48,396 bases of DNA from Deltaproteobacteria bacterium. Its GTDB lineage: Bacteria > Myxococcota > Myxococcia > Myxococcales > 40CM-4-68-19. The DNA is taken from the NCBI GenBank assembly GCA_025358085.1, contig JANYKT010000108.1, positions 1 through 48,396 of the forward strand, given 5' to 3'. Below the pieces are notes generated by a model. It was not told where the DNA came from, made no database searches, and was given only the letters and a program-made list of their open reading frames with translations. Numbering within the stretch: position 1 is the first letter of the stretch; the number at the start of each line of letters is the position of its first letter. The position numbers were made by a program, and so were the translations under genes. Positions 1 to 48,396 of this stretch are shown piece by piece.

Positions 1-335
1 CCCCAGCCGTGCTGCGCTACATGCTGGACAGGGCGGGCACGTTCTTCGAGCCCTCGCTGCTCAAGTACTTCGTTACCTGCATTGGCATCATTCCCATCGG
101 TACGCTGGTGTTGCTCGACACCGGCGAGCTCGCTGTGGTGCTGCGGCCCGCCCTGGATCGGGCGCACGCGGAGCGGCCATTCGTGCGGGTCATCTGCGAC
201 GCGGCATCGACGCCGCTTGTGCCGCCGCTCGAGGTCGATCTATCGGACCCTGATTCCTCGCCGCCGCGAACGATCGTCAGACTGATCGACAATACGGAAT
301 ATCACCTCGGCACCAGCCGCTACGTGATCGATTAA
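1..335 (+). CDS. HD-GYP domain protein, C-terminal fragment
   Basis: The frame is open from the left edge and ends with TAA at 333-335, so only about the last 110 residues are here. The segment FEPSLLKYF followed by GIIPIGTLVLLDTGELAVV matches the conserved C-terminal end of HD-GYP domains, where a G-x-x-P-x-G-x-x-V-x-L-x-x-G-E-x-A-V block follows the last metal-binding helix. HD-GYP proteins are usually cyclic-di-GMP phosphodiesterases. The HD and GYP motifs would lie outside the window, so catalytic competence cannot be judged. The identification rests on this tail alone. The next gene starts 135 bp downstream on the same strand. Confidence 0.7.
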   Translation, partial: PAVLRYMLDRAGTFFEPSLLKYFVTCIGIIPIGTLVLLDTGELAVVLRPALDRAHAERPFVRVICDAASTPLVPPLEVDLSDPDSSPPRTIVRLIDNTEYHLGTSRYVID

Positions 336-469
336 TCCAGGCACACTGCGCATTTCCAGCCGGCGGCGCCCTCGCGCCGTGGGTCTGCAAGGGTCAGATT
401 TCAAACTCAGCGTGCAGGCTTGCAGTCGGGTAGCTCCCTGAATGCCCCCGCCATCGCTAGTTTCAAGCC

Positions 470-1999
470 GTGCAGGGGGTCGCCACCGCTCGCTCGTTCG
501 CTCGCCGGCTCGCCAGCCTGGCGATGTTGCTCTTGCTATCGAGTGTCGCCAAGGCCGAGAGTTTGCCCGCGCCAACGGCCCCGGCGCACTCGGGTCCCGC
601 CCAGGTCCGGGTTCACGACCATGTCGCGATGACCTTCGCCGCACCCGACGGCTCGCGCACGCCCTCGCAGAGAGCCAGCGAGGCGAGCGAAAACCTCTCC
701 AGCGTCATCGACAACGAGGTCCCCGGCGACGTCCTGATCGAGATGCATCCAGACTCCGCGCGGGTGCGGCTGGGCAACCGCGTACTGTTCCGGCTGGTCC
801 CCGCGGACGCTGGCGCGGCAGGGCTGAACGAGTTCGCGCCGCGCGTGCAGGCGTCGTTGGAGGACTTCCTCCGCACCGAGCGGCAGCGGGCGCGCCTGCA
901 GACTGGAGTCTTGCGCGCGAGCCTGGTGGTCTTCTTCGCGGTGCTGGGGTTCCTGCTGCTGCGCCTCCTGCTCAAGGCGCTCAGCACCGTCGAGCAACGT
1001 CTCACCCGCCAGAAGGACGCAGCGGGGTTGCCGGACGATCTGCGCCGGCTCGCGCGGGGCCCATGGCGCAACGTCGCGCTGGTCGGGCTGGCGGCGCTGC
1101 GGCTCTTCGCTTCCATCGCTGCGGCGCTCATCGTCCTGCTCGCCACGTTGTCGCTCTTTGAGGGCACCCGCCCCTGGCGCGACCGCCTGGCGGCCGGTGT
1201 CAGCGACCCGTTCATCGCCTTCCTCCACCGGCTCGGCGGAGCGTTGCCGAATCTGCTCCTGCTCACGCTGCTGCTGCTGGTGCTGCGGGGCGCCTGGCAA
1301 GCCATCACGCAGTCGTTCGCGCGCGCCGCCGCCACGCCTGCGGCCGAAGGCGGCATCGATCCCGAGCGCGTGTACGTCCTGCGGCTGCTCGCCCGGGCCG
1401 CGCTGCTGCTCGGCGCATTCCTGCTCTTGCCGCTCGTGATTGGCGGCAATGGCGGATTGCTTGCGGCGCTCGGCCTGGTGGCCGCTGGCGCTGCCGCGCT
1501 CGCCTTCGTGCCGCTCGCCGCCACCGTCGTCGTGGGTGCCTGGGCCCAGCTCGGCCGCGAGTACCGCGCTGGCGAGTGGCTCGGGTTGCGGCTCTCCTCC
1601 GGTCTCGAGGTCACCGGCGAGGTGGTCTCGGTTGACTTCACTCACTTGCGCCTGGTGCCCGAGAACGGCGGCGACGTCCGTATCCCGCACCTGGCGCTGC
1701 TGTTCACGCCGGTCGTGCACCTGCCGATGCACCGCGCCCTGACGGTTGAAATCCCGGTCGACCGCGCGTCGCTCGCCGCCCCCGACGCCCTCCGGCAGCT
1801 GCAAGCGGCAGCGCGCTTCGTGGCTGAACAGCACGGACTCGAGACCGCGCCGGTCGTGCTCCTGCTCGAGTTCACCGCGGTGCTAACCCGCTTCAGCGTG
1901 GGACTTCCGGGTGCGCCTGAGTCGCTGCGCAATGAGCTCTTGCTCGCGCTCATTGAAGCAACCACTCACGCCACCAGCGGCGCTTCCTCCTACGCATGA
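470..1999 (+). CDS. MscS-family mechanosensitive channel (first copy)
   Basis: 509-residue inner-membrane protein. The GTG start at 470 gives an Arg-containing n-region and a hydrophobic signal segment ending near AKA (about residues 1-29). An in-frame ATG at 524 is an alternative but would shorten the signal. A soluble periplasmic stretch (about 30-140) is followed by hydrophobic segments near 149-169, 201-225, 258-273 and 303-323. A Gly/Ala-rich pore-like helix at about 328-356 leads into a small beta domain (YRAGEWLGL...VTGEVVSVDFTHLRL...IPH), the MscS signature of a pore helix followed by the EGxVxxI-type sandwich. The stop codon overlaps the next start (ATGA at 1996), so it is translationally coupled to two antiporter-like genes. 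Likely role: release of solutes or ions under membrane tension. Confidence 0.8.
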   Translation: MQGVATARSFARRLASLAMLLLLSSVAKAESLPAPTAPAHSGPAQVRVHDHVAMTFAAPDGSRTPSQRASEASENLSSVIDNEVPGDVLIEMHPDSARVRLGNRVLFRLVPADAGAAGLNEFAPRVQASLEDFLRTERQRARLQTGVLRASLVVFFAVLGFLLLRLLLKALSTVEQRLTRQKDAAGLPDDLRRLARGPWRNVALVGLAALRLFASIAAALIVLLATLSLFEGTRPWRDRLAAGVSDPFIAFLHRLGGALPNLLLLTLLLLVLRGAWQAITQSFARAAATPAAEGGIDPERVYVLRLLARAALLLGAFLLLPLVIGGNGGLLAALGLVAAGAAALAFVPLAATVVVGAWAQLGREYRAGEWLGLRLSSGLEVTGEVVSVDFTHLRLVPENGGDVRIPHLALLFTPVVHLPMHRALTVEIPVDRASLAAPDALRQLQAAARFVAEQHGLETAPVVLLLEFTAVLTRFSVGLPGAPESLRNELLLALIEATTHATSGASSYA

Positions 2000-3195
2000 C
2001 CGCGCTTTTGCCGCTGGTGCTGCTCGCCGCGATGGCGGGCGCCGCGACGCTCCTGCTGGAACAGGGCGGCCGGCGCGGCTACGGCTGGGTGACCGGCTCC
2101 GAGTTCGCGCTGGCGGGCATCTTCCTCGGTCCCTTTGGAATCGATCTTCTCTCCGAAGAACTCATCGGCCATGCCCGGCTGCCCATCGCGCTGGGCGCGA
2201 GCTGGGTCGGCCTGGGCCTCGGCTTGCGGCTCCGGCCCAACGCACTCGCGAAGGCGCCAGGACGGCACGTCGTGGCCAGCCAGCTGGAGCCGATCATTGC
2301 CATGCTGGTCCTGCGCGGGCTGCTGGAGGCGGGCATCCGGTTCTCCGGACTGCCGCTGTCGTCCATCGCCGCGTGGGCGCTCGCGGCGGCCGGTGGTGCC
2401 ACCACGCGCGCCACCCTGGATTGGGCGCGGGCGCAGCGCGGGGCGCGCGGGCCGCTGACGGACGGGCTACGCACGCTGGTCACGCTCGACGATCTCCCGC
2501 CCTTGTTCGCGCTCGCCGCCATCTTCGCGCTGGTGCCCCCGCACGCGACCCGGCTGGTCAGCGCCTGGCAGCGCCTCGCCGCCACCGCGGGACTGGGCCT
2601 CGGACTCGCAGCGCTGGTGGTGCTCATCGTCGGCCGCCGCCGCTTCGTCCCCCAGCTCGCGTGGCTGGCACTCTTCGGCGCCTCGGCGCTGGGCACCGGC
2701 CTCGCGCAGGAGCTGACAGTGTTGCCGCTCGCCGCCACCTGCCTCTGCGGCGCCATCGTCGCGCGCAGCACGCGCCACGCCGACAAACTCGAGGAGGTCA
2801 CCCGCAGCACACAGCGGCCGGTCATCCAGCTGCTGCTGCTGCTCGCGGGCGCGTCCCTGCGCGGTGGCCTCTGGACGCTGGTGGCCGCCATCGGCTTCGC
2901 GCTCCTGCGCTTCCTGGCCAAGACAATTGCCGGAGTGGCGGTGTCTCCACTCGTCTCGCCGCGGGGGCTGCGGGTCCCTTCACTAGGCCTCGGCATGCTC
3001 GGGGGCGGCGGCATCATCTTCGCCGGAGCCTTCAGCGCGGCCTTGGTGCTCGAGCCGTCCATCGGCACCCCGCTCCTCGCCGGCTCGGTCGCCATGGTCC
3101 TCCTCGGCGATCTGGTCGGTCCCAAGGCGCTCTGGTTGCTCTTGCGTGGGCGCGGCGAAGTGGCCGACCCGTCAGCCGCCGGAGCACCGCCGTGA
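1996..3195 (+). CDS. CPA2-like cation/proton antiporter family membrane protein (first of two)
   Basis: 399 residues, almost entirely hydrophobic, with about a dozen membrane segments. The segments FALAGIFLGPFGIDLL near the N-terminus, VTLDDLPPLFALAAIF mid-protein and LGMLGGGGIIFAGAFSAALVL near the C-terminus have the layout of CPA2 Na+(K+)/H+ exchanger membrane domains. It is more diverged than its neighbour, so the transported ion and its activity are uncertain. There is no cytoplasmic TrkA-N/KTN tail. Its ATG lies in the ATGA overlap with the MscS gene, and its TGA overlaps the GTG start of the second antiporter (GTGA at 3192). All three proteins are therefore probably made from one transcript, possibly in fixed ratio. 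It may pair with the next gene product, which is inference only. Confidence 0.65.
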   Translation: MTALLPLVLLAAMAGAATLLLEQGGRRGYGWVTGSEFALAGIFLGPFGIDLLSEELIGHARLPIALGASWVGLGLGLRLRPNALAKAPGRHVVASQLEPIIAMLVLRGLLEAGIRFSGLPLSSIAAWALAAAGGATTRATLDWARAQRGARGPLTDGLRTLVTLDDLPPLFALAAIFALVPPHATRLVSAWQRLAATAGLGLGLAALVVLIVGRRRFVPQLAWLALFGASALGTGLAQELTVLPLAATCLCGAIVARSTRHADKLEEVTRSTQRPVIQLLLLLAGASLRGGLWTLVAAIGFALLRFLAKTIAGVAVSPLVSPRGLRVPSLGLGMLGGGGIIFAGAFSAALVLEPSIGTPLLAGSVAMVLLGDLVGPKALWLLLRGRGEVADPSAAGAPP

Positions 3196-4529
3196 ACCTG
3201 CGCCGCGCCTCGCTGTTCGAGCTGGTCCGCGGGCTAGGCTTGCTGTTGGTGCTGGCCGCCCTTTTGACCAGCGTGCGCCTGGTCGCGCCGGCGCGCGATG
3301 TCGCCTCGTCCACCCTGCTCGGCCTCGGCATCCTCATCTTTGGCGGCTATATCGCCGCGCACCTCTGCGAGAACCTCGGGCTGCCGCACCTGACCGGCTA
3401 TATCGTCGCGGGCCTGGTGCTCGGCCCGAACACCCTGGGCTTCGTCTCCGAAGATACGATTCAAGGATTGCGACCCACCAACTCGGTGGCTCTGGCGTTG
3501 ATTGCACTGACGGCAGGCGCCGAACTCTCCTTTGGCCTGCTCCGCCGCGGCGCGCGTTCATTGGGTTTCGCCATCGGGGCGCATCTCTTGATCGTCTTGC
3601 CGATGACCTTCGCCGCGCTCCTGGCGCTGCGGCGCTTCCTGCCCTTCTTGCAGGCCTTGCCGATTGCCGGCGCCGCCGCGGCCGCGCTGCTCTGGGCCGT
3701 GATCGCCATGTCTCGCTCGCCTTCGTCCACGCTCGGCGTCATCAGCCAGCTGCGTCCCGCCGGGCCGCTGACAAGGCACGTGCTCTCGGTCGTCATCACC
3801 ATGGATCTGGTGGTGCTGATCTCCTTCTCCATCGCGCGTGTGCTTGCCGCGATGGCGATTGAAGGCGGTAGCGCGAATCTTTCGGCGCTGGAAGAGCTGG
3901 GCACCACCCTGACGGGCTCGCTCGCCTGCGGAACCACCGTGGGGCTCGTCATCGCTCTCTGGCTCAAGCTGGTGAAGCGGCAACTCTTACTCTTCCTGCT
4001 GGTGATTGCTTATGCCGGTACGCAGCTCGCGGGATACTTTCATTTCGAGCCCTTGTTGCTCTTTCTCACCGCTGGTTTCGTGGTCTCCAACCTGACCGGC
4101 CAGGGAGAAGAGCTGATGGATCTGGTTGGCGCCGGCGGACAGATCGTCTTCGTTGTCTTCTTCGCTTTGGCGGGAGCGCATGTGGATCTGGGACTCGTCG
4201 TCCGGGTGTGGCCGATTGCCATTACCCTCTGGCTGGTGCGCGCCGTTGCTACGGTGATTGGCTCCCGCATGGCCGCCTCTCTCGCGGGCGACGGGCCTGC
4301 CGTGCGCCGCTATGCCGGCTTCTCCATGCTCTCGCAGGCCGGAACGACCATTACGTTATCGACCGCGGTAGGCGACCGCTTTCCCGCTCTGGCGGGATTG
4401 ACCGCCATTGCGGTCGCCGTGGCCGCGCTCGACGAACTCACCGGCCCGCTGCTCTTCAAATGGTCCCTCGACCACTCCGGGGAAACAGGCAAGCACAAGG
4501 AGCACGCGCCCATCGAGGCGCATGCTTAA
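3192..4529 (+). CDS. CPA2-family cation/proton antiporter (second of two)
   Basis: 445 residues from GTG 3192, which overlaps the preceding stop. The same frame is open much further upstream, but that part is antisense-like sequence over the preceding gene and is not used. The membrane core has recognisable CPA2 features: GLPHLTGYIVAGLVLGPNTLG (cut short by one residue in many homologues), LIALTAGAELSF (the G-x-E-L helix), a mid-protein ITMDLVVLISF helix carrying the acidic ion-binding residue, and a C-terminal FSMLSQAGTTITLS segment. The protein ends in a short His/Glu/Lys-rich tail without a nucleotide-binding KTN domain. It probably exchanges Na+ or K+ for protons at the inner membrane and follows the MscS gene in a three-gene overlapping unit. 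Confidence 0.8.
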   Translation: MNLRRASLFELVRGLGLLLVLAALLTSVRLVAPARDVASSTLLGLGILIFGGYIAAHLCENLGLPHLTGYIVAGLVLGPNTLGFVSEDTIQGLRPTNSVALALIALTAGAELSFGLLRRGARSLGFAIGAHLLIVLPMTFAALLALRRFLPFLQALPIAGAAAAALLWAVIAMSRSPSSTLGVISQLRPAGPLTRHVLSVVITMDLVVLISFSIARVLAAMAIEGGSANLSALEELGTTLTGSLACGTTVGLVIALWLKLVKRQLLLFLLVIAYAGTQLAGYFHFEPLLLFLTAGFVVSNLTGQGEELMDLVGAGGQIVFVVFFALAGAHVDLGLVVRVWPIAITLWLVRAVATVIGSRMAASLAGDGPAVRRYAGFSMLSQAGTTITLSTAVGDRFPALAGLTAIAVAVAALDELTGPLLFKWSLDHSGETGKHKEHAPIEAHA

Positions 4530-4531
4530 AT

Positions 4532-4600
4532 ATGGGGACACCATACACAATTCACCGTGCCAAACTGGTTGTTGGCACGGGTTGCGCAGGGTGTCCCCAT
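4532..4600 (+). repeat. Nested hairpin repeat (REP-like), complete copy
   Basis: ATGGGGACACC at 4532-4542 is the exact reverse complement of GGTGTCCCCAT at 4590-4600. Inside it, CCGTGCCAA at 4555-4563 pairs with TTGGCACGG at 4572-4580 across an 8 nt loop. It begins 2 bp after the antiporter stop codon and lies between two co-oriented genes. The same outer half, TGGGGACACCATAC, recurs at 13595, 28643 (reverse) and 37904 (reverse), always between genes. The architecture resembles REP elements mobilised by RAYT/IS200-like transposases; that link is from memory and no transposase of that type is in the window. The hairpin could also limit transcription read-through, but no U-run follows. Confidence 0.75.
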
Positions 4601-4639
4601 TTTGTCGCGCGCGGCGCGGACCGGCGTTAGATCGCCGCC

Positions 4640-5677
4640 ATGATTGACACTAAAGGGTATGCCGCGTTCGACCAGAAGTCCCCTCTCAAGCCCTTTGCGT
4701 TCAAGCGACGCGAGCCCGGCGAGAGGGACGTTCTCATTGATATCCTCTTCTGCGGCGTCTGCCATTCAGACCTGCACCAGGTGCGCAATGAGTGGGCCGG
4801 CTCGACCTATCCGCTGGTACCGGGCCACGAGATCGTCGGCCGGGTCGCCAAGGTCGGCAGCGCGGTGAAGAAGTTCAAGGAAGGCGATACGGTCGGCGTC
4901 GGCTGCTTCGTCGACTCCTGCGGAAAGTGCGACGCCTGCAAGCGCGGCCTGGAACAGTATTGTCAGAGCGTCGTCGCCACCTACAACACGCTCCAGGGTG
5001 ATACGCCGACCTATGGCGGTTATTCGACTCGAATCGTGGTCACCGAGAGCTTCGTCCTCAAGATCTCGGCGAAAGAGAAGCTCGAAGGCGTCGCTCCGCT
5101 GCTCTGTGCCGGAATCACCACCTGGTCGCCCTTGAAGCATTGGAAAATCGGTAAAGGTCACCGGGTTGCGGTGCAGGGCCTGGGCGGACTCGGTCATATG
5201 GCGGTCAAGCTCGCGGCCGCACTGGGCGCGGAGGTGACGCTGCTCAGCACCTCGCCGTCCAAGAGCGTCGATGCGCAGCGGCTGGGCGCGCACCACTTCG
5301 TCGCCACGCGCGGCAAGGACGCGCTGGTCAAGCTCGCCGGTCATTTCGATTTCATCATTGATACGGTCTCGGCGCCGCACGACCTGGCCGCGCTGGCAGG
5401 GCTCTTGAAGCTCGACGCCACCCTGGTCCTGCTCGGCGTCCCTCCGGAGGCCGCGCAGCTTCCAGCGTTTTCGCTCATCGCCCAACGCCGCAGCATCGCC
5501 GGCTCGCTGGTGGGCGGCATCGCCGAGACTCAGGAGATGCTCGATTTCTGCGCCGCGAAAGGCATTACCGCCGACGTCGAGACCATTCCGGTCCAGCAGA
5601 TCGACTCTGCCTATGAGCGTATGCTCAAAGGCGACGTTCGCTATCGCTTCACCATCGACGCCAAGAGCCTCCAGTAA
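4640..5677 (+). CDS. Zinc-dependent alcohol dehydrogenase / aldehyde reductase (YahK/CAD type)
   Basis: 345 residues, the usual length for medium-chain dehydrogenase/reductases. Catalytic zinc ligands are visible as Cys41 in CGVCHSDLH and His63-Glu64 in PGHEIVG. Four structural-zinc cysteines are Cys94, Cys97, Cys100 and Cys108. The Rossmann loop GLGGLGHMAVKLA follows at about residue 175. The HSDLH and HW.IG patterns fit the cinnamyl-alcohol/YahK subgroup, which reduces a wide range of aldehydes with NADPH. Cofactor preference is by family, not read from the sequence. The ATG at 4640 lies 39 bp after the nested hairpin repeat, and the next channel gene follows after 12 bp. It may clear aldehydes under stress, but nothing in the context fixes the substrate. 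Confidence 0.88.
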   Translation: MIDTKGYAAFDQKSPLKPFAFKRREPGERDVLIDILFCGVCHSDLHQVRNEWAGSTYPLVPGHEIVGRVAKVGSAVKKFKEGDTVGVGCFVDSCGKCDACKRGLEQYCQSVVATYNTLQGDTPTYGGYSTRIVVTESFVLKISAKEKLEGVAPLLCAGITTWSPLKHWKIGKGHRVAVQGLGGLGHMAVKLAAALGAEVTLLSTSPSKSVDAQRLGAHHFVATRGKDALVKLAGHFDFIIDTVSAPHDLAALAGLLKLDATLVLLGVPPEAAQLPAFSLIAQRRSIAGSLVGGIAETQEMLDFCAAKGITADVETIPVQQIDSAYERMLKGDVRYRFTIDAKSLQ

Positions 5678-5689
5678 TACAACGGCGCG

Positions 5690-7441
5690 GTGCCGACTCT
5701 CCTCGCGCTCCTGCTGGCCGCCGCGCCCGCGATTGAGACCCTCAATCAATCGATTGCCTGGTACCGGGCTTATACGCCGCTGGTCGCGCAGGCGACCGAG
5801 CCGGGCGACGTGGTCTTCGCCGCCGACGGCCGGCAGGACGCGCTCACCATTCTCAGGCTCTCGTTTGAGTACGCGCGCGCCCAGACCGCGCTGTCGGGTT
5901 CTCCTCTAACGGGTCCCGCGCTGCCGAACGGGGCCGCGCTGGCGCAGCAATTCAATGACGCGGTCGCGCAGGTGCAGACAGCGAAAGCGCAGGCGGCCCG
6001 ACTCACGGCCGCGGCCGCGGCTGGCGGCGCGAAAGACCGCCAGCTCGTGCAGCAGCAGCTTGCCCAGGCGCGCGCCGAGCTTGACCTCGCCGAAGCGCGC
6101 GAGGACACGCTCAAAGCCATGGTCGCCTTCCAGCCAGCGAGCGGAAAGCAATCGGAGCAGATCGAAGAGCTTTTGCGCTCGCTTCCGGAGTTGCGCAACA
6201 CCGCCGCCCAGGGCCCCGCGCCGCAGGCCGCCCTGCAGGTCCCGAAGGCGCCGCCCAACGGCGTGCTCGGGCTGCTCTCCGGCGTCCTCAGTCTGTCGCG
6301 CAAGCTGCACGATGTCCACGGCGTCATCGGCAGCACCACCGCGCTGCGCGCGTCGCTCGAGAAGCTGCGCGCCAACCTCGCGGCCGAGCTGGAATCGACC
6401 TCGCGGGTTGCTGTTGCCTCGGGCGAGGGAGCGGCGCCTGCCGACCGCACGCGCGCGCTGCAGGAGGCCACCTCGCGCTATCGAAAAGTGGCCGCCGCGC
6501 TGCTGCCTTTGAGCCGCCAGCAGGTCCTGCTTGACGCTTTCCGCGCCAACCTCGCGCAATGGTACGAGGCAATCGACCATCAGGATGACGTGGAGCTTCG
6601 CGACCTGCTCCTCCGGCTCGGCCTGCTGGTGGTTGCCATCGTCGCCATTCTCGCGGCCTCGGATTTCTGGCGCCGCGCCACCTTCCGCTACGTGCAGGAC
6701 CTGCGCCGGCGCCACCAATTCCTCGTGCTGCGCCGCGTGGTGGTGGCCGCCGTGGTCTCGCTCTTCATCGTCTTCGCGCTGGTGACCGAAGTCGGCTCGA
6801 TTGCGACCTTTGCCGGCTTCATCACCGCCGGTCTCGCGGTGGCATTGCAGAACGTCATCCTTTCGGTCGCCGCGTACTTCTTCCTGATTGGCAAGTATGG
6901 CGTCCGGGTCGGCGACCGCGTCCAGGTCGCGAATGTCACCGGCGATGTCATCGATATCGGGCTGGTCCGCCTGCATCTGATGGAACTGGGCTCTGGCGGC
7001 CAGCCCACCGGCCGGGTGGTGGTCTTCTCCAATTCCTTCGTCTTCCAGCCGTCCTCGAACTTCTTCAAGCAGCTGCCCGGCTCGAATTTCAGCTGGCACC
7101 AGGTCAAGCTCACGCTCGCAGCCGGAACCGATTACAAGCTGGCCGAGCAGCGACTGATCAAAGCGGTTGAATCCGTTTACAGCGGATATCGAGAGGCCAT
7201 CGACAGGCAACACCGGGATATGTCCGAGTCGCTGGCGCTGCGCATCGAGAATCCAAAGCTGCAGAGCCAACTCCGCTTCTCCTCTGACGGTCTCGAGATC
7301 CTCATTCGCTTTCCGGCGCCGCTCGCGCAGGGGGCGGCGGTTGACGATGCGATGACGCGAGCACTCGTGGAAGAAATCGCTGTCGAGCCGAGGCTGACGT
7401 TGGCGGGGGCGGGGGCGCCTACCATCCAGGCTCTTGTCTGA
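5690..7441 (+). CDS. MscS-family mechanosensitive channel with large periplasmic coiled-coil domain (second copy)
   Basis: 583 residues from GTG 5690, 12 bp after the dehydrogenase. A short hydrophobic N-terminus (MPTLLALLLAAAPA) looks like a signal peptide. Residues about 85-145 and 215-300 are Ala/Gln/Glu/Leu-rich and likely helical coiled coil. Membrane segments lie at about 305-324, 348-366 and 370-400. The last is the pore-like helix GFITAGLAVALQNVILS, followed by the MscS beta domain GVRVGDRVQVANVTGDVIDIGLVRLHL and VVVFSNSFVFQ. This is the MscS core with a long extracytoplasmic extension, as in MscM/YbdG-type proteins. It is not a close copy of the first MscS gene; they share only the core. 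It closes the stress-type cluster. Confidence 0.85.
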   Translation: MPTLLALLLAAAPAIETLNQSIAWYRAYTPLVAQATEPGDVVFAADGRQDALTILRLSFEYARAQTALSGSPLTGPALPNGAALAQQFNDAVAQVQTAKAQAARLTAAAAAGGAKDRQLVQQQLAQARAELDLAEAREDTLKAMVAFQPASGKQSEQIEELLRSLPELRNTAAQGPAPQAALQVPKAPPNGVLGLLSGVLSLSRKLHDVHGVIGSTTALRASLEKLRANLAAELESTSRVAVASGEGAAPADRTRALQEATSRYRKVAAALLPLSRQQVLLDAFRANLAQWYEAIDHQDDVELRDLLLRLGLLVVAIVAILAASDFWRRATFRYVQDLRRRHQFLVLRRVVVAAVVSLFIVFALVTEVGSIATFAGFITAGLAVALQNVILSVAAYFFLIGKYGVRVGDRVQVANVTGDVIDIGLVRLHLMELGSGGQPTGRVVVFSNSFVFQPSSNFFKQLPGSNFSWHQVKLTLAAGTDYKLAEQRLIKAVESVYSGYREAIDRQHRDMSESLALRIENPKLQSQLRFSSDGLEILIRFPAPLAQGAAVDDAMTRALVEEIAVEPRLTLAGAGAPTIQALV

Positions 7442-7484
7442 ACTCATTTGCTTCTGGGCTTCTTGGGCTGGCGGTTCTTGAGAG

Positions 7485-7693
7485 GGGTCGCTCTTCTCCG
7501 CGGGCGATCCGGGTGTCCCGCGCACCCTCCTGGTGCGCTTCCGCGTGCGGGCGGTCCGGACTTCAGCCCGCGCTGTCCGGGGCGGCCGCGCAACGTCGGG
7601 CGCTGCAGGACACCCGGCCTCGCCCGCTCAGCGGCGCCTCCCGCGAGAGCGCGCGGTCTCTGGATCTCCCCGCGCGTGGCCCCGCACCTCGCG
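7485..7693 (+). repeat. Left arm of ~210 bp imperfect inverted repeat
   Basis: This segment matches the reverse complement of 8265-8474 along its whole length with scattered substitutions and small indels. Shared blocks include CGCTCTTCTCCGCGGGCGAT, CCTCCTGGTGCGCTTCCGCG and GCGGCCGCGCAACGTCGGGC. The two arms enclose about 570 bp holding a broken IS1595-type transposase head. The arms show no convincing coding content and are far longer than ordinary IS terminal repeats. They may be two copies of a dispersed genomic repeat, or arms left by inverted duplication. Confidence 0.85.
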
Positions 7694-7789
7694 ACAGGGG
7701 GCGGGCCGGGGATCTCTCTTCTTCTAATCAGGTCGGCACCCCGGGGCGGACTATCGGGGATGGGAACGCAGCAAGGCAACGTCGGAGGC

Positions 7790-8176
7790 GGCCCGAAGAG
7801 GTCGCCGCTGCTGCGATCCACGAGCGAGCGGATCTTGTGAAGCAGGTCCACGCCGTCTCGTAGTTGAGGCCGTGCGGCCGCGCGATCTCCTGGGCCGAAA
7901 AGCCACTTTTACTCGTCACGAATCGCGCGATGACTCGAAACCAGAGAACGAGTGGTTTGCGCGTGCCCTGAAAGAGGGCGCCCTCTGTCAGCGACACCTG
8001 ATGATTGCAGCGCGTGCACCGGTCGAGCGGCCGAGTCTGCAGCTCCCACGCGCGCGCTGCCCCACAACGCGAACCTCGAAACCCGTCCAGCCACCGCTGC
8101 GCTCTCAAAAATCCGATGCAGTCCGCCTCGGTCGCGAAGCGGCTTCGAACTCCACCATCGCCGTCGGAAACTCCAT
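7790..8176 (-). pseudogene. IS1595-family (ISXO2-like) transposase, N-terminal remnant with frameshifts
   Basis: Reading from ATG 8176 (good ribosome site AGGAGG just upstream), the first residues MEFPTAMVEFE fit the family start. The match then continues in another frame with RFATEADCIGFLRAQRWLDGF, a degenerate zinc ribbon (RCG then CTRCNHQVS), EGALFQGTRKPL.LWF, and VTSKSGFSAQEIAR.....YETAW. A second frame change leads to LLHKIRSLVDRSSGDLF. That is the standard IS1595 N-terminal order of zinc ribbon, GT.F..T..PL..WF helix and SA..L.R HTH. Sequence similarity stops before the catalytic DDNK domain, which is absent. At least two frameshifts and loss of the C-terminal half make it inactive. It lies between the long inverted repeats. 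Confidence 0.8.
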
Positions 8177-8264
8177 AGCTGCCTCCTGCGAAGCAGCCTA
8201 CAGATCCCCTCTGACACCGCGGGTAGTGGGGACTTGCTGACTCGCCATGATTCGCCACAGCCAG

Positions 8265-8474
8265 CGCGAGGTGCGGCGCCACGCCACCGGAGATCCAGAC
8301 CCCGCGCGCTATCCCCGCAGGCGCCGCCAAGCGGGCGAGGCCGGGTGTCCTGCGGCGCCCGACGTTGCGCGGCCGCCGCGGACAGCGCGGCTCACCGTCC
8401 GGACCGCGCTCCCGCGGAAGCGCACCAGGAGGGCGCGCGGGACATCCGGATCGCCCGCGGAGAAGAGCGCTCCC
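8265..8474 (-). repeat. Right arm of ~210 bp imperfect inverted repeat
   Basis: Reverse-complement partner of 7485-7693; both arms end in the same CGCACCTCGCG block on their inner side. The 33 bp between this arm and the small-subunit stop codon at 8508 shows nothing recognisable. Between the inner end of this arm and the transposase-remnant start at 8176 lie about 90 bp of unassigned sequence that may include the original left end of the insertion sequence. Confidence 0.85.
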
Positions 8475-8507
8475 TATCAAGCGCGGGAACAGATCGCCGG
8501 CTAACCC

Positions 8508-8627
8508 TCAGCGGAACAACGCCATTGATTTCTTCACCGTTTCCCAGATGCCCCAGAGGAGCGGGATACCAACGACGAGCCAGGCAAAGGCGATGGCCAC
8601 GGGCGAGCTGTGCTGGGTCTCATTCAT
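8508..8627 (-). CDS. MFS transporter small subunit (39 aa, one membrane helix)
   Basis: A very short gene: ATG at 8627-8625 overlaps the transporter stop (ATGA) and TGA lies at 8510-8508, giving 39 residues. It has a polar start (MNETQHSSP), one strongly hydrophobic helix (VAIAFAWLVVGIPLLWGIW) and a basic tail (ETVKKSMALFR). A single-helix peptide coded directly behind an OFA-type oxalate/formate transporter matches the known pattern of the small partner subunit of these carriers. The overlap predicts translational coupling. The reading frame is directly visible; the role is by family context. Confidence 0.8.
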   Translation of the reverse strand: MNETQHSSPVAIAFAWLVVGIPLLWGIWETVKKSMALFR

Positions 8628-9967
8628 TGCATCACCTTTTCATGGAAGCGCGAGTCGACCGGCGTGACCAGCGCATTGCAGATGAAGCCCAGCGCCAGGA
8701 AGCCGACCAGGATGATCATCGTCCTATCGTAAGACTGCGCGAGAGGCACGCCGTGCGCCACCTGGTAATCGCGCATGAAGTTGATCAGCAGCGGTCCGAC
8801 CACGCCGGCCGCGGACCAGGCAGTCAAGAGCCGGCCGTGAATGGCACCGACCTGGATGGTGCCAAAGAGATCACGCAGGTAAGCAGGGATGGTGGCAAAG
8901 CCGGCGCCATACATCGATATGATGACGCAGACGAGCGCCACGAAGAATGGCACGCTGTGCAGGCCGGCCGCTTTGGGAACCAGTGCATAGAGCAGCCCGC
9001 CCAAGGCGAAATAGATGGCATAGATGGGTTTGCGTCCCAGCTTGTCGGAGAGCGAGGACCAGAAGAAGCGGCCACCCATATTGAAGAGCGAGAGAAGGCC
9101 GACGAAGCCTGCGGCCGACGCAGCGCTGACGCCGACCGTCTGTTGAATCATCGGCGATGCGGTCTGCAGCACGCCGATACCGGCACTGACGTTCAGGAAC
9201 AGTACCGCCCATAGAAGGTAAAATTGCGGCGTCTTGACGGCATTGGAGACAGTGACGTTGGCCGTAGTGATCAGCTTCTGCTGCGTGACTGGTTGCGTCC
9301 AGCCTTCCGGTTTCCAACCCACGGGCGGAATTCGCACGGTGAAGGCGCCGAACATCATGAAGATGAAATAGGCGACTCCCATGGTCACGAACGTCTCCAC
9401 CACGCCGACGCTGACCGGGCTCGAATAGGCCTTCATCAGATTGACGCCGAGCGGAGAGCCAATCAAGGCGCCACCGCCGAAGCCCATGATTGCCATTCCG
9501 GTCGCCATGCCGGGCCGGTCGGGAAACCATTTGATCAGCGTCGATACCGGGGAGATGTAGCCGATACCAAGTCCGATACCTCCCAGCACGCCGTAGCCGA
9601 GAATCACCAGCCCGAAGACATGAAGCTTCACGCCCAGGGCCGAGACCAGGAAGCCACCGGCGAAGCAGCAAGCCGAGGCGAACATGGCTTTGCGCGGCCC
9701 GACCCGCTCGAGCCAGGCGCCAAAGACCGCCGCGGAGAGGCCGAGGAAGACGATGGCCACCCCAAAAATCCAGGCGACCGAAGTTAGTTTCCAGTCGTCC
9801 GGAGCGCTCTTGGTGATTCCAATCACCTTGGTCAGCGGAAGGTTGAAGACGGAGAAGCCATAGGCCTGGCCGATACAGAGATGGACGGCCAGCGCCGCCG
9901 GAGGGACCAGCCAGCGGCTGTGTCCGGGCGGGGCGATGATGCGCTCACGATCGAGGATTGACGCCAT
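8624..9967 (-). CDS. OFA-family MFS transporter (oxalate/formate antiporter-like)
   Basis: 447 residues with about 12 membrane helices. Features of the OFA branch of the major facilitator superfamily include PPAALAVHLCIGQAYGFSVF at the N-terminus, WLERVGPRKAMFASACCFAGG after helix 2, GYGVLGGIGLGIGYISPVST, and KWFPDRPGMATGMAIMGFGGG. The second half has SDKLGRKPIYAIYF, the usual loop 8-9 motif. The ATG at 9967 lies 23 bp inside the end of the upstream FdhF/YdeP-type gene, and the small subunit follows with an ATGA overlap, so all three are co-transcribed. Oxalate, formate or another small carboxylate is the probable substrate. The neighbouring formate-dehydrogenase-like enzyme makes formate attractive but is not proof. 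Confidence 0.85.
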   Translation of the reverse strand: MASILDRERIIAPPGHSRWLVPPAALAVHLCIGQAYGFSVFNLPLTKVIGITKSAPDDWKLTSVAWIFGVAIVFLGLSAAVFGAWLERVGPRKAMFASACCFAGGFLVSALGVKLHVFGLVILGYGVLGGIGLGIGYISPVSTLIKWFPDRPGMATGMAIMGFGGGALIGSPLGVNLMKAYSSPVSVGVVETFVTMGVAYFIFMMFGAFTVRIPPVGWKPEGWTQPVTQQKLITTANVTVSNAVKTPQFYLLWAVLFLNVSAGIGVLQTASPMIQQTVGVSAASAAGFVGLLSLFNMGGRFFWSSLSDKLGRKPIYAIYFALGGLLYALVPKAAGLHSVPFFVALVCVIISMYGAGFATIPAYLRDLFGTIQVGAIHGRLLTAWSAAGVVGPLLINFMRDYQVAHGVPLAQSYDRTMIILVGFLALGFICNALVTPVDSRFHEKVMQ

Positions 9968-12347
9968 GGGTTCCTAGCTGCGCTTCCGGAGTGCGCTCTG
10001 GGTCGAAGGGGGCGATCTCCGTCGCCGGAGCGACGGTGATGACGACGGACTTGGAGGCAGGAGTATTGCTGGTGTGGGCGACTTGCTTTAAAGGCACCAG
10101 CGCGTTGGCTTCGGGGAAGTAGGTGCAGGCGCAGCCACGTGGAATCTCGTAGCCGACCACCACGAACCGGCGCACGGTCCGGGTCTCCCCGCGGAAGTGA
10201 CTGGTGAGATCGACCACCTGCCGCTCGTGCAGGCCGAGCGCGGCGATGTCCTCGCGATTCAGCAGCACCACCCGCCGCTCGTTGGCGAGGCCGCGATAGC
10301 GATCGGCCAATCCATAGATGGTGGTGTTGTATTGGTCGTGGCTGCGGACCGTCATCATCAGCAGTTGCCCTGGCAAGAGCTGCTGCTTCGGCAAGGCATG
10401 AACGGTGAAGCGCGCTCTTCCGGAGGACGTGAGGAATACCCCGTCGCGCGGGCCATTCGGCAGGTAGAAGCCACCCGGAATGCGCACACGCTGATTGAAA
10501 TCATTGAACCCCGGAATGACCGGCGCAATCAAATCGCGAATGCGGTCGTAGTCCGCGGCCAGCCACGCCCAGCGCATTTTGGTGCGCGCATTCAGTGTGG
10601 CCTGCGCGATGCCGGCGACAATCGATGGCTCGGACCGCTGCTCCTCATTCAAAGGCCGCAGCCGCCCGCGCGACATCTGCACCACACCCATCGAATTCTC
10701 GGTGGTAACGAACTGCACCCCGGAGGCTTGCTTGTCGTGATCGGTGCGGCCCAGACAGGGCAAGATGAGCGCGGTCTTGCCGGCCACCAGGTGCGCGCGA
10801 TTGAGCTTGGTCGAGATCTGCACGGTGAGGTCGGTGCGGCGCAGCGCCGCCGCGGTGAATTCGGTGTCCGGCGTCGCCGAGAGAAAGTTGCCACCCAGCG
10901 CCAGGAAGACGCGCGCGCGGCCGTCGTGCATGGCCGAGATGGCCTCGACCACGTCCAGCCCATGCGCACGCGGCGCGCTGATACCGGTGGCCTTGTCCAA
11001 TGCAGCGAGGAAGGATTCGGCAGGCTTCTCGTAGATGCCCATGGTGCGATCGCCCTGGACATTGCTGTGGCCGCGCACGGGGCAGACGCCCGCGCCGGGC
11101 TTTCCCATCGCGCCGCGCAAGAGGAGCACATTGACGATTTCCCGGACGTTATCGACGGCGTTCTCGTGCTGGGTGAGCCCCATGGCCCAGCAGAAGATGA
11201 TCCGCTCGCTCTCAATCAAGAGCTGCGCGAGCTCACGGATCTTTGCTTCATCAAGCCCGCTGCCTTTGACGATCTCGTCCCAGCCCACGCGCGCAAGTGC
11301 TGCTGCATACGCGGCGTATTGCTCGGTGCGCTCGCGGACGAAGGATTCGTCCACGCCGTTCGCCTCGATGATGGCTTTACCCAGGCCCTGCAGCAGCGCC
11401 ACGTCGCCATTGATGCGGACCTGCAGGAACAGGTCGGCGAGCGCGGTCCCCTTGCCGAGGAGGTTGAAGACTTCCTGCGGGTGCTTGAAGGCAATCAAGC
11501 CCGCCTCGGGCAGCGGATTGACACTGACCACCTTGCCGCCCGCGCGCTTGGTCTCCTGCAGCGCACTCAACATCCGCGGGTGATTGGTGCCCGGGTTCTG
11601 CCCGATGACCACCACCACTTGCGCCTTGGCAAAGTCCTCGAGTTTGACCGTACCCTTGCCGATGCCAATCGTTTCCACCAACCCGCTGCCGCTCGACTCG
11701 TGGCACATGTTCGAACAATCGGGCAGGTTGTTGGTCCCGTATTCGCGGACGAAGAGCTGGTAAAGGAACGCGGCCTCGTTGCTGGCGCGGCCCGAGGTAT
11801 AGAAGATCGCCTGATTGGGTGATTCAAGAGCATTCAAGTGTGTTGCGATCAGTGCATAAGCCTTGTCCCAGCGAATCGACTGGTAATGACTTGCACCGGG
11901 CAGCAACACCATCGGATGGGTCAGGCGGCCCTGCTTGCCCAGCCAGAAATCGCTGCGCTCGCCCAGCTCCCTGACCCCGTAGCGCGCGAAGAACTCCGGG
12001 CCCACCTCCTTCGCCGTTCCTTCCTCGGCAACGGCCTTGGCGCCGTTCTCACAAAACTCGGTCAGTGCGCGGTGGCCGTCGGGGTCGGGCCAGGCGCAGC
12101 CGGGGCAGTCGAAGCCGTCTTTCTGGTTGATTGCCAGCAACAGCTTCGTGCCGCGGATGGGCCCCGCCTCGCCCAGCGCGTGTCGCATCGATGAGAAAAT
12201 GGCCGGGATCCCGCCCGCGACGACCTTCGGACTGCCCAGCTTGAGCGGCGCCAGGTCGGGGGGCGGTTGGGCGCGCACGCCGCGGGGGTCCTTGGATTCG
12301 TCAGGTACGGGCTTCTCGAGCGGCGGCGTTTCGACTGATTCGGCCAT
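9945..12347 (-). CDS. FdhF/YdeP-family molybdopterin oxidoreductase
   Basis: 800 residues, near the typical size for the YdeP/FdhF-like branch of molybdopterin enzymes. CPGCAWPDP at residues 81-89 is the reduced N-terminal cysteine motif of this family. NMCHESSGSGL places Cys215 where FdhF enzymes carry the molybdenum-ligating Sec/Cys. VVVIGQNPGTNHPRML and GAMGKPGAGVCPVRGHSNVQG are MGD-binding segments, and the C-terminal molydop-binding domain carries RSHDQYNTTIYGL. There is no extended 4Fe-4S ferredoxin arm. The enzyme is cytoplasmic and needs bis-MGD. Members are annotated as formate dehydrogenase-like, and the E. coli relative YdeP is linked to acid resistance, so the true substrate is open. 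It leads an operon with the OFA transporter and small subunit, and diverges from mreB. Confidence 0.88.
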   Translation of the reverse strand: MAESVETPPLEKPVPDESKDPRGVRAQPPPDLAPLKLGSPKVVAGGIPAIFSSMRHALGEAGPIRGTKLLLAINQKDGFDCPGCAWPDPDGHRALTEFCENGAKAVAEEGTAKEVGPEFFARYGVRELGERSDFWLGKQGRLTHPMVLLPGASHYQSIRWDKAYALIATHLNALESPNQAIFYTSGRASNEAAFLYQLFVREYGTNNLPDCSNMCHESSGSGLVETIGIGKGTVKLEDFAKAQVVVVIGQNPGTNHPRMLSALQETKRAGGKVVSVNPLPEAGLIAFKHPQEVFNLLGKGTALADLFLQVRINGDVALLQGLGKAIIEANGVDESFVRERTEQYAAYAAALARVGWDEIVKGSGLDEAKIRELAQLLIESERIIFCWAMGLTQHENAVDNVREIVNVLLLRGAMGKPGAGVCPVRGHSNVQGDRTMGIYEKPAESFLAALDKATGISAPRAHGLDVVEAISAMHDGRARVFLALGGNFLSATPDTEFTAAALRRTDLTVQISTKLNRAHLVAGKTALILPCLGRTDHDKQASGVQFVTTENSMGVVQMSRGRLRPLNEEQRSEPSIVAGIAQATLNARTKMRWAWLAADYDRIRDLIAPVIPGFNDFNQRVRIPGGFYLPNGPRDGVFLTSSGRARFTVHALPKQQLLPGQLLMMTVRSHDQYNTTIYGLADRYRGLANERRVVLLNREDIAALGLHERQVVDLTSHFRGETRTVRRFVVVGYEIPRGCACTYFPEANALVPLKQVAHTSNTPASKSVVITVAPATEIAPFDPERTPEAQLGTHGVNPRS

Positions 12348-13585
<1,238 letters not shown>

Positions 13586-13594
13586 ACAAGAATC

Positions 13595-13608
13595 TGGGGA
13601 CACCATAC
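13595..13608 (+). repeat. Half copy of the TGGGGACACCATAC repeat
   Basis: TGGGGACACCATAC followed by GCATT, 9 bp after the mreB stop. It matches the left outer half of the complete element at 4532-4600, including the ATT two bases further on. No pairing right half is present before the next open frame. Confidence 0.7.
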
Positions 13609-13630
13609 GCATTCCGGGGTGCCGCCTGCC

Positions 13631-13834
13631 ATGAACACGCTGCGCTGGATGCGGGTCGGCGGCGACACGGCATTCGCCGCGGGCGCCGTGCTGCTGGTGC
13701 TGTTCGTCGCCGGGCTTGCCACCGGGCATGGCGTGCGGCGGCCACGCGAGCTGGTCATGCCGGCTGACTCGCGCTCGCGAAAGTCGCCCCGTAGCCGGGC
13801 CGCGCTCGCGCTTCGAAAATCGGCGACCGCATGA
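13631..13834 (+). pseudogene. Probable C-terminal fragment of a NorB-type (quinol NO reductase-like) protein
   Basis: 67 codons from ATG 13631 (in-frame GTG also at 13619). The stretch NTLRWMRVGGDTAFAAGAVLLVLFV (shown only in part) has one membrane helix and resembles the last helix of quinol-dependent nitric oxide reductases, which end with a W-x-R-x-x-GD-x-x-F-x-x-G pattern. The tail is basic and Ser/Arg-rich. If that reading is right, the other ~13 helices and the haem ligands are missing, making this a leftover gene end next to a repeat half-copy. It could instead be a small single-helix membrane protein. The family call is from remembered resemblance and is tentative. Confidence 0.35.
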
Positions 13835-13879
13835 TCCTGGAGACTCCTCCGCCGGCGGGGCCGGGCTCACTTGGCGGGG

Positions 13880-13960
13880 GTCGTACGGTTCGTACGAATC
13901 GGTCTCCAGATTGCTCGTTTCAGAGCGCTCAAACCGCTCAATTCGTACGAACCGTACGAC
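13880..13960. repeat. Long-arm CGTACG palindromic element, copy A
   Basis: Arms at 13880-13899 and 13941-13960 are perfect 20 bp reverse complements with core CGTACGGTTCGTACG. They enclose 41 bp whose centre contains the palindrome GAGCGCTC. Flanking bases are G-rich on the left and carry CTGCCGCTGGAGG on the right, which is similar in the other two copies. It is the best-preserved of three copies (also 26229-26306 and 45449-45525). Its centre matches copy C only in reverse complement, so the copies are inserted in both orientations. Confidence 0.85.
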
Positions 13961-14050
13961 TGCCGCTGGAGGCCCTCCCTACTCCTGGCGGTAAGCCAAC
14001 CTGAACATCCTCGAGAAGCCTCGTCGTTACACGAGGAGCTCGCCGGATTT

Positions 14051-14094
14051 TGGAGCGGGAAGCGGGATTCGAACCCGCGGCCTCCAGTTTGGGA
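14051..14094 (-). repeat. Duplicated 3' end of tRNA-Gly (attachment-site-like)
   Basis: 44 bp matching 15043-15086 with two differences. It covers the tRNA 3' end, T arm, variable loop and part of the anticodon arm, but no 5' half, so it cannot be a tRNA gene. It lies about 990 bp beyond the 3' end of the intact tRNA-Gly in the same orientation. This is the usual arrangement left when a tyrosine-recombinase element integrates into a tRNA 3' end. Confidence 0.85.
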
Positions 14095-14144
14095 AAGTAC
14101 GAAAGGGGGATCGCAGGGGTCAACAGGCTTCACAAGTCGTTGTA

Positions 14145-14306
14145 GTGGCTCAATCCGCAGACGAAGCGCCGTTCCAATGGACCCCTCGGGAAGCCACGTT
14201 TTCGAAGCCTTTTGCTTCCCCCTTGCTACCGGATTTCCCGACTACACTGACAGTGAAGGAAGTGGCAGCTCAAAGGGCCTTCTGTGGCAGCGGCCGGGTC
14301 GTTTGA
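14145..14306 (+). pseudogene. Excisionase-like helix-turn-helix (HTH_17) N-terminal remnant
   Basis: A 53-codon frame from GTG 14145 to TGA 14304-14306. After a variable head it reads LPDFPTTLTVKEVAAQ, which matches the first helix of MerR/HTH_17 excisionase-type domains (LTVKEVAAQL.VS.ATVY...). It then diverges (RAFCGSGRVV) and stops before the recognition helix. In integrative elements such genes sit beside the integrase near the attachment site, exactly where this one is. It is too short to bind DNA as a normal family member. The match is about 10 residues long, hence moderate confidence. Confidence 0.45.
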
Positions 14307-14321
14307 CTGCCACGCATCCGA

Positions 14322-14338
14322 TAGCTACACTGTAGCTA
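14322..14338. promoter_or_regulatory. Palindromic operator candidate for the brnTA module
   Basis: TAGCTACA at 14322-14329 and TGTAGCTA at 14331-14338 form a perfect 8 bp inverted repeat around a single C, ending directly at the proposed brnT start. Toxin-antitoxin pairs of this type are repressed by the antitoxin binding a palindrome at the promoter. The position fits, though the binding is inferred. Confidence 0.55.
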
Positions 14339-14685
14339 GTGAAGATCTCGCCAGACGGCAGCCTCGACGGATGGCTGTCCGCGATCATCGGAGCGGCCGG
14401 CCAATTGGACTGGGATGCTGGCAACCGCGTCAAGAACCGAAAGCACGGGGTCGAGTCATCCGAAGTCGAATCGCTCTTCCACCGCACCATCTTCCTCGCG
14501 GGCCGGCGCACGACGAGCCGCGCTGGCTGCTTCTCGGAGAGACCGATGCTGGGCGTCGGCTGGCGCTGATCTTCACCCGCCGCGGCAACCGTCTCCGGCC
14601 GATCAGCTGCCGGCCGATGCGGCGCAACGAAAGGAAGCTCTATGACGAAGCGAAGCTCGAAGGCAGTTCGGAGGAAGGCCGCTAA
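14339..14685 (+). pseudogene. brnT: BrnT-like ribonuclease toxin, frameshifted
   Basis: From GTG 14339 the first frame gives LDWDAGNRVKNRKHGVE and F..TIFLAG, the BrnT start (WD..K...N..KHGV). The family match then continues in another frame from about 14500: DEPRWLLLGETDAGRRLALIFTRRGNRLRPISCRPMRRNERKLYDEA. This covers the RxIxxRxMxxxERxxY block carrying the catalytic and RNA-binding residues. One base appears to be missing in the GGGCCGG run near 14500. Either this is a genuine inactivating mutation or an assembly error. The residues N-terminal to LDWD are longer than usual, so the start may be TTG 14405. It ends inside brnA with a 44 bp overlap. An inactive toxin beside an intact antitoxin is a common decay state. 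Confidence 0.7.
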
Positions 14686-14899
14686 GCGCGACATCCAGGT
14701 TGAGGAGTTCGACAAGCGGGATCTCGGAGAGGACATCCGGGCAGCCGGTGGTCTTCGAGCAACCCGCAAGACACTTCCGACCTCGATCGTGCTCGAACAG
14801 GACCTGATCGACAAGCTGCGCACGAAGGCGGCGAAGCGGGGACTGGGCTACCAGACTATGTTGAAGGTGATTGTCCGGGAGCACGTCGACGAGTACTGA
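14642..14899 (+). CDS. brnA: BrnA-like CopG-family antitoxin
   Basis: 85 residues. The basic N-terminal part (KRSSKAVRRKAAKRDI) and a middle part EEFDKRDLGEDIRAAGG are followed by a ribbon-helix-helix-like segment: PTSIVLEQDLIDKLRTKAAK then RGLGYQTMLKVIVREHVDEY. The PTSIxL...L...L...A...G.xYQT....I..H pattern is typical of antitoxins paired with BrnT toxins. It would bind BrnT and repress the shared promoter through the palindrome at 14322-14338. It appears intact, unlike its partner. Confidence 0.8.
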   Translation: MTKRSSKAVRRKAAKRDIQVEEFDKRDLGEDIRAAGGLRATRKTLPTSIVLEQDLIDKLRTKAAKRGLGYQTMLKVIVREHVDEY

Positions 14900-15042
14900 A
14901 TGATCTTTTCTGTTGCCCTTTGTACCGCCGCCACCCGCGTTGTGGAATGCGCGCGAGCGCATCCATCGCGCTGCAGACGCGATAGTCGAGGGTCCGACTG
15001 ATCCAGCCGGGCCAAACAGCCAGGACTCGTAAGGGGATGAAT

Positions 15043-15118
15043 TGGAGCGGGAAGCGGGATTCGAACCCGCGACCTCCAGCTTGGGAAGCTGATGCTCTAC
15101 CAACTGAGCTATTCCCGC
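15043..15118 (-). tRNA. tRNA-Gly (anticodon CCC)
   Basis: 76 nt on the minus strand, with CCA encoded. The acceptor stem GCGGGAA/TTCCCGC pairs fully, as do the D stem GCTC/GAGC and T stem GCGGG/CCCGC with loop TTCGAAT. The anticodon arm has a CAGC/GCTG stem with an outer T-G wobble and loop TTCCCAA, giving anticodon CCC (reads GGG, Gly). All arms are intact. Its 3' 44 nt are duplicated at 14051-14094. Confidence 0.97.
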
Positions 15119-15128
15119 CCGGCGTTCG

Positions 15129-15156
15129 TCTTATTCGCGAGTCGTAGCCGCGTCAA
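15129..15156 (-). promoter_or_regulatory. Candidate tRNA-Gly promoter
   Basis: On the minus strand TTGACG (15156-15151) is a good -35 box, and AATAAG/ATAAGA (about 15135-15129) 15-16 bp later could serve as -10. This leaves about 10-16 bp to the tRNA 5' end at 15118. The -35 match is strong and the -10 match is weak. Confidence 0.45.
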
Positions 15157-15200
15157 GAACGCATTCGCGACAACTTTTTCGTGCTTGCCGTGATTCGCGA
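15133..15200. repeat. Three ATTCGCGA octamers at exact 30 bp spacing
   Basis: ATTCGCGA occurs at 15133-15140, 15163-15170 and 15193-15200, each start exactly 30 bp from the last. The intervening bases are otherwise unlike. The core TCGCGA is a palindrome. The set brackets the candidate tRNA-Gly promoter and ends before the lipoprotein stop at 15216. Confidence 0.7.
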
Positions 15201-15215
15201 AATGAATGTCGCAGG

Positions 15216-17231
15216 TCACTCGACCACCAGCGTGTACGGCTGCGTGGCGCTGGCGTCCTTGTTGGCGGGGCTCGAGACCTCGACGGCGTAGTCGCCCTCT
15301 TTCAGCGGGACCGAAAGGATCTGCTCCTCGCCTTCACCCTTGATGGCGTTGGCGCTGCCGATGGTCTCGGCGGCAGCGCCTTTGAGCTCCAGCAGGCGCA
15401 GCATGAGATCGACGCCGCGCACCGCCGAGAGCCGCACGCTGACCGGCGCGCGGCCCGCCTCGACGTGGAAGCGGAACAGGTCCACGTCGCGACGCGGCCA
15501 GACATAACCTTTCAGCGTGGCCGGGAGCGCGATGGGCTGAGCGCTGGCGACGTCGTTGTTGGGCTCGCGCTCGATCGAGCCGTCGTCGGGCGAAAGCGTC
15601 GCGGTGAGGTGGTAGAGCGTGTCGCGGTCCTCGCCATCGCGCACCCGCTTGCCGCCAGAGTCGCGCGTGGCCGACTCGATCTTGATGAAGCTGTCGCCAG
15701 CGGGCACGCCCACCGCGGGAAGGACTTCGCCCTCGCGGACACCGCCCTCGTTGGCGCGGGCGAGGAGGCGCGGCTTGTCGCCTGGCTTCGCAGAAGCAGG
15801 AGCCCAGACCGATAGCTCGACGTCAGCGCGCTCCAGGGGGGAGACCTCGACGTGGAGGATCATCGGCTGCGCGGCGCGCAGGCGGTACCAGTCGGTGTCA
15901 CCCGAAGGAGCGAGCCAGCCGGAGGCAGTGCCGTCCAGCGGCGAGGCGTGTGCCGGGTCGTCGTTGGGCTCGAGCTCCAGGTCCTTCGGGCCAATCTCGA
16001 GATTCGCCGTCAGCGTGTACGGAACGCGCGGGTTCGCGGGGCGCTTCTTGCCTGGCCACGATGATTTGAGGACAAAGTAAAAGCCGCCCGAGGAGGCTGG
16101 CGGCGGGACAGCGGCGGAACCGGAGCCGGCGTCCGGTGGCGACTCCGAGCCAGTCGGGGACGCCGGAGACACGGGTGGCGCGGCGATCGGCACGGCCGGT
16201 GGTTCGGGCGGCGCGGATGGTGGCGCGGCGATCGGCACGGCCGGTGGTGCGGGCGGTGCGGATGGTGGCGCGGGCGGTGGTGTCGCGGGCGGTGTCGCGG
16301 GCGTCGCGCCGAGCGACGAGCCACCGTCCGCGGCTGGATTTGAGATCCCTGGATCCGCACCTGCACCGCCCGTTGTGACCTCGCTCGGCCCTGCGTCAAC
16401 GGACTCGCGTGCGGCTGCCCGACCTGCGTCGGGCGACAGAACCGTCGCCTGAAGTGCGGGCAAAGCTTTCGCGTCCCTCGCCTCAGGCACCCCGAGCTGC
16501 AGGGAGAGGTCGCGCACGAAAATGCCGTCGCCCGCCGCCGCCGCGCGGAAAGTCGCCAGCAGCGCGCCGTCCGAGAGCGCCCGCACTTCCAGCTCCGGCC
16601 GCACGCCGTCGACGCCGCTCACCTCGACCCGCAGGAATTGACCGGGCACCGCCACCGGGACCGCGAGCCGATACCAGTCCTCGTCCTCGCTCGAGCCGTA
16701 GGTCCCGCTCATCGGCTTGCCGGCGCTCAGGACCGTCGCATCGACGGCGCGATCGTTCGGCTCCAACTCGGCGGAAGCGGAAGGCGGCCCGCCCAGCACG
16801 GTCAGCTCGTAAGCGCCCACCGCGCCCGATAGCTTGATGAAGCAAGCCTCGGTGCACGCCACCGCCGTTACGAAGCCAGGCTCCGCAGGCGACGCGCGCC
16901 CGCGCAGCACCCGGTTGCGGTCGCGATCGAGCACCTCGAAAGAGAGCTCCGACACAGCCGGCGCGAGCTCGAGGTGCAGCGCCACCGTCACGCCCGGCCC
17001 CGGCGAGAGCCGATACCAGTCCTCGTCCCGCGAGCTATCGATCGCGCCCGCCACCACCGTGCGCAGAGAGACCAGCTGCTGCGGTCTCTGGAAGTCGTTC
17101 GGCTCGTGCTCCTGCACGCGCACCGGGGGCAGATCGGCGGCAGCCACCGGGGCGGGAGGAGGAGGGACCGGCGCTTCAGCTCTACGGCACGCGCCCAGCG
17201 CGCACAGCGCCGCAAGAGCGACCCGCCGCAT
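15216..17231 (-). CDS. Lipoprotein with four EPND/DWYR (pre-peptidase C-terminal-like) repeats
   Basis: 671 residues from ATG 17231, which overlaps the zinc-ribbon stop (TAATG). The frame is open further upstream but there it only shadows that gene. MRRVALAALCALGAC has a lipobox with Cys15. Four beta-sandwich-like units each begin with E(P)N(D/N) and contain D-x-D-(W/L)-(Y/F)-R: EPND at 43 with DEDWYRL, EPND at 157 with DEDWYRL, then EPNDDPAHA with DTDWYRL and EPNNDVASA with DVDLFRF. This is the pattern of PPC-type secreted domains. Units 2 and 3 are separated by a long Pro/Ala/Gly/Ser-rich linker (DNA about 16100-16400). It is probably an envelope-anchored binding or structural protein; no catalytic domain is seen. 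It ends the prfA-murA gene series. Confidence 0.75.
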   Translation of the reverse strand: MRRVALAALCALGACRRAEAPVPPPPAPVAAADLPPVRVQEHEPNDFQRPQQLVSLRTVVAGAIDSSRDEDWYRLSPGPGVTVALHLELAPAVSELSFEVLDRDRNRVLRGRASPAEPGFVTAVACTEACFIKLSGAVGAYELTVLGGPPSASAELEPNDRAVDATVLSAGKPMSGTYGSSEDEDWYRLAVPVAVPGQFLRVEVSGVDGVRPELEVRALSDGALLATFRAAAAGDGIFVRDLSLQLGVPEARDAKALPALQATVLSPDAGRAAARESVDAGPSEVTTGGAGADPGISNPAADGGSSLGATPATPPATPPPAPPSAPPAPPAVPIAAPPSAPPEPPAVPIAAPPVSPASPTGSESPPDAGSGSAAVPPPASSGGFYFVLKSSWPGKKRPANPRVPYTLTANLEIGPKDLELEPNDDPAHASPLDGTASGWLAPSGDTDWYRLRAAQPMILHVEVSPLERADVELSVWAPASAKPGDKPRLLARANEGGVREGEVLPAVGVPAGDSFIKIESATRDSGGKRVRDGEDRDTLYHLTATLSPDDGSIEREPNNDVASAQPIALPATLKGYVWPRRDVDLFRFHVEAGRAPVSVRLSAVRGVDLMLRLLELKGAAAETIGSANAIKGEGEEQILSVPLKEGDYAVEVSSPANKDASATQPYTLVVE

Positions 17232-17647
17232 TACTTGCGAGGGCTGGCGGCGTGAATCTTCTTGGAGCCGTGCTCGGCGAACTCCCGGAAAAATTCGATG
17301 ATGCCTTCCCTGAGTTCCTTCGCCGTCTCGGCTTCCTTGGCAAAGTCGTCCGACTCGAGCCAGATGCCGCCGCAGCTCTCGCAGGTCTCGTAGATGAGCG
17401 GGTTGCGGTTGTGCTGGCTCTCGACCGCGAGCAGCATCACCGCGTCCACCGGGCAATCGCCGGCGTCCTCTTCCGGATTGGCGCGCCCGCCCATGGCCTC
17501 GAGAGTGGGTAGGCCCGCATGCAGCAGGAGACGATTCAAATCTGCAACGTCGAGCCAAAGACCTCCGCACTCAGCGCAGCGGAAGAGGAGCTTCTGCTCT
17601 CCCTCGCTAAGTTCGGTCATCTCGACGTTGTCACGCGGGCAATCCAT
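17231..17647 (-). CDS. Double zinc-ribbon (TFIIB-type zinc finger) protein
   Basis: 138 residues from ATG 17647; an in-frame TTG at 17665 would add six residues. There are two similar units: MDCPRDNVEM...CAECGGLWLDVADLNRL and DCPVDAVMLL...CESCGGIWLESDDF. Each has the C-x-x-C-G-G-x-W-L-(D/E) knuckle of zf-TFIIB domain proteins. In both units the first knuckle keeps only one cysteine (CPRD, CPVD), so metal binding may be weaker than in the canonical fold. The C-terminal helix is charged. It is cytoplasmic and its function is unknown. It sits 70 bp after murA and overlaps the lipoprotein start by one base. Confidence 0.75.
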   Translation of the reverse strand: MDCPRDNVEMTELSEGEQKLLFRCAECGGLWLDVADLNRLLLHAGLPTLEAMGGRANPEEDAGDCPVDAVMLLAVESQHNRNPLIYETCESCGGIWLESDDFAKEAETAKELREGIIEFFREFAEHGSKKIHAASPRK

Positions 17648-17717
17648 GGTGGTGTCACGCTCCAATCAACAGGTTTGCGCCCACACTAGCCTGATGCGAG
17701 CGAAGTCCTCAAGGCCG

Positions 17718-18974
17718 TTACGCTTTGATCCGGCGGATCCGGGCGCCGAGGCCTGCGAGCTTCTGCTCCAGCCCCTCGTAGCCGCGGTCCAGGTGATAGA
17801 CGCGCTGGACGATGGTTTTGCCCTCGGCGCGGAGGCCCGCGAGCACCAGGGACGCGGACGCGCGCAGATCGGTCGCCATCACCGGCGCGCCCGAGAGCCG
17901 CTCGACGCCGCGCACCACCGCGGTGTGGCCGTCGACCGCGATGTCCGCGCCCATGCGGGCCAATTCCTGCACGTGCATAAAGCGATTTTCGAACACTGTC
18001 TCCACCACTCGCGAGGCGCCGCGCGCAACCGAAAGGCACGCCATCAGCTGCGCTTGCAGATCGGTCGGGAAGCCGGGGAAGGGAGCAGTGATGAAGTCCA
18101 CCGCGTCGAGCCGCGCCGGTGCCTTGCAGCGCAGGCCGGCGGGTTCCTCGGTGATCGCGGCACCCGCCTCGCGGAGCTTGGCGATGGCTGCCTCGAGATC
18201 GACCGCGCGCGCGCCGCGCACCAGCACGTCACCGCCGGTGATGGCCGCTGCCGCGAGCAGCGTGCCTGCCTCGATGCGGTCAGGGATCACGGCGCGATCG
18301 AGCGGCCTGAGCGCAGCCACGCCCTGGATATGAATGGTCGACGAGCCCGCGCCCTCGATCCGCGCGCCCATGGATACGAGCGCCTCCGCGAGCGCCACCA
18401 CCTCGGGCTCGCGCGCGCAGTTTTCCAGCACCGTCTCGCCGTCGGCCAGCGCGGCGGCCATGAGCAGATTTTCGGTACCGGTCACGGTCGGCAAATCGAA
18501 GAGGACGCGGCCGCCGCGCAGCCGGCCGTCGGATTGCGCCTCGACATAACCGTGCGTCAGTTCAATGCGAGCGCCCAGCGCCTGCAGCGCCTTGAGGTGC
18601 TGGTCGATGGGCCGGGCGCCGATGGCGCAGCCGCCCGGCAGCGAGACCCGCGCACGCCCGCAGCGCGCCACCAGCGGACCCAGCACCAGCACCGACGCGC
18701 GCATGGTCTTGACCAATTCGTACGGCGCTTCGGGATTGCTCAAGTCGGTCGCGTCGATGCTCAGCGTGCCGCGGTCAGAGGAGACTAGAGGACCCATGTT
18801 GGCGATCAGCCGCCCCATGGTGCGGATGTCCGCCAGGTCCGGGACGTTGCGGAAAGTGGAGCGGCCGGGAGCCAGCAGCGCCGCGGCGATCTGCGGCAGC
18901 GTCGCGTTCTTCGAGCCGGAGACAGTCACCTCTCCGTGCAGCGGCCGGCCACCTTCGATCTCGATCGAATCCAT
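17718..18974 (-). CDS. murA: UDP-N-acetylglucosamine 1-carboxyvinyltransferase MurA
   Basis: 418 residues, standard length. It transfers enolpyruvate from PEP to UDP-GlcNAc, the first committed step of peptidoglycan synthesis in the cytoplasm. Lys22 is in GSKNATLP, and the catalytic/fosfomycin-target Cys116 is in [15 protein letters not shown]. Other family blocks are [62 protein letters not shown] and [15 protein letters not shown] with [14 protein letters not shown]. Because Cys is kept (not Asp), the enzyme should be fosfomycin-sensitive by family rule. It lies 7 bp behind prmC in the prfA operon. Confidence 0.97.
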
Positions 18975-18981
18975 GATTTTC

Positions 18982-19860
18982 CTATATCGCGCGCGCGACG
19001 ACGTGACGATCGAGGCCAGCCAGATCTTTCACCACCCGCGCATCGCGCAGGCCCGCGCTCAGGCAAAGAGCGATCACGGCTTGCGCCTGCGGCGGATCGA
19101 GCTCGGTCCCGAAGAAGCCGCCGGGCAGCAGCCACTCGTGCACTGCGGCGAGGATGCGCTGCAATATTTCAAGCCCCTCGTCGCCGGCGAAGAGTGCCTG
19201 GTGCGGCTCGTGGTCCAGGATCTCGGGCGAAAGCGTAACGCTGTCGGCGTGCGCGATGTACGGCGGATTTGCCGTCACGGCGGCATAGCGCACCGGCTCG
19301 GGCAGGGCTTTGAAGAGGTCGCCGCGGAACACCCGGACACGCCCGGCCGCATGGCGCGCGCCGTTGTGCTCGGCCGCGCTGGCGGCGGTCTCCGCGATTT
19401 CCACCAGGTCGATCAGCGCATCCGGCCGCTCCGCCGCGATGCTGACGCCGACAGCGCCGGAGCCGGAGCAGAGATCGAGCACGCGAATCGGGCCGCCGCC
19501 TTCCGGACCCAGCGACTCGAGCGCGAGCTGCACCAGGATCTCCGTCTCCGGCCGCGGGATGAACACGCCCGGCGCGACCGCGAATGGCCGGCCGTAGAAC
19601 TCCTTTACTCCCAATATATACGCCACCGGCTCTCGCCGTCCGCGCCGCTGGATGAGCGCCTTGAACTTCGCCAGCTCTTCCTCGCCGAGCGGCTTGTCGA
19701 AATCAATATAGAGGCGCGTCCGATTGCAATTGAGCGCGCTCGCGAGCAGCAGTTCCGCGTCGAGCCGCGCGCCCTCCACGCCCTTCTTGCCCAGCCAGTC
19801 TCGTGCCCAGACGAGCAGCGAGCGGATGGTCCAGGGTTCTGAGCCGGAGCCGGCGGGCAT
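18982..19860 (-). CDS. prmC: Peptide chain release factor N5-glutamine methyltransferase PrmC
   Basis: 292 residues. The N-terminal helical domain carries [26 protein letters not shown] and [11 protein letters not shown] (the PrmC substrate-docking region). It is followed by SAM motif [15 protein letters not shown] (about 129-142) and the catalytic NPPY at 198-201, whose Tyr stacks on the Gln of the GGQ motif. All hallmarks of the canonical enzyme are present, so this copy is the likely methylase of RF1/RF2. It starts 3 bp after the stop of a second, diverged PrmC-like gene and is followed 7 bp later by murA. Confidence 0.92.
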
Positions 19861-19863
19861 CTT

Positions 19864-20703
19864 TTACGGCATCCGCGCCGAGACCACGCGCAGCACGCCC
19901 TCGCCGTCTTGGTGCGCGCGCGTCTCGCGCAGGCCCTGCGCGGTCAGGAGCGCGATCACCTTCTCGATCTGCGAGGGGTCGCACTCCTGCGCGTAGGTGG
20001 CCTTGGGCGCAAGCCAGCGCGGCAGCTCGGCGATGATTCGCCGGACGATGTCGAGACCGTCCGGTCCGCCGAAGAAGGAGACCACCGGCTCGTGGTCGAT
20101 CACCTCCGATGGCAGCACGGTTCCGTCGGGCACCCACGGTGGATTGGCGGTAACTACATTGTACTTGCGACCGCGCGGCAGCGGGTCGAAGAGGTCGCCG
20201 GCATAGGCCTGGTAGCGGCCCGGCACCACCAGCTCCGCGTTCTCGCGCGCGAGCTCGATGGCCTCGGCCGAGACGTCCGCCAGATCGACGTGCAGTCCCG
20301 GCCGCGCGTGCGCGACGCAGATGCCGGCGGCGCCCATCCCGCAGGCGAGATCGAGCGCGAATCCTTTTGCGTCCTGCGCCACGCCCTCGAGCGCCGCCTG
20401 GATGAGCACCGGCAGATCCAGCCGCGGAATGAAGCCGCGCCGGTCCACCTTGAAGCGCAGGCCCATCAGCTCCACCGCGCCGACGATGTAGCCGGTGGGC
20501 TCGTCCCCGAGTCGCCGCCCGAGCAGCCGGAGGAACTCGTCATGGACATGCAGGTCGACGGGCGCTTCAGGCTGCAGCCGGGCCGGAACGATGCCGAAGG
20601 CGTGCGCCAGCAGCTCGCGCGCCTCGGTGAGTGGACCCTCGCTGAAAAGCTCCGGAGCCGCGAGACGCCGCGCCGTCTTCTCCAGCAGCTCGCCGACCGT
20701 CAT
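19864..20703 (-). CDS. PrmC/HemK-like methyltransferase paralogue with NPPW motif
   Basis: 279 residues from ATG 20703, which overlaps the prfA stop (ATGA). An in-frame start 66 bp upstream inside prfA is less likely. It shares the layout of PrmC: helical N-domain with [17 protein letters not shown], then [15 protein letters not shown] motif [15 protein letters not shown] (118-131) and NPPW at 187-190. Two changes stand out against the canonical enzyme next door: NPPY is NPPW, and the RPETE stretch is RLDLP. The fold and SAM binding look intact. It may methylate a different glutamine or asparagine substrate, or be specialised for one release factor. PrmB (ribosomal protein L3) is an alternative. 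Confidence 0.8.
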
Positions 20704-21782
20704 TGCGCGGCTTGCAGCGGCTTCTCCTGCTGCTGCCGAAGCGCCTCTGCCTGGAACCAGGTCCTGCATGCGTTGACCATGTCCTCGACGTCGCCGTCCA
20801 TCACCGCGGCGAGGTTGTGGCGGGTGAGCCCGATGCGATGATCGGTGAGCCGGTCCTGCGGGAAGTTATAGGTGCGAATCTTTTCGCTGCGATCGCCGGT
20901 GCCGACCTGGCCGCGCCGGCTGATCTCGCGCTCGAGCCGCACCTTCTCGATCTCCATCTCGTACAGCCTCGAGCGCAGCATGCGCAGCGCCATGGCGCGG
21001 TTCTTCAGCTGCGACTTTTCCTGCTGGCATTTGACGATTACGCCCGACGGTTTGTGGGTCAGCCGCACCGCCGAGTCGGTCGTATTGACGCTCTGCCCGC
21101 CCGCGCCGGTGGACCGCATCACGTCCATCTGGATATCAGCCGGATTGATTTGGATATCGACCTCTTCGGCTTCCGGCATGACGGCAACCGTCGCGGTCGA
21201 GGTGTGGATACGGCCTTGCGCTTCCGTGGCCGGCACTCGCTGGAACCTGTGCACGCCGGACTCGTGCTTGAGCATCGCGAACACGCTCTCGCCCGAGATG
21301 GTGACATTCGCGTCCTTGATACCGCCGGATGCGTTGTCGCTGGAATCCATTAGAGTTGCCTTCCAGCCCTTGCGCTCGGCATAGCGCAGATACATGCGGA
21401 GAAGCTCGGCGGCAAACAGGCCGGCCTCGTCCCCGCCGGCGCCTGCACGAACTTCCAGGATGACGTCGCGCTCGTCATTCTTGTCTCTTGGCAAGAGCAG
21501 GATCTTGAGCTTGCCGAGCAATTCCTCGCGCTGGGCAATGAGCTGCGGCAGCTCCTCGCGGGCGAGGTCGCGCATCTCGGGGTCCTCCAACAGCGCCTCG
21601 TTGTCGGCGACGTTCCGCTTGACCCTGCGATAGTCGCGGAAGGCCTCGATCAGCGGCTCGAGTTGCGAGCGCTCTTTCGCGACCTGCTGGAAGCGCGCGC
21701 GGTCGGCGATGACGCCCGGGTTGCCGAGGTCGGCCGTGAGGCGCTCGAAGCGCTGCTCGATTTCCTGAAGCTTGTCGTCCAT
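20700..21782 (-). CDS. prfA: Peptide chain release factor 1
   Basis: 360 residues from ATG 21782, the exact usual RF1 length; an upstream in-frame start would add 31 untypical residues. It has the N-terminal helical domain, [19 protein letters not shown], the GGQ loop in [17 protein letters not shown], the [16 protein letters not shown] segment, and the C-terminal [16 protein letters not shown] block. The stop-codon anticodon region [21 protein letters not shown] fits RF1 (UAA/UAG reader). GGQ glutamine methylation would come from the PrmC gene(s) directly downstream. It is first in the series prfA-prmC-like-prmC-murA, with stop/start overlap to the second gene, and diverges from pepA with 141 bp between. 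Confidence 0.97.
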
Positions 21783-21923
21783 GGCGGCTTTTCTTTTCCA
21801 GTGACCCTCTGGCCCCGGAAGGGCGCGGAACCTACTCGCGCGTGCGCCTTTGGTAAAGGGCCATCGCAAGCGCAACGGTCTTGTGCTTCCAAAGCGCCCG
21901 CCCGCGCGTTAGAAGCCGCCGAA

Positions 21924-23504
21924 ATGACCTTCGACACGAGCGTCGTCTTCGGTAATCCCGTCGCACACCCCTGCGATCTGCTCGCGCTCCTCGTCCGCGA
22001 GGGCGCGGTGGCGAAGGGCAAGCTCGCCGACGCGCGGCTCTCGGACCTGGACGCGGCGCTCGGCGGCCTGGTGCGCAAGGTCGCCGGCGAGGAAGACTTC
22101 ACCGGAAAGGACGGCCAGCAGCTTGCGCTGCATACGCACGGCAAGGCCGGTCCTGCGCGCATCCTGGTGATCGGGTTGGGAAAGTCCCGCGATGCCGACA
22201 AGTCGATGGACGGCCTGCGTATCGCCGCATCGCGCGCGGTGAAGGCGGCGCGCGCGGCGGGCGCGAAGACGCTGGCGCTGGCCTGGCCCGCGGGCGAGTC
22301 CGCCGCGGGCGACTTCCGCGCGCGCGAGGTGCAGGCGCTGGCCGAGGGCGCATCGTTGGGCGCTTATCGATTCGATAAATATCTGCGCGAGAAGAAGCCG
22401 CTCAAGTTATCGAAACTGCAGCTGCTCGTCGCGAAGGGTCCGGCACTGCCGGCTTTGACCGTGCTCAGTGCCGCCGCCGCGCAGGGGCAGGCCGTGGCCG
22501 ACGCCGTCTGCCTCGCTCGCGACTTGGTTAACGAGCCCGCCGGCAAGGTCACCCCGCGCGCGCTGGCCGCCGAGGCGAAGCGGGCGGGCGCGGTGTACGG
22601 CTTCTCCGTTGAAGTCCTCGGCCGCGCCCAGATCAAGAAGCTGGGGATGAGCCTCTTTCTCGGCGTCTCGCAGGGCAGCGCTGAAGAGCCGCAATTGGTC
22701 AAAATGTCCTGGTCGCCGGCGAAAAGCGTCTCGGCGGAAGCCGTGGCGCTGGTCGGCAAAGCCGTCACCTTCGACTCGGGCGGCCTGTCCATCAAGAGCG
22801 CCTCAGGCATGGAAGATATGAAGACCGATATGGCGGGCGCCGCCGCGGTCATCTCGGCCATGGCGCTGGTCGCGCGCCTGAAGCCGCCCTTCCCCGTGCA
22901 CGCTTATTTCGGCGCTTGCGAGAATATGCCGTCCGGGGCCGCCTACAAGCCCGGCGACGTCATCGTCGGCAAGAGCGGCATCTCCGTTGAAATCCTCAAT
23001 ACCGACGCCGAAGGCCGGCTGGTCCTCGCCGACGTGCTCGCCTGGGCGGTCGAAGGGAAGCCCGCCGCGGTGGTCGATCTCGCGACGTTGACGGGCGCCA
23101 TCATGGTCGCGCTCGGGCCCTGGACGACGGGCTTGTTCAGCAATGACGACGCGCTCGCCGAGGAGCTGTTATCGTCCGCCCGCGCCGCCGGCGAGAGCGC
23201 CTGGCGCATGCCGCTCCCTCCCGAAATGGAAGAGCTGATTAAAAGTCCGATTGCAGATCTCAAGAACACGGGCGGCCGTTACGGCGGCTCCATCAACGCC
23301 GCGCTCTTCCTGCAGCACTTCATCCAGCCGTCGGGCAAGTCAGCTGGCGAGTCCCCGGCGCCGGCAAAGATCCCCTGGGCGCATCTCGATATCGCGGGAC
23401 CCTCTTCAATCGATCGCGAGCGCGGCTATACCCCCCGCGGCGGCACCGGCGCCGGCGTCCGGCTGCTCGCCGAGTGGCTCCGCCGCCGCGCCTCCGCGCA
23501 TTGA
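21924..23504 (+). CDS. pepA: Leucyl aminopeptidase (M17 family)
   Basis: 526 residues from ATG 21924; the frame is open further left but overlaps prfA. The N-terminal macro-like domain (about 1-180) is followed by the M17 catalytic domain. Lys279 and Asp284 lie in GKAVTFDSGGLSIK, Asp residues in MEDMKTDMAGAAAV, and the NTDAEGRLVLAD box at 359-370 has bicarbonate-binding Arg364. All dimetal ligands expected for the family are present. It is a cytoplasmic hexameric enzyme that trims N-terminal residues. Its TGA overlaps the TTG start of the permease that follows. Confidence 0.93.
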   Translation: MTFDTSVVFGNPVAHPCDLLALLVREGAVAKGKLADARLSDLDAALGGLVRKVAGEEDFTGKDGQQLALHTHGKAGPARILVIGLGKSRDADKSMDGLRIAASRAVKAARAAGAKTLALAWPAGESAAGDFRAREVQALAEGASLGAYRFDKYLREKKPLKLSKLQLLVAKGPALPALTVLSAAAAQGQAVADAVCLARDLVNEPAGKVTPRALAAEAKRAGAVYGFSVEVLGRAQIKKLGMSLFLGVSQGSAEEPQLVKMSWSPAKSVSAEAVALVGKAVTFDSGGLSIKSASGMEDMKTDMAGAAAVISAMALVARLKPPFPVHAYFGACENMPSGAAYKPGDVIVGKSGISVEILNTDAEGRLVLADVLAWAVEGKPAAVVDLATLTGAIMVALGPWTTGLFSNDDALAEELLSSARAAGESAWRMPLPPEMEELIKSPIADLKNTGGRYGGSINAALFLQHFIQPSGKSAGESPAPAKIPWAHLDIAGPSSIDRERGYTPRGGTGAGVRLLAEWLRRRASAH

Positions 23505-24745
23505 CGTCTCGACAAGTTGCTATCTGGTCCATCGCCGCGCTGTCTACACTGGGAGTGATCGCGCGGCCGCTGAAGCTGCCCGAGGCAGTCTGGGCCGTGT
23601 CCGGCGCCGCGCTGCTGGTGCTGCTCCAGTTGATTGCGCCGGGAGACGCTTTCATTGGAATCAGCAAGGGACTCGACGTCTACCTCTTCCTGACCGGCAT
23701 GATGCTATTGGCCGAAGTCGCCCGCAAAGAAGGTCTCTTCGACTGGCTCGCTGCCGTGGCGACCCGGCGCGCTCGCGGTTCGGCGGCGCGGCTTTTCCTG
23801 CTCGTCTATTGCGTCGGGATCCTGGTAACGACTTTTCTTTCCAACGACGCTACCGCCGTCGTGCTTACGCCAGCCGTCGCAGCCGCTGTCCGTACCGCGA
23901 AGGCCAGGCGGCCGCTCCCCTATCTATTGATTTGCGCCTTTATAGCCAATGCCGCTTCTTTCGTATTGCCCATCTCAAACCCGGCCAATCTGGTCATCTA
24001 TGGGTCGCGCATGCCGCCTCTCTTGCAATGGCTGCCACGATTCATCCTGCCGTCCATCATTGCAATCGTGGCGACGTATCTCATGCTGCGCTTTACCCAG
24101 CGTGAGGCATTGCACCAGGACCTCGCGACCGAGGTCCCGGTGCCCGTGCTGAGCGGCGCCGCAAAGACAGCCGCGCTCGGCATCGCCGCAACGGCGGTGC
24201 TGCTGTTGATCTCTTCCGCGCGCGATGTGCAGCTGGGCTTGCCGACGGCTATCGCGGGCGCTGTTACCGCGCTGTTGGTCCTGGTCCGCTCACGCAAATC
24301 CCCGTGGGGCACGGTCAAAGACATCTCGTGGGGCGTGCTGCCGCTGGTCGCCGGCCTCTTTGTGCTGGTCGAAGCGCTGCAGAAGACGGGAGCGATTCAA
24401 CTCCTCGGCGAGACCCTGCAGCACGCAGCGGCGCGTTCCGCCAGCGGAGCCGCCTGGGGCGCGGGCCTCATGACTGCCTTCGCCTGCAACCTGATGAACA
24501 ACCTGCCCGCCGGTTTGATCGCCGGCAGCGCGGTGCAGGCCGCGCCCGATCAGGTGAAGAGTGCCGTCCTGATTGGCATTGACCTGGGCCCGAACCTTTC
24601 CGTCACCGGTTCGCTCGCGACGATTCTCTGGCTCACGGCGCTGCGCCGCGAAGGCCTGCACGTCGGAGCGTGGACTTTCCTGAAGCTCGGACTCGTTGTC
24701 ATGCCGCCCGCGCTCATTCTCGCGCTCGCCGCGCTCATTCATTAA
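23501..24745 (+). CDS. ArsB/ion-transporter superfamily permease
   Basis: 414 residues if started at TTG 23501, which overlaps the pepA stop (TTGA); an in-frame GTG at 23474 is the alternative. It has about 10-12 hydrophobic segments with ArsB/NhaD blocks: DVYLFLTGMMLLAEVARKEG, FLSNDATAVVLTPAV, FIANAASFVLPISNPANLVIYG (in part), NLMNNLPAGLIAG and GIDLGPNLSVTGSLATILW. These match arsenical pump membrane subunits closely (the SND and MNNLP hairpins). No arsR, arsA or arsC in an ars operon is adjacent, so arsenite export is a family-level prediction. It converges with the M24 peptidase gene, leaving 4 bp. Confidence 0.83.
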   Translation: MTSRQVAIWSIAALSTLGVIARPLKLPEAVWAVSGAALLVLLQLIAPGDAFIGISKGLDVYLFLTGMMLLAEVARKEGLFDWLAAVATRRARGSAARLFLLVYCVGILVTTFLSNDATAVVLTPAVAAAVRTAKARRPLPYLLICAFIANAASFVLPISNPANLVIYGSRMPPLLQWLPRFILPSIIAIVATYLMLRFTQREALHQDLATEVPVPVLSGAAKTAALGIAATAVLLLISSARDVQLGLPTAIAGAVTALLVLVRSRKSPWGTVKDISWGVLPLVAGLFVLVEALQKTGAIQLLGETLQHAAARSASGAAWGAGLMTAFACNLMNNLPAGLIAGSAVQAAPDQVKSAVLIGIDLGPNLSVTGSLATILWLTALRREGLHVGAWTFLKLGLVVMPPALILALAALIH

Positions 24746-24749
24746 AGCA

Positions 24750-26120
24750 TTACGGGAGCAGCGCCGGGACCTCGGTTTGCAATCCGCCGCGGACCTCGAG
24801 CTTGCCCGCAATGATGCAGGCGTCGACCTCGCTGCGGATACCAAAGCGGCCCGCAAGATAGATTCCGGGCTCGATTGAAAAGCAGGTGTTGTCATTGTGC
24901 CGCCGTGTGTCGCGCGTCTCGAAGTTGTCGTTGTTGACGCCGTCTCCATGACCGTGCGTGTCGATGCTGTGGCCGGTGCGGTGAATGAATTGCGCTCCAT
25001 ATCCCGCTTGATCAATGACCGCGCGCGCCGCGTCGTCCACTTCGGCGCCAGTGGGAGCCCGCCCGAGCTCAAGCCGGGTTCGCAGGAAGGCAATGGCCGC
25101 GTCGCGTGCGGCGAAGACGATGGCGGCAACGCGCGCTACCTCCGCGGGGACGCGGTCACCGAGAAAATACACCTTCGTCAGATCTCCGTAGATATCGTGA
25201 GGACCATTGCCCAGCCGCGAGGAGTAATCGAGCAGCAGCACGCTGTTCTTGCCGGCGGTCGCCGAGCCGACCGGGCCGGGCCCGTAATGCGGATCGGCGG
25301 AGTGCGCGTCGACCTGCACGCCAGGCTGATCATCGATGAAGCCCTGCTCGCGCATCTTCTGGCCGGCGAACTCCTGCAGCTCGCGCTCGGTCGCGGGCTT
25401 TTGCTCGCGCACGCGCCGCGCCGCCTCTTGCGCCGTGGCCTCGATGATCTGCGCCAGCAAGTCCGTGGCACGCGCCTGCGATCGCAGCTCGTCGGGGCCC
25501 AGCGTGCTCTCGAGTTCGGCGACCAAAGACGCGCTCGAGACCACCTCCGGGCCGAGCGATCGGACCAGCTCGACAGTCCCGGCATCGGCGCGCGCGACCG
25601 TGGGGATCTCGTTGCGCGGTGAGTAATCCATTGCAATGCGCTTTTGCCCGCGAAGTATTGCGCCCAGCTCGCGGTCGCGCACCCGCCAGGCGGCATAGGT
25701 CACCGCGCGGCCCGGGACGCCGTCCAGCGAGCGCGGCTCGATGGCGTGGACCAGTCGTGAAGGCTGGCCGCGCGCCGGCACATAGCAATACCAGCGGCGC
25801 GAATGAGCCCCGTGCGAGCTATCGAGTCCGAGCATTCGATAGGCAATCGGATCCGAGCCGCGGAAGTCGAAGAAGAGCCAGCCGTCGAGCTTCTCGCGCG
25901 CAAGCGCCGCCTGGATCTGCTGGAGCCGCGCGGGCGACAGCCCCTGCGGCTCCGCGGCGACGGCCGCAACTGCGCCGGGAGCTGCCGCACCTGACTCGAG
26001 AGCGGGCAAGCCCGCGTCGGAAGCCTGCCGCTGCCCGACCTGCGGCGTCATGCTGGGCGGCGGCTGCGGAAGAGGCGGCGTCGGGATCTGCGCGAGCAGC
26101 AAGGCAAGGACGAGCAGCAT
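24750..26120 (-). CDS. Secreted M24-family metallopeptidase (Xaa-Pro aminopeptidase-like)
   Basis: 456 residues. MLLVLALLLAQ is a signal peptide, followed by a Pro/Ala-rich linker to about residue 60. A creatinase-like N-domain carries DGWLFFDFRGSDPIAYRML. The pita-bread catalytic domain retains the five metal ligands: Asp in LLLDYSSR, Asp in YGDLTKVYF, His in HRTGHSIDTHGHG, Glu in CFSIEPGIY and Glu in GIRSEVDA. This set defines M24 dinuclear enzymes, many of which remove N-terminal residues before proline. The signal peptide puts it outside the cytoplasm, which is unusual for PepP but common in this phylum. It diverges from the M20 hydrolase across a repeat-rich 400 bp gap. Confidence 0.85.
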   Translation of the reverse strand: MLLVLALLLAQIPTPPLPQPPPSMTPQVGQRQASDAGLPALESGAAAPGAVAAVAAEPQGLSPARLQQIQAALAREKLDGWLFFDFRGSDPIAYRMLGLDSSHGAHSRRWYCYVPARGQPSRLVHAIEPRSLDGVPGRAVTYAAWRVRDRELGAILRGQKRIAMDYSPRNEIPTVARADAGTVELVRSLGPEVVSSASLVAELESTLGPDELRSQARATDLLAQIIEATAQEAARRVREQKPATERELQEFAGQKMREQGFIDDQPGVQVDAHSADPHYGPGPVGSATAGKNSVLLLDYSSRLGNGPHDIYGDLTKVYFLGDRVPAEVARVAAIVFAARDAAIAFLRTRLELGRAPTGAEVDDAARAVIDQAGYGAQFIHRTGHSIDTHGHGDGVNNDNFETRDTRRHNDNTCFSIEPGIYLAGRFGIRSEVDACIIAGKLEVRGGLQTEVPALLP

Positions 26121-26228
26121 GCGCGTTGTCTAGCACCAACCAGGATTGGCGACCCGCCGGAGTGATGCTGAACGGGCGCCGGCAGAGTCCCGCGAGCCGG
26201 AGGGGGGACCGGGGCCTCGCGGGGCGAC

Positions 26229-26306
26229 CGTACGAAACGTACGCTTCGCACATCGCGATTGAACGATTCGTCGAGCCCGGATCGTACAGAACGTACGTTT
26301 CGTACG
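26229..26306. repeat. Long-arm CGTACG palindromic element, copy B
   Basis: Arms at 26229-26243 and 26292-26306 are 15 bp perfect reverse complements with core GTACGAAACGTACG. They enclose 48 bp. On the right, a second related unit (CGTACAGAACGTACG-like) abuts the arm, and the flank CCCGCCGGAGG resembles copies A and C. It is the most diverged copy. It lies in the 400 bp divergent gap (26121-26520) between two hydrolase genes, so it sits among promoter sequences. Confidence 0.8.
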
Positions 26307-26377
26307 AGTCCCGCCGGAGGACCTCCTCCACCCCCCGCCCGCCGGACCGCTCGCGGTAGCCACGAGACACGCCGCGG

Positions 26378-26471
26378 GGAGAAGCGCGCCGGGCCTCCGG
26401 GAGCGGTGCGGAGAAGCGCGCCGGGCCTCCGGGAGCGGCGCGGAGAAGCGCCGGGCCTCCGGGAGCGGCGC
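26378..26471 (+). repeat. Three-unit tandem repeat (32/32/30 bp)
   Basis: Units start at 26378, 26410 and 26442 with consensus GGAGAAGCGCGCCGGGCC then TCCGGGAGCGGCGC; the third lacks 2 bp. No unique spacers separate the units, so this is a simple tandem array. It ends about 50 bp before the M20 gene. The rest of the 26121-26520 gap, besides this and palindrome B, shows no gene; promoters for both divergent genes should lie here. Confidence 0.85.
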
Positions 26472-26520
26472 GCTCAGGTCGGCTTGACAACCGCTGCCTC
26501 TCGGCGCGGATCTTCGAGTC

Positions 26521-27801
26521 ATGCTGATTGCGCTCCTGCTCGCCGCCGCTCCGTTGCCCGGTCTCGACAAGCTCTATCCCGACCTGGACTCGCTCTATCT
26601 GGACCTGCACCAGTCGCCCGAGCTTTCGTTCCACGAGGAGAAATCGGCGGCAAAGGTCGCCGACAAGCTGCGCCGCGCGGGCTTCGAGGTCACGACCGGG
26701 GTCGGAAAGACCGGCGTGGTCGGCCTGCTCCGCAACGGCCCGGGCCCGACAGTCATGCTCCGCACCGACCTCGACGCGCTGCCGGTGCTGGAGAAGACCG
26801 GGCTCTCGTTTGCCAGCAAGGTCACGGCCAGGAATGATGCTGGCGAGACCGTGCCGGTCATGCACGCCTGCGGGCACGACGTTCATATGACGTCTTGGGT
26901 GGGCGCGGCCACGCTGCTCGCGCAGCAGCGCGACCAGTGGCACGGGACGCTGATCATGGTCGGCCAGCCCGCCGAGGAGACCGTCGGCGGCGCCACTGCG
27001 ATGCTGGGCGAAGGGCTCTATAAGAAATGGCCCAAGCCGGATTACGCGGTGGCGGTGCACGATACCCCCGATATCGCGTCAGGCAGTGTCGCGATCGTCC
27101 CGGGACCGGCGCTCGCCAATGTCGATACCGTCGAGATCACCATTCATGGCCGCGGCTCGCACGGCGCGAAACCGCAGGCATCGATTGATCCGATCGTCAT
27201 CGCCGCGAGCACCGTGCTGCGATTACAGACCATCGTCTCGCGCGAACTGAATCCACTTGATCCGGCGGTGGTGACGGTCGGCTCCATTCACGCCGGCACC
27301 AAGTCGAACATCATCCCCGACGAGGCAAAGCTGCAGATCACGGTCCGCTCTTATAAGGACGAGGTACAGAAACATATCCTCACCTCGATTGCGCGCATCG
27401 CGAAAGCCGAGGCCGCGGCGGCGGGCGCGACGCAGGAACCGACCGTCTGGATCGACCCGCACAACGCGCATGCGACCGTGAATGATCCGGCGCTGTCCCA
27501 GCGGCTCTCGGCTGCGCTCGCGCGCGGACTCGGTGCTGCAAGCGTAGTGGAATTCTCTCCGCAGATGGTGGCCGAGGACTTCAGCGAATATGGCCGCGCC
27601 GGTGTGCCAGCGGTGCTCATCTGGGTGGGGGCCTCGCCGGAAGCAAAGCTCGCCCAGTCACGCGCGAGCGGAACGCCGCTGCCTTCCTTGCACTCCTCCG
27701 GATTCTTCCCCGACCGCGAGCGCACCATCCGCACCGCGGTCTCGGCATTGACCTACTCCGCCCTCGACCTCTTCTCGGCCCACGCTCCCGCGCCGCGCTG
27801 A
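26521..27801 (+). CDS. Secreted M20-family amidohydrolase (hippurate/IAA-amino-acid hydrolase type)
   Basis: 426 residues. The N-terminal hydrophobic stretch MLIALLLAAAPLPG is a probable signal peptide. Metal ligands occur as His115-Ala-Cys117-Gly-His119-Asp in MHACGHDVHMT, Glu-Glu in VGQPAEETVGG, and the later AVHDTPDIASG (replacing the usual H-x-x-P-x-x-P-x-G). The dimerisation domain carries HGRGSHGAKPQASIDPI, then PQMVAEDFSEYG and the C-terminal LHSSGFFPDRERTIRTA. The pattern fits carboxypeptidase Ss1/amidohydrolase M20D enzymes that cleave N-acyl amino acids. In most relatives the third motif is LH or AHV; AVHDTP keeps the His. The substrate is unknown. Confidence 0.87.
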   Translation: MLIALLLAAAPLPGLDKLYPDLDSLYLDLHQSPELSFHEEKSAAKVADKLRRAGFEVTTGVGKTGVVGLLRNGPGPTVMLRTDLDALPVLEKTGLSFASKVTARNDAGETVPVMHACGHDVHMTSWVGAATLLAQQRDQWHGTLIMVGQPAEETVGGATAMLGEGLYKKWPKPDYAVAVHDTPDIASGSVAIVPGPALANVDTVEITIHGRGSHGAKPQASIDPIVIAASTVLRLQTIVSRELNPLDPAVVTVGSIHAGTKSNIIPDEAKLQITVRSYKDEVQKHILTSIARIAKAEAAAAGATQEPTVWIDPHNAHATVNDPALSQRLSAALARGLGAASVVEFSPQMVAEDFSEYGRAGVPAVLIWVGASPEAKLAQSRASGTPLPSLHSSGFFPDRERTIRTAVSALTYSALDLFSAHAPAPR

Positions 27802-27821
27802 GAGTGCCTCGTGCAGGCGAG

Positions 27822-28571
27822 CTACGCGCCCTTCGGGCCTTGGCCGGTAAAGGCGTCTTCCTTGTCGCGGAACAGCACATTGAAGGTGGTCAGTGAGCCA
27901 TAGCAGCCGGTAATATAGGCCTGCATGTCGACCTTCTCTGCGTCGGTCAGCCTGGGATTCGAATTGAGCTTCTGCTCGAGCACCCTGAGCTTGTCGCGAA
28001 TCATGACGACCTTATGAAAGAGCGCTTCTAAAGGCAGCTCCTTGGCCTGCAGCGCCGGGTCGAGCGGCTTGAGCACAGCGGTGCCGCCCTCCCATTTAGG
28101 GGCCAGCGGAGCGAGGCCGCCGCGCTCTTCGTCCATCGCCTCGCGGATTAAGTCCTTGAGCTCTTCGCGGGTCATGTCCAGTACTCCACAAGGGCCATCG
28201 GGGATGCGCGGGCGCGGCGGCGCGGGAGATCGATAGAAGGCGCGGGTCGCTTTGGGCGCGTTGCCCGCGGCGCGTGCGATCTGCAGCGCGACCGGAATGG
28301 CGCTGTCGGTCGCCCGGCCGCGCGAATCGAGCGCACCCGCGCGCGGCACATAGGAATCGCAGATGGGCGCGGTGCAGGGGAATTCGCCGCGGTCGGTGCG
28401 GATGCGGCAGGTTCCGGCGAGCAGGCCGCGCTGGACGTCGAGGACCCGGTACACCACGCAGGTGCCGCAGATGGGACCGTAGGCGCAGATGCGGCCGATC
28501 TCGGAAGGATCGGAGACGCAGTCCTCGACATCGGGGCAGTCCTGCTTCGGCGGCGGGAGGCGAGGTTCCAT
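27822..28571 (-). CDS. Cysteine-rich protein of unknown function
   Basis: 249 residues; not assigned to a family. The N-terminal half is rich in paired cysteines: DCPDVEDC, ICAYGPICGTC, GTCRIRTDRGEFPC, TAPICDSY. This suggests a metal cluster or zinc site. A Pro/Arg-rich linker (about 112-128) leads to a C-terminal helical half starting MTREELKDLIREAMDEE, with a coiled-coil-like stretch LFHKVVMIRDKLRVLEQKLNSN. There is no signal peptide, so it is likely cytoplasmic. The C-terminal half, starting at an internal Met, could be a separate module. It converges with the M20 gene (20 bp gap). The 90 bp on its 5' side carry a repeat half-copy. Confidence 0.6.
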   Translation of the reverse strand: MEPRLPPPKQDCPDVEDCVSDPSEIGRICAYGPICGTCVVYRVLDVQRGLLAGTCRIRTDRGEFPCTAPICDSYVPRAGALDSRGRATDSAIPVALQIARAAGNAPKATRAFYRSPAPPRPRIPDGPCGVLDMTREELKDLIREAMDEERGGLAPLAPKWEGGTAVLKPLDPALQAKELPLEALFHKVVMIRDKLRVLEQKLNSNPRLTDAEKVDMQAYITGCYGSLTTFNVLFRDKEDAFTGQGPKGA

Positions 28572-28642
28572 GCGGGCCGAGCAGATCGCCTGATGCCGCG
28601 CGCGACGTCAAGGGCGGCATGTCGAGGCGGGCCACGAAATGG

Positions 28643-28656
28643 GTATGGTGTCCCCA
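28643..28656 (-). repeat. Half copy of the TGGGGACACCATAC repeat
   Basis: Read on the minus strand as TGGGGACACCATAC followed by CCATTT. It is a single half-element in the 90 bp gap between two minus-strand genes, 6 bp beyond the stop of the amidohydrolase gene. See 4532-4600 for the complete form. Confidence 0.7.
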
Positions 28657-28661
28657 TATTA

Positions 28662-30236
28662 TTAAGCGTGCTCGACCTGGCCCTCGACTACGGTGGCGAC
28701 AACGGGGACGGTGGGCAGCTCCTCGGCGGGGACCGCGAAAAGGTCGCGGCCGAAGACGGTGAGGTCCGCGTCCATGCCCTCGCGGATGACGCCGCGGCGA
28801 TTCTCGGCGAACTCGGCGTAGGCCGCGCCGGTGGTGAAGCCGCGCAGGGCGTCCTCGCGGGAGAGCCGCTGCTCGGGCATCCAGACGCCGCCGACAGAAG
28901 TCTTGCGCGTGACCGCGGCGCGCAGGCCGAGGCGCGGGTCGAAGCTCTCGATCGGAAAGTCCGACCCGAACGCGAGCGGCACCCCGGCATCGAGCACGGT
29001 CCTCCACGCATACGCGCCGCGCTGGCGCTCGTTGCCGCGGCCCAGGCGCTCCTCGGCCCAGGGGCCGTCGCTGGTGGCGTGGGTCGGCTGCATCGACGCG
29101 ATCGCGCCCGAGCGCTTGAGCAGCGGCAAGTCGCGGTGCCGCAGGATCTGCAGATGTTCCGCGCGCGGACGCAGCTCGCGCGGGACGCGGGCGAACGCCT
29201 CCAGCACCACGTTGCAAGCCTTGTCTCCGATACAATGCACGCTGGGCTGGAAGCCGTGCGCGGCCACCAGCGTGATGCGCTCCGCGAGGTCCGCGGGCTC
29301 CATCAGCCACAAGCCGACATTGCCGCTGTCGTCATTATAAGGCTCGAACATCGCGGCCCCGCGGCTGCCGAGCGCGCCGTCGGCGAACAGCTTCACCGAG
29401 CGCACCGTGAGTTTCCCGATGCTCTGCTGGCTGCGCCAATGGACCATCTGCTCGACCAGCCGCTCGCGCGGGACCTGCCCATCGATCATTGCGTAAACGC
29501 GCAATGCGAGTTCATTGGAGAGTGCGAGTTTGCGATAGGCCTCCAGCGCCTCCGGGCTCGCGGCCGCGTCGTGGACGCCCGTGAGTCCGGCCGCGGAGAG
29601 ATCGCTGAAGGAGCGCAGAATCGATAGCTCGCACTCGCTGGCAGTCGGTCGCGGAATGGCATTGCGGACGAGGTCCATCGCGTTGTCGATCAAGACGCCG
29701 CTGGCCGATCCGTTCGAGCGCCGCACGATCTTGCCGCCGGCCGGATCAGGCGTTGAGTCCGTAATGCCCGCGCGCCGCAGCGCCGCCTCGTTACACCAGA
29801 TGGCGTGAACGTCGACGCGGCTGAGCACGACCGGGTGCAGCGGCACTTCCTGCGACAACCGCGCGCCCTCAGGGAAGGCGCGGCGAGGCCAACCATTCTG
29901 GTCCCAGCCACTGCCGAGCAGCCAGTTGCCCTCGGGCTCGACGGATGCCCGCGCCACCACGCGCGCGACGCACTCCTCCTCGCTGCGTGCGCCCGCGAGC
30001 CGCACCTGCGCGAGCGTCCGGCCGTGCAGCGCCGGGTGGCCGTGGGCGTCGACCATCCCGGGCACCGCGCAGCCGGCGCCGACGCTGACCACCTGCACGT
30101 CGGGCATGGCCTCGCGCTCGCATTGCTCGAGTGTGCCGACGCGAACAAAGCGGCCCCCGCGCACCAGCGCCGCCTGCGCCTTGGGCCGTGCAGGATCGAG
30201 CGTATAGAGAGTGCCTTCCACGAGGAGGTCGGGCAT
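28662..30236 (-). CDS. Amidohydrolase-3 family metal-dependent hydrolase (YtcJ-like)
   Basis: 524 residues. It has the composite beta-sandwich/TIM-barrel layout of amidohydrolases: N-terminal strand region (LLVEGTLYTLDPARP), VPGMVDAHGHPALHG carrying the first H-x-H metal pair, GSGWDQNGWP, GVHDAAASPEAL, KLFADGALGSRGAAM, then HCIGDKACNVVLEAF and EHLQILRHRDLPLL with further His ligands. Metal-binding LAFGSDFPIESFDPRLGL and the closing GMDADLTVFGRDLF follow. These are YtcJ-type signatures. Members hydrolyse amide bonds of varied small molecules, and the substrate cannot be read here. No signal peptide. It diverges from the M50B gene with 61 bp between. Confidence 0.85.
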   Translation of the reverse strand: MPDLLVEGTLYTLDPARPKAQAALVRGGRFVRVGTLEQCEREAMPDVQVVSVGAGCAVPGMVDAHGHPALHGRTLAQVRLAGARSEEECVARVVARASVEPEGNWLLGSGWDQNGWPRRAFPEGARLSQEVPLHPVVLSRVDVHAIWCNEAALRRAGITDSTPDPAGGKIVRRSNGSASGVLIDNAMDLVRNAIPRPTASECELSILRSFSDLSAAGLTGVHDAAASPEALEAYRKLALSNELALRVYAMIDGQVPRERLVEQMVHWRSQQSIGKLTVRSVKLFADGALGSRGAAMFEPYNDDSGNVGLWLMEPADLAERITLVAAHGFQPSVHCIGDKACNVVLEAFARVPRELRPRAEHLQILRHRDLPLLKRSGAIASMQPTHATSDGPWAEERLGRGNERQRGAYAWRTVLDAGVPLAFGSDFPIESFDPRLGLRAAVTRKTSVGGVWMPEQRLSREDALRGFTTGAAYAEFAENRRGVIREGMDADLTVFGRDLFAVPAEELPTVPVVATVVEGQVEHA

Positions 30237-30297
30237 GGGCGAGCCAATAGCAGGGTTCAGTGAAAGATCGGAGCCTGCGCTGCGTACGTCGTCTCCT

Positions 30298-30984
30298 ATG
30301 GGGAACCGCTTCGATGGCCGCCTGCTCTTCGCGCTGGCAGCGAGCGCCGCGGTGGGCGTGTTCTTCTGGCACGCCTGGCCGCTCTATCCATTCAAGTTGC
30401 TGGTGGTGCTGATGCACGAAAGCGGGCACGCGGTGGCCACGCTGCTGGTCGGCGGCTCGGTCGACCGCATCTCCATCAGCCCCGACGAGGGCGGTGTAAC
30501 CTTCTCGCGCTACGCGCCGGGACTGGTCCGCGAAGTCATCATCTCCAGCGCGGGCTATGTCGGGTCGGTCGTCTCCGGCTGCGTGCTCCTGTTCACGGCG
30601 GCGAAGGCGAAGGAGGCGCGCTGGCCGCTCATCGCGCTCGCCGGCTGGACGGCGATCGTGACCGTCCTCTGGGTGCGCGACGGCTTCACGCTGCTCTTCG
30701 TCGGTTGCTCAACTCTGGTGCTCGGGCTGATCGCGCGCTTCGGGCCGCAGCTCATGCGCCGCGGGCTGCTTGTCTTTCTGGCGGCTTTCTCGGTCTGCTA
30801 TGCGCTGTACGATATCAAAGACGATCTCCTGCATCTGTCGAGTTTCTCCGGCAAGACTGACGCCGATGCGCTCGCGCATGCGACGCTGATCCCCGCCATT
30901 GTCTGGGCGGTCGCCTGGGGCGCGCTCTCCGTCCTGCTGGTGGCGCTGACCTTGCGGCGCATCTTCATGGAACGGACCGCCTGA
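30298..30984 (+). CDS. M50B-like membrane metallopeptidase
   Basis: 228 residues from ATG 30298; earlier in-frame starts overlap the divergent gene. The first membrane segment precedes VLMHESGHAVATLLVGG, where His40-Glu41-x-x-His44 is the zinc motif within a hydrophobic helix. SISPDEGGVTFSRYAP follows, then several hydrophobic helices (about 85-165 and 195-222). This matches the Peptidase_M50B group of small multi-pass proteins; the second metal ligand (usually an Asp near the C-terminal helix) is not certain. It could be an intramembrane protease or an inactive relative. The substrate is unknown, and it is followed after 43 bp by the M3 peptidase. Confidence 0.75.
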   Translation: MGNRFDGRLLFALAASAAVGVFFWHAWPLYPFKLLVVLMHESGHAVATLLVGGSVDRISISPDEGGVTFSRYAPGLVREVIISSAGYVGSVVSGCVLLFTAAKAKEARWPLIALAGWTAIVTVLWVRDGFTLLFVGCSTLVLGLIARFGPQLMRRGLLVFLAAFSVCYALYDIKDDLLHLSSFSGKTDADALAHATLIPAIVWAVAWGALSVLLVALTLRRIFMERTA

Positions 30985-31027
30985 TATAGGACGGACAGCC
31001 TGACTACAGTGATGTCAAGGAGCGTTC

Positions 31028-33169
31028 ATGACCTCTCGCCGGATCTTGATTGTCTGTTCGCTTGCTCTCTTCGCCTGCGCCTCCACGCAGAAGCCCAGCG
31101 TGTCGAATCCATTCCTGCAAAAAAGCTCTCTTCCGTTCCACTACCCGGAATTCGACAAGATCCATGACTCGGACTACGTGCCCGCCTTCGAGGCCGGCAT
31201 GGCCGAGCACCTCCGGGAAGTCCAGGCCATCGCGCACGCCCCCTCCGCGCCGACCTTCGAGAACACGGTCGTCGCGCTCGAAGAGGCCGGCCGCGTCTTG
31301 CAACGCGTACAGACCGTGTTCAGCGCGTTGAGTGCCGCGAACACGGATCCGGAGATGCAGAAGATCGAGGCGCAGATGGCGCCGCGGCTGGCTGCGCATC
31401 GCGACGAGATCCTTCTTGATCCGGCTCTCTTCGCGCGCGTCGACAGCGTCTACCAGAAGCGCGCCCAATCCGGCCTGGACCCGGAGTCCACGCAACTCAT
31501 TGAGCGCTACGAGGTCCAGTTCGTGCGGGCCGGGGCGCAGTTGTCGCAGAAAGACGAGCTCAGGAAGATCAATCAGGAGCTCTCTTCCCTGACGACGAAG
31601 TTCCGCCAGAACACGCTTAAGGCGACCAAAGAGAACGCGGTAGTCGTCGATGCGGTTCAGGAACTCGACGGCCTCTCGCGGGAGCAGATCGGCGCCGCGG
31701 CGGAGGCCGCCAAGGCTCGCAAGCTCGAGGGAAAGTACGTCCTCGCGCTGCAGAACACGACGATGCAGCCATCGCTGCGAGACCTGACGAACCGCGCATT
31801 CCGGAAGCGCCTCTTCGAGGCCTCGGTGTCACGCAGCCTGGGCGGCGATGCGGACAACACCAGCATCGTCTCGCGCATCCTCTCGCTGCGGGCCCGGAAG
31901 GCGGCGCTTTTCGGGAAGCAGAATTGGGCGCTCTATACGCTCGAAGAGGAGACCGCGGGCACGCCTGGCGCAGTCAACAAGATGCTCGGTGAGCTCGCGC
32001 CCGCGGCGGTCGCGAAGGCGAAGAAGGACGGCGCCGACCTGCAGGCGATCATCGATTCGGAGGCGAAGGCGGCCGGGACACAGAGCTTCCCGCTGGCACC
32101 CTGGGATTGGGAGTTCTATGCGCAGAAGCTACGGCGGCAGCGCTACAACTTCGACGAAGCTGCGGTGAAACCATACTTCGAGTTGAATCGCGTTCTCCAG
32201 GATGGCCTCTTTTACGCGGCCAATCAGCTTTACGGGATCAGCTTCCGGGAACGTCGCGACCTGCCCGTCTACCAGCCGGACGTGCGCGTGTTCGACGTGA
32301 TCGATGCGGGCGGGTCGCAGCTTGGCCTGTTCATCGGCGACTATTACAAGCGCGATAACAAGCAGGGCGGTGCGTGGATGAACTCGTATGTGTCGCAGTC
32401 GGGCCTGCTCGGCGAGAAGCCGGTCGCGGCGAACCACCTCAATATCCCCAAGCCACCCGAGGGCCAGCCGACTCTGCTCACCTTCGACGAGGTGACGACG
32501 CTCTTCCACGAGTTTGGCCACGCCTTGCACGGCCTCTTCAACAAGGCGAAGTATCCGCTGCTCGCGGGCAGCGCGCCGCGCGACTGGGTCGAGTTTCCCT
32601 CGCAGTTCAATGAAATGTGGGCGCGCGATCCAAAGGTCCTGGCGCACTTTGCCCGGCACTACCAGACCGGGGAGGCGATGCCGCAGGCGCTTCTCGAGAA
32701 GGTAAAGAGCTCGCAGAATTTCGAATCGGGTTTCAAGACGATGGAATACCTTGAGGCTGCGATGCTCGACCAGTTGTGGCACCAGCTCCCGGCGACCGAG
32801 ATCCCCCAGGAAGGCGGAGAGGTGGCGGCGTTCGACGACGTAGCGCTGCAGAAGGCCGGCGTCCTCTTTCCGCCGGTCCCGCCGCGCTATCACACCGCGT
32901 ACTTCTCGCACATCTTCTCCAGCGGATACTCGGCCGCCTATTACGCGTATATCTGGAGTGAAGTGCTGGCGCGCGATAGCGGGCAATGGTTCACCCAGCA
33001 CGGCGGGATGACCCGCGCGAACGGGGACGCGTTTCGGGACAAGATCCTCTCGCGCGGGCGGACCCAGGAGCCCGAAGTGCTGTTCGAGAACTTCTACGGA
33101 GGGCCGCCGCAGATCGGGCCGCTGCTCGAGTACCGCGGGCTCTCCACATCGCCGAAGTCAGAACGGTAG
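31028..33169 (+). CDS. M3-family metallopeptidase (peptidyl-dipeptidase Dcp-like), lipoprotein
   Basis: 713 residues, the usual Dcp/oligopeptidase A size. MTSRRILIVCSLALFAC has a lipobox-like LFAC with Cys17, so the enzyme is probably a lipoprotein, whereas classical Dcp is cytoplasmic or periplasmic without a lipid. Family blocks: AHAPSAPTFENTVVALE near the N-terminus, the long helical region, then LLTFDEVTTLFHEFGHALHGL with zinc motif HEFGH at 494-498 and the downstream Glu in WVEFPSQFNEMWA. The C-terminal Tyr-rich substrate loop is SSGYSAAYYAYIWSEVLARD. It cleaves short peptides, typically releasing C-terminal dipeptides. Confidence 0.93.
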   Translation: MTSRRILIVCSLALFACASTQKPSVSNPFLQKSSLPFHYPEFDKIHDSDYVPAFEAGMAEHLREVQAIAHAPSAPTFENTVVALEEAGRVLQRVQTVFSALSAANTDPEMQKIEAQMAPRLAAHRDEILLDPALFARVDSVYQKRAQSGLDPESTQLIERYEVQFVRAGAQLSQKDELRKINQELSSLTTKFRQNTLKATKENAVVVDAVQELDGLSREQIGAAAEAAKARKLEGKYVLALQNTTMQPSLRDLTNRAFRKRLFEASVSRSLGGDADNTSIVSRILSLRARKAALFGKQNWALYTLEEETAGTPGAVNKMLGELAPAAVAKAKKDGADLQAIIDSEAKAAGTQSFPLAPWDWEFYAQKLRRQRYNFDEAAVKPYFELNRVLQDGLFYAANQLYGISFRERRDLPVYQPDVRVFDVIDAGGSQLGLFIGDYYKRDNKQGGAWMNSYVSQSGLLGEKPVAANHLNIPKPPEGQPTLLTFDEVTTLFHEFGHALHGLFNKAKYPLLAGSAPRDWVEFPSQFNEMWARDPKVLAHFARHYQTGEAMPQALLEKVKSSQNFESGFKTMEYLEAAMLDQLWHQLPATEIPQEGGEVAAFDDVALQKAGVLFPPVPPRYHTAYFSHIFSSGYSAAYYAYIWSEVLARDSGQWFTQHGGMTRANGDAFRDKILSRGRTQEPEVLFENFYGGPPQIGPLLEYRGLSTSPKSER

Positions 33170-33206
33170 TTCGTGGCCCGAGCGCCAATCTGGTGGTCCG
33201 CACAGA

Positions 33207-33650
33207 ATGCGAGCAATCTCCTTGGCTCTCGTCGGTTCTCTGCTTGCCTCTCAGGGTTGCGTTTCGTTCGTATACTCGCGGTTCAAGCCCGAACGACCGG
33301 CTGAGAGGTCAGACGAAGCCTGTTCCGACCGGCCGCCCTTTGCGGACGGAATCCTCGCGCTGCTTCTCGGCATCGGCGGCCTGGCGGTAGATGGCCTGAG
33401 TTCAGGGTTTTCTGATTTGTGTGGGAAATCTCCAAACGATCCCAAGTGCCAGGCTCACGTTGCGCCTTACGTCCCCGCGATAATCGCAGTGCCCGCTTTG
33501 AAGAGCGGACCAAGCCCGGAGAGCGCTGCGCCGCGCCAACAGGGCTCGCAAGGTGGAATTGCCTCCAGTGTGCCTGGGACGGGCGCAGGAGCTCGCGAGA
33601 TGCCGTGGTATTCATTGATTATGATCCATTCGAGTTGCACATTAGAAAGC
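33207..33650 (+). CDS. Short lipoprotein-like open frame without its own stop
   Basis: From ATG 33207 the translation starts MRAISLALVGSLLASQGC, a signal peptide with a weak lipobox, then SFVYSRFKPERP, a hydrophobic segment ILALLLGIGGLAVDGLSSGF and a cysteine pair region DLCGKSPNDPKC. After about residue 105 the composition turns non-protein-like. The frame runs without a stop through an AT-richer spacer into the HNH pseudogene that starts at 33651. I read this as a small exported protein gene that has lost its stop codon, or whose real end lies near 33520. True fusion to the HNH part seems unlikely because a secreted signal makes no sense on it. Not a recognised family. Confidence 0.45.
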
Positions 33651-34246
33651 ATGAGCAATCCCGACCTCGCCACGGAGGCCCAGCCGGCGCTGCCTATCGC
33701 CACGGGGGCCCGGTCGGCGCTGCCAATCGCCGGAGAAGCCCAGCCGGCGCTTGCTTCGAAAGTCCTGTCCGGCCCGTTGCGACGGCCGGAGGCTCACCGG
33801 CCTGTCATCGCGCCGCTCACCGCCGATACCTTCAAGTTTCAATTTACCGGCACCCGCGCGCTTCGCGACAAGCTGCGCCAGGCGCAAGACCTTCTCCGGC
33901 ACCGGCTTCCCGACGGAGACCTGGCGGCAGTCATTGAAAGGGCGGTCGACCTGTTGATTCAGGAGGTCAAGAAAGAGCGGTTCGCGACAGGACGGAAATC
34001 GCGGACCGAGCCCAGGAGTCATGCGGACGGACCGTCAGCGCGTCATATTCCGAATTCGATCAAGCGCGCCGTCTTCGAACGCGATGGAGGTCGCTGCACG
34101 TTCGAGGACCCTCGCGGCCGGAGGTGCGTCGCGCGCATAACCAGCACGCGGCGGAGAAGTTGTATGGACGCGCTTTCATGAAACAAGCGCGCGCGGGGGC
34201 GGACTCAACTCGTCCCGGGACGAGTACCCAAACCAGGCTGCTCTGA
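33651..34246 (+). pseudogene. HNH endonuclease gene with catalytic core deleted
   Basis: From ATG 33651 the protein has the usual myxobacterial HNH layout: variable Ala/Pro-rich head, then PLTADTFKFQFTGTRALRDKL, a helical segment LPDGDLAAVIERAVDLLI, and RHIPNSIKRAVFERDGGRCTF with RGRRC, the start of the HNH zinc fold. The frame then runs off and stops at 34181. In another frame, directly after RRC, the family's distal part appears: AHNQHAAEKLYGRAFMKQARAG, ending at TGA 34244-34246. The 25-30 residues normally between, which carry the catalytic H-H/N motif, are absent. The junction is in a GCGCGC run near 34131, compatible with a microhomology deletion. The nuclease should be dead. Confidence 0.75.
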
Positions 34247-34379
34247 GCTTCGAGGAACAGGGCACTTACGAACTGCCGTCGGGCCCGCCGTATATTGGCT
34301 GCTCGAATCTCCCGACACCATTTCACGAACAAGGAATCTTGACGAAAAGGTAAATGGGAGAGGTTTCATCGCCTCGCGG

Positions 34380-35066
34380 CTACCTGCGCGGGCGCATTCG
34401 ATAGCCGACGAAGTCGGTCAGGGACCCGAGCCGGGTGAAGTACGGGTTCTGCTCGCGTTCGCGCGCGATGTTGGAGTACGGCACGTCGCCATAGTCGTGG
34501 CCGGGATACAGGCGCACGTCCGCGGGCAATTGCGAGATGCTCTTCAGGCTCTCGAACATCAGCGCGGGGTCGCCGCCGTCCATATCGCAGCGGCCGCAGC
34601 CGTTGACGAAGACAGTGTCGCCGGCGAAGAGCGCGCCCGGCTCGCTGCCGTGCGCGTCGAGCATATAGCAAGTGGAGCCCGGCGTATGACCGGGCGTATG
34701 CAAGGCGCGGATGCGCAGCGGGCCGACTTCAATGACGTCGCCTGAAGAGAGCGGCTGCACTTCGCGCTGCAAATCCGGTGCGAGCCGGGGCAGGTCCGCG
34801 GCGTGCGCGTAAACCCGGACGCTCGCCTTGCCCAGCAGCGGCGCGAGGCCATTGACGTGGTCGTGGTGGTGATGGCTCACGAGTGCGTGCGTCACCGTGC
34901 GGCCGTCCGCTTCGGCGGCGGCAAGCGCTGCGTCCACGTCCCACGCAGCGTCGATGATTGCGGTTTCGCGCGAGCCGTGCGCCCCGACGAGATAGACGAA
35001 GTTGTCCATCGGACCCAATTGGAGCTGGCGAATGTAGAGGCCGCTCGCTGGTTTGGTCGTGCTCAT
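34380..35066 (-). CDS. MBL-fold metallohydrolase (ETHE1/glyoxalase II-like)
   Basis: 228 residues from ATG 35066 (MSTTKPAS). Metallo-beta-lactamase fold motifs: SHHHHDHVNG (His-x-His-x-Asp-His), LHTPGHTPGSTCYML with the third His, FAGDTVFVNGCGRCDMDGGD with the bridging Asp, and LYPGHDYGD with the last His. NGCGRCDMDGGD, YPGHDYGD and EREQNPYF closely follow the persulfide dioxygenase (ETHE1) and glyoxalase II-type pattern, so the substrate may be glutathione persulfide or a hydroxyacyl thioester. It is 85 bp downstream of the UGA-containing ArsC/Spx-like gene on the same strand, probably the same transcript. Confidence 0.83.
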   Translation of the reverse strand: MSTTKPASGLYIRQLQLGPMDNFVYLVGAHGSRETAIIDAAWDVDAALAAAEADGRTVTHALVSHHHHDHVNGLAPLLGKASVRVYAHAADLPRLAPDLQREVQPLSSGDVIEVGPLRIRALHTPGHTPGSTCYMLDAHGSEPGALFAGDTVFVNGCGRCDMDGGDPALMFESLKSISQLPADVRLYPGHDYGDVPYSNIAREREQNPYFTRLGSLTDFVGYRMRPRR

Positions 35067-35151
35067 CGCAGCATTCCGAAATGGGAGGCCGCGCTGGCGG
35101 AGGCGGCAGCGCTCGCGGAGGCGGAGACCAACCAGGGTGCGGGGCTGCCCG

Positions 35152-35490
35152 TCATCGCGCGCTCGTGAGCTTGCGCAGCGAGGGCTCGTCAAAGCCCGCC
35201 ACTACGGTGATTCCGTCGGACACGGTCGGCGCGCGCAGCGTTCCCTCGCGGCCAAGGAACAACTTGCGCAGCTCCTCATCCGAGGCGCTTGCGATCTCGA
35301 GTTCAATCATCTTCGCTCCCTTCTTCGCGACTCCATGCTTGTGTTTGCGCACGAGGGCAATGGCCTTATCGCCGGGGATAGGCTCCTTCCGCACGTCGTG
35401 GAAAGCGTGCGTCACTTCATTGAGTGCGAGAAACTCCCGCACCGGGCGACAACCCGTTCAATTGCGGCCGAAGAAAGTCAGCTTTGCCAT
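35152..35490 (-). CDS. Probable selenoprotein: ArsC/Spx-like thioredoxin-fold protein with U-x-x-C motif
   Basis: Read from ATG 35490 the frame is MAKLTFFGRN, then TGA at 35460-35458, then TGCRPVREFLALNEV and on to TGA 35154-35152: 112 residues counting the UGA codon as Sec. Both sides of the UGA are in one frame and belong to one fold. MAKLTFFGR is the first beta strand and REFLALNEVTHAFHDV the first helix and second strand. LRAPTVSDGITVVAGFDEPSL is the ArsC/Spx cis-Pro and C-terminal block. The UGA falls exactly where the first cysteine of C-x-x-C lies (C-T-S-C in Spx), giving U-T-G-C. A start at GTG 35442 would lose the strand and both redox residues. A short GC hairpin follows the UGA. 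It is likely a thiol/selenol reductase (arsenate- or disulfide-type). A Cys-to-stop mutation is the alternative. Confidence 0.78.
35436..35457 (-). promoter_or_regulatory. Candidate bacterial SECIS stem-loop behind the in-frame UGA
   Basis: On the minus strand, 11 nt after the UGA, CCCG pairs with CGGG around a GUG loop (hairpin 35446-35436), with a further C-G pair beyond one mismatch. Bacterial SECIS elements are short hairpins placed immediately 3' of the UGA with G/U in the apical loop, which fits. A competing 4 bp pairing (CGGG with CCCG nearer the UGA) also exists. The stem is short, so this is suggestive only. Confidence 0.4.
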
Positions 35491-35510
35491 GCGGCCCTTG
35501 TAGCAAGAAC

Positions 35511-35554
35511 GCGGCGCGGACGCCCCTCGAACAGCGGCGCGGACGCCTTTCGAA
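35511..35554 (+). repeat. Two 21 bp direct repeats
   Basis: GCGGCGCGGACGCCCCTCGAA at 35511-35531 (here cited by position; the first 20 bases differ from the second unit by two) recurs at 35534-35554 with CCC>CTT-type changes, period 23 bp. They lie between the FG-GAP gene stop and the start of the UGA-containing gene. No function is evident. Confidence 0.6.
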
Positions 35555-35565
35555 ACCGCGGCGCG

Positions 35566-37053
35566 CTACCAGGGTCCAGTATTGACCAGCACCACAATCT
35601 CGCCGCGGTGGCCCTTGGTCGACGGGAAATACAAAACCAGGTCGCTGCGCCCCTTGCCGTCGAGATCGACCGGAAGCAGCACGCCCATCGCCCGGACCTG
35701 GACCTTCTCCGACGCCTCGTCCGCGACCACCGCGCTGGCGCCGCCGGAGAGGAAGATCGAGAGTTCATCTTCGCTGGTTCCAAACGCGAGATCGGGCTTC
35801 TTGTCGCCGTCGTAGTCGCCGCTGAAGTCCACGGCCTGCAGGTCGGAGTCGCCCGACAACGAGAGGCGGAACTTGAGGGTCCGCTCGGCCAGCGGCTCCT
35901 CGGCGAAGCGCCGCTGCTTCGGCAAAAAGGGAAATACCTGGAAGACGACTTTGACGGTCTTGGTCGTGAGGACGCGAATGAGGGCGAACACCCCGAAGTT
36001 CATCGACGGCACGAGCAAGTCAGGGTGGCCGTCGCCGGTGACGTCCAGCAGCTGCACGTCGAGCGGTCCGATGCCCTCGCTCTTCAGCACCTGGGCGGAC
36101 TCGCGCGCATAGCCCCCGCCCTTCTTGCCGAAATAGACGTAGCTCGAGCTGTTGGCGCTGGCCAGACCTTCAAAGACCTGCTTGCGCACCACCAGGTCCG
36201 CGACGCCGTCGCCATCAAGGTCGCGGACCAGCACCGACGCATTGCTCTGCTTCTCGCGGTGCTCCTCCTGGGTGCGGATGGCGAAATCGCGGGTGAAGTC
36301 GGGCTGCGGATGGAACGACATCCCGGGCCCCTGTCGATAGATGGCGACCCGGTCTTCCTGCGTGGCGAAGATATCGACCAATCCGTCGCCGTCGCTATCG
36401 GCGAGGTGCAGCGCGGGGAAGCCGTAGGTCACGCCGATGGACGGAATGATTCCCGGCGCCTCCGGGGTCCGGCGGCCGGCGCCGCGGATACCCGAGTCCA
36501 TATCCACTTCGACCTGGGCGGCCTTGACATAGCCAGCGGGCCCGCGCTTCCAGATCCAGAGTGTCCCGAGCGCCGGCACCAGCAGGTCGTGACTCGCGGG
36601 TCCGGCGATGTTGTGGACGAGGTGCAACCGCGGCAGCTCGCCGGGGATGGGCTGGTGGAAGAGCGTGGGCTGCTCGACCAGCGTGCGCAGCGGCCCGGCG
36701 ACACGGCCCGGAAAATCCACCGCCGAGACGCCGTGCGGGGTGAGGAAGAGGAGCGAGTCGGCATGGCCATTGCTGACCGAGCCGACGTCGAAAGCGCAGA
36801 TTTCGTCGTCCGCGACCGGAAGGACAAGGTCGGGCCGCGGCGCGAAGATGCCCTCGCGATTCCAGAACACCGCGATGAATCGCTTCTGGTACGGCGGCAC
36901 GCCGGTGGTGAAGGCGGCCAGCAGATCCTTGTGCCCGTCGCCGTCGAGATCAGCGGGGATGACGGTGTCAACGTCGCCCGCGACTTCGAGCGGCTCGCTG
37001 CGGAAGCGTCCTGGCGCGGCGGCCGCCAGCATAATTGCGAGCAGCATGTTCAC
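35566..37053 (-). CDS. Secreted FG-GAP/VCBS-repeat protein
   Basis: 495 residues from GTG 37053 (GAGG 7 bp upstream); ATG 37047 is the alternative. MNMLLAIMLAAAAPG is a signal peptide. At least six calcium-loop-type repeats of the FG-GAP/VCBS kind are visible: DLDGDGHKDLL, DSDGDGLVDIF, DLDGDGVADLV, DVTGDGHPDLL, DYDGDKKPDLA and DLDGKGRSDLV. They are spread over the length and predict a beta-propeller like the integrin alpha head. It is probably a periplasmic or surface calcium-binding, ligand- or scaffold-type protein. No enzyme domain is attached. It diverges from the acetyltransferase gene. Confidence 0.85.
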   Translation of the reverse strand: MNMLLAIMLAAAAPGRFRSEPLEVAGDVDTVIPADLDGDGHKDLLAAFTTGVPPYQKRFIAVFWNREGIFAPRPDLVLPVADDEICAFDVGSVSNGHADSLLFLTPHGVSAVDFPGRVAGPLRTLVEQPTLFHQPIPGELPRLHLVHNIAGPASHDLLVPALGTLWIWKRGPAGYVKAAQVEVDMDSGIRGAGRRTPEAPGIIPSIGVTYGFPALHLADSDGDGLVDIFATQEDRVAIYRQGPGMSFHPQPDFTRDFAIRTQEEHREKQSNASVLVRDLDGDGVADLVVRKQVFEGLASANSSSYVYFGKKGGGYARESAQVLKSEGIGPLDVQLLDVTGDGHPDLLVPSMNFGVFALIRVLTTKTVKVVFQVFPFLPKQRRFAEEPLAERTLKFRLSLSGDSDLQAVDFSGDYDGDKKPDLAFGTSEDELSIFLSGGASAVVADEASEKVQVRAMGVLLPVDLDGKGRSDLVLYFPSTKGHRGEIVVLVNTGPW

Positions 37054-37141
37054 GGGTGAACCTCAAACCTGAGAGCGGGGCCTGCGGAAGCAATTGGGCA
37101 TACCTACCATCCGGAAGCCTCGCTTACCGGGAGTACCTCAC

Positions 37142-37873
37142 ATGGACCCCATCGCCCAACTCCACCACAAGCTTCGGCAGGACACCCCGTTCGCCCGCAA
37201 AGCCAAGGTGATGGTCCGCGGCGCCTTCTCGGCGCGCATCCCGCCCAATCCCGTGCACCGCCTGCTCCTCGCCGAGCGGTCGATACGGCGCATGATCCTT
37301 TATGAGCTGATGCGCGGGCTCTATTACCAGCCGCTTTTTGAGCTGCAGTGCGAGGAGGTGGGCGCGAACCTGCGGCTCGAATTGACGCCCGACTCGAAGC
37401 TCCCCGCCATCGACAACTGCGCGCTGGTCCTGGGCGAGCGCGTCCGCATCAATGCGCGCACCACCTTTCAGGGAGCGCGCAATGCGAAGGGAAAGGCGCG
37501 CATCGAGATCGGCAGCGACACCTATCTTGGCTCGCGCGTAGTGCTGCGGGCCGGGCTCGGAATCAAGCTGGGCAAGCACGTGACCATCGCGTCGAACGTG
37601 ATCCTGTCGAGCGATCCCGGCCACCCGCTCGACGCGCACCGCCGGCGCAGCGAGGCCGCGCCGTGGGACGACCTTCGCCAGATCACGGTGGGCGATGACG
37701 TCTGGATCGCCGAGGGCGCAACCATCCTGGGCGGCATTACGATCGGCGACGGCGCGGTCATCGGTGCGCACGCAGTGGTGACCAAGGACGTGGCGCCGCG
37801 CACGGTGGTCGCGGGAAATCCGGCGAAGCTGGTCAAGTCGCTCGAGCCGGAAGGCCTGCGCAGCGTCAACTGA
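37142..37873 (+). CDS. Left-handed beta-helix acyltransferase (maltose/galactoside O-acetyltransferase type)
   Basis: 243 residues from ATG 37142, chosen because GGGAG lies 9 bp upstream; a TTG at 37094 would add 16 untypical residues. An N-terminal helical part (about 1-75) leads to hexapeptide repeats from about residue 95 on: DNCALVLGERVRINART, RIEIGSDTYLGSRVVLRAG, GIKLGKHVTIASNVILSSD, then ITVGDDVWIAEGATILGGITIGDGAVIGAHAVVTKDV in part and the closing VVAGNPAKLVKSL. This is the WbbJ/LacA-type trimeric acetyl-CoA transferase layout. The acceptor is probably a sugar or capsule/LPS precursor. The longer N-terminal region is unlike LacA. Confidence 0.83.
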   Translation: MDPIAQLHHKLRQDTPFARKAKVMVRGAFSARIPPNPVHRLLLAERSIRRMILYELMRGLYYQPLFELQCEEVGANLRLELTPDSKLPAIDNCALVLGERVRINARTTFQGARNAKGKARIEIGSDTYLGSRVVLRAGLGIKLGKHVTIASNVILSSDPGHPLDAHRRRSEAAPWDDLRQITVGDDVWIAEGATILGGITIGDGAVIGAHAVVTKDVAPRTVVAGNPAKLVKSLEPEGLRSVN

Positions 37874-37903
37874 AGAAGCGTGGCCGCAGGGGCGCAGAAA
37901 TCC

Positions 37904-37917
37904 GTATGGTGTCCCCA
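37904..37917 (-). repeat. Half copy of the TGGGGACACCATAC repeat
   Basis: On the minus strand TGGGGACACCATAC followed by GGATTT, in the 46 bp between the acetyltransferase stop and the TTG start of the PepSY-type gene. It directly abuts that start (37920), so it may influence its expression or have replaced its native leader. Confidence 0.7.
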
Positions 37918-37919
37918 CT

Positions 37920-38459
37920 TTGTCCAGGCTCGTTCGCATTCACCTTGCTCTAGGCCTCGCGGTCAGCGTGCCGCTCTTTTTCTGGGCGCTGTCGGGCCTC
38001 CTCTACGCGCTGCCGGTCTCTTCCGTCGCCGGCAGTTCCTATGCCGCGATTGATCCCGCGCGACTGCTGGTTGCACCGCCCGAGGCGCTGCGGCGCGCGT
38101 CGGACTTCGCCGGGCGGCCGTTGCCTGTCACCGCGCTGACGCTGCAACAGCGCGACGGTCGCTTGAGCTACGAAGCCATTGGCGGCCTCGGAATGGATTC
38201 AGTCACTGTGGACGCCGAGACAGGCGCCGCCTCGCTGACCGCGCCGCCGCAACCACTGACACGCTTCTTCCGCCAGGCGCACTTCTTCTACTTCGCGGGG
38301 CGCTTCCAGATCCCGCTGCTGGTCTTCTTCGCCGCGCTCTCCTGCGCGTCCCTCCTGAGCGGCCTCCTCCTCGCCTGGCGCCGACATCCCCGAGCGCGCC
38401 ACCGGGCGAGCCTGCGCATCAGAGGTCGAGTTCCTTCACGTCGGCGGCGCGGTCCATGA
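37920..38459 (+). CDS. Small PepSY-associated-type membrane protein
   Basis: 179 residues from TTG 37920; no better in-frame start is seen. [27 protein letters not shown] is the first helix of PepSY-TM proteins (H...G...P.....SG), shown here only in part. A periplasmic domain carries [14 protein letters not shown], the PepSY strand pattern, and a second helix has [24 protein letters not shown] with SGLLLAWRR. It is much shorter than iron-uptake PepSY proteins, with one PepSY unit and two helices. The basic tail (residues about 152-179) lies over the 3' end of parE on the other strand (41 bp overlap), and may be an artefact of stop loss. Function unknown. Confidence 0.6.
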
Positions 38460-40605
38460 TGAACTTGAAGCGCGCGGCGACGTCCTTGCCGAGCAGGTCA
38501 TTGATGGTCCGATCGGTCTCGAGTTCATTGTCGATCGTAACCTGCAGTGCCATGCGCCGCTTGGGGTCGAGCGTGGTTGATTTCAATTCATCGGCCGTCA
38601 TCTCGCCCAGTCCCTTGAAGCGCATGATGTTGGGCTTGGCGTTTCCTTTGACCTTCTCTTTCAGGATGCGATCGCGGTCGGGCTCGTCGAGGGCCCAATA
38701 GGTCTCCTTGCCGATCTCGATCTTGTAAAGCGGCGGCTGGGCGATATACACCGCGCCTGCCTTGATCAGCTCGCGCAGGTGCCGATAGAAGAAGGTCAGC
38801 AGCAGGGTTGCGATGTGGTGTCCATCGCTGTCGGCATCCATCAAGAGGAAGATACGGCCATAGCGAAGCCGCGTAGCATCGAAGTCCGCGCCGATGCCGC
38901 AGCCGAGCGCGCTGACGATATCAGTGAGTTCCTTGTTGGCCGTCACCTTGTCGGTCGAGGCCTGCTCGGCATTGAGCACCTTGCCGCGCAGGGGAAGGAT
39001 GGCCTGCGTGCGCCGGTTGCGGCCCTGCTTGGCTGAGCCGCCGGCGCTGTCGCCTTCGACGATGAACAGCTCGCTTTCAGCGGGATTGGTCGATGAGCAG
39101 TCGGCGAGCTTGCCCGGCAAATTCATCCGGTGCGAGACGGCAGTCTTGCGCGTCACCGCCTGCGCCGCGGACCGGGACGCCTCGCGGGCGCGCGCGGCCA
39201 GGATGATTCGCGCAATCACCGACTCGGCGACACTCTGGTTGTCGTTCAGCCACTTCTCCAGCGCCGGCCGCACCGCCGAGTCTACCTGCGCCGCGATCTC
39301 GGGATTGTTCAGCCGGCCCTTGGTCTGCCCCTGGAATTGCGGATCGACCACATAGGCAGAGAGAATCACCGCGATACCTTCGCGGATATCCTCGGCGGTC
39401 AGCGTCACTCCCTTGGGACCCAGCGAGTGCGTCTCTATATAGTTGCGCACCGCCTTGACGATTCCCGAACGCAGCCCCGCCTCGTGGGTGCCGCCATTGA
39501 CGGTGGGTATTCCATTCACGTAGCTGCGGACGTGCTCGTCGGTGGCCTCGGTCCAGACCAGCGCCACCTCCAGCCGGACTTCGTTCTCGACCATTTTATA
39601 GAACAGCGCCCCCGGCGGGATCTGCAGCGGCGCGCTCGTGGGCACTTCCGCAATCTCACTCTCCTGCGCGGTGTTCTCCTCCATCACGCCGTCGGCGGAG
39701 ACCAGCGGCTCGGCCCCGGAGGCTCCGGAAACACCGGAGGCTCCGGAGGCTCCGGCGGCTCCGGCGGCTCCGGCGGCCGGGGAGACATCGGAGGCTCCGG
39801 AACCCTCGGACGCGTCGGCGCCGGCCGGGGCCAAAGGATTCACCCGCGCAGCCTCGCGCGCGCGCGGCGCCCCGGGCACCGTATTCTTCCCCCGCTCGGC
39901 CACCACCTTGGCGAGGTATTCGGCAATACCCCCTTCGTGCTGGAAGGTCTCCTCGACGGCGGGACTCTGCGTCTCGTCGCGCCAGACCACAATCATACCG
40001 CGATGCAGATAGCTCTTCGCCTCCAGCCGCTCGCGGATCAGCCTGGGATCGAACCGCGCCTTGACCCCGAAGATCTCGGCGTCGGGCGTGAACGTCATCG
40101 ATGTCCCGGTCCCGCGCGCATTCCCTTCCGCTTTCAATTTCGAGGTCGCGAGTCCGCGCGCATAGGTCTGCATATAATGCTTGCCGTCGCGCTTCACCCG
40201 CGCAATCAAGACCTCCGACAGCGCATTGACCACCGAAGAGCCGACGCCGTGCAAGCCGCCCGAGTGGATATAATTACCCTGCTCGAACTTCCCTCCCGAA
40301 TGCAGCGTCGTGAGGATGACTTCAATGGCCGGCTTCTTGTACTTCGGCATCATATCGACAGGGATACCGCGGCCATCGTCAGTGATGGTCATGGTCCGGC
40401 CGTCGCGCGCGAGCGTTACTTCGATGCGCGCGGCATATCCATTGATGACCTCGTCAACCGAGTTGTCGAGGATCTCCCAGACGAGGTGGTGATATCCCGA
40501 AGCATCGGTCCCGCCGATATACATGGCCGGCCGCTTCCGGACTGGCTCGAGGCCCTCCAGCACCTGGATATCAGCAGCATTGTAAGTTGCCTTCTTGATA
40601 GCCAT
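38419..40605 (-). CDS. parE: DNA topoisomerase IV / gyrase subunit B (ParE/GyrB)
   Basis: 728 residues. The GHKL ATPase has [53 protein letters not shown] (in part); the transducer has [22 protein letters not shown] motifs are [21 protein letters not shown] and [20 protein letters not shown], and the C-terminal end has [14 protein letters not shown] and TTLDP. Start ATG 40605 overlaps the parC stop (TGATG), so the two subunits are co-translated. Without the extra GyrB insert, and beside a ParC-like subunit lacking a GyrA box, topoisomerase IV is more likely than gyrase. An Ala/Gly/Ser/Glu-rich insertion of about 90 residues (about 241-330) interrupts the ATPase/transducer region. Confidence 0.9.
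39711..39798 (-). repeat. 9 bp tandem repeat inside parE coding an Ala/Gly/Ser tract
   Basis: On the + strand the unit GGCTCCGGM is repeated about eight times with minor changes (39711-39798). It encodes a tract of Gly-Ala-Ser triplets in residues about 270-298 of ParE. The reading frame is preserved because the unit is a multiple of three. Copy number could vary between strains. Confidence 0.75.
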
Positions 40606-42938
40606 CAGCTCTTTGCCTCCGGCTCAGGCAACTTCACCCAGAGCAACTCTTTCGAGACCGGATGCACCTTGTCCCTGCGCACCAGCTCGCGCCCGCGTCC
40701 CCCGCGCGCCACCAGCTCGCCCTTGCGGATCTCGACTTGCACTTTCTTGCCCTTCTCACTTTCCAGCGGAATGGACTGCCAGTCACCGCGCTTCTCGTCC
40801 GCGCATTTGAACGCCACCACGCGGTCGTCGTCGTCGAGCTTGATCACCGCGACGCCGCGGCCGGGGCCGGACAGCTCATTGATCTCGGAGACCGCGCAGA
40901 CGAGCGCGTGGCCCTGTTCGCTGACCACCCCCAGCAGCTGATCGGCGTCGCAAGGGGAGATACCAAAGAGCTCGTCTCCCTCGGCTGGCTTGGCGAAGCG
41001 GCGGCCGGCGCGGGTGGAGATTTCCGCATGAGCCTCCAAAGCAAAGCGCAAGCCGAGGCCCAGCTTCGAGACCGCCAACAGAGAAGCAATCTGCGGCAAG
41101 CGCTTATCCAGGGAGAGCGCGTAGATCATCCGCTCCTGGTCGTCGAGCTTGAAGAGCTTCTGCACCGGATCGCCATAGCCGGTAGAGGCCGGGATATCAT
41201 TGAACCGCGTGACATAGGCCGTACCGAAGTTGCTGAACAGCACCAGGTTCGCCTTCAGCGAGCCCGCCAGCAGGGCCATGACCTCGTCGCCCTCGCGCAC
41301 GCGCGTCTGCGCCGGATCCTTGATTTCGCGCACCCGCTTAATCCAGCCATCGCGGGTGAGGACGACGTGCGCGTCCTCGTCGGCGATGAAAGCATCTTCG
41401 CTGTACTCGATCTCTTCCGAGCCCGCGCCGCCGATCCGCGTGCGCCGCTTGTCGCCATACTTCGCGCCAATCTCTTTCAATTCATCGCGGACCACGTTCC
41501 AGCGCAGCTTGTCGCTGTCGAGAAGTTCCTTCAATCGCTTTTGCTCCCCGCGCTTTTCCTTGGCCTCTTGTTGAATGACCAGGATCTCCAGCCGCGCCAG
41601 CCGGTAGACCTTCATTTCCAGAATCGCGTCGGCCTGCTCGTCGGAAAGGGTAAACCGCTTGATCAGCTTCTCGGCCGCGTCAGCCTTGCCTTCGCTCTTG
41701 CGGATGATGCGAATCATCTCATCGAGGGCGTCATAGACCTTCTCGAAGCCTTCCAGGATGTGCAGCCGCTTCTGCACCTCGGCCAAATCGAACTGGAAGC
41801 GACGCGTGACCACCAGGAAACGGAAATCAATGAAGTGCCGCAGCATCGATTTCAAATCGAGCCGCAGCGGCGTCCCCACCTCGGGATTGTCGGTAGGGAC
41901 CAGACAGGTGAGATTGACGCCGAAGGTCGTCTGCAGCGGAGTGTGCTTGTACAGATAAGCCATCACCAGCTCGGGATCGGTGTCCTTCTTGAACTCGAGC
42001 ACGATGCGCACGTCATTGGTGGACTCGTCCCGGACATCCACCAGGGCCGTCAGCTTCCGCTCGCGGACCAGGTCGCCAAACTTCATCACCAGCGTAGACT
42101 TGTTCACTGCATAAGGAATGCTGGTGACGATGATCTGCTTTCCTCCGCGGCCCATCTCTTCCAGCTTCCATTCGCCGCGGCAGCGGACGCTGCCCTGCCC
42201 GGTCTCGTAGATCTCCCTCAATTCCGCCTTCGAATTGAGGATCTGTCCGTAGGTCGGAAAGTCCGGCCCGCGGATGTACTTCATCAGATCCTTGTTCTCG
42301 AGATTCTTGTCCTTGATGAGCTCGATACAGGCATTGATCAGCTCAGTCAGGTTATGCGGCGGGATATTGGTGGCCATGCCCACCGCGATGCCGGTGGCGC
42401 CATTCATCAGCAGTTGCGGCAGGCGGGCCGGGATGACGATGGGCTCGACCAGCGAGCCATCATAAGAAGGGCGATAATCAATGGTGCGTTTGGACAGCTC
42501 GGCGACCAGCTCGGTGGCCATGGCCGCGAGCCGGCATTCCGTATAACGCATGGCCGCGGCGTTATCGCCGTCGAGAGAGCCGAAGTTGCCGTGGCCGTCG
42601 ACCAGCGGGTAGCGCAAGGAGAAGTCCTGCGCCATGCGCACCAGCGCGTCGTAGATGGCCGTGTCCCCGTGCGGGTGGTACTGGCCCATGATGGTGCCCA
42701 CGACCTTGGCGCACTTCTGGTAGCGCGCCTCGTGGGTCAGCCGGTGGTCGTGGAACATGCCGTAGATGATGCGGCGCTGGACCGGCTTGAGGCCGTCGCG
42801 CACGTCCGGCAGCGCGCGCGCAGTAATGACGCTGAGCGCGTAGTTGAGGTAGCGGCGGCGGGCCTCCTCCTGCAGTGGCGCGGGGGTGCTGTTGCCGCCC
42901 GGCGGCCCTCCCTTGAACATGCTCATCTGTTCAGTCAT
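40605..42938 (-). CDS. parC: DNA topoisomerase IV / gyrase subunit A (ParC/GyrA)
   Basis: 777 residues. The breakage-reunion domain has [27 protein letters not shown] (in part), the quinolone-region sequence [17 protein letters not shown] (Thr93 and Asp97 at the E. coli GyrA Ser83/Asp87 positions) and the catalytic Tyr132 in [10 protein letters not shown]. Then [17 protein letters not shown] and the C-terminal beta-pinwheel with repeats such as [12 protein letters not shown] and [14 protein letters not shown]. No QRRGGKG GyrA box is seen, which favours ParC over GyrA. Thr at the quinolone position is natural in several groups and need not mean resistance. It is first gene of the parC-parE pair. 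Confidence 0.9.
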
Positions 42939-43032
42939 GGCGGCGGAGCATCCTCGAATCAGGTCTCGGTGTCGATGTCAAAGCGCGGGGCTACGTAGCA
43001 GGGACGATGCAAGCCGGACAAGGTCTTCGCGT

Positions 43033-44427
43033 ATGGTTCGCGCCATGCGTCGTCTCTGTGCAAGCCTCCTCTCGCTCGTCCTTGCCCTGCCCGCGCTTGC
43101 CCAGGAAGAAGCCGACACCGGCCCCGAGGAAGGCACGGTGCCTTCCAGCACGCATCCCGGTTCGGACAGCCCCGAAGCGCAGCACGCGATGAAGGCGCCC
43201 GACGGCTCGCGGCGGCGTGCGCAGGCTTTTTTGATCCCGATGGACGAGCAGGCGAAAGCTGCTACCGCGCGCATCGCCCAGGCGGTCGAGGGGGTGCTCG
43301 CCGCGACCGCGCAGTATGAGGTGGTCGATCTCGGCAAGGCGCTCAGCGTCGAGTCTTCTCCCGAGCAGGCCACGCGCGCGGAGGAGGGCCGCAAGCTCCT
43401 GGCAGAGGCGAATGCTTCTTTCGGCGCGCGGGCCTATGGCGACGCGGAGGGAGAGTACCAGTCGGCCATCAAGGCGCTGGAGAAGGGGATCGGCGCCGTG
43501 AAGCCGCGCGAGTATGCCGAGGCCTGGCTGCGGCTGGCGGCGACGCAGCACCTGGCCGGCGACGAGAAGGCCGCGCGCGAGTCCTTTGCCGCCGTGGCCC
43601 GGCTCGACCCGCAGAGCAAGCTGCAGGGGCATGACATCGACGACAGCGCCGACCTGCCGCTGCAGGCGGCGCGCGCGGATCTGGAGGCGGCGCCCAATGG
43701 CGTGCTCGAGTTGGAGAGCCGGCCGGCCGGCGCGCGCGTGGTGGTCGACGGCGACCCGAAGGGCTCGGCGCCGATGCGCCTGGAGCTACCGGTGGGCCGC
43801 CACCTGGTCCGGCTGGAGTACGCCGGCTATTACCCGCACGCCGAGTTCGTCGAGGCCGCGAGCAAGAAGACCTCGAACATCTCGGCCACGCTGACGCGCA
43901 CGCCGACCGCGTCCAACCTGAATCAGCTCATCGCCGGCGCCGCTGCCGAGGTGGAGCACGGCGGCAGCGGTCCCAACCTCGCCCGGCTCGCCGAGGCGTT
44001 CACGCTCCAGCGCGTGGTCATCGGCGCGGTGACGTCGCACGCCACCAAGGTGGCCGTCACGCTGGCGCTGGTGGATTCGCACGCGCAGAAGCTGCTGGCG
44101 CGCAGCAATCTGCTGCTGACTGCTGACGGTACCGATGCGGACCAGGTCGAGGCCGATACGCAGGCGGCGGCGCGCAAATTGTTCGAGAAGGATGCGCTTG
44201 CGTCGGACGCGCCGGTGGCTGCCGCGGGAGATCGCAAGGTGCTGATGCCGAGCGCGAGCGTGGTCTCGACAACCTCGGACAAGCCGGAGCACGCGGTCGC
44301 TGAGAAGCCGGAGAACGCGCCGGACCGGCCTGCGCCCTCCTCGACCGAGCAGACCAGGAAAAAGCAGAAGAAGGGCAAGGGTCTCAAAGAGAAGCAGGGC
44401 ACCGAGCAATGGGACGACGCCAACTGA
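43033..44427 (+). CDS. Exported PEGA-domain protein with helical repeats
   Basis: 464 residues from ATG 43033 (AAGG upstream; ATG 43045 is an alternative). RRLCASLLSLVLALPALAQ is a signal peptide ending ALA-Q. Residues about 60-230 are helical with a TPR-like stretch: EGRKLLAEANASFGARAYGDAEGEYQSAIKALE (in part) and AWLRLAATQHLAGDEKAARESFAAVARLDP. A PEGA domain follows: GVLELESRPAGARVVVDGDPKG, PMRLELPVGRHLVRLEYAGYYP. A later region IGAVTSHATKVAVTLALVDSH resembles a nucleotide-free FlgO-like beta fold. The C-terminus is Lys/Gln-rich and disordered. It is probably periplasmic or outer-membrane associated, in surface architecture. It diverges from parC. Confidence 0.75.
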   Translation: MVRAMRRLCASLLSLVLALPALAQEEADTGPEEGTVPSSTHPGSDSPEAQHAMKAPDGSRRRAQAFLIPMDEQAKAATARIAQAVEGVLAATAQYEVVDLGKALSVESSPEQATRAEEGRKLLAEANASFGARAYGDAEGEYQSAIKALEKGIGAVKPREYAEAWLRLAATQHLAGDEKAARESFAAVARLDPQSKLQGHDIDDSADLPLQAARADLEAAPNGVLELESRPAGARVVVDGDPKGSAPMRLELPVGRHLVRLEYAGYYPHAEFVEAASKKTSNISATLTRTPTASNLNQLIAGAAAEVEHGGSGPNLARLAEAFTLQRVVIGAVTSHATKVAVTLALVDSHAQKLLARSNLLLTADGTDADQVEADTQAAARKLFEKDALASDAPVAAAGDRKVLMPSASVVSTTSDKPEHAVAEKPENAPDRPAPSSTEQTRKKQKKGKGLKEKQGTEQWDDAN

Positions 44428-44502
44428 CTTCCAGAGAGTCGGCGCGTTCTCCTTATCCGGCGGCAGATTATCCATGGGCTCCAGGCCAAGGTAGGAAACG
44501 CG

Positions 44503-45033
44503 ATGCCGTACCGACAGGTCAGGACAACCCAGACACCCACGAAAGTCGAGTTGAACTGGAGAGCAATTCCCGAACTGGCCCGAGGCGGATGGCGGCTGTG
44601 TACGGTTGAGGAGGTGGCGGTGACCGGCACGGTCGAGAAGAAATTTCTCGTCTTCGGGGCCGACAAAGATCCGACTTCGGAAGCAAACGTCGGTTTCATC
44701 GCAAAGAAGGCGAAGCGGAGCGGCGACTTGGAATGCGTGACTGAAGAGCCCGACTCAAATCCGCCTGATATTCGTTTCATGTCGAAAAACTTCGTGCGAC
44801 GGCAGTGCGAGCAGCTGGTGCACGGCGCGGAGCTCGTGGCGAACTATGTCGGAGCACCAACCGTGGAGGCCATGGGAGAGATGTTCCAACTCGACGACAA
44901 AGCCGCGGAACGGAAGTTCTACACGGTGGACGCAATTTTCGAGGTGTTGCTCTGCGTGGGCCGTAGCGCCGAGGAACGGAAACATTTCTTGGACGCCCGT
45001 ATGAATTTCAACTCGCAGAGCCGGCCTAGCTGA
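44503..45033 (+). CDS. Orphan hypothetical protein
   Basis: 176 residues from ATG 44503, preceded by a good TAGGA ribosome site 7 bp upstream. I do not recognise a family. The N-terminal half contains strands (TVEEVAVTGTVEKKFLVFGADKDP) with a likely small beta domain. The C-terminal half is helical and acidic (FVRRQCEQLVHGAELVANYV, MGEMFQLDDKAAERKFYTVDAIFEVLLC). No signal peptide or membrane segment. Base composition looks less GC-rich than neighbouring genes, and the flanks contain pseudogene and repeat debris, so it may be a newcomer. It is likely real because of the ribosome site and protein-like composition. Confidence 0.55.
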   Translation: MPYRQVRTTQTPTKVELNWRAIPELARGGWRLCTVEEVAVTGTVEKKFLVFGADKDPTSEANVGFIAKKAKRSGDLECVTEEPDSNPPDIRFMSKNFVRRQCEQLVHGAELVANYVGAPTVEAMGEMFQLDDKAAERKFYTVDAIFEVLLCVGRSAEERKHFLDARMNFNSQSRPS

Positions 45034-45125
45034 AAGACGTTCGCTTGCTCGGCGTGAGCTGAAAGCTTCTTCGTGGTCTCGGCGGAGTCCGACCGGCCCG
45101 AGGCCGCTCGCGCCTGACCGGGCTC

Positions 45126-45415
45126 GGTGCCGCGGCGTCGCGGCCAGGTCGAAGGAGCAGCCGGATACACTCGCGTCGTTGTGGTCCAGGTCGAGGCCGA
45201 CGTTGGTGTCGTAGCCGACGCCCGGCGACAGGACCAGCCAGCGGAAGACCGGGCGATACCCTGGCCAGATCGATTTCGACCGCCTTGAGACGGCGAGTCT
45301 TGTTCCAAGGACTCACCATGTCCAGCCCGGCGAGGGCTGCCTTGGCGCGGCCTGCCTGGAGCGCGCTGATACCGGAGTTGAAGAGGGCTCACGCATCGGC
45401 CGCGAAGGCGGACCA
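45126..45415 (-). pseudogene. Decayed paralogue of the TPR-barrel gene at 45594
   Basis: On the minus strand, 45415-45310 translates as FAADA-stop-ALFNSGISALQAGRAKAALAGLD, matching the mature N-terminus of the downstream gene (AADARALFQAGATALAAG). A TGA replaces its Arg codon. About 45235-45126 reads LVLSPGVGYDTNVGLDLDHNDASVSGCSFDLAATPRH in part, matching its C-terminal strands (LVITPGVGYDLNVGPDL). Everything between is missing (over 300 codons) and the two ends are in different frames. The rest of the gap 45034-45593 holds palindrome C and no other gene. Confidence 0.75.
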
Positions 45416-45448
45416 CGGTGGGGAGCCGGCAGGGTGTCTGGAGGGGAC

Positions 45449-45525
45449 CGTACGGTTCGTACGTTTGGAGGTTTTCAGGGGCTGTTTTGAGGCGCTCGAA
45501 ATGCTCGAAACGTACGAACCGTACG
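45449..45525. repeat. Long-arm CGTACG palindromic element, copy C
   Basis: CGTACGGTTCGTACGTTT at 45449-45466 and its exact reverse complement at 45508-45525 form 18 bp arms around 41 bp. The centre reads TTTTGAGGCGCTCGAAA-like and matches the centre of copy A in reverse complement. The right flank CTGTCGCCGGAG parallels CTGCCGCTGGAG in copy A. It sits between the paralogue remnant and the TPR-barrel gene stop. Confidence 0.85.
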
Positions 45526-45593
45526 ACTGTCGCCGGAGCCCCCCAGGCATGGCGGCGGGTTGGCTTCTTTTCGGTTCGGGACAATCAGGCGCG

Positions 45594-46991
45594 TCAGTAC
45601 CGCAGCGTTGCGCTCAGGTCGAATGAGTAGCCTGAGACGCTGGCGTTCGGGCCCAGGTCGGGGCCCACATTGAGGTCGTAGCCGACGCCGGGCGTGATCA
45701 CGAGCCAGCTGAGGATTTGCAGGTCGAGGCCGGCCTGCGCCGCGAGGGCGAGGCCGGGCTTGAATGAGCCGCCGGTCAACCTCTGGCTGTCGACGCCCAT
45801 GCCGCCGATCCGGAAGCCCAGGTGCGGGCTGATCAAATCCGTTGAGGTGTGCGAGGCCCTGCCGATGGGGTTGAAGCCGAAGGGACTCCAGAGCAGCTGC
45901 CAGGAGAGCTCGTAGCGCAGCAGCGTGTCAGGCCCGCCGCCGTACTCGGTGCCGAAGCCGACATAGAGCGCATTCTTGAAATGGTCCGTCTGCCGGCCGA
46001 CGGCGAAGCCGTGCGTATAGAGCGTGTTCCAGCCCGCGGTGGTGGAGTAGGTTCCCATGGCCGATCCACTGGGGGCCAACAGGCGCGCCGTGTAGCTGAC
46101 GAAGTAGAAGTCGCCCTTACCGGCGGCGATCACATCGGGGGGCGGTGTTAACGTCGAATGGCTCGCGGTCGCGGAGGGCCGGGGCGTGGTCGCGGAGGCC
46201 GTGGTCGCGGAGGCCGTGGTCCCGGAGGCTGTGGGCGTGGTCCCGGAGGCCGTGGGCGTGGTCCCGGAGGCCGTGGGCGCCGTCGCGGAGGCCGGGGGCG
46301 CGGCTGCGGAGGCGGCGGACGGCGGCGAGGTTGGAGTTGAAGCTCCGCTCACGGGCGCTGCAGGCAGCGGAAGGTCCGGGAGTGTCAGCTCCGGGGGTGG
46401 CAGGGAGGTGCCTCCCTGCGCGGTGGCGCCCTCCCCTCGATGCGCTCTTGAGCGAGACTTTCTCTTGCGAGCGGGCGCGGCACTGCCCGGAAGAGATAGC
46501 TCGGAGGTGGCGTTGGGCGGGGTGGCGTTGGGCGGGGTGGTGTCGGGCGCAGCGGCGGTGGGCGCAGCGGCGTCGGGCGCAGCCGCGCTCGAGAGCTCGA
46601 GCGGCCGGGGCGGCTGGGTCAAATCGAGCTCGGTTGCCCTGATCCGGCGGAGCTTCTTCGATTCACTGGCGGAGGCCTTCCGCACCTCGGCGAGATGGGA
46701 CCTCGCGTCGGCGCTTTTGTCACCCGTGGGCGCTGCCGCGAGATATTGCCGGTAATACCCGGCCGCCTTTTCCATATGCCCCGCGCCGCGGTGCGCTTCG
46801 CCGAGCCAGAACAGCAGCGAGGGCACCGGCCGCGCGGCATAAGCAGCCTCGAAGTTCGAGACCGCGAGGTCCGGGTTTCCTGCCGCGAGCGCGGTGGCTC
46901 CCGCCTGGAAGAGTGCGCGGGCATCGGCGGCCATGAGCGCATTCGACGACAAGGAAAGACAAGCGATCATGACAAGAACTTTCAGCATCAT
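45594..46991 (-). CDS. TPR-containing protein with outer-membrane-barrel-like C-terminal domain
   Basis: 465 residues from ATG 46991 (TTG 46994 and ATG 46988 adjacent). The signal peptide LKVLVMIACLSLSSNALMA is followed by two TPR-like units (ADARALFQAGATALAAGNPDL and PSLLFWLGEAHRGAGHMEKAAGYYRQYL in part). A long Pro/Ala/Thr/Ser-rich linker (about 125-280) contains a short repeat PTASGTT. The C-terminal ~185 residues alternate as beta strands rich in Gly and aromatics (FYFVSYTARLLAP, NALYVGFGTEYGGG, LVITPGVGYDLNVGPDL, YSFDLSATLRY), ending in an aromatic residue as barrel proteins do. It likely spans periplasm and outer membrane. A decayed copy lies upstream at 45126-45415. Confidence 0.65.
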   Translation of the reverse strand: MMLKVLVMIACLSLSSNALMAADARALFQAGATALAAGNPDLAVSNFEAAYAARPVPSLLFWLGEAHRGAGHMEKAAGYYRQYLAAAPTGDKSADARSHLAEVRKASASESKKLRRIRATELDLTQPPRPLELSSAAAPDAAAPTAAAPDTTPPNATPPNATSELSLPGSAAPARKRKSRSRAHRGEGATAQGGTSLPPPELTLPDLPLPAAPVSGASTPTSPPSAASAAAPPASATAPTASGTTPTASGTTPTASGTTASATTASATTPRPSATASHSTLTPPPDVIAAGKGDFYFVSYTARLLAPSGSAMGTYSTTAGWNTLYTHGFAVGRQTDHFKNALYVGFGTEYGGGPDTLLRYELSWQLLWSPFGFNPIGRASHTSTDLISPHLGFRIGGMGVDSQRLTGGSFKPGLALAAQAGLDLQILSWLVITPGVGYDLNVGPDLGPNASVSGYSFDLSATLRY

Positions 46992-47030
46992 CAACTCATA
47001 TGCTGTTTGACCTTATCGTCAACTTAAGAA

Positions 47031-48396
47031 CTAGAAGTCGGGCAAGTACCGGAGCGCGATCAGGACGCCAGCGTTGTTGCGAGTCGCCCCCGCGACGAAG
47101 TCGGCCCCGGTCACCTGTTCCAGGAAACCGTTCGCGTCGAGCAGCAGAGTGTGGCGGAGAGGCATCGATACGTCGACCCCCACCCTCCCGCGCGTCTCGG
47201 CCGGGCCCGCTTGATCCACGGCGATGCCCCCGCCGCCCCTGCCGTCGTACTTATAGGTGTCGCTCCAGAAACGGACGGCCTGGACCCACGGGGAGACCCG
47301 CGCGAAGGGCAACTCGAGGTCTGCGCGCAGCTCCAGCGAAAAGGCGTCGGGCCCGAGCGCGCTGCCCAGCGTACGGCCAGCATTCGTCCAGCCGGTCAGC
47401 CAATAAAGACCCTCTTGCGAGAGCCGGCCAGTCTTGACTGCCTCAATCAGGATGCGACGGAGCGGCCCCACCTCGACCGCGCGGAATTCAGCGCCGAGCA
47501 GGTAATCGGCGTCATATCGAAAGACATTCAGCTCCTGCTTGCGAAGATCTTCAAAGGACAGCTCAGTGTAAAAGCGCCCCCCGGCCAGCTCAGGCGCGGC
47601 CACCGACAGATCGAACGCCAATCGATTGTCCCCAAGCGGCGCGCCCTTGGCGTCGTAAAAGCGAAAGAAATGTTCGGTGACGAAGCTGTCTAATCCAATG
47701 GTCGCCGCGCCCTTTCCGCCGAACTGCAGCAGCCGGGTTCCGCCCAGCTGGACGCGCCGGAAGAGATCCAGCTGCATTCGCGTGCAGTCGACGAACGCTC
47801 CTTCGAAGAATTGCGGGTCGCGCAGGCGAGCGATGAAATAAAAGAAGGACACCCGCACCGTGTCGGGGTCGAAGAAGGGCAGCGAGAAGGGCCGCGTCCA
47901 GGCCCGCAGCTGATCGAAGGGCGCCGCGTTGCGCGAGACCTGGATGCCGTGGCGCGCCGAGGGTCCGAGCGCGATGACGTCCCGGCCGGCCTCCAGGGCG
48001 ATGGGCCCCAGTTGCGCTTTCAGATAGGCACGGTCCAGCTCGACCGCCGGCGAATAGCGATTGTTCCCGAAATCAAACCGCAGGCGCGTACTCGCAGAGA
48101 GCCAGGTCCCGTACCCCGCGGACGAGTCCACCTCGGGCAACAGCGCGAGCCCGCCGCCGCACGGCCTGCCCTCGGCGCCGGTGCACGAATAGCCGACGTC
48201 GCCGACGATGTTCCGCGGGCGGACCGGCAGCGAATAAGGCCGGTCGTGCTCGTGGAGCGCAACAGCGCGCAGCGTCGCGGTCGCAACCGGCCGCAGCCAG
48301 AAGCCCGATAAGGAGACCGGCAGCAGCCGCGGGTCGGGCGGTAAGTATAGCTTCTCCAGCGCGCGCTGCACCTCGTCCTCGCCCAGCCCCTGCTGC
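47031..48396 (-). CDS. Capsule assembly Wzi-family outer membrane protein (5' end outside window)
   Basis: The frame is open to the right edge, so the start and signal peptide are missing; about 455 residues are visible. The sequence alternates as amphipathic beta strands. Wzi-type features include RPRNIVGDVGYSC, LELDRAYLKAQLGPIALEAGRD in similar form and, most telling, ALGPSARHGIQVSRNAAPFDQL (in part), the strand region carrying the SPG/SAR..G motif of Wzi barrels. The C-terminus LIALRYLPDF ends with Phe as outer-membrane barrels usually do. Wzi anchors or exports capsular polysaccharide at the cell surface. It may relate to the LbH acetyltransferase upstream, though that is 9 kb away. Confidence 0.75.
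   Translation of the reverse strand, partial: QQGLGEDEVQRALEKLYLPPDPRLLPVSLSGFWLRPVATATLRAVALHEHDRPYSLPVRPRNIVGDVGYSCTGAEGRPCGGGLALLPEVDSSAGYGTWLSASTRLRFDFGNNRYSPAVELDRAYLKAQLGPIALEAGRDVIALGPSARHGIQVSRNAAPFDQLRAWTRPFSLPFFDPDTVRVSFFYFIARLRDPQFFEGAFVDCTRMQLDLFRRVQLGGTRLLQFGGKGAATIGLDSFVTEHFFRFYDAKGAPLGDNRLAFDLSVAAPELAGGRFYTELSFEDLRKQELNVFRYDADYLLGAEFRAVEVGPLRRILIEAVKTGRLSQEGLYWLTGWTNAGRTLGSALGPDAFSLELRADLELPFARVSPWVQAVRFWSDTYKYDGRGGGGIAVDQAGPAETRGRVGVDVSMPLRHTLLLDANGFLEQVTGADFVAGATRNNAGVLIALRYLPDF

Follow-up and report, generated by a model that had tools for sequence, protein, structure and literature searches.

Does the TGA inside a short minus-strand reading frame terminate translation, or does it encode selenocysteine (Sec)? 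The frame lies at 35155..35490 of the window, by which we mean the whole 48,396-nucleotide stretch of DNA analysed here. It comprises 112 codons: an ATG at 35490-35488, nine further codons, the TGA at 35460-35458 as codon 11 and another 101 codons, followed by a terminal TGA stop at 35154-35152. The product reads MAKLTFFGRN-UGA-TGC...LTSAR (minus strand, 35490-35155), and the UGA (35458..35460, minus strand), the proposed Sec codon, thus takes the first position of a U-T-G-C motif. Between the UGA and the stop the frame is open, no other lesion is found in the 112 codons, and GC content by codon position downstream of the UGA is coding-like (0.67/0.45/0.76). A Shine-Dalgarno-like AAGGG (35495..35499, minus strand, read from the sequence) is located a few nucleotides 5' of the ATG. 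ORF calling under table 11 returned a 96-amino acid ORF as the sole call, which starts downstream of the UGA with a GTG (35442-35152) and has no comparable Shine-Dalgarno sequence. That is, one frame spans the UGA and then ends in a true stop, as an earlier note on this DNA had read it, and pipelines would give the truncated 96-residue protein which that note expected.

To see what relatives encode in the UGA column, we searched 195 genomes of the phylum and obtained matches in 19 of them, the window's own genome included. Among the 18 homologues, 16 carry UGA in this column and two carry Cys (G012 and G191), so that the column is Cys/Sec across the family and the UGA coincides with the first Cys of the C-x-x-C motif known from ArsC/Spx-like proteins. 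A scan of genome contigs gave one weak partial match (L070). The nearest homologue, from genome G012 (L023 / L033:8631-8969), is 49% identical to the window protein and has Cys in this column although its genome possesses a tRNA-Sec, which we counted against the selenoprotein reading. In a small tree (116 columns, midpoint root) the window protein pairs with this Cys protein (support 99/93), while L071-L074 and the Spx-like sequences (L024-L029 and L063-L069) form separate clades that are mainly or wholly Sec. Folding and alignment at the corresponding place revealed no SECIS-type hairpin in the G012 gene; this loss fits a Sec/Cys exchange within the clade of the two proteins.

Behind the UGA of the window gene, a bSECIS-type hairpin is formed by GUGCGGGAGUUUCUCGCAC (35424..35442, minus strand). 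bSECIS elements have been described by a loop of 3-9 nt with a G in the first two positions, a stem of 4-16 bp, a UGA-to-loop distance of 16-37 nt and an MFE <= -7.5 (PMC13188914). The window hairpin falls within these ranges: it begins 16 nt 3' of the UGA, has 8 bp and the loop GUU at a distance of 23 nt, and folds with -10.2 kcal/mol. Most of the UGA homologues have the same hairpin at the same position despite about 30% protein identity; the exceptions are the distant L073 and L074, with altered hairpins at that place, and L027, which folds differently. Across 12 sequences, 90.6% of the cells pair and both-sided changes occur at three of the eight pairs. None of 500 shuffles reached the covariation score, which also exceeded every slid control; kinship of the sequences can inflate the shuffle test, against which the slid control partly guards. 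The window gene contributes a compensatory change of its own, as its second pair is U-A versus C-G in the rest. Synonymous recoding with local codon usage served as a control for a protein-level cause of hairpin conservation. All eight pairs formed in 102 of 20,000 recodings, and 158 of 5,000 folded at least as stably in the hairpin stretch; the rare codons TTT (15%) and GCA (5%) sit exactly where pairing requires them.

We then asked whether the genome encodes the machinery for Sec insertion. The draft assembly (5.42 Mb in 217 contigs, estimated 98% complete with an estimated 3% contamination) contains selA, selB including the SECIS-binding winged helix 3 (PF09107), and selD (L018 on contig C203 of G000). 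All three are located on contigs other than the window's, which, given the contamination estimate, speaks against the selenoprotein reading; their GC content of 0.67-0.69 versus 0.66 for the window lends weak support to a shared genome. The selD gene itself has an in-frame UGA at its active-site Cys position (HGAG-U-ACK) and, behind it, the hairpin GCCCAG-GUC-CUGGGC, so that the organism's own SelD is likely a selenoprotein too.

A tRNA-Sec was not found in the 217 contigs with Rfam RF01852, two tRNA patterns, BLASTN using a family tRNA-Sec as query, or a custom covariance model built from the tRNA-Sec of six relatives, where the RF01852 scan scored 150 of 1,030 candidates and the custom-model scan likewise scored part of its candidates. 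The flanks of selA, selB and selD did not yield one either. Candidates were rejected upon inspection: the RF01852 matches are tRNAs for Leu, Ser, Tyr, Arg and others, a pattern candidate of 20.9 bits is a false match inside a coding region, and the best-closed tRNA of the second pattern search (L096) reads as tRNA-Leu(CAG). The tRNA-Sec gene, about 99 nt long, may have fallen into a gap of this draft assembly. Of the selA, selB, selD and selC genes whose presence the earlier note had made a test of its reading, the first three are in place and selC was not found in the draft. Among nine relatives tested, six have a tRNA-Sec (G001, G002, G007, G036, G010 and G012). The four tested relatives that carry the UGA gene, G001, G002, G007 and G036, are all among these six. 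G010 has the tRNA with no UGA gene detected and G012 has it together with the Cys form; in G003, G004 and G005 neither the tRNA nor the UGA gene was found.

Which family does the protein belong to? The best model was NCBIfam NF041106 (ArsC_rel_Se_1), matched over nearly the full length with E=3.2e-17 and 63 bits versus a cut-off of 85. The Cys sister of G012 also stays below this cut-off (76.7 bits), while L071 and L072, the two scanned of L071-L074, pass it. The Spx/MgsR model TIGR01617 gave 26.7 bits versus a curated cut-off of 75. The arsenate reductase models TIGR00014 and PF03960 had no match at E<=0.001 (PF03960 none at E<=1), and a Pfam scan of the 112-amino acid product returned no significant match. 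By sequence, the nearest solved structures are those of Spx (E=9e-6), whose C-x-x-C aligns with U11-T-G-C14; ArsC structures are far weaker (0.74). A single-sequence AlphaFold model (pLDDT 36.7) was too poor to use. As the NF041106 match is strong in E-value yet below the cut-off, we regard the protein as a divergent neighbour of that known family rather than a new kind. It is conceivable, though we would not favour it, that the window protein, together with the Cys protein of G012, represents a separate, unmodelled ArsC/Spx-like (seleno)protein subfamily in which Sec takes the place of the redox-switch Cys and may serve for selenium-based redox sensing.

Downstream of the gene lies an MBL-fold hydrolase (PF00753; 34380..35066, minus strand) that could be co-transcribed with the selenoprotein gene. 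It had been taken for ETHE1-like, but is best described as glyoxalase II-like, with 123.6 bits for TIGR03413 (below the cut-off of 200.8) versus 61 bits for the ETHE1/Blh type. The earlier note had called this context unusual. In G012 the neighbour on the downstream side resembles, by its translation, an amidohydrolase-type enzyme, so the two genes are not paired in that genome, and the listed flanking ORFs of the relatives established no conserved neighbour. Elsewhere in the window, a GyrB/ParE-like subunit (38419-40605, minus strand) contains a mid-protein Ala/Gly/Ser-rich insert of about 85 residues (...VPTSAP), noticed by eye in the ORF translation, and an ordinary tRNA-Gly with the anticodon CCC is encoded at 15046-15118 (minus strand).

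Taken together, the Cys/Sec column, the covarying hairpin, selA, selB and selD, and the family match support the proposal of the earlier note: the gene product is very probably a selenoprotein within the ArsC/Spx branch of thioredoxin-fold proteins, with Sec at residue 11 and a U-T-G-C redox pair. Our main reservation is that the searches of the draft assembly detected no tRNA-Sec. During translation, SelB with Sec-tRNA would bind the hairpin, which spans nucleotides 16-34 after the UGA, and selenocysteine would be inserted at residue 11. Selenol and thiol of the U-T-G-C would then act as a pair, either reducing a disulfide or selenylsulfide or using it for sensing.

An assembly in which no tRNA-Sec was detected and a nearest homologue with Cys are also what one would expect if codon 11 of a Cys protein had turned into TGA by nonsense mutation or consensus error, so that the frame would be either a recent pseudogene or an artefact of assembly. 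Such an event would have had to hit the one column in which relatives have UGA, directly before a hairpin with compensatory changes, in a genome with SelA, SelB and SelD and with no further lesion in 112 codons; we consider it highly improbable. Least probable of all is that the 96-amino acid protein from the GTG at 35442 is the sole product, with the UGA ending an upstream peptide. The ORF does exist under table 11, but its product would have neither the first strand nor the redox motif, the homology begins upstream of the UGA, and it is the ATG at 35490 that has the AAGGG.

A different question is which reaction a selenoprotein of this kind would catalyse. The ArsC-superfamily relationship would allow for a true glutaredoxin-dependent arsenate reductase in which Sec replaces the catalytic Cys. 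Glutaredoxin-type arsenate reductases have a C-x-x-S motif, while Spx has C-x-x-C. Two papers give the Sec form of the former motif as UxxS (PMC2398784, PMC13188914). Since the U-x-x-C of the window protein is nearer to Spx than to C-x-x-S, arsenate reduction is unlikely, and the missing significant matches to PF03960 and TIGR00014 as well as the ranking of the Spx over the ArsC structures also argue against this improbable variant. Most likely, the selenoprotein is a selenol/thiol-disulfide oxidoreductase and not an arsenate reductase.

We know of no member of the Sec-containing ArsC-like group whose function has been tested. Such proteins, which the earlier note had also mentioned, were described as early as 2005-2006 (PMC1088965, PMC1794560), their UxxC form has been reported (PMC2398784), and NF041106, 'ArsC family (seleno)protein', is a listed arsenate reductase-like selenoprotein family with UxxC (PMC13188914). 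With NF041106 the window protein shares the fold family, the position of the UxxC motif and the existence of both Sec and Cys forms; it differs in its score below the cut-off and in its clade with the Cys homologue, apart from L071-L074. The Spx/MgsR-like and 'ArsC 2' (cd03032, UxxC) selenoproteins (PMC2398784) have class relatives in L024-L029 and L063-L069, which resemble the window gene in their UTGC (UVGC in L026) and the hairpin GYGCGGGAGUUUCUCGCRC, but form a separate clade with about 26-32% protein identity. The C-x-x-C redox switch of B. subtilis-type Spx (PDB 1z3e, 3l78) aligns with U11-C14, although the similarity is weak (E 9e-6) and the window protein has Sec for the first switch Cys. 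The window gene thus adds a new, divergent sequence to a group that is already known. With its NF041106 score below the cut-off, standard annotation would probably truncate the gene. For the Sec-containing ArsC-like group, the gene is an example of a SECIS hairpin that compensatory changes have preserved as protein identity fell to about 30%.
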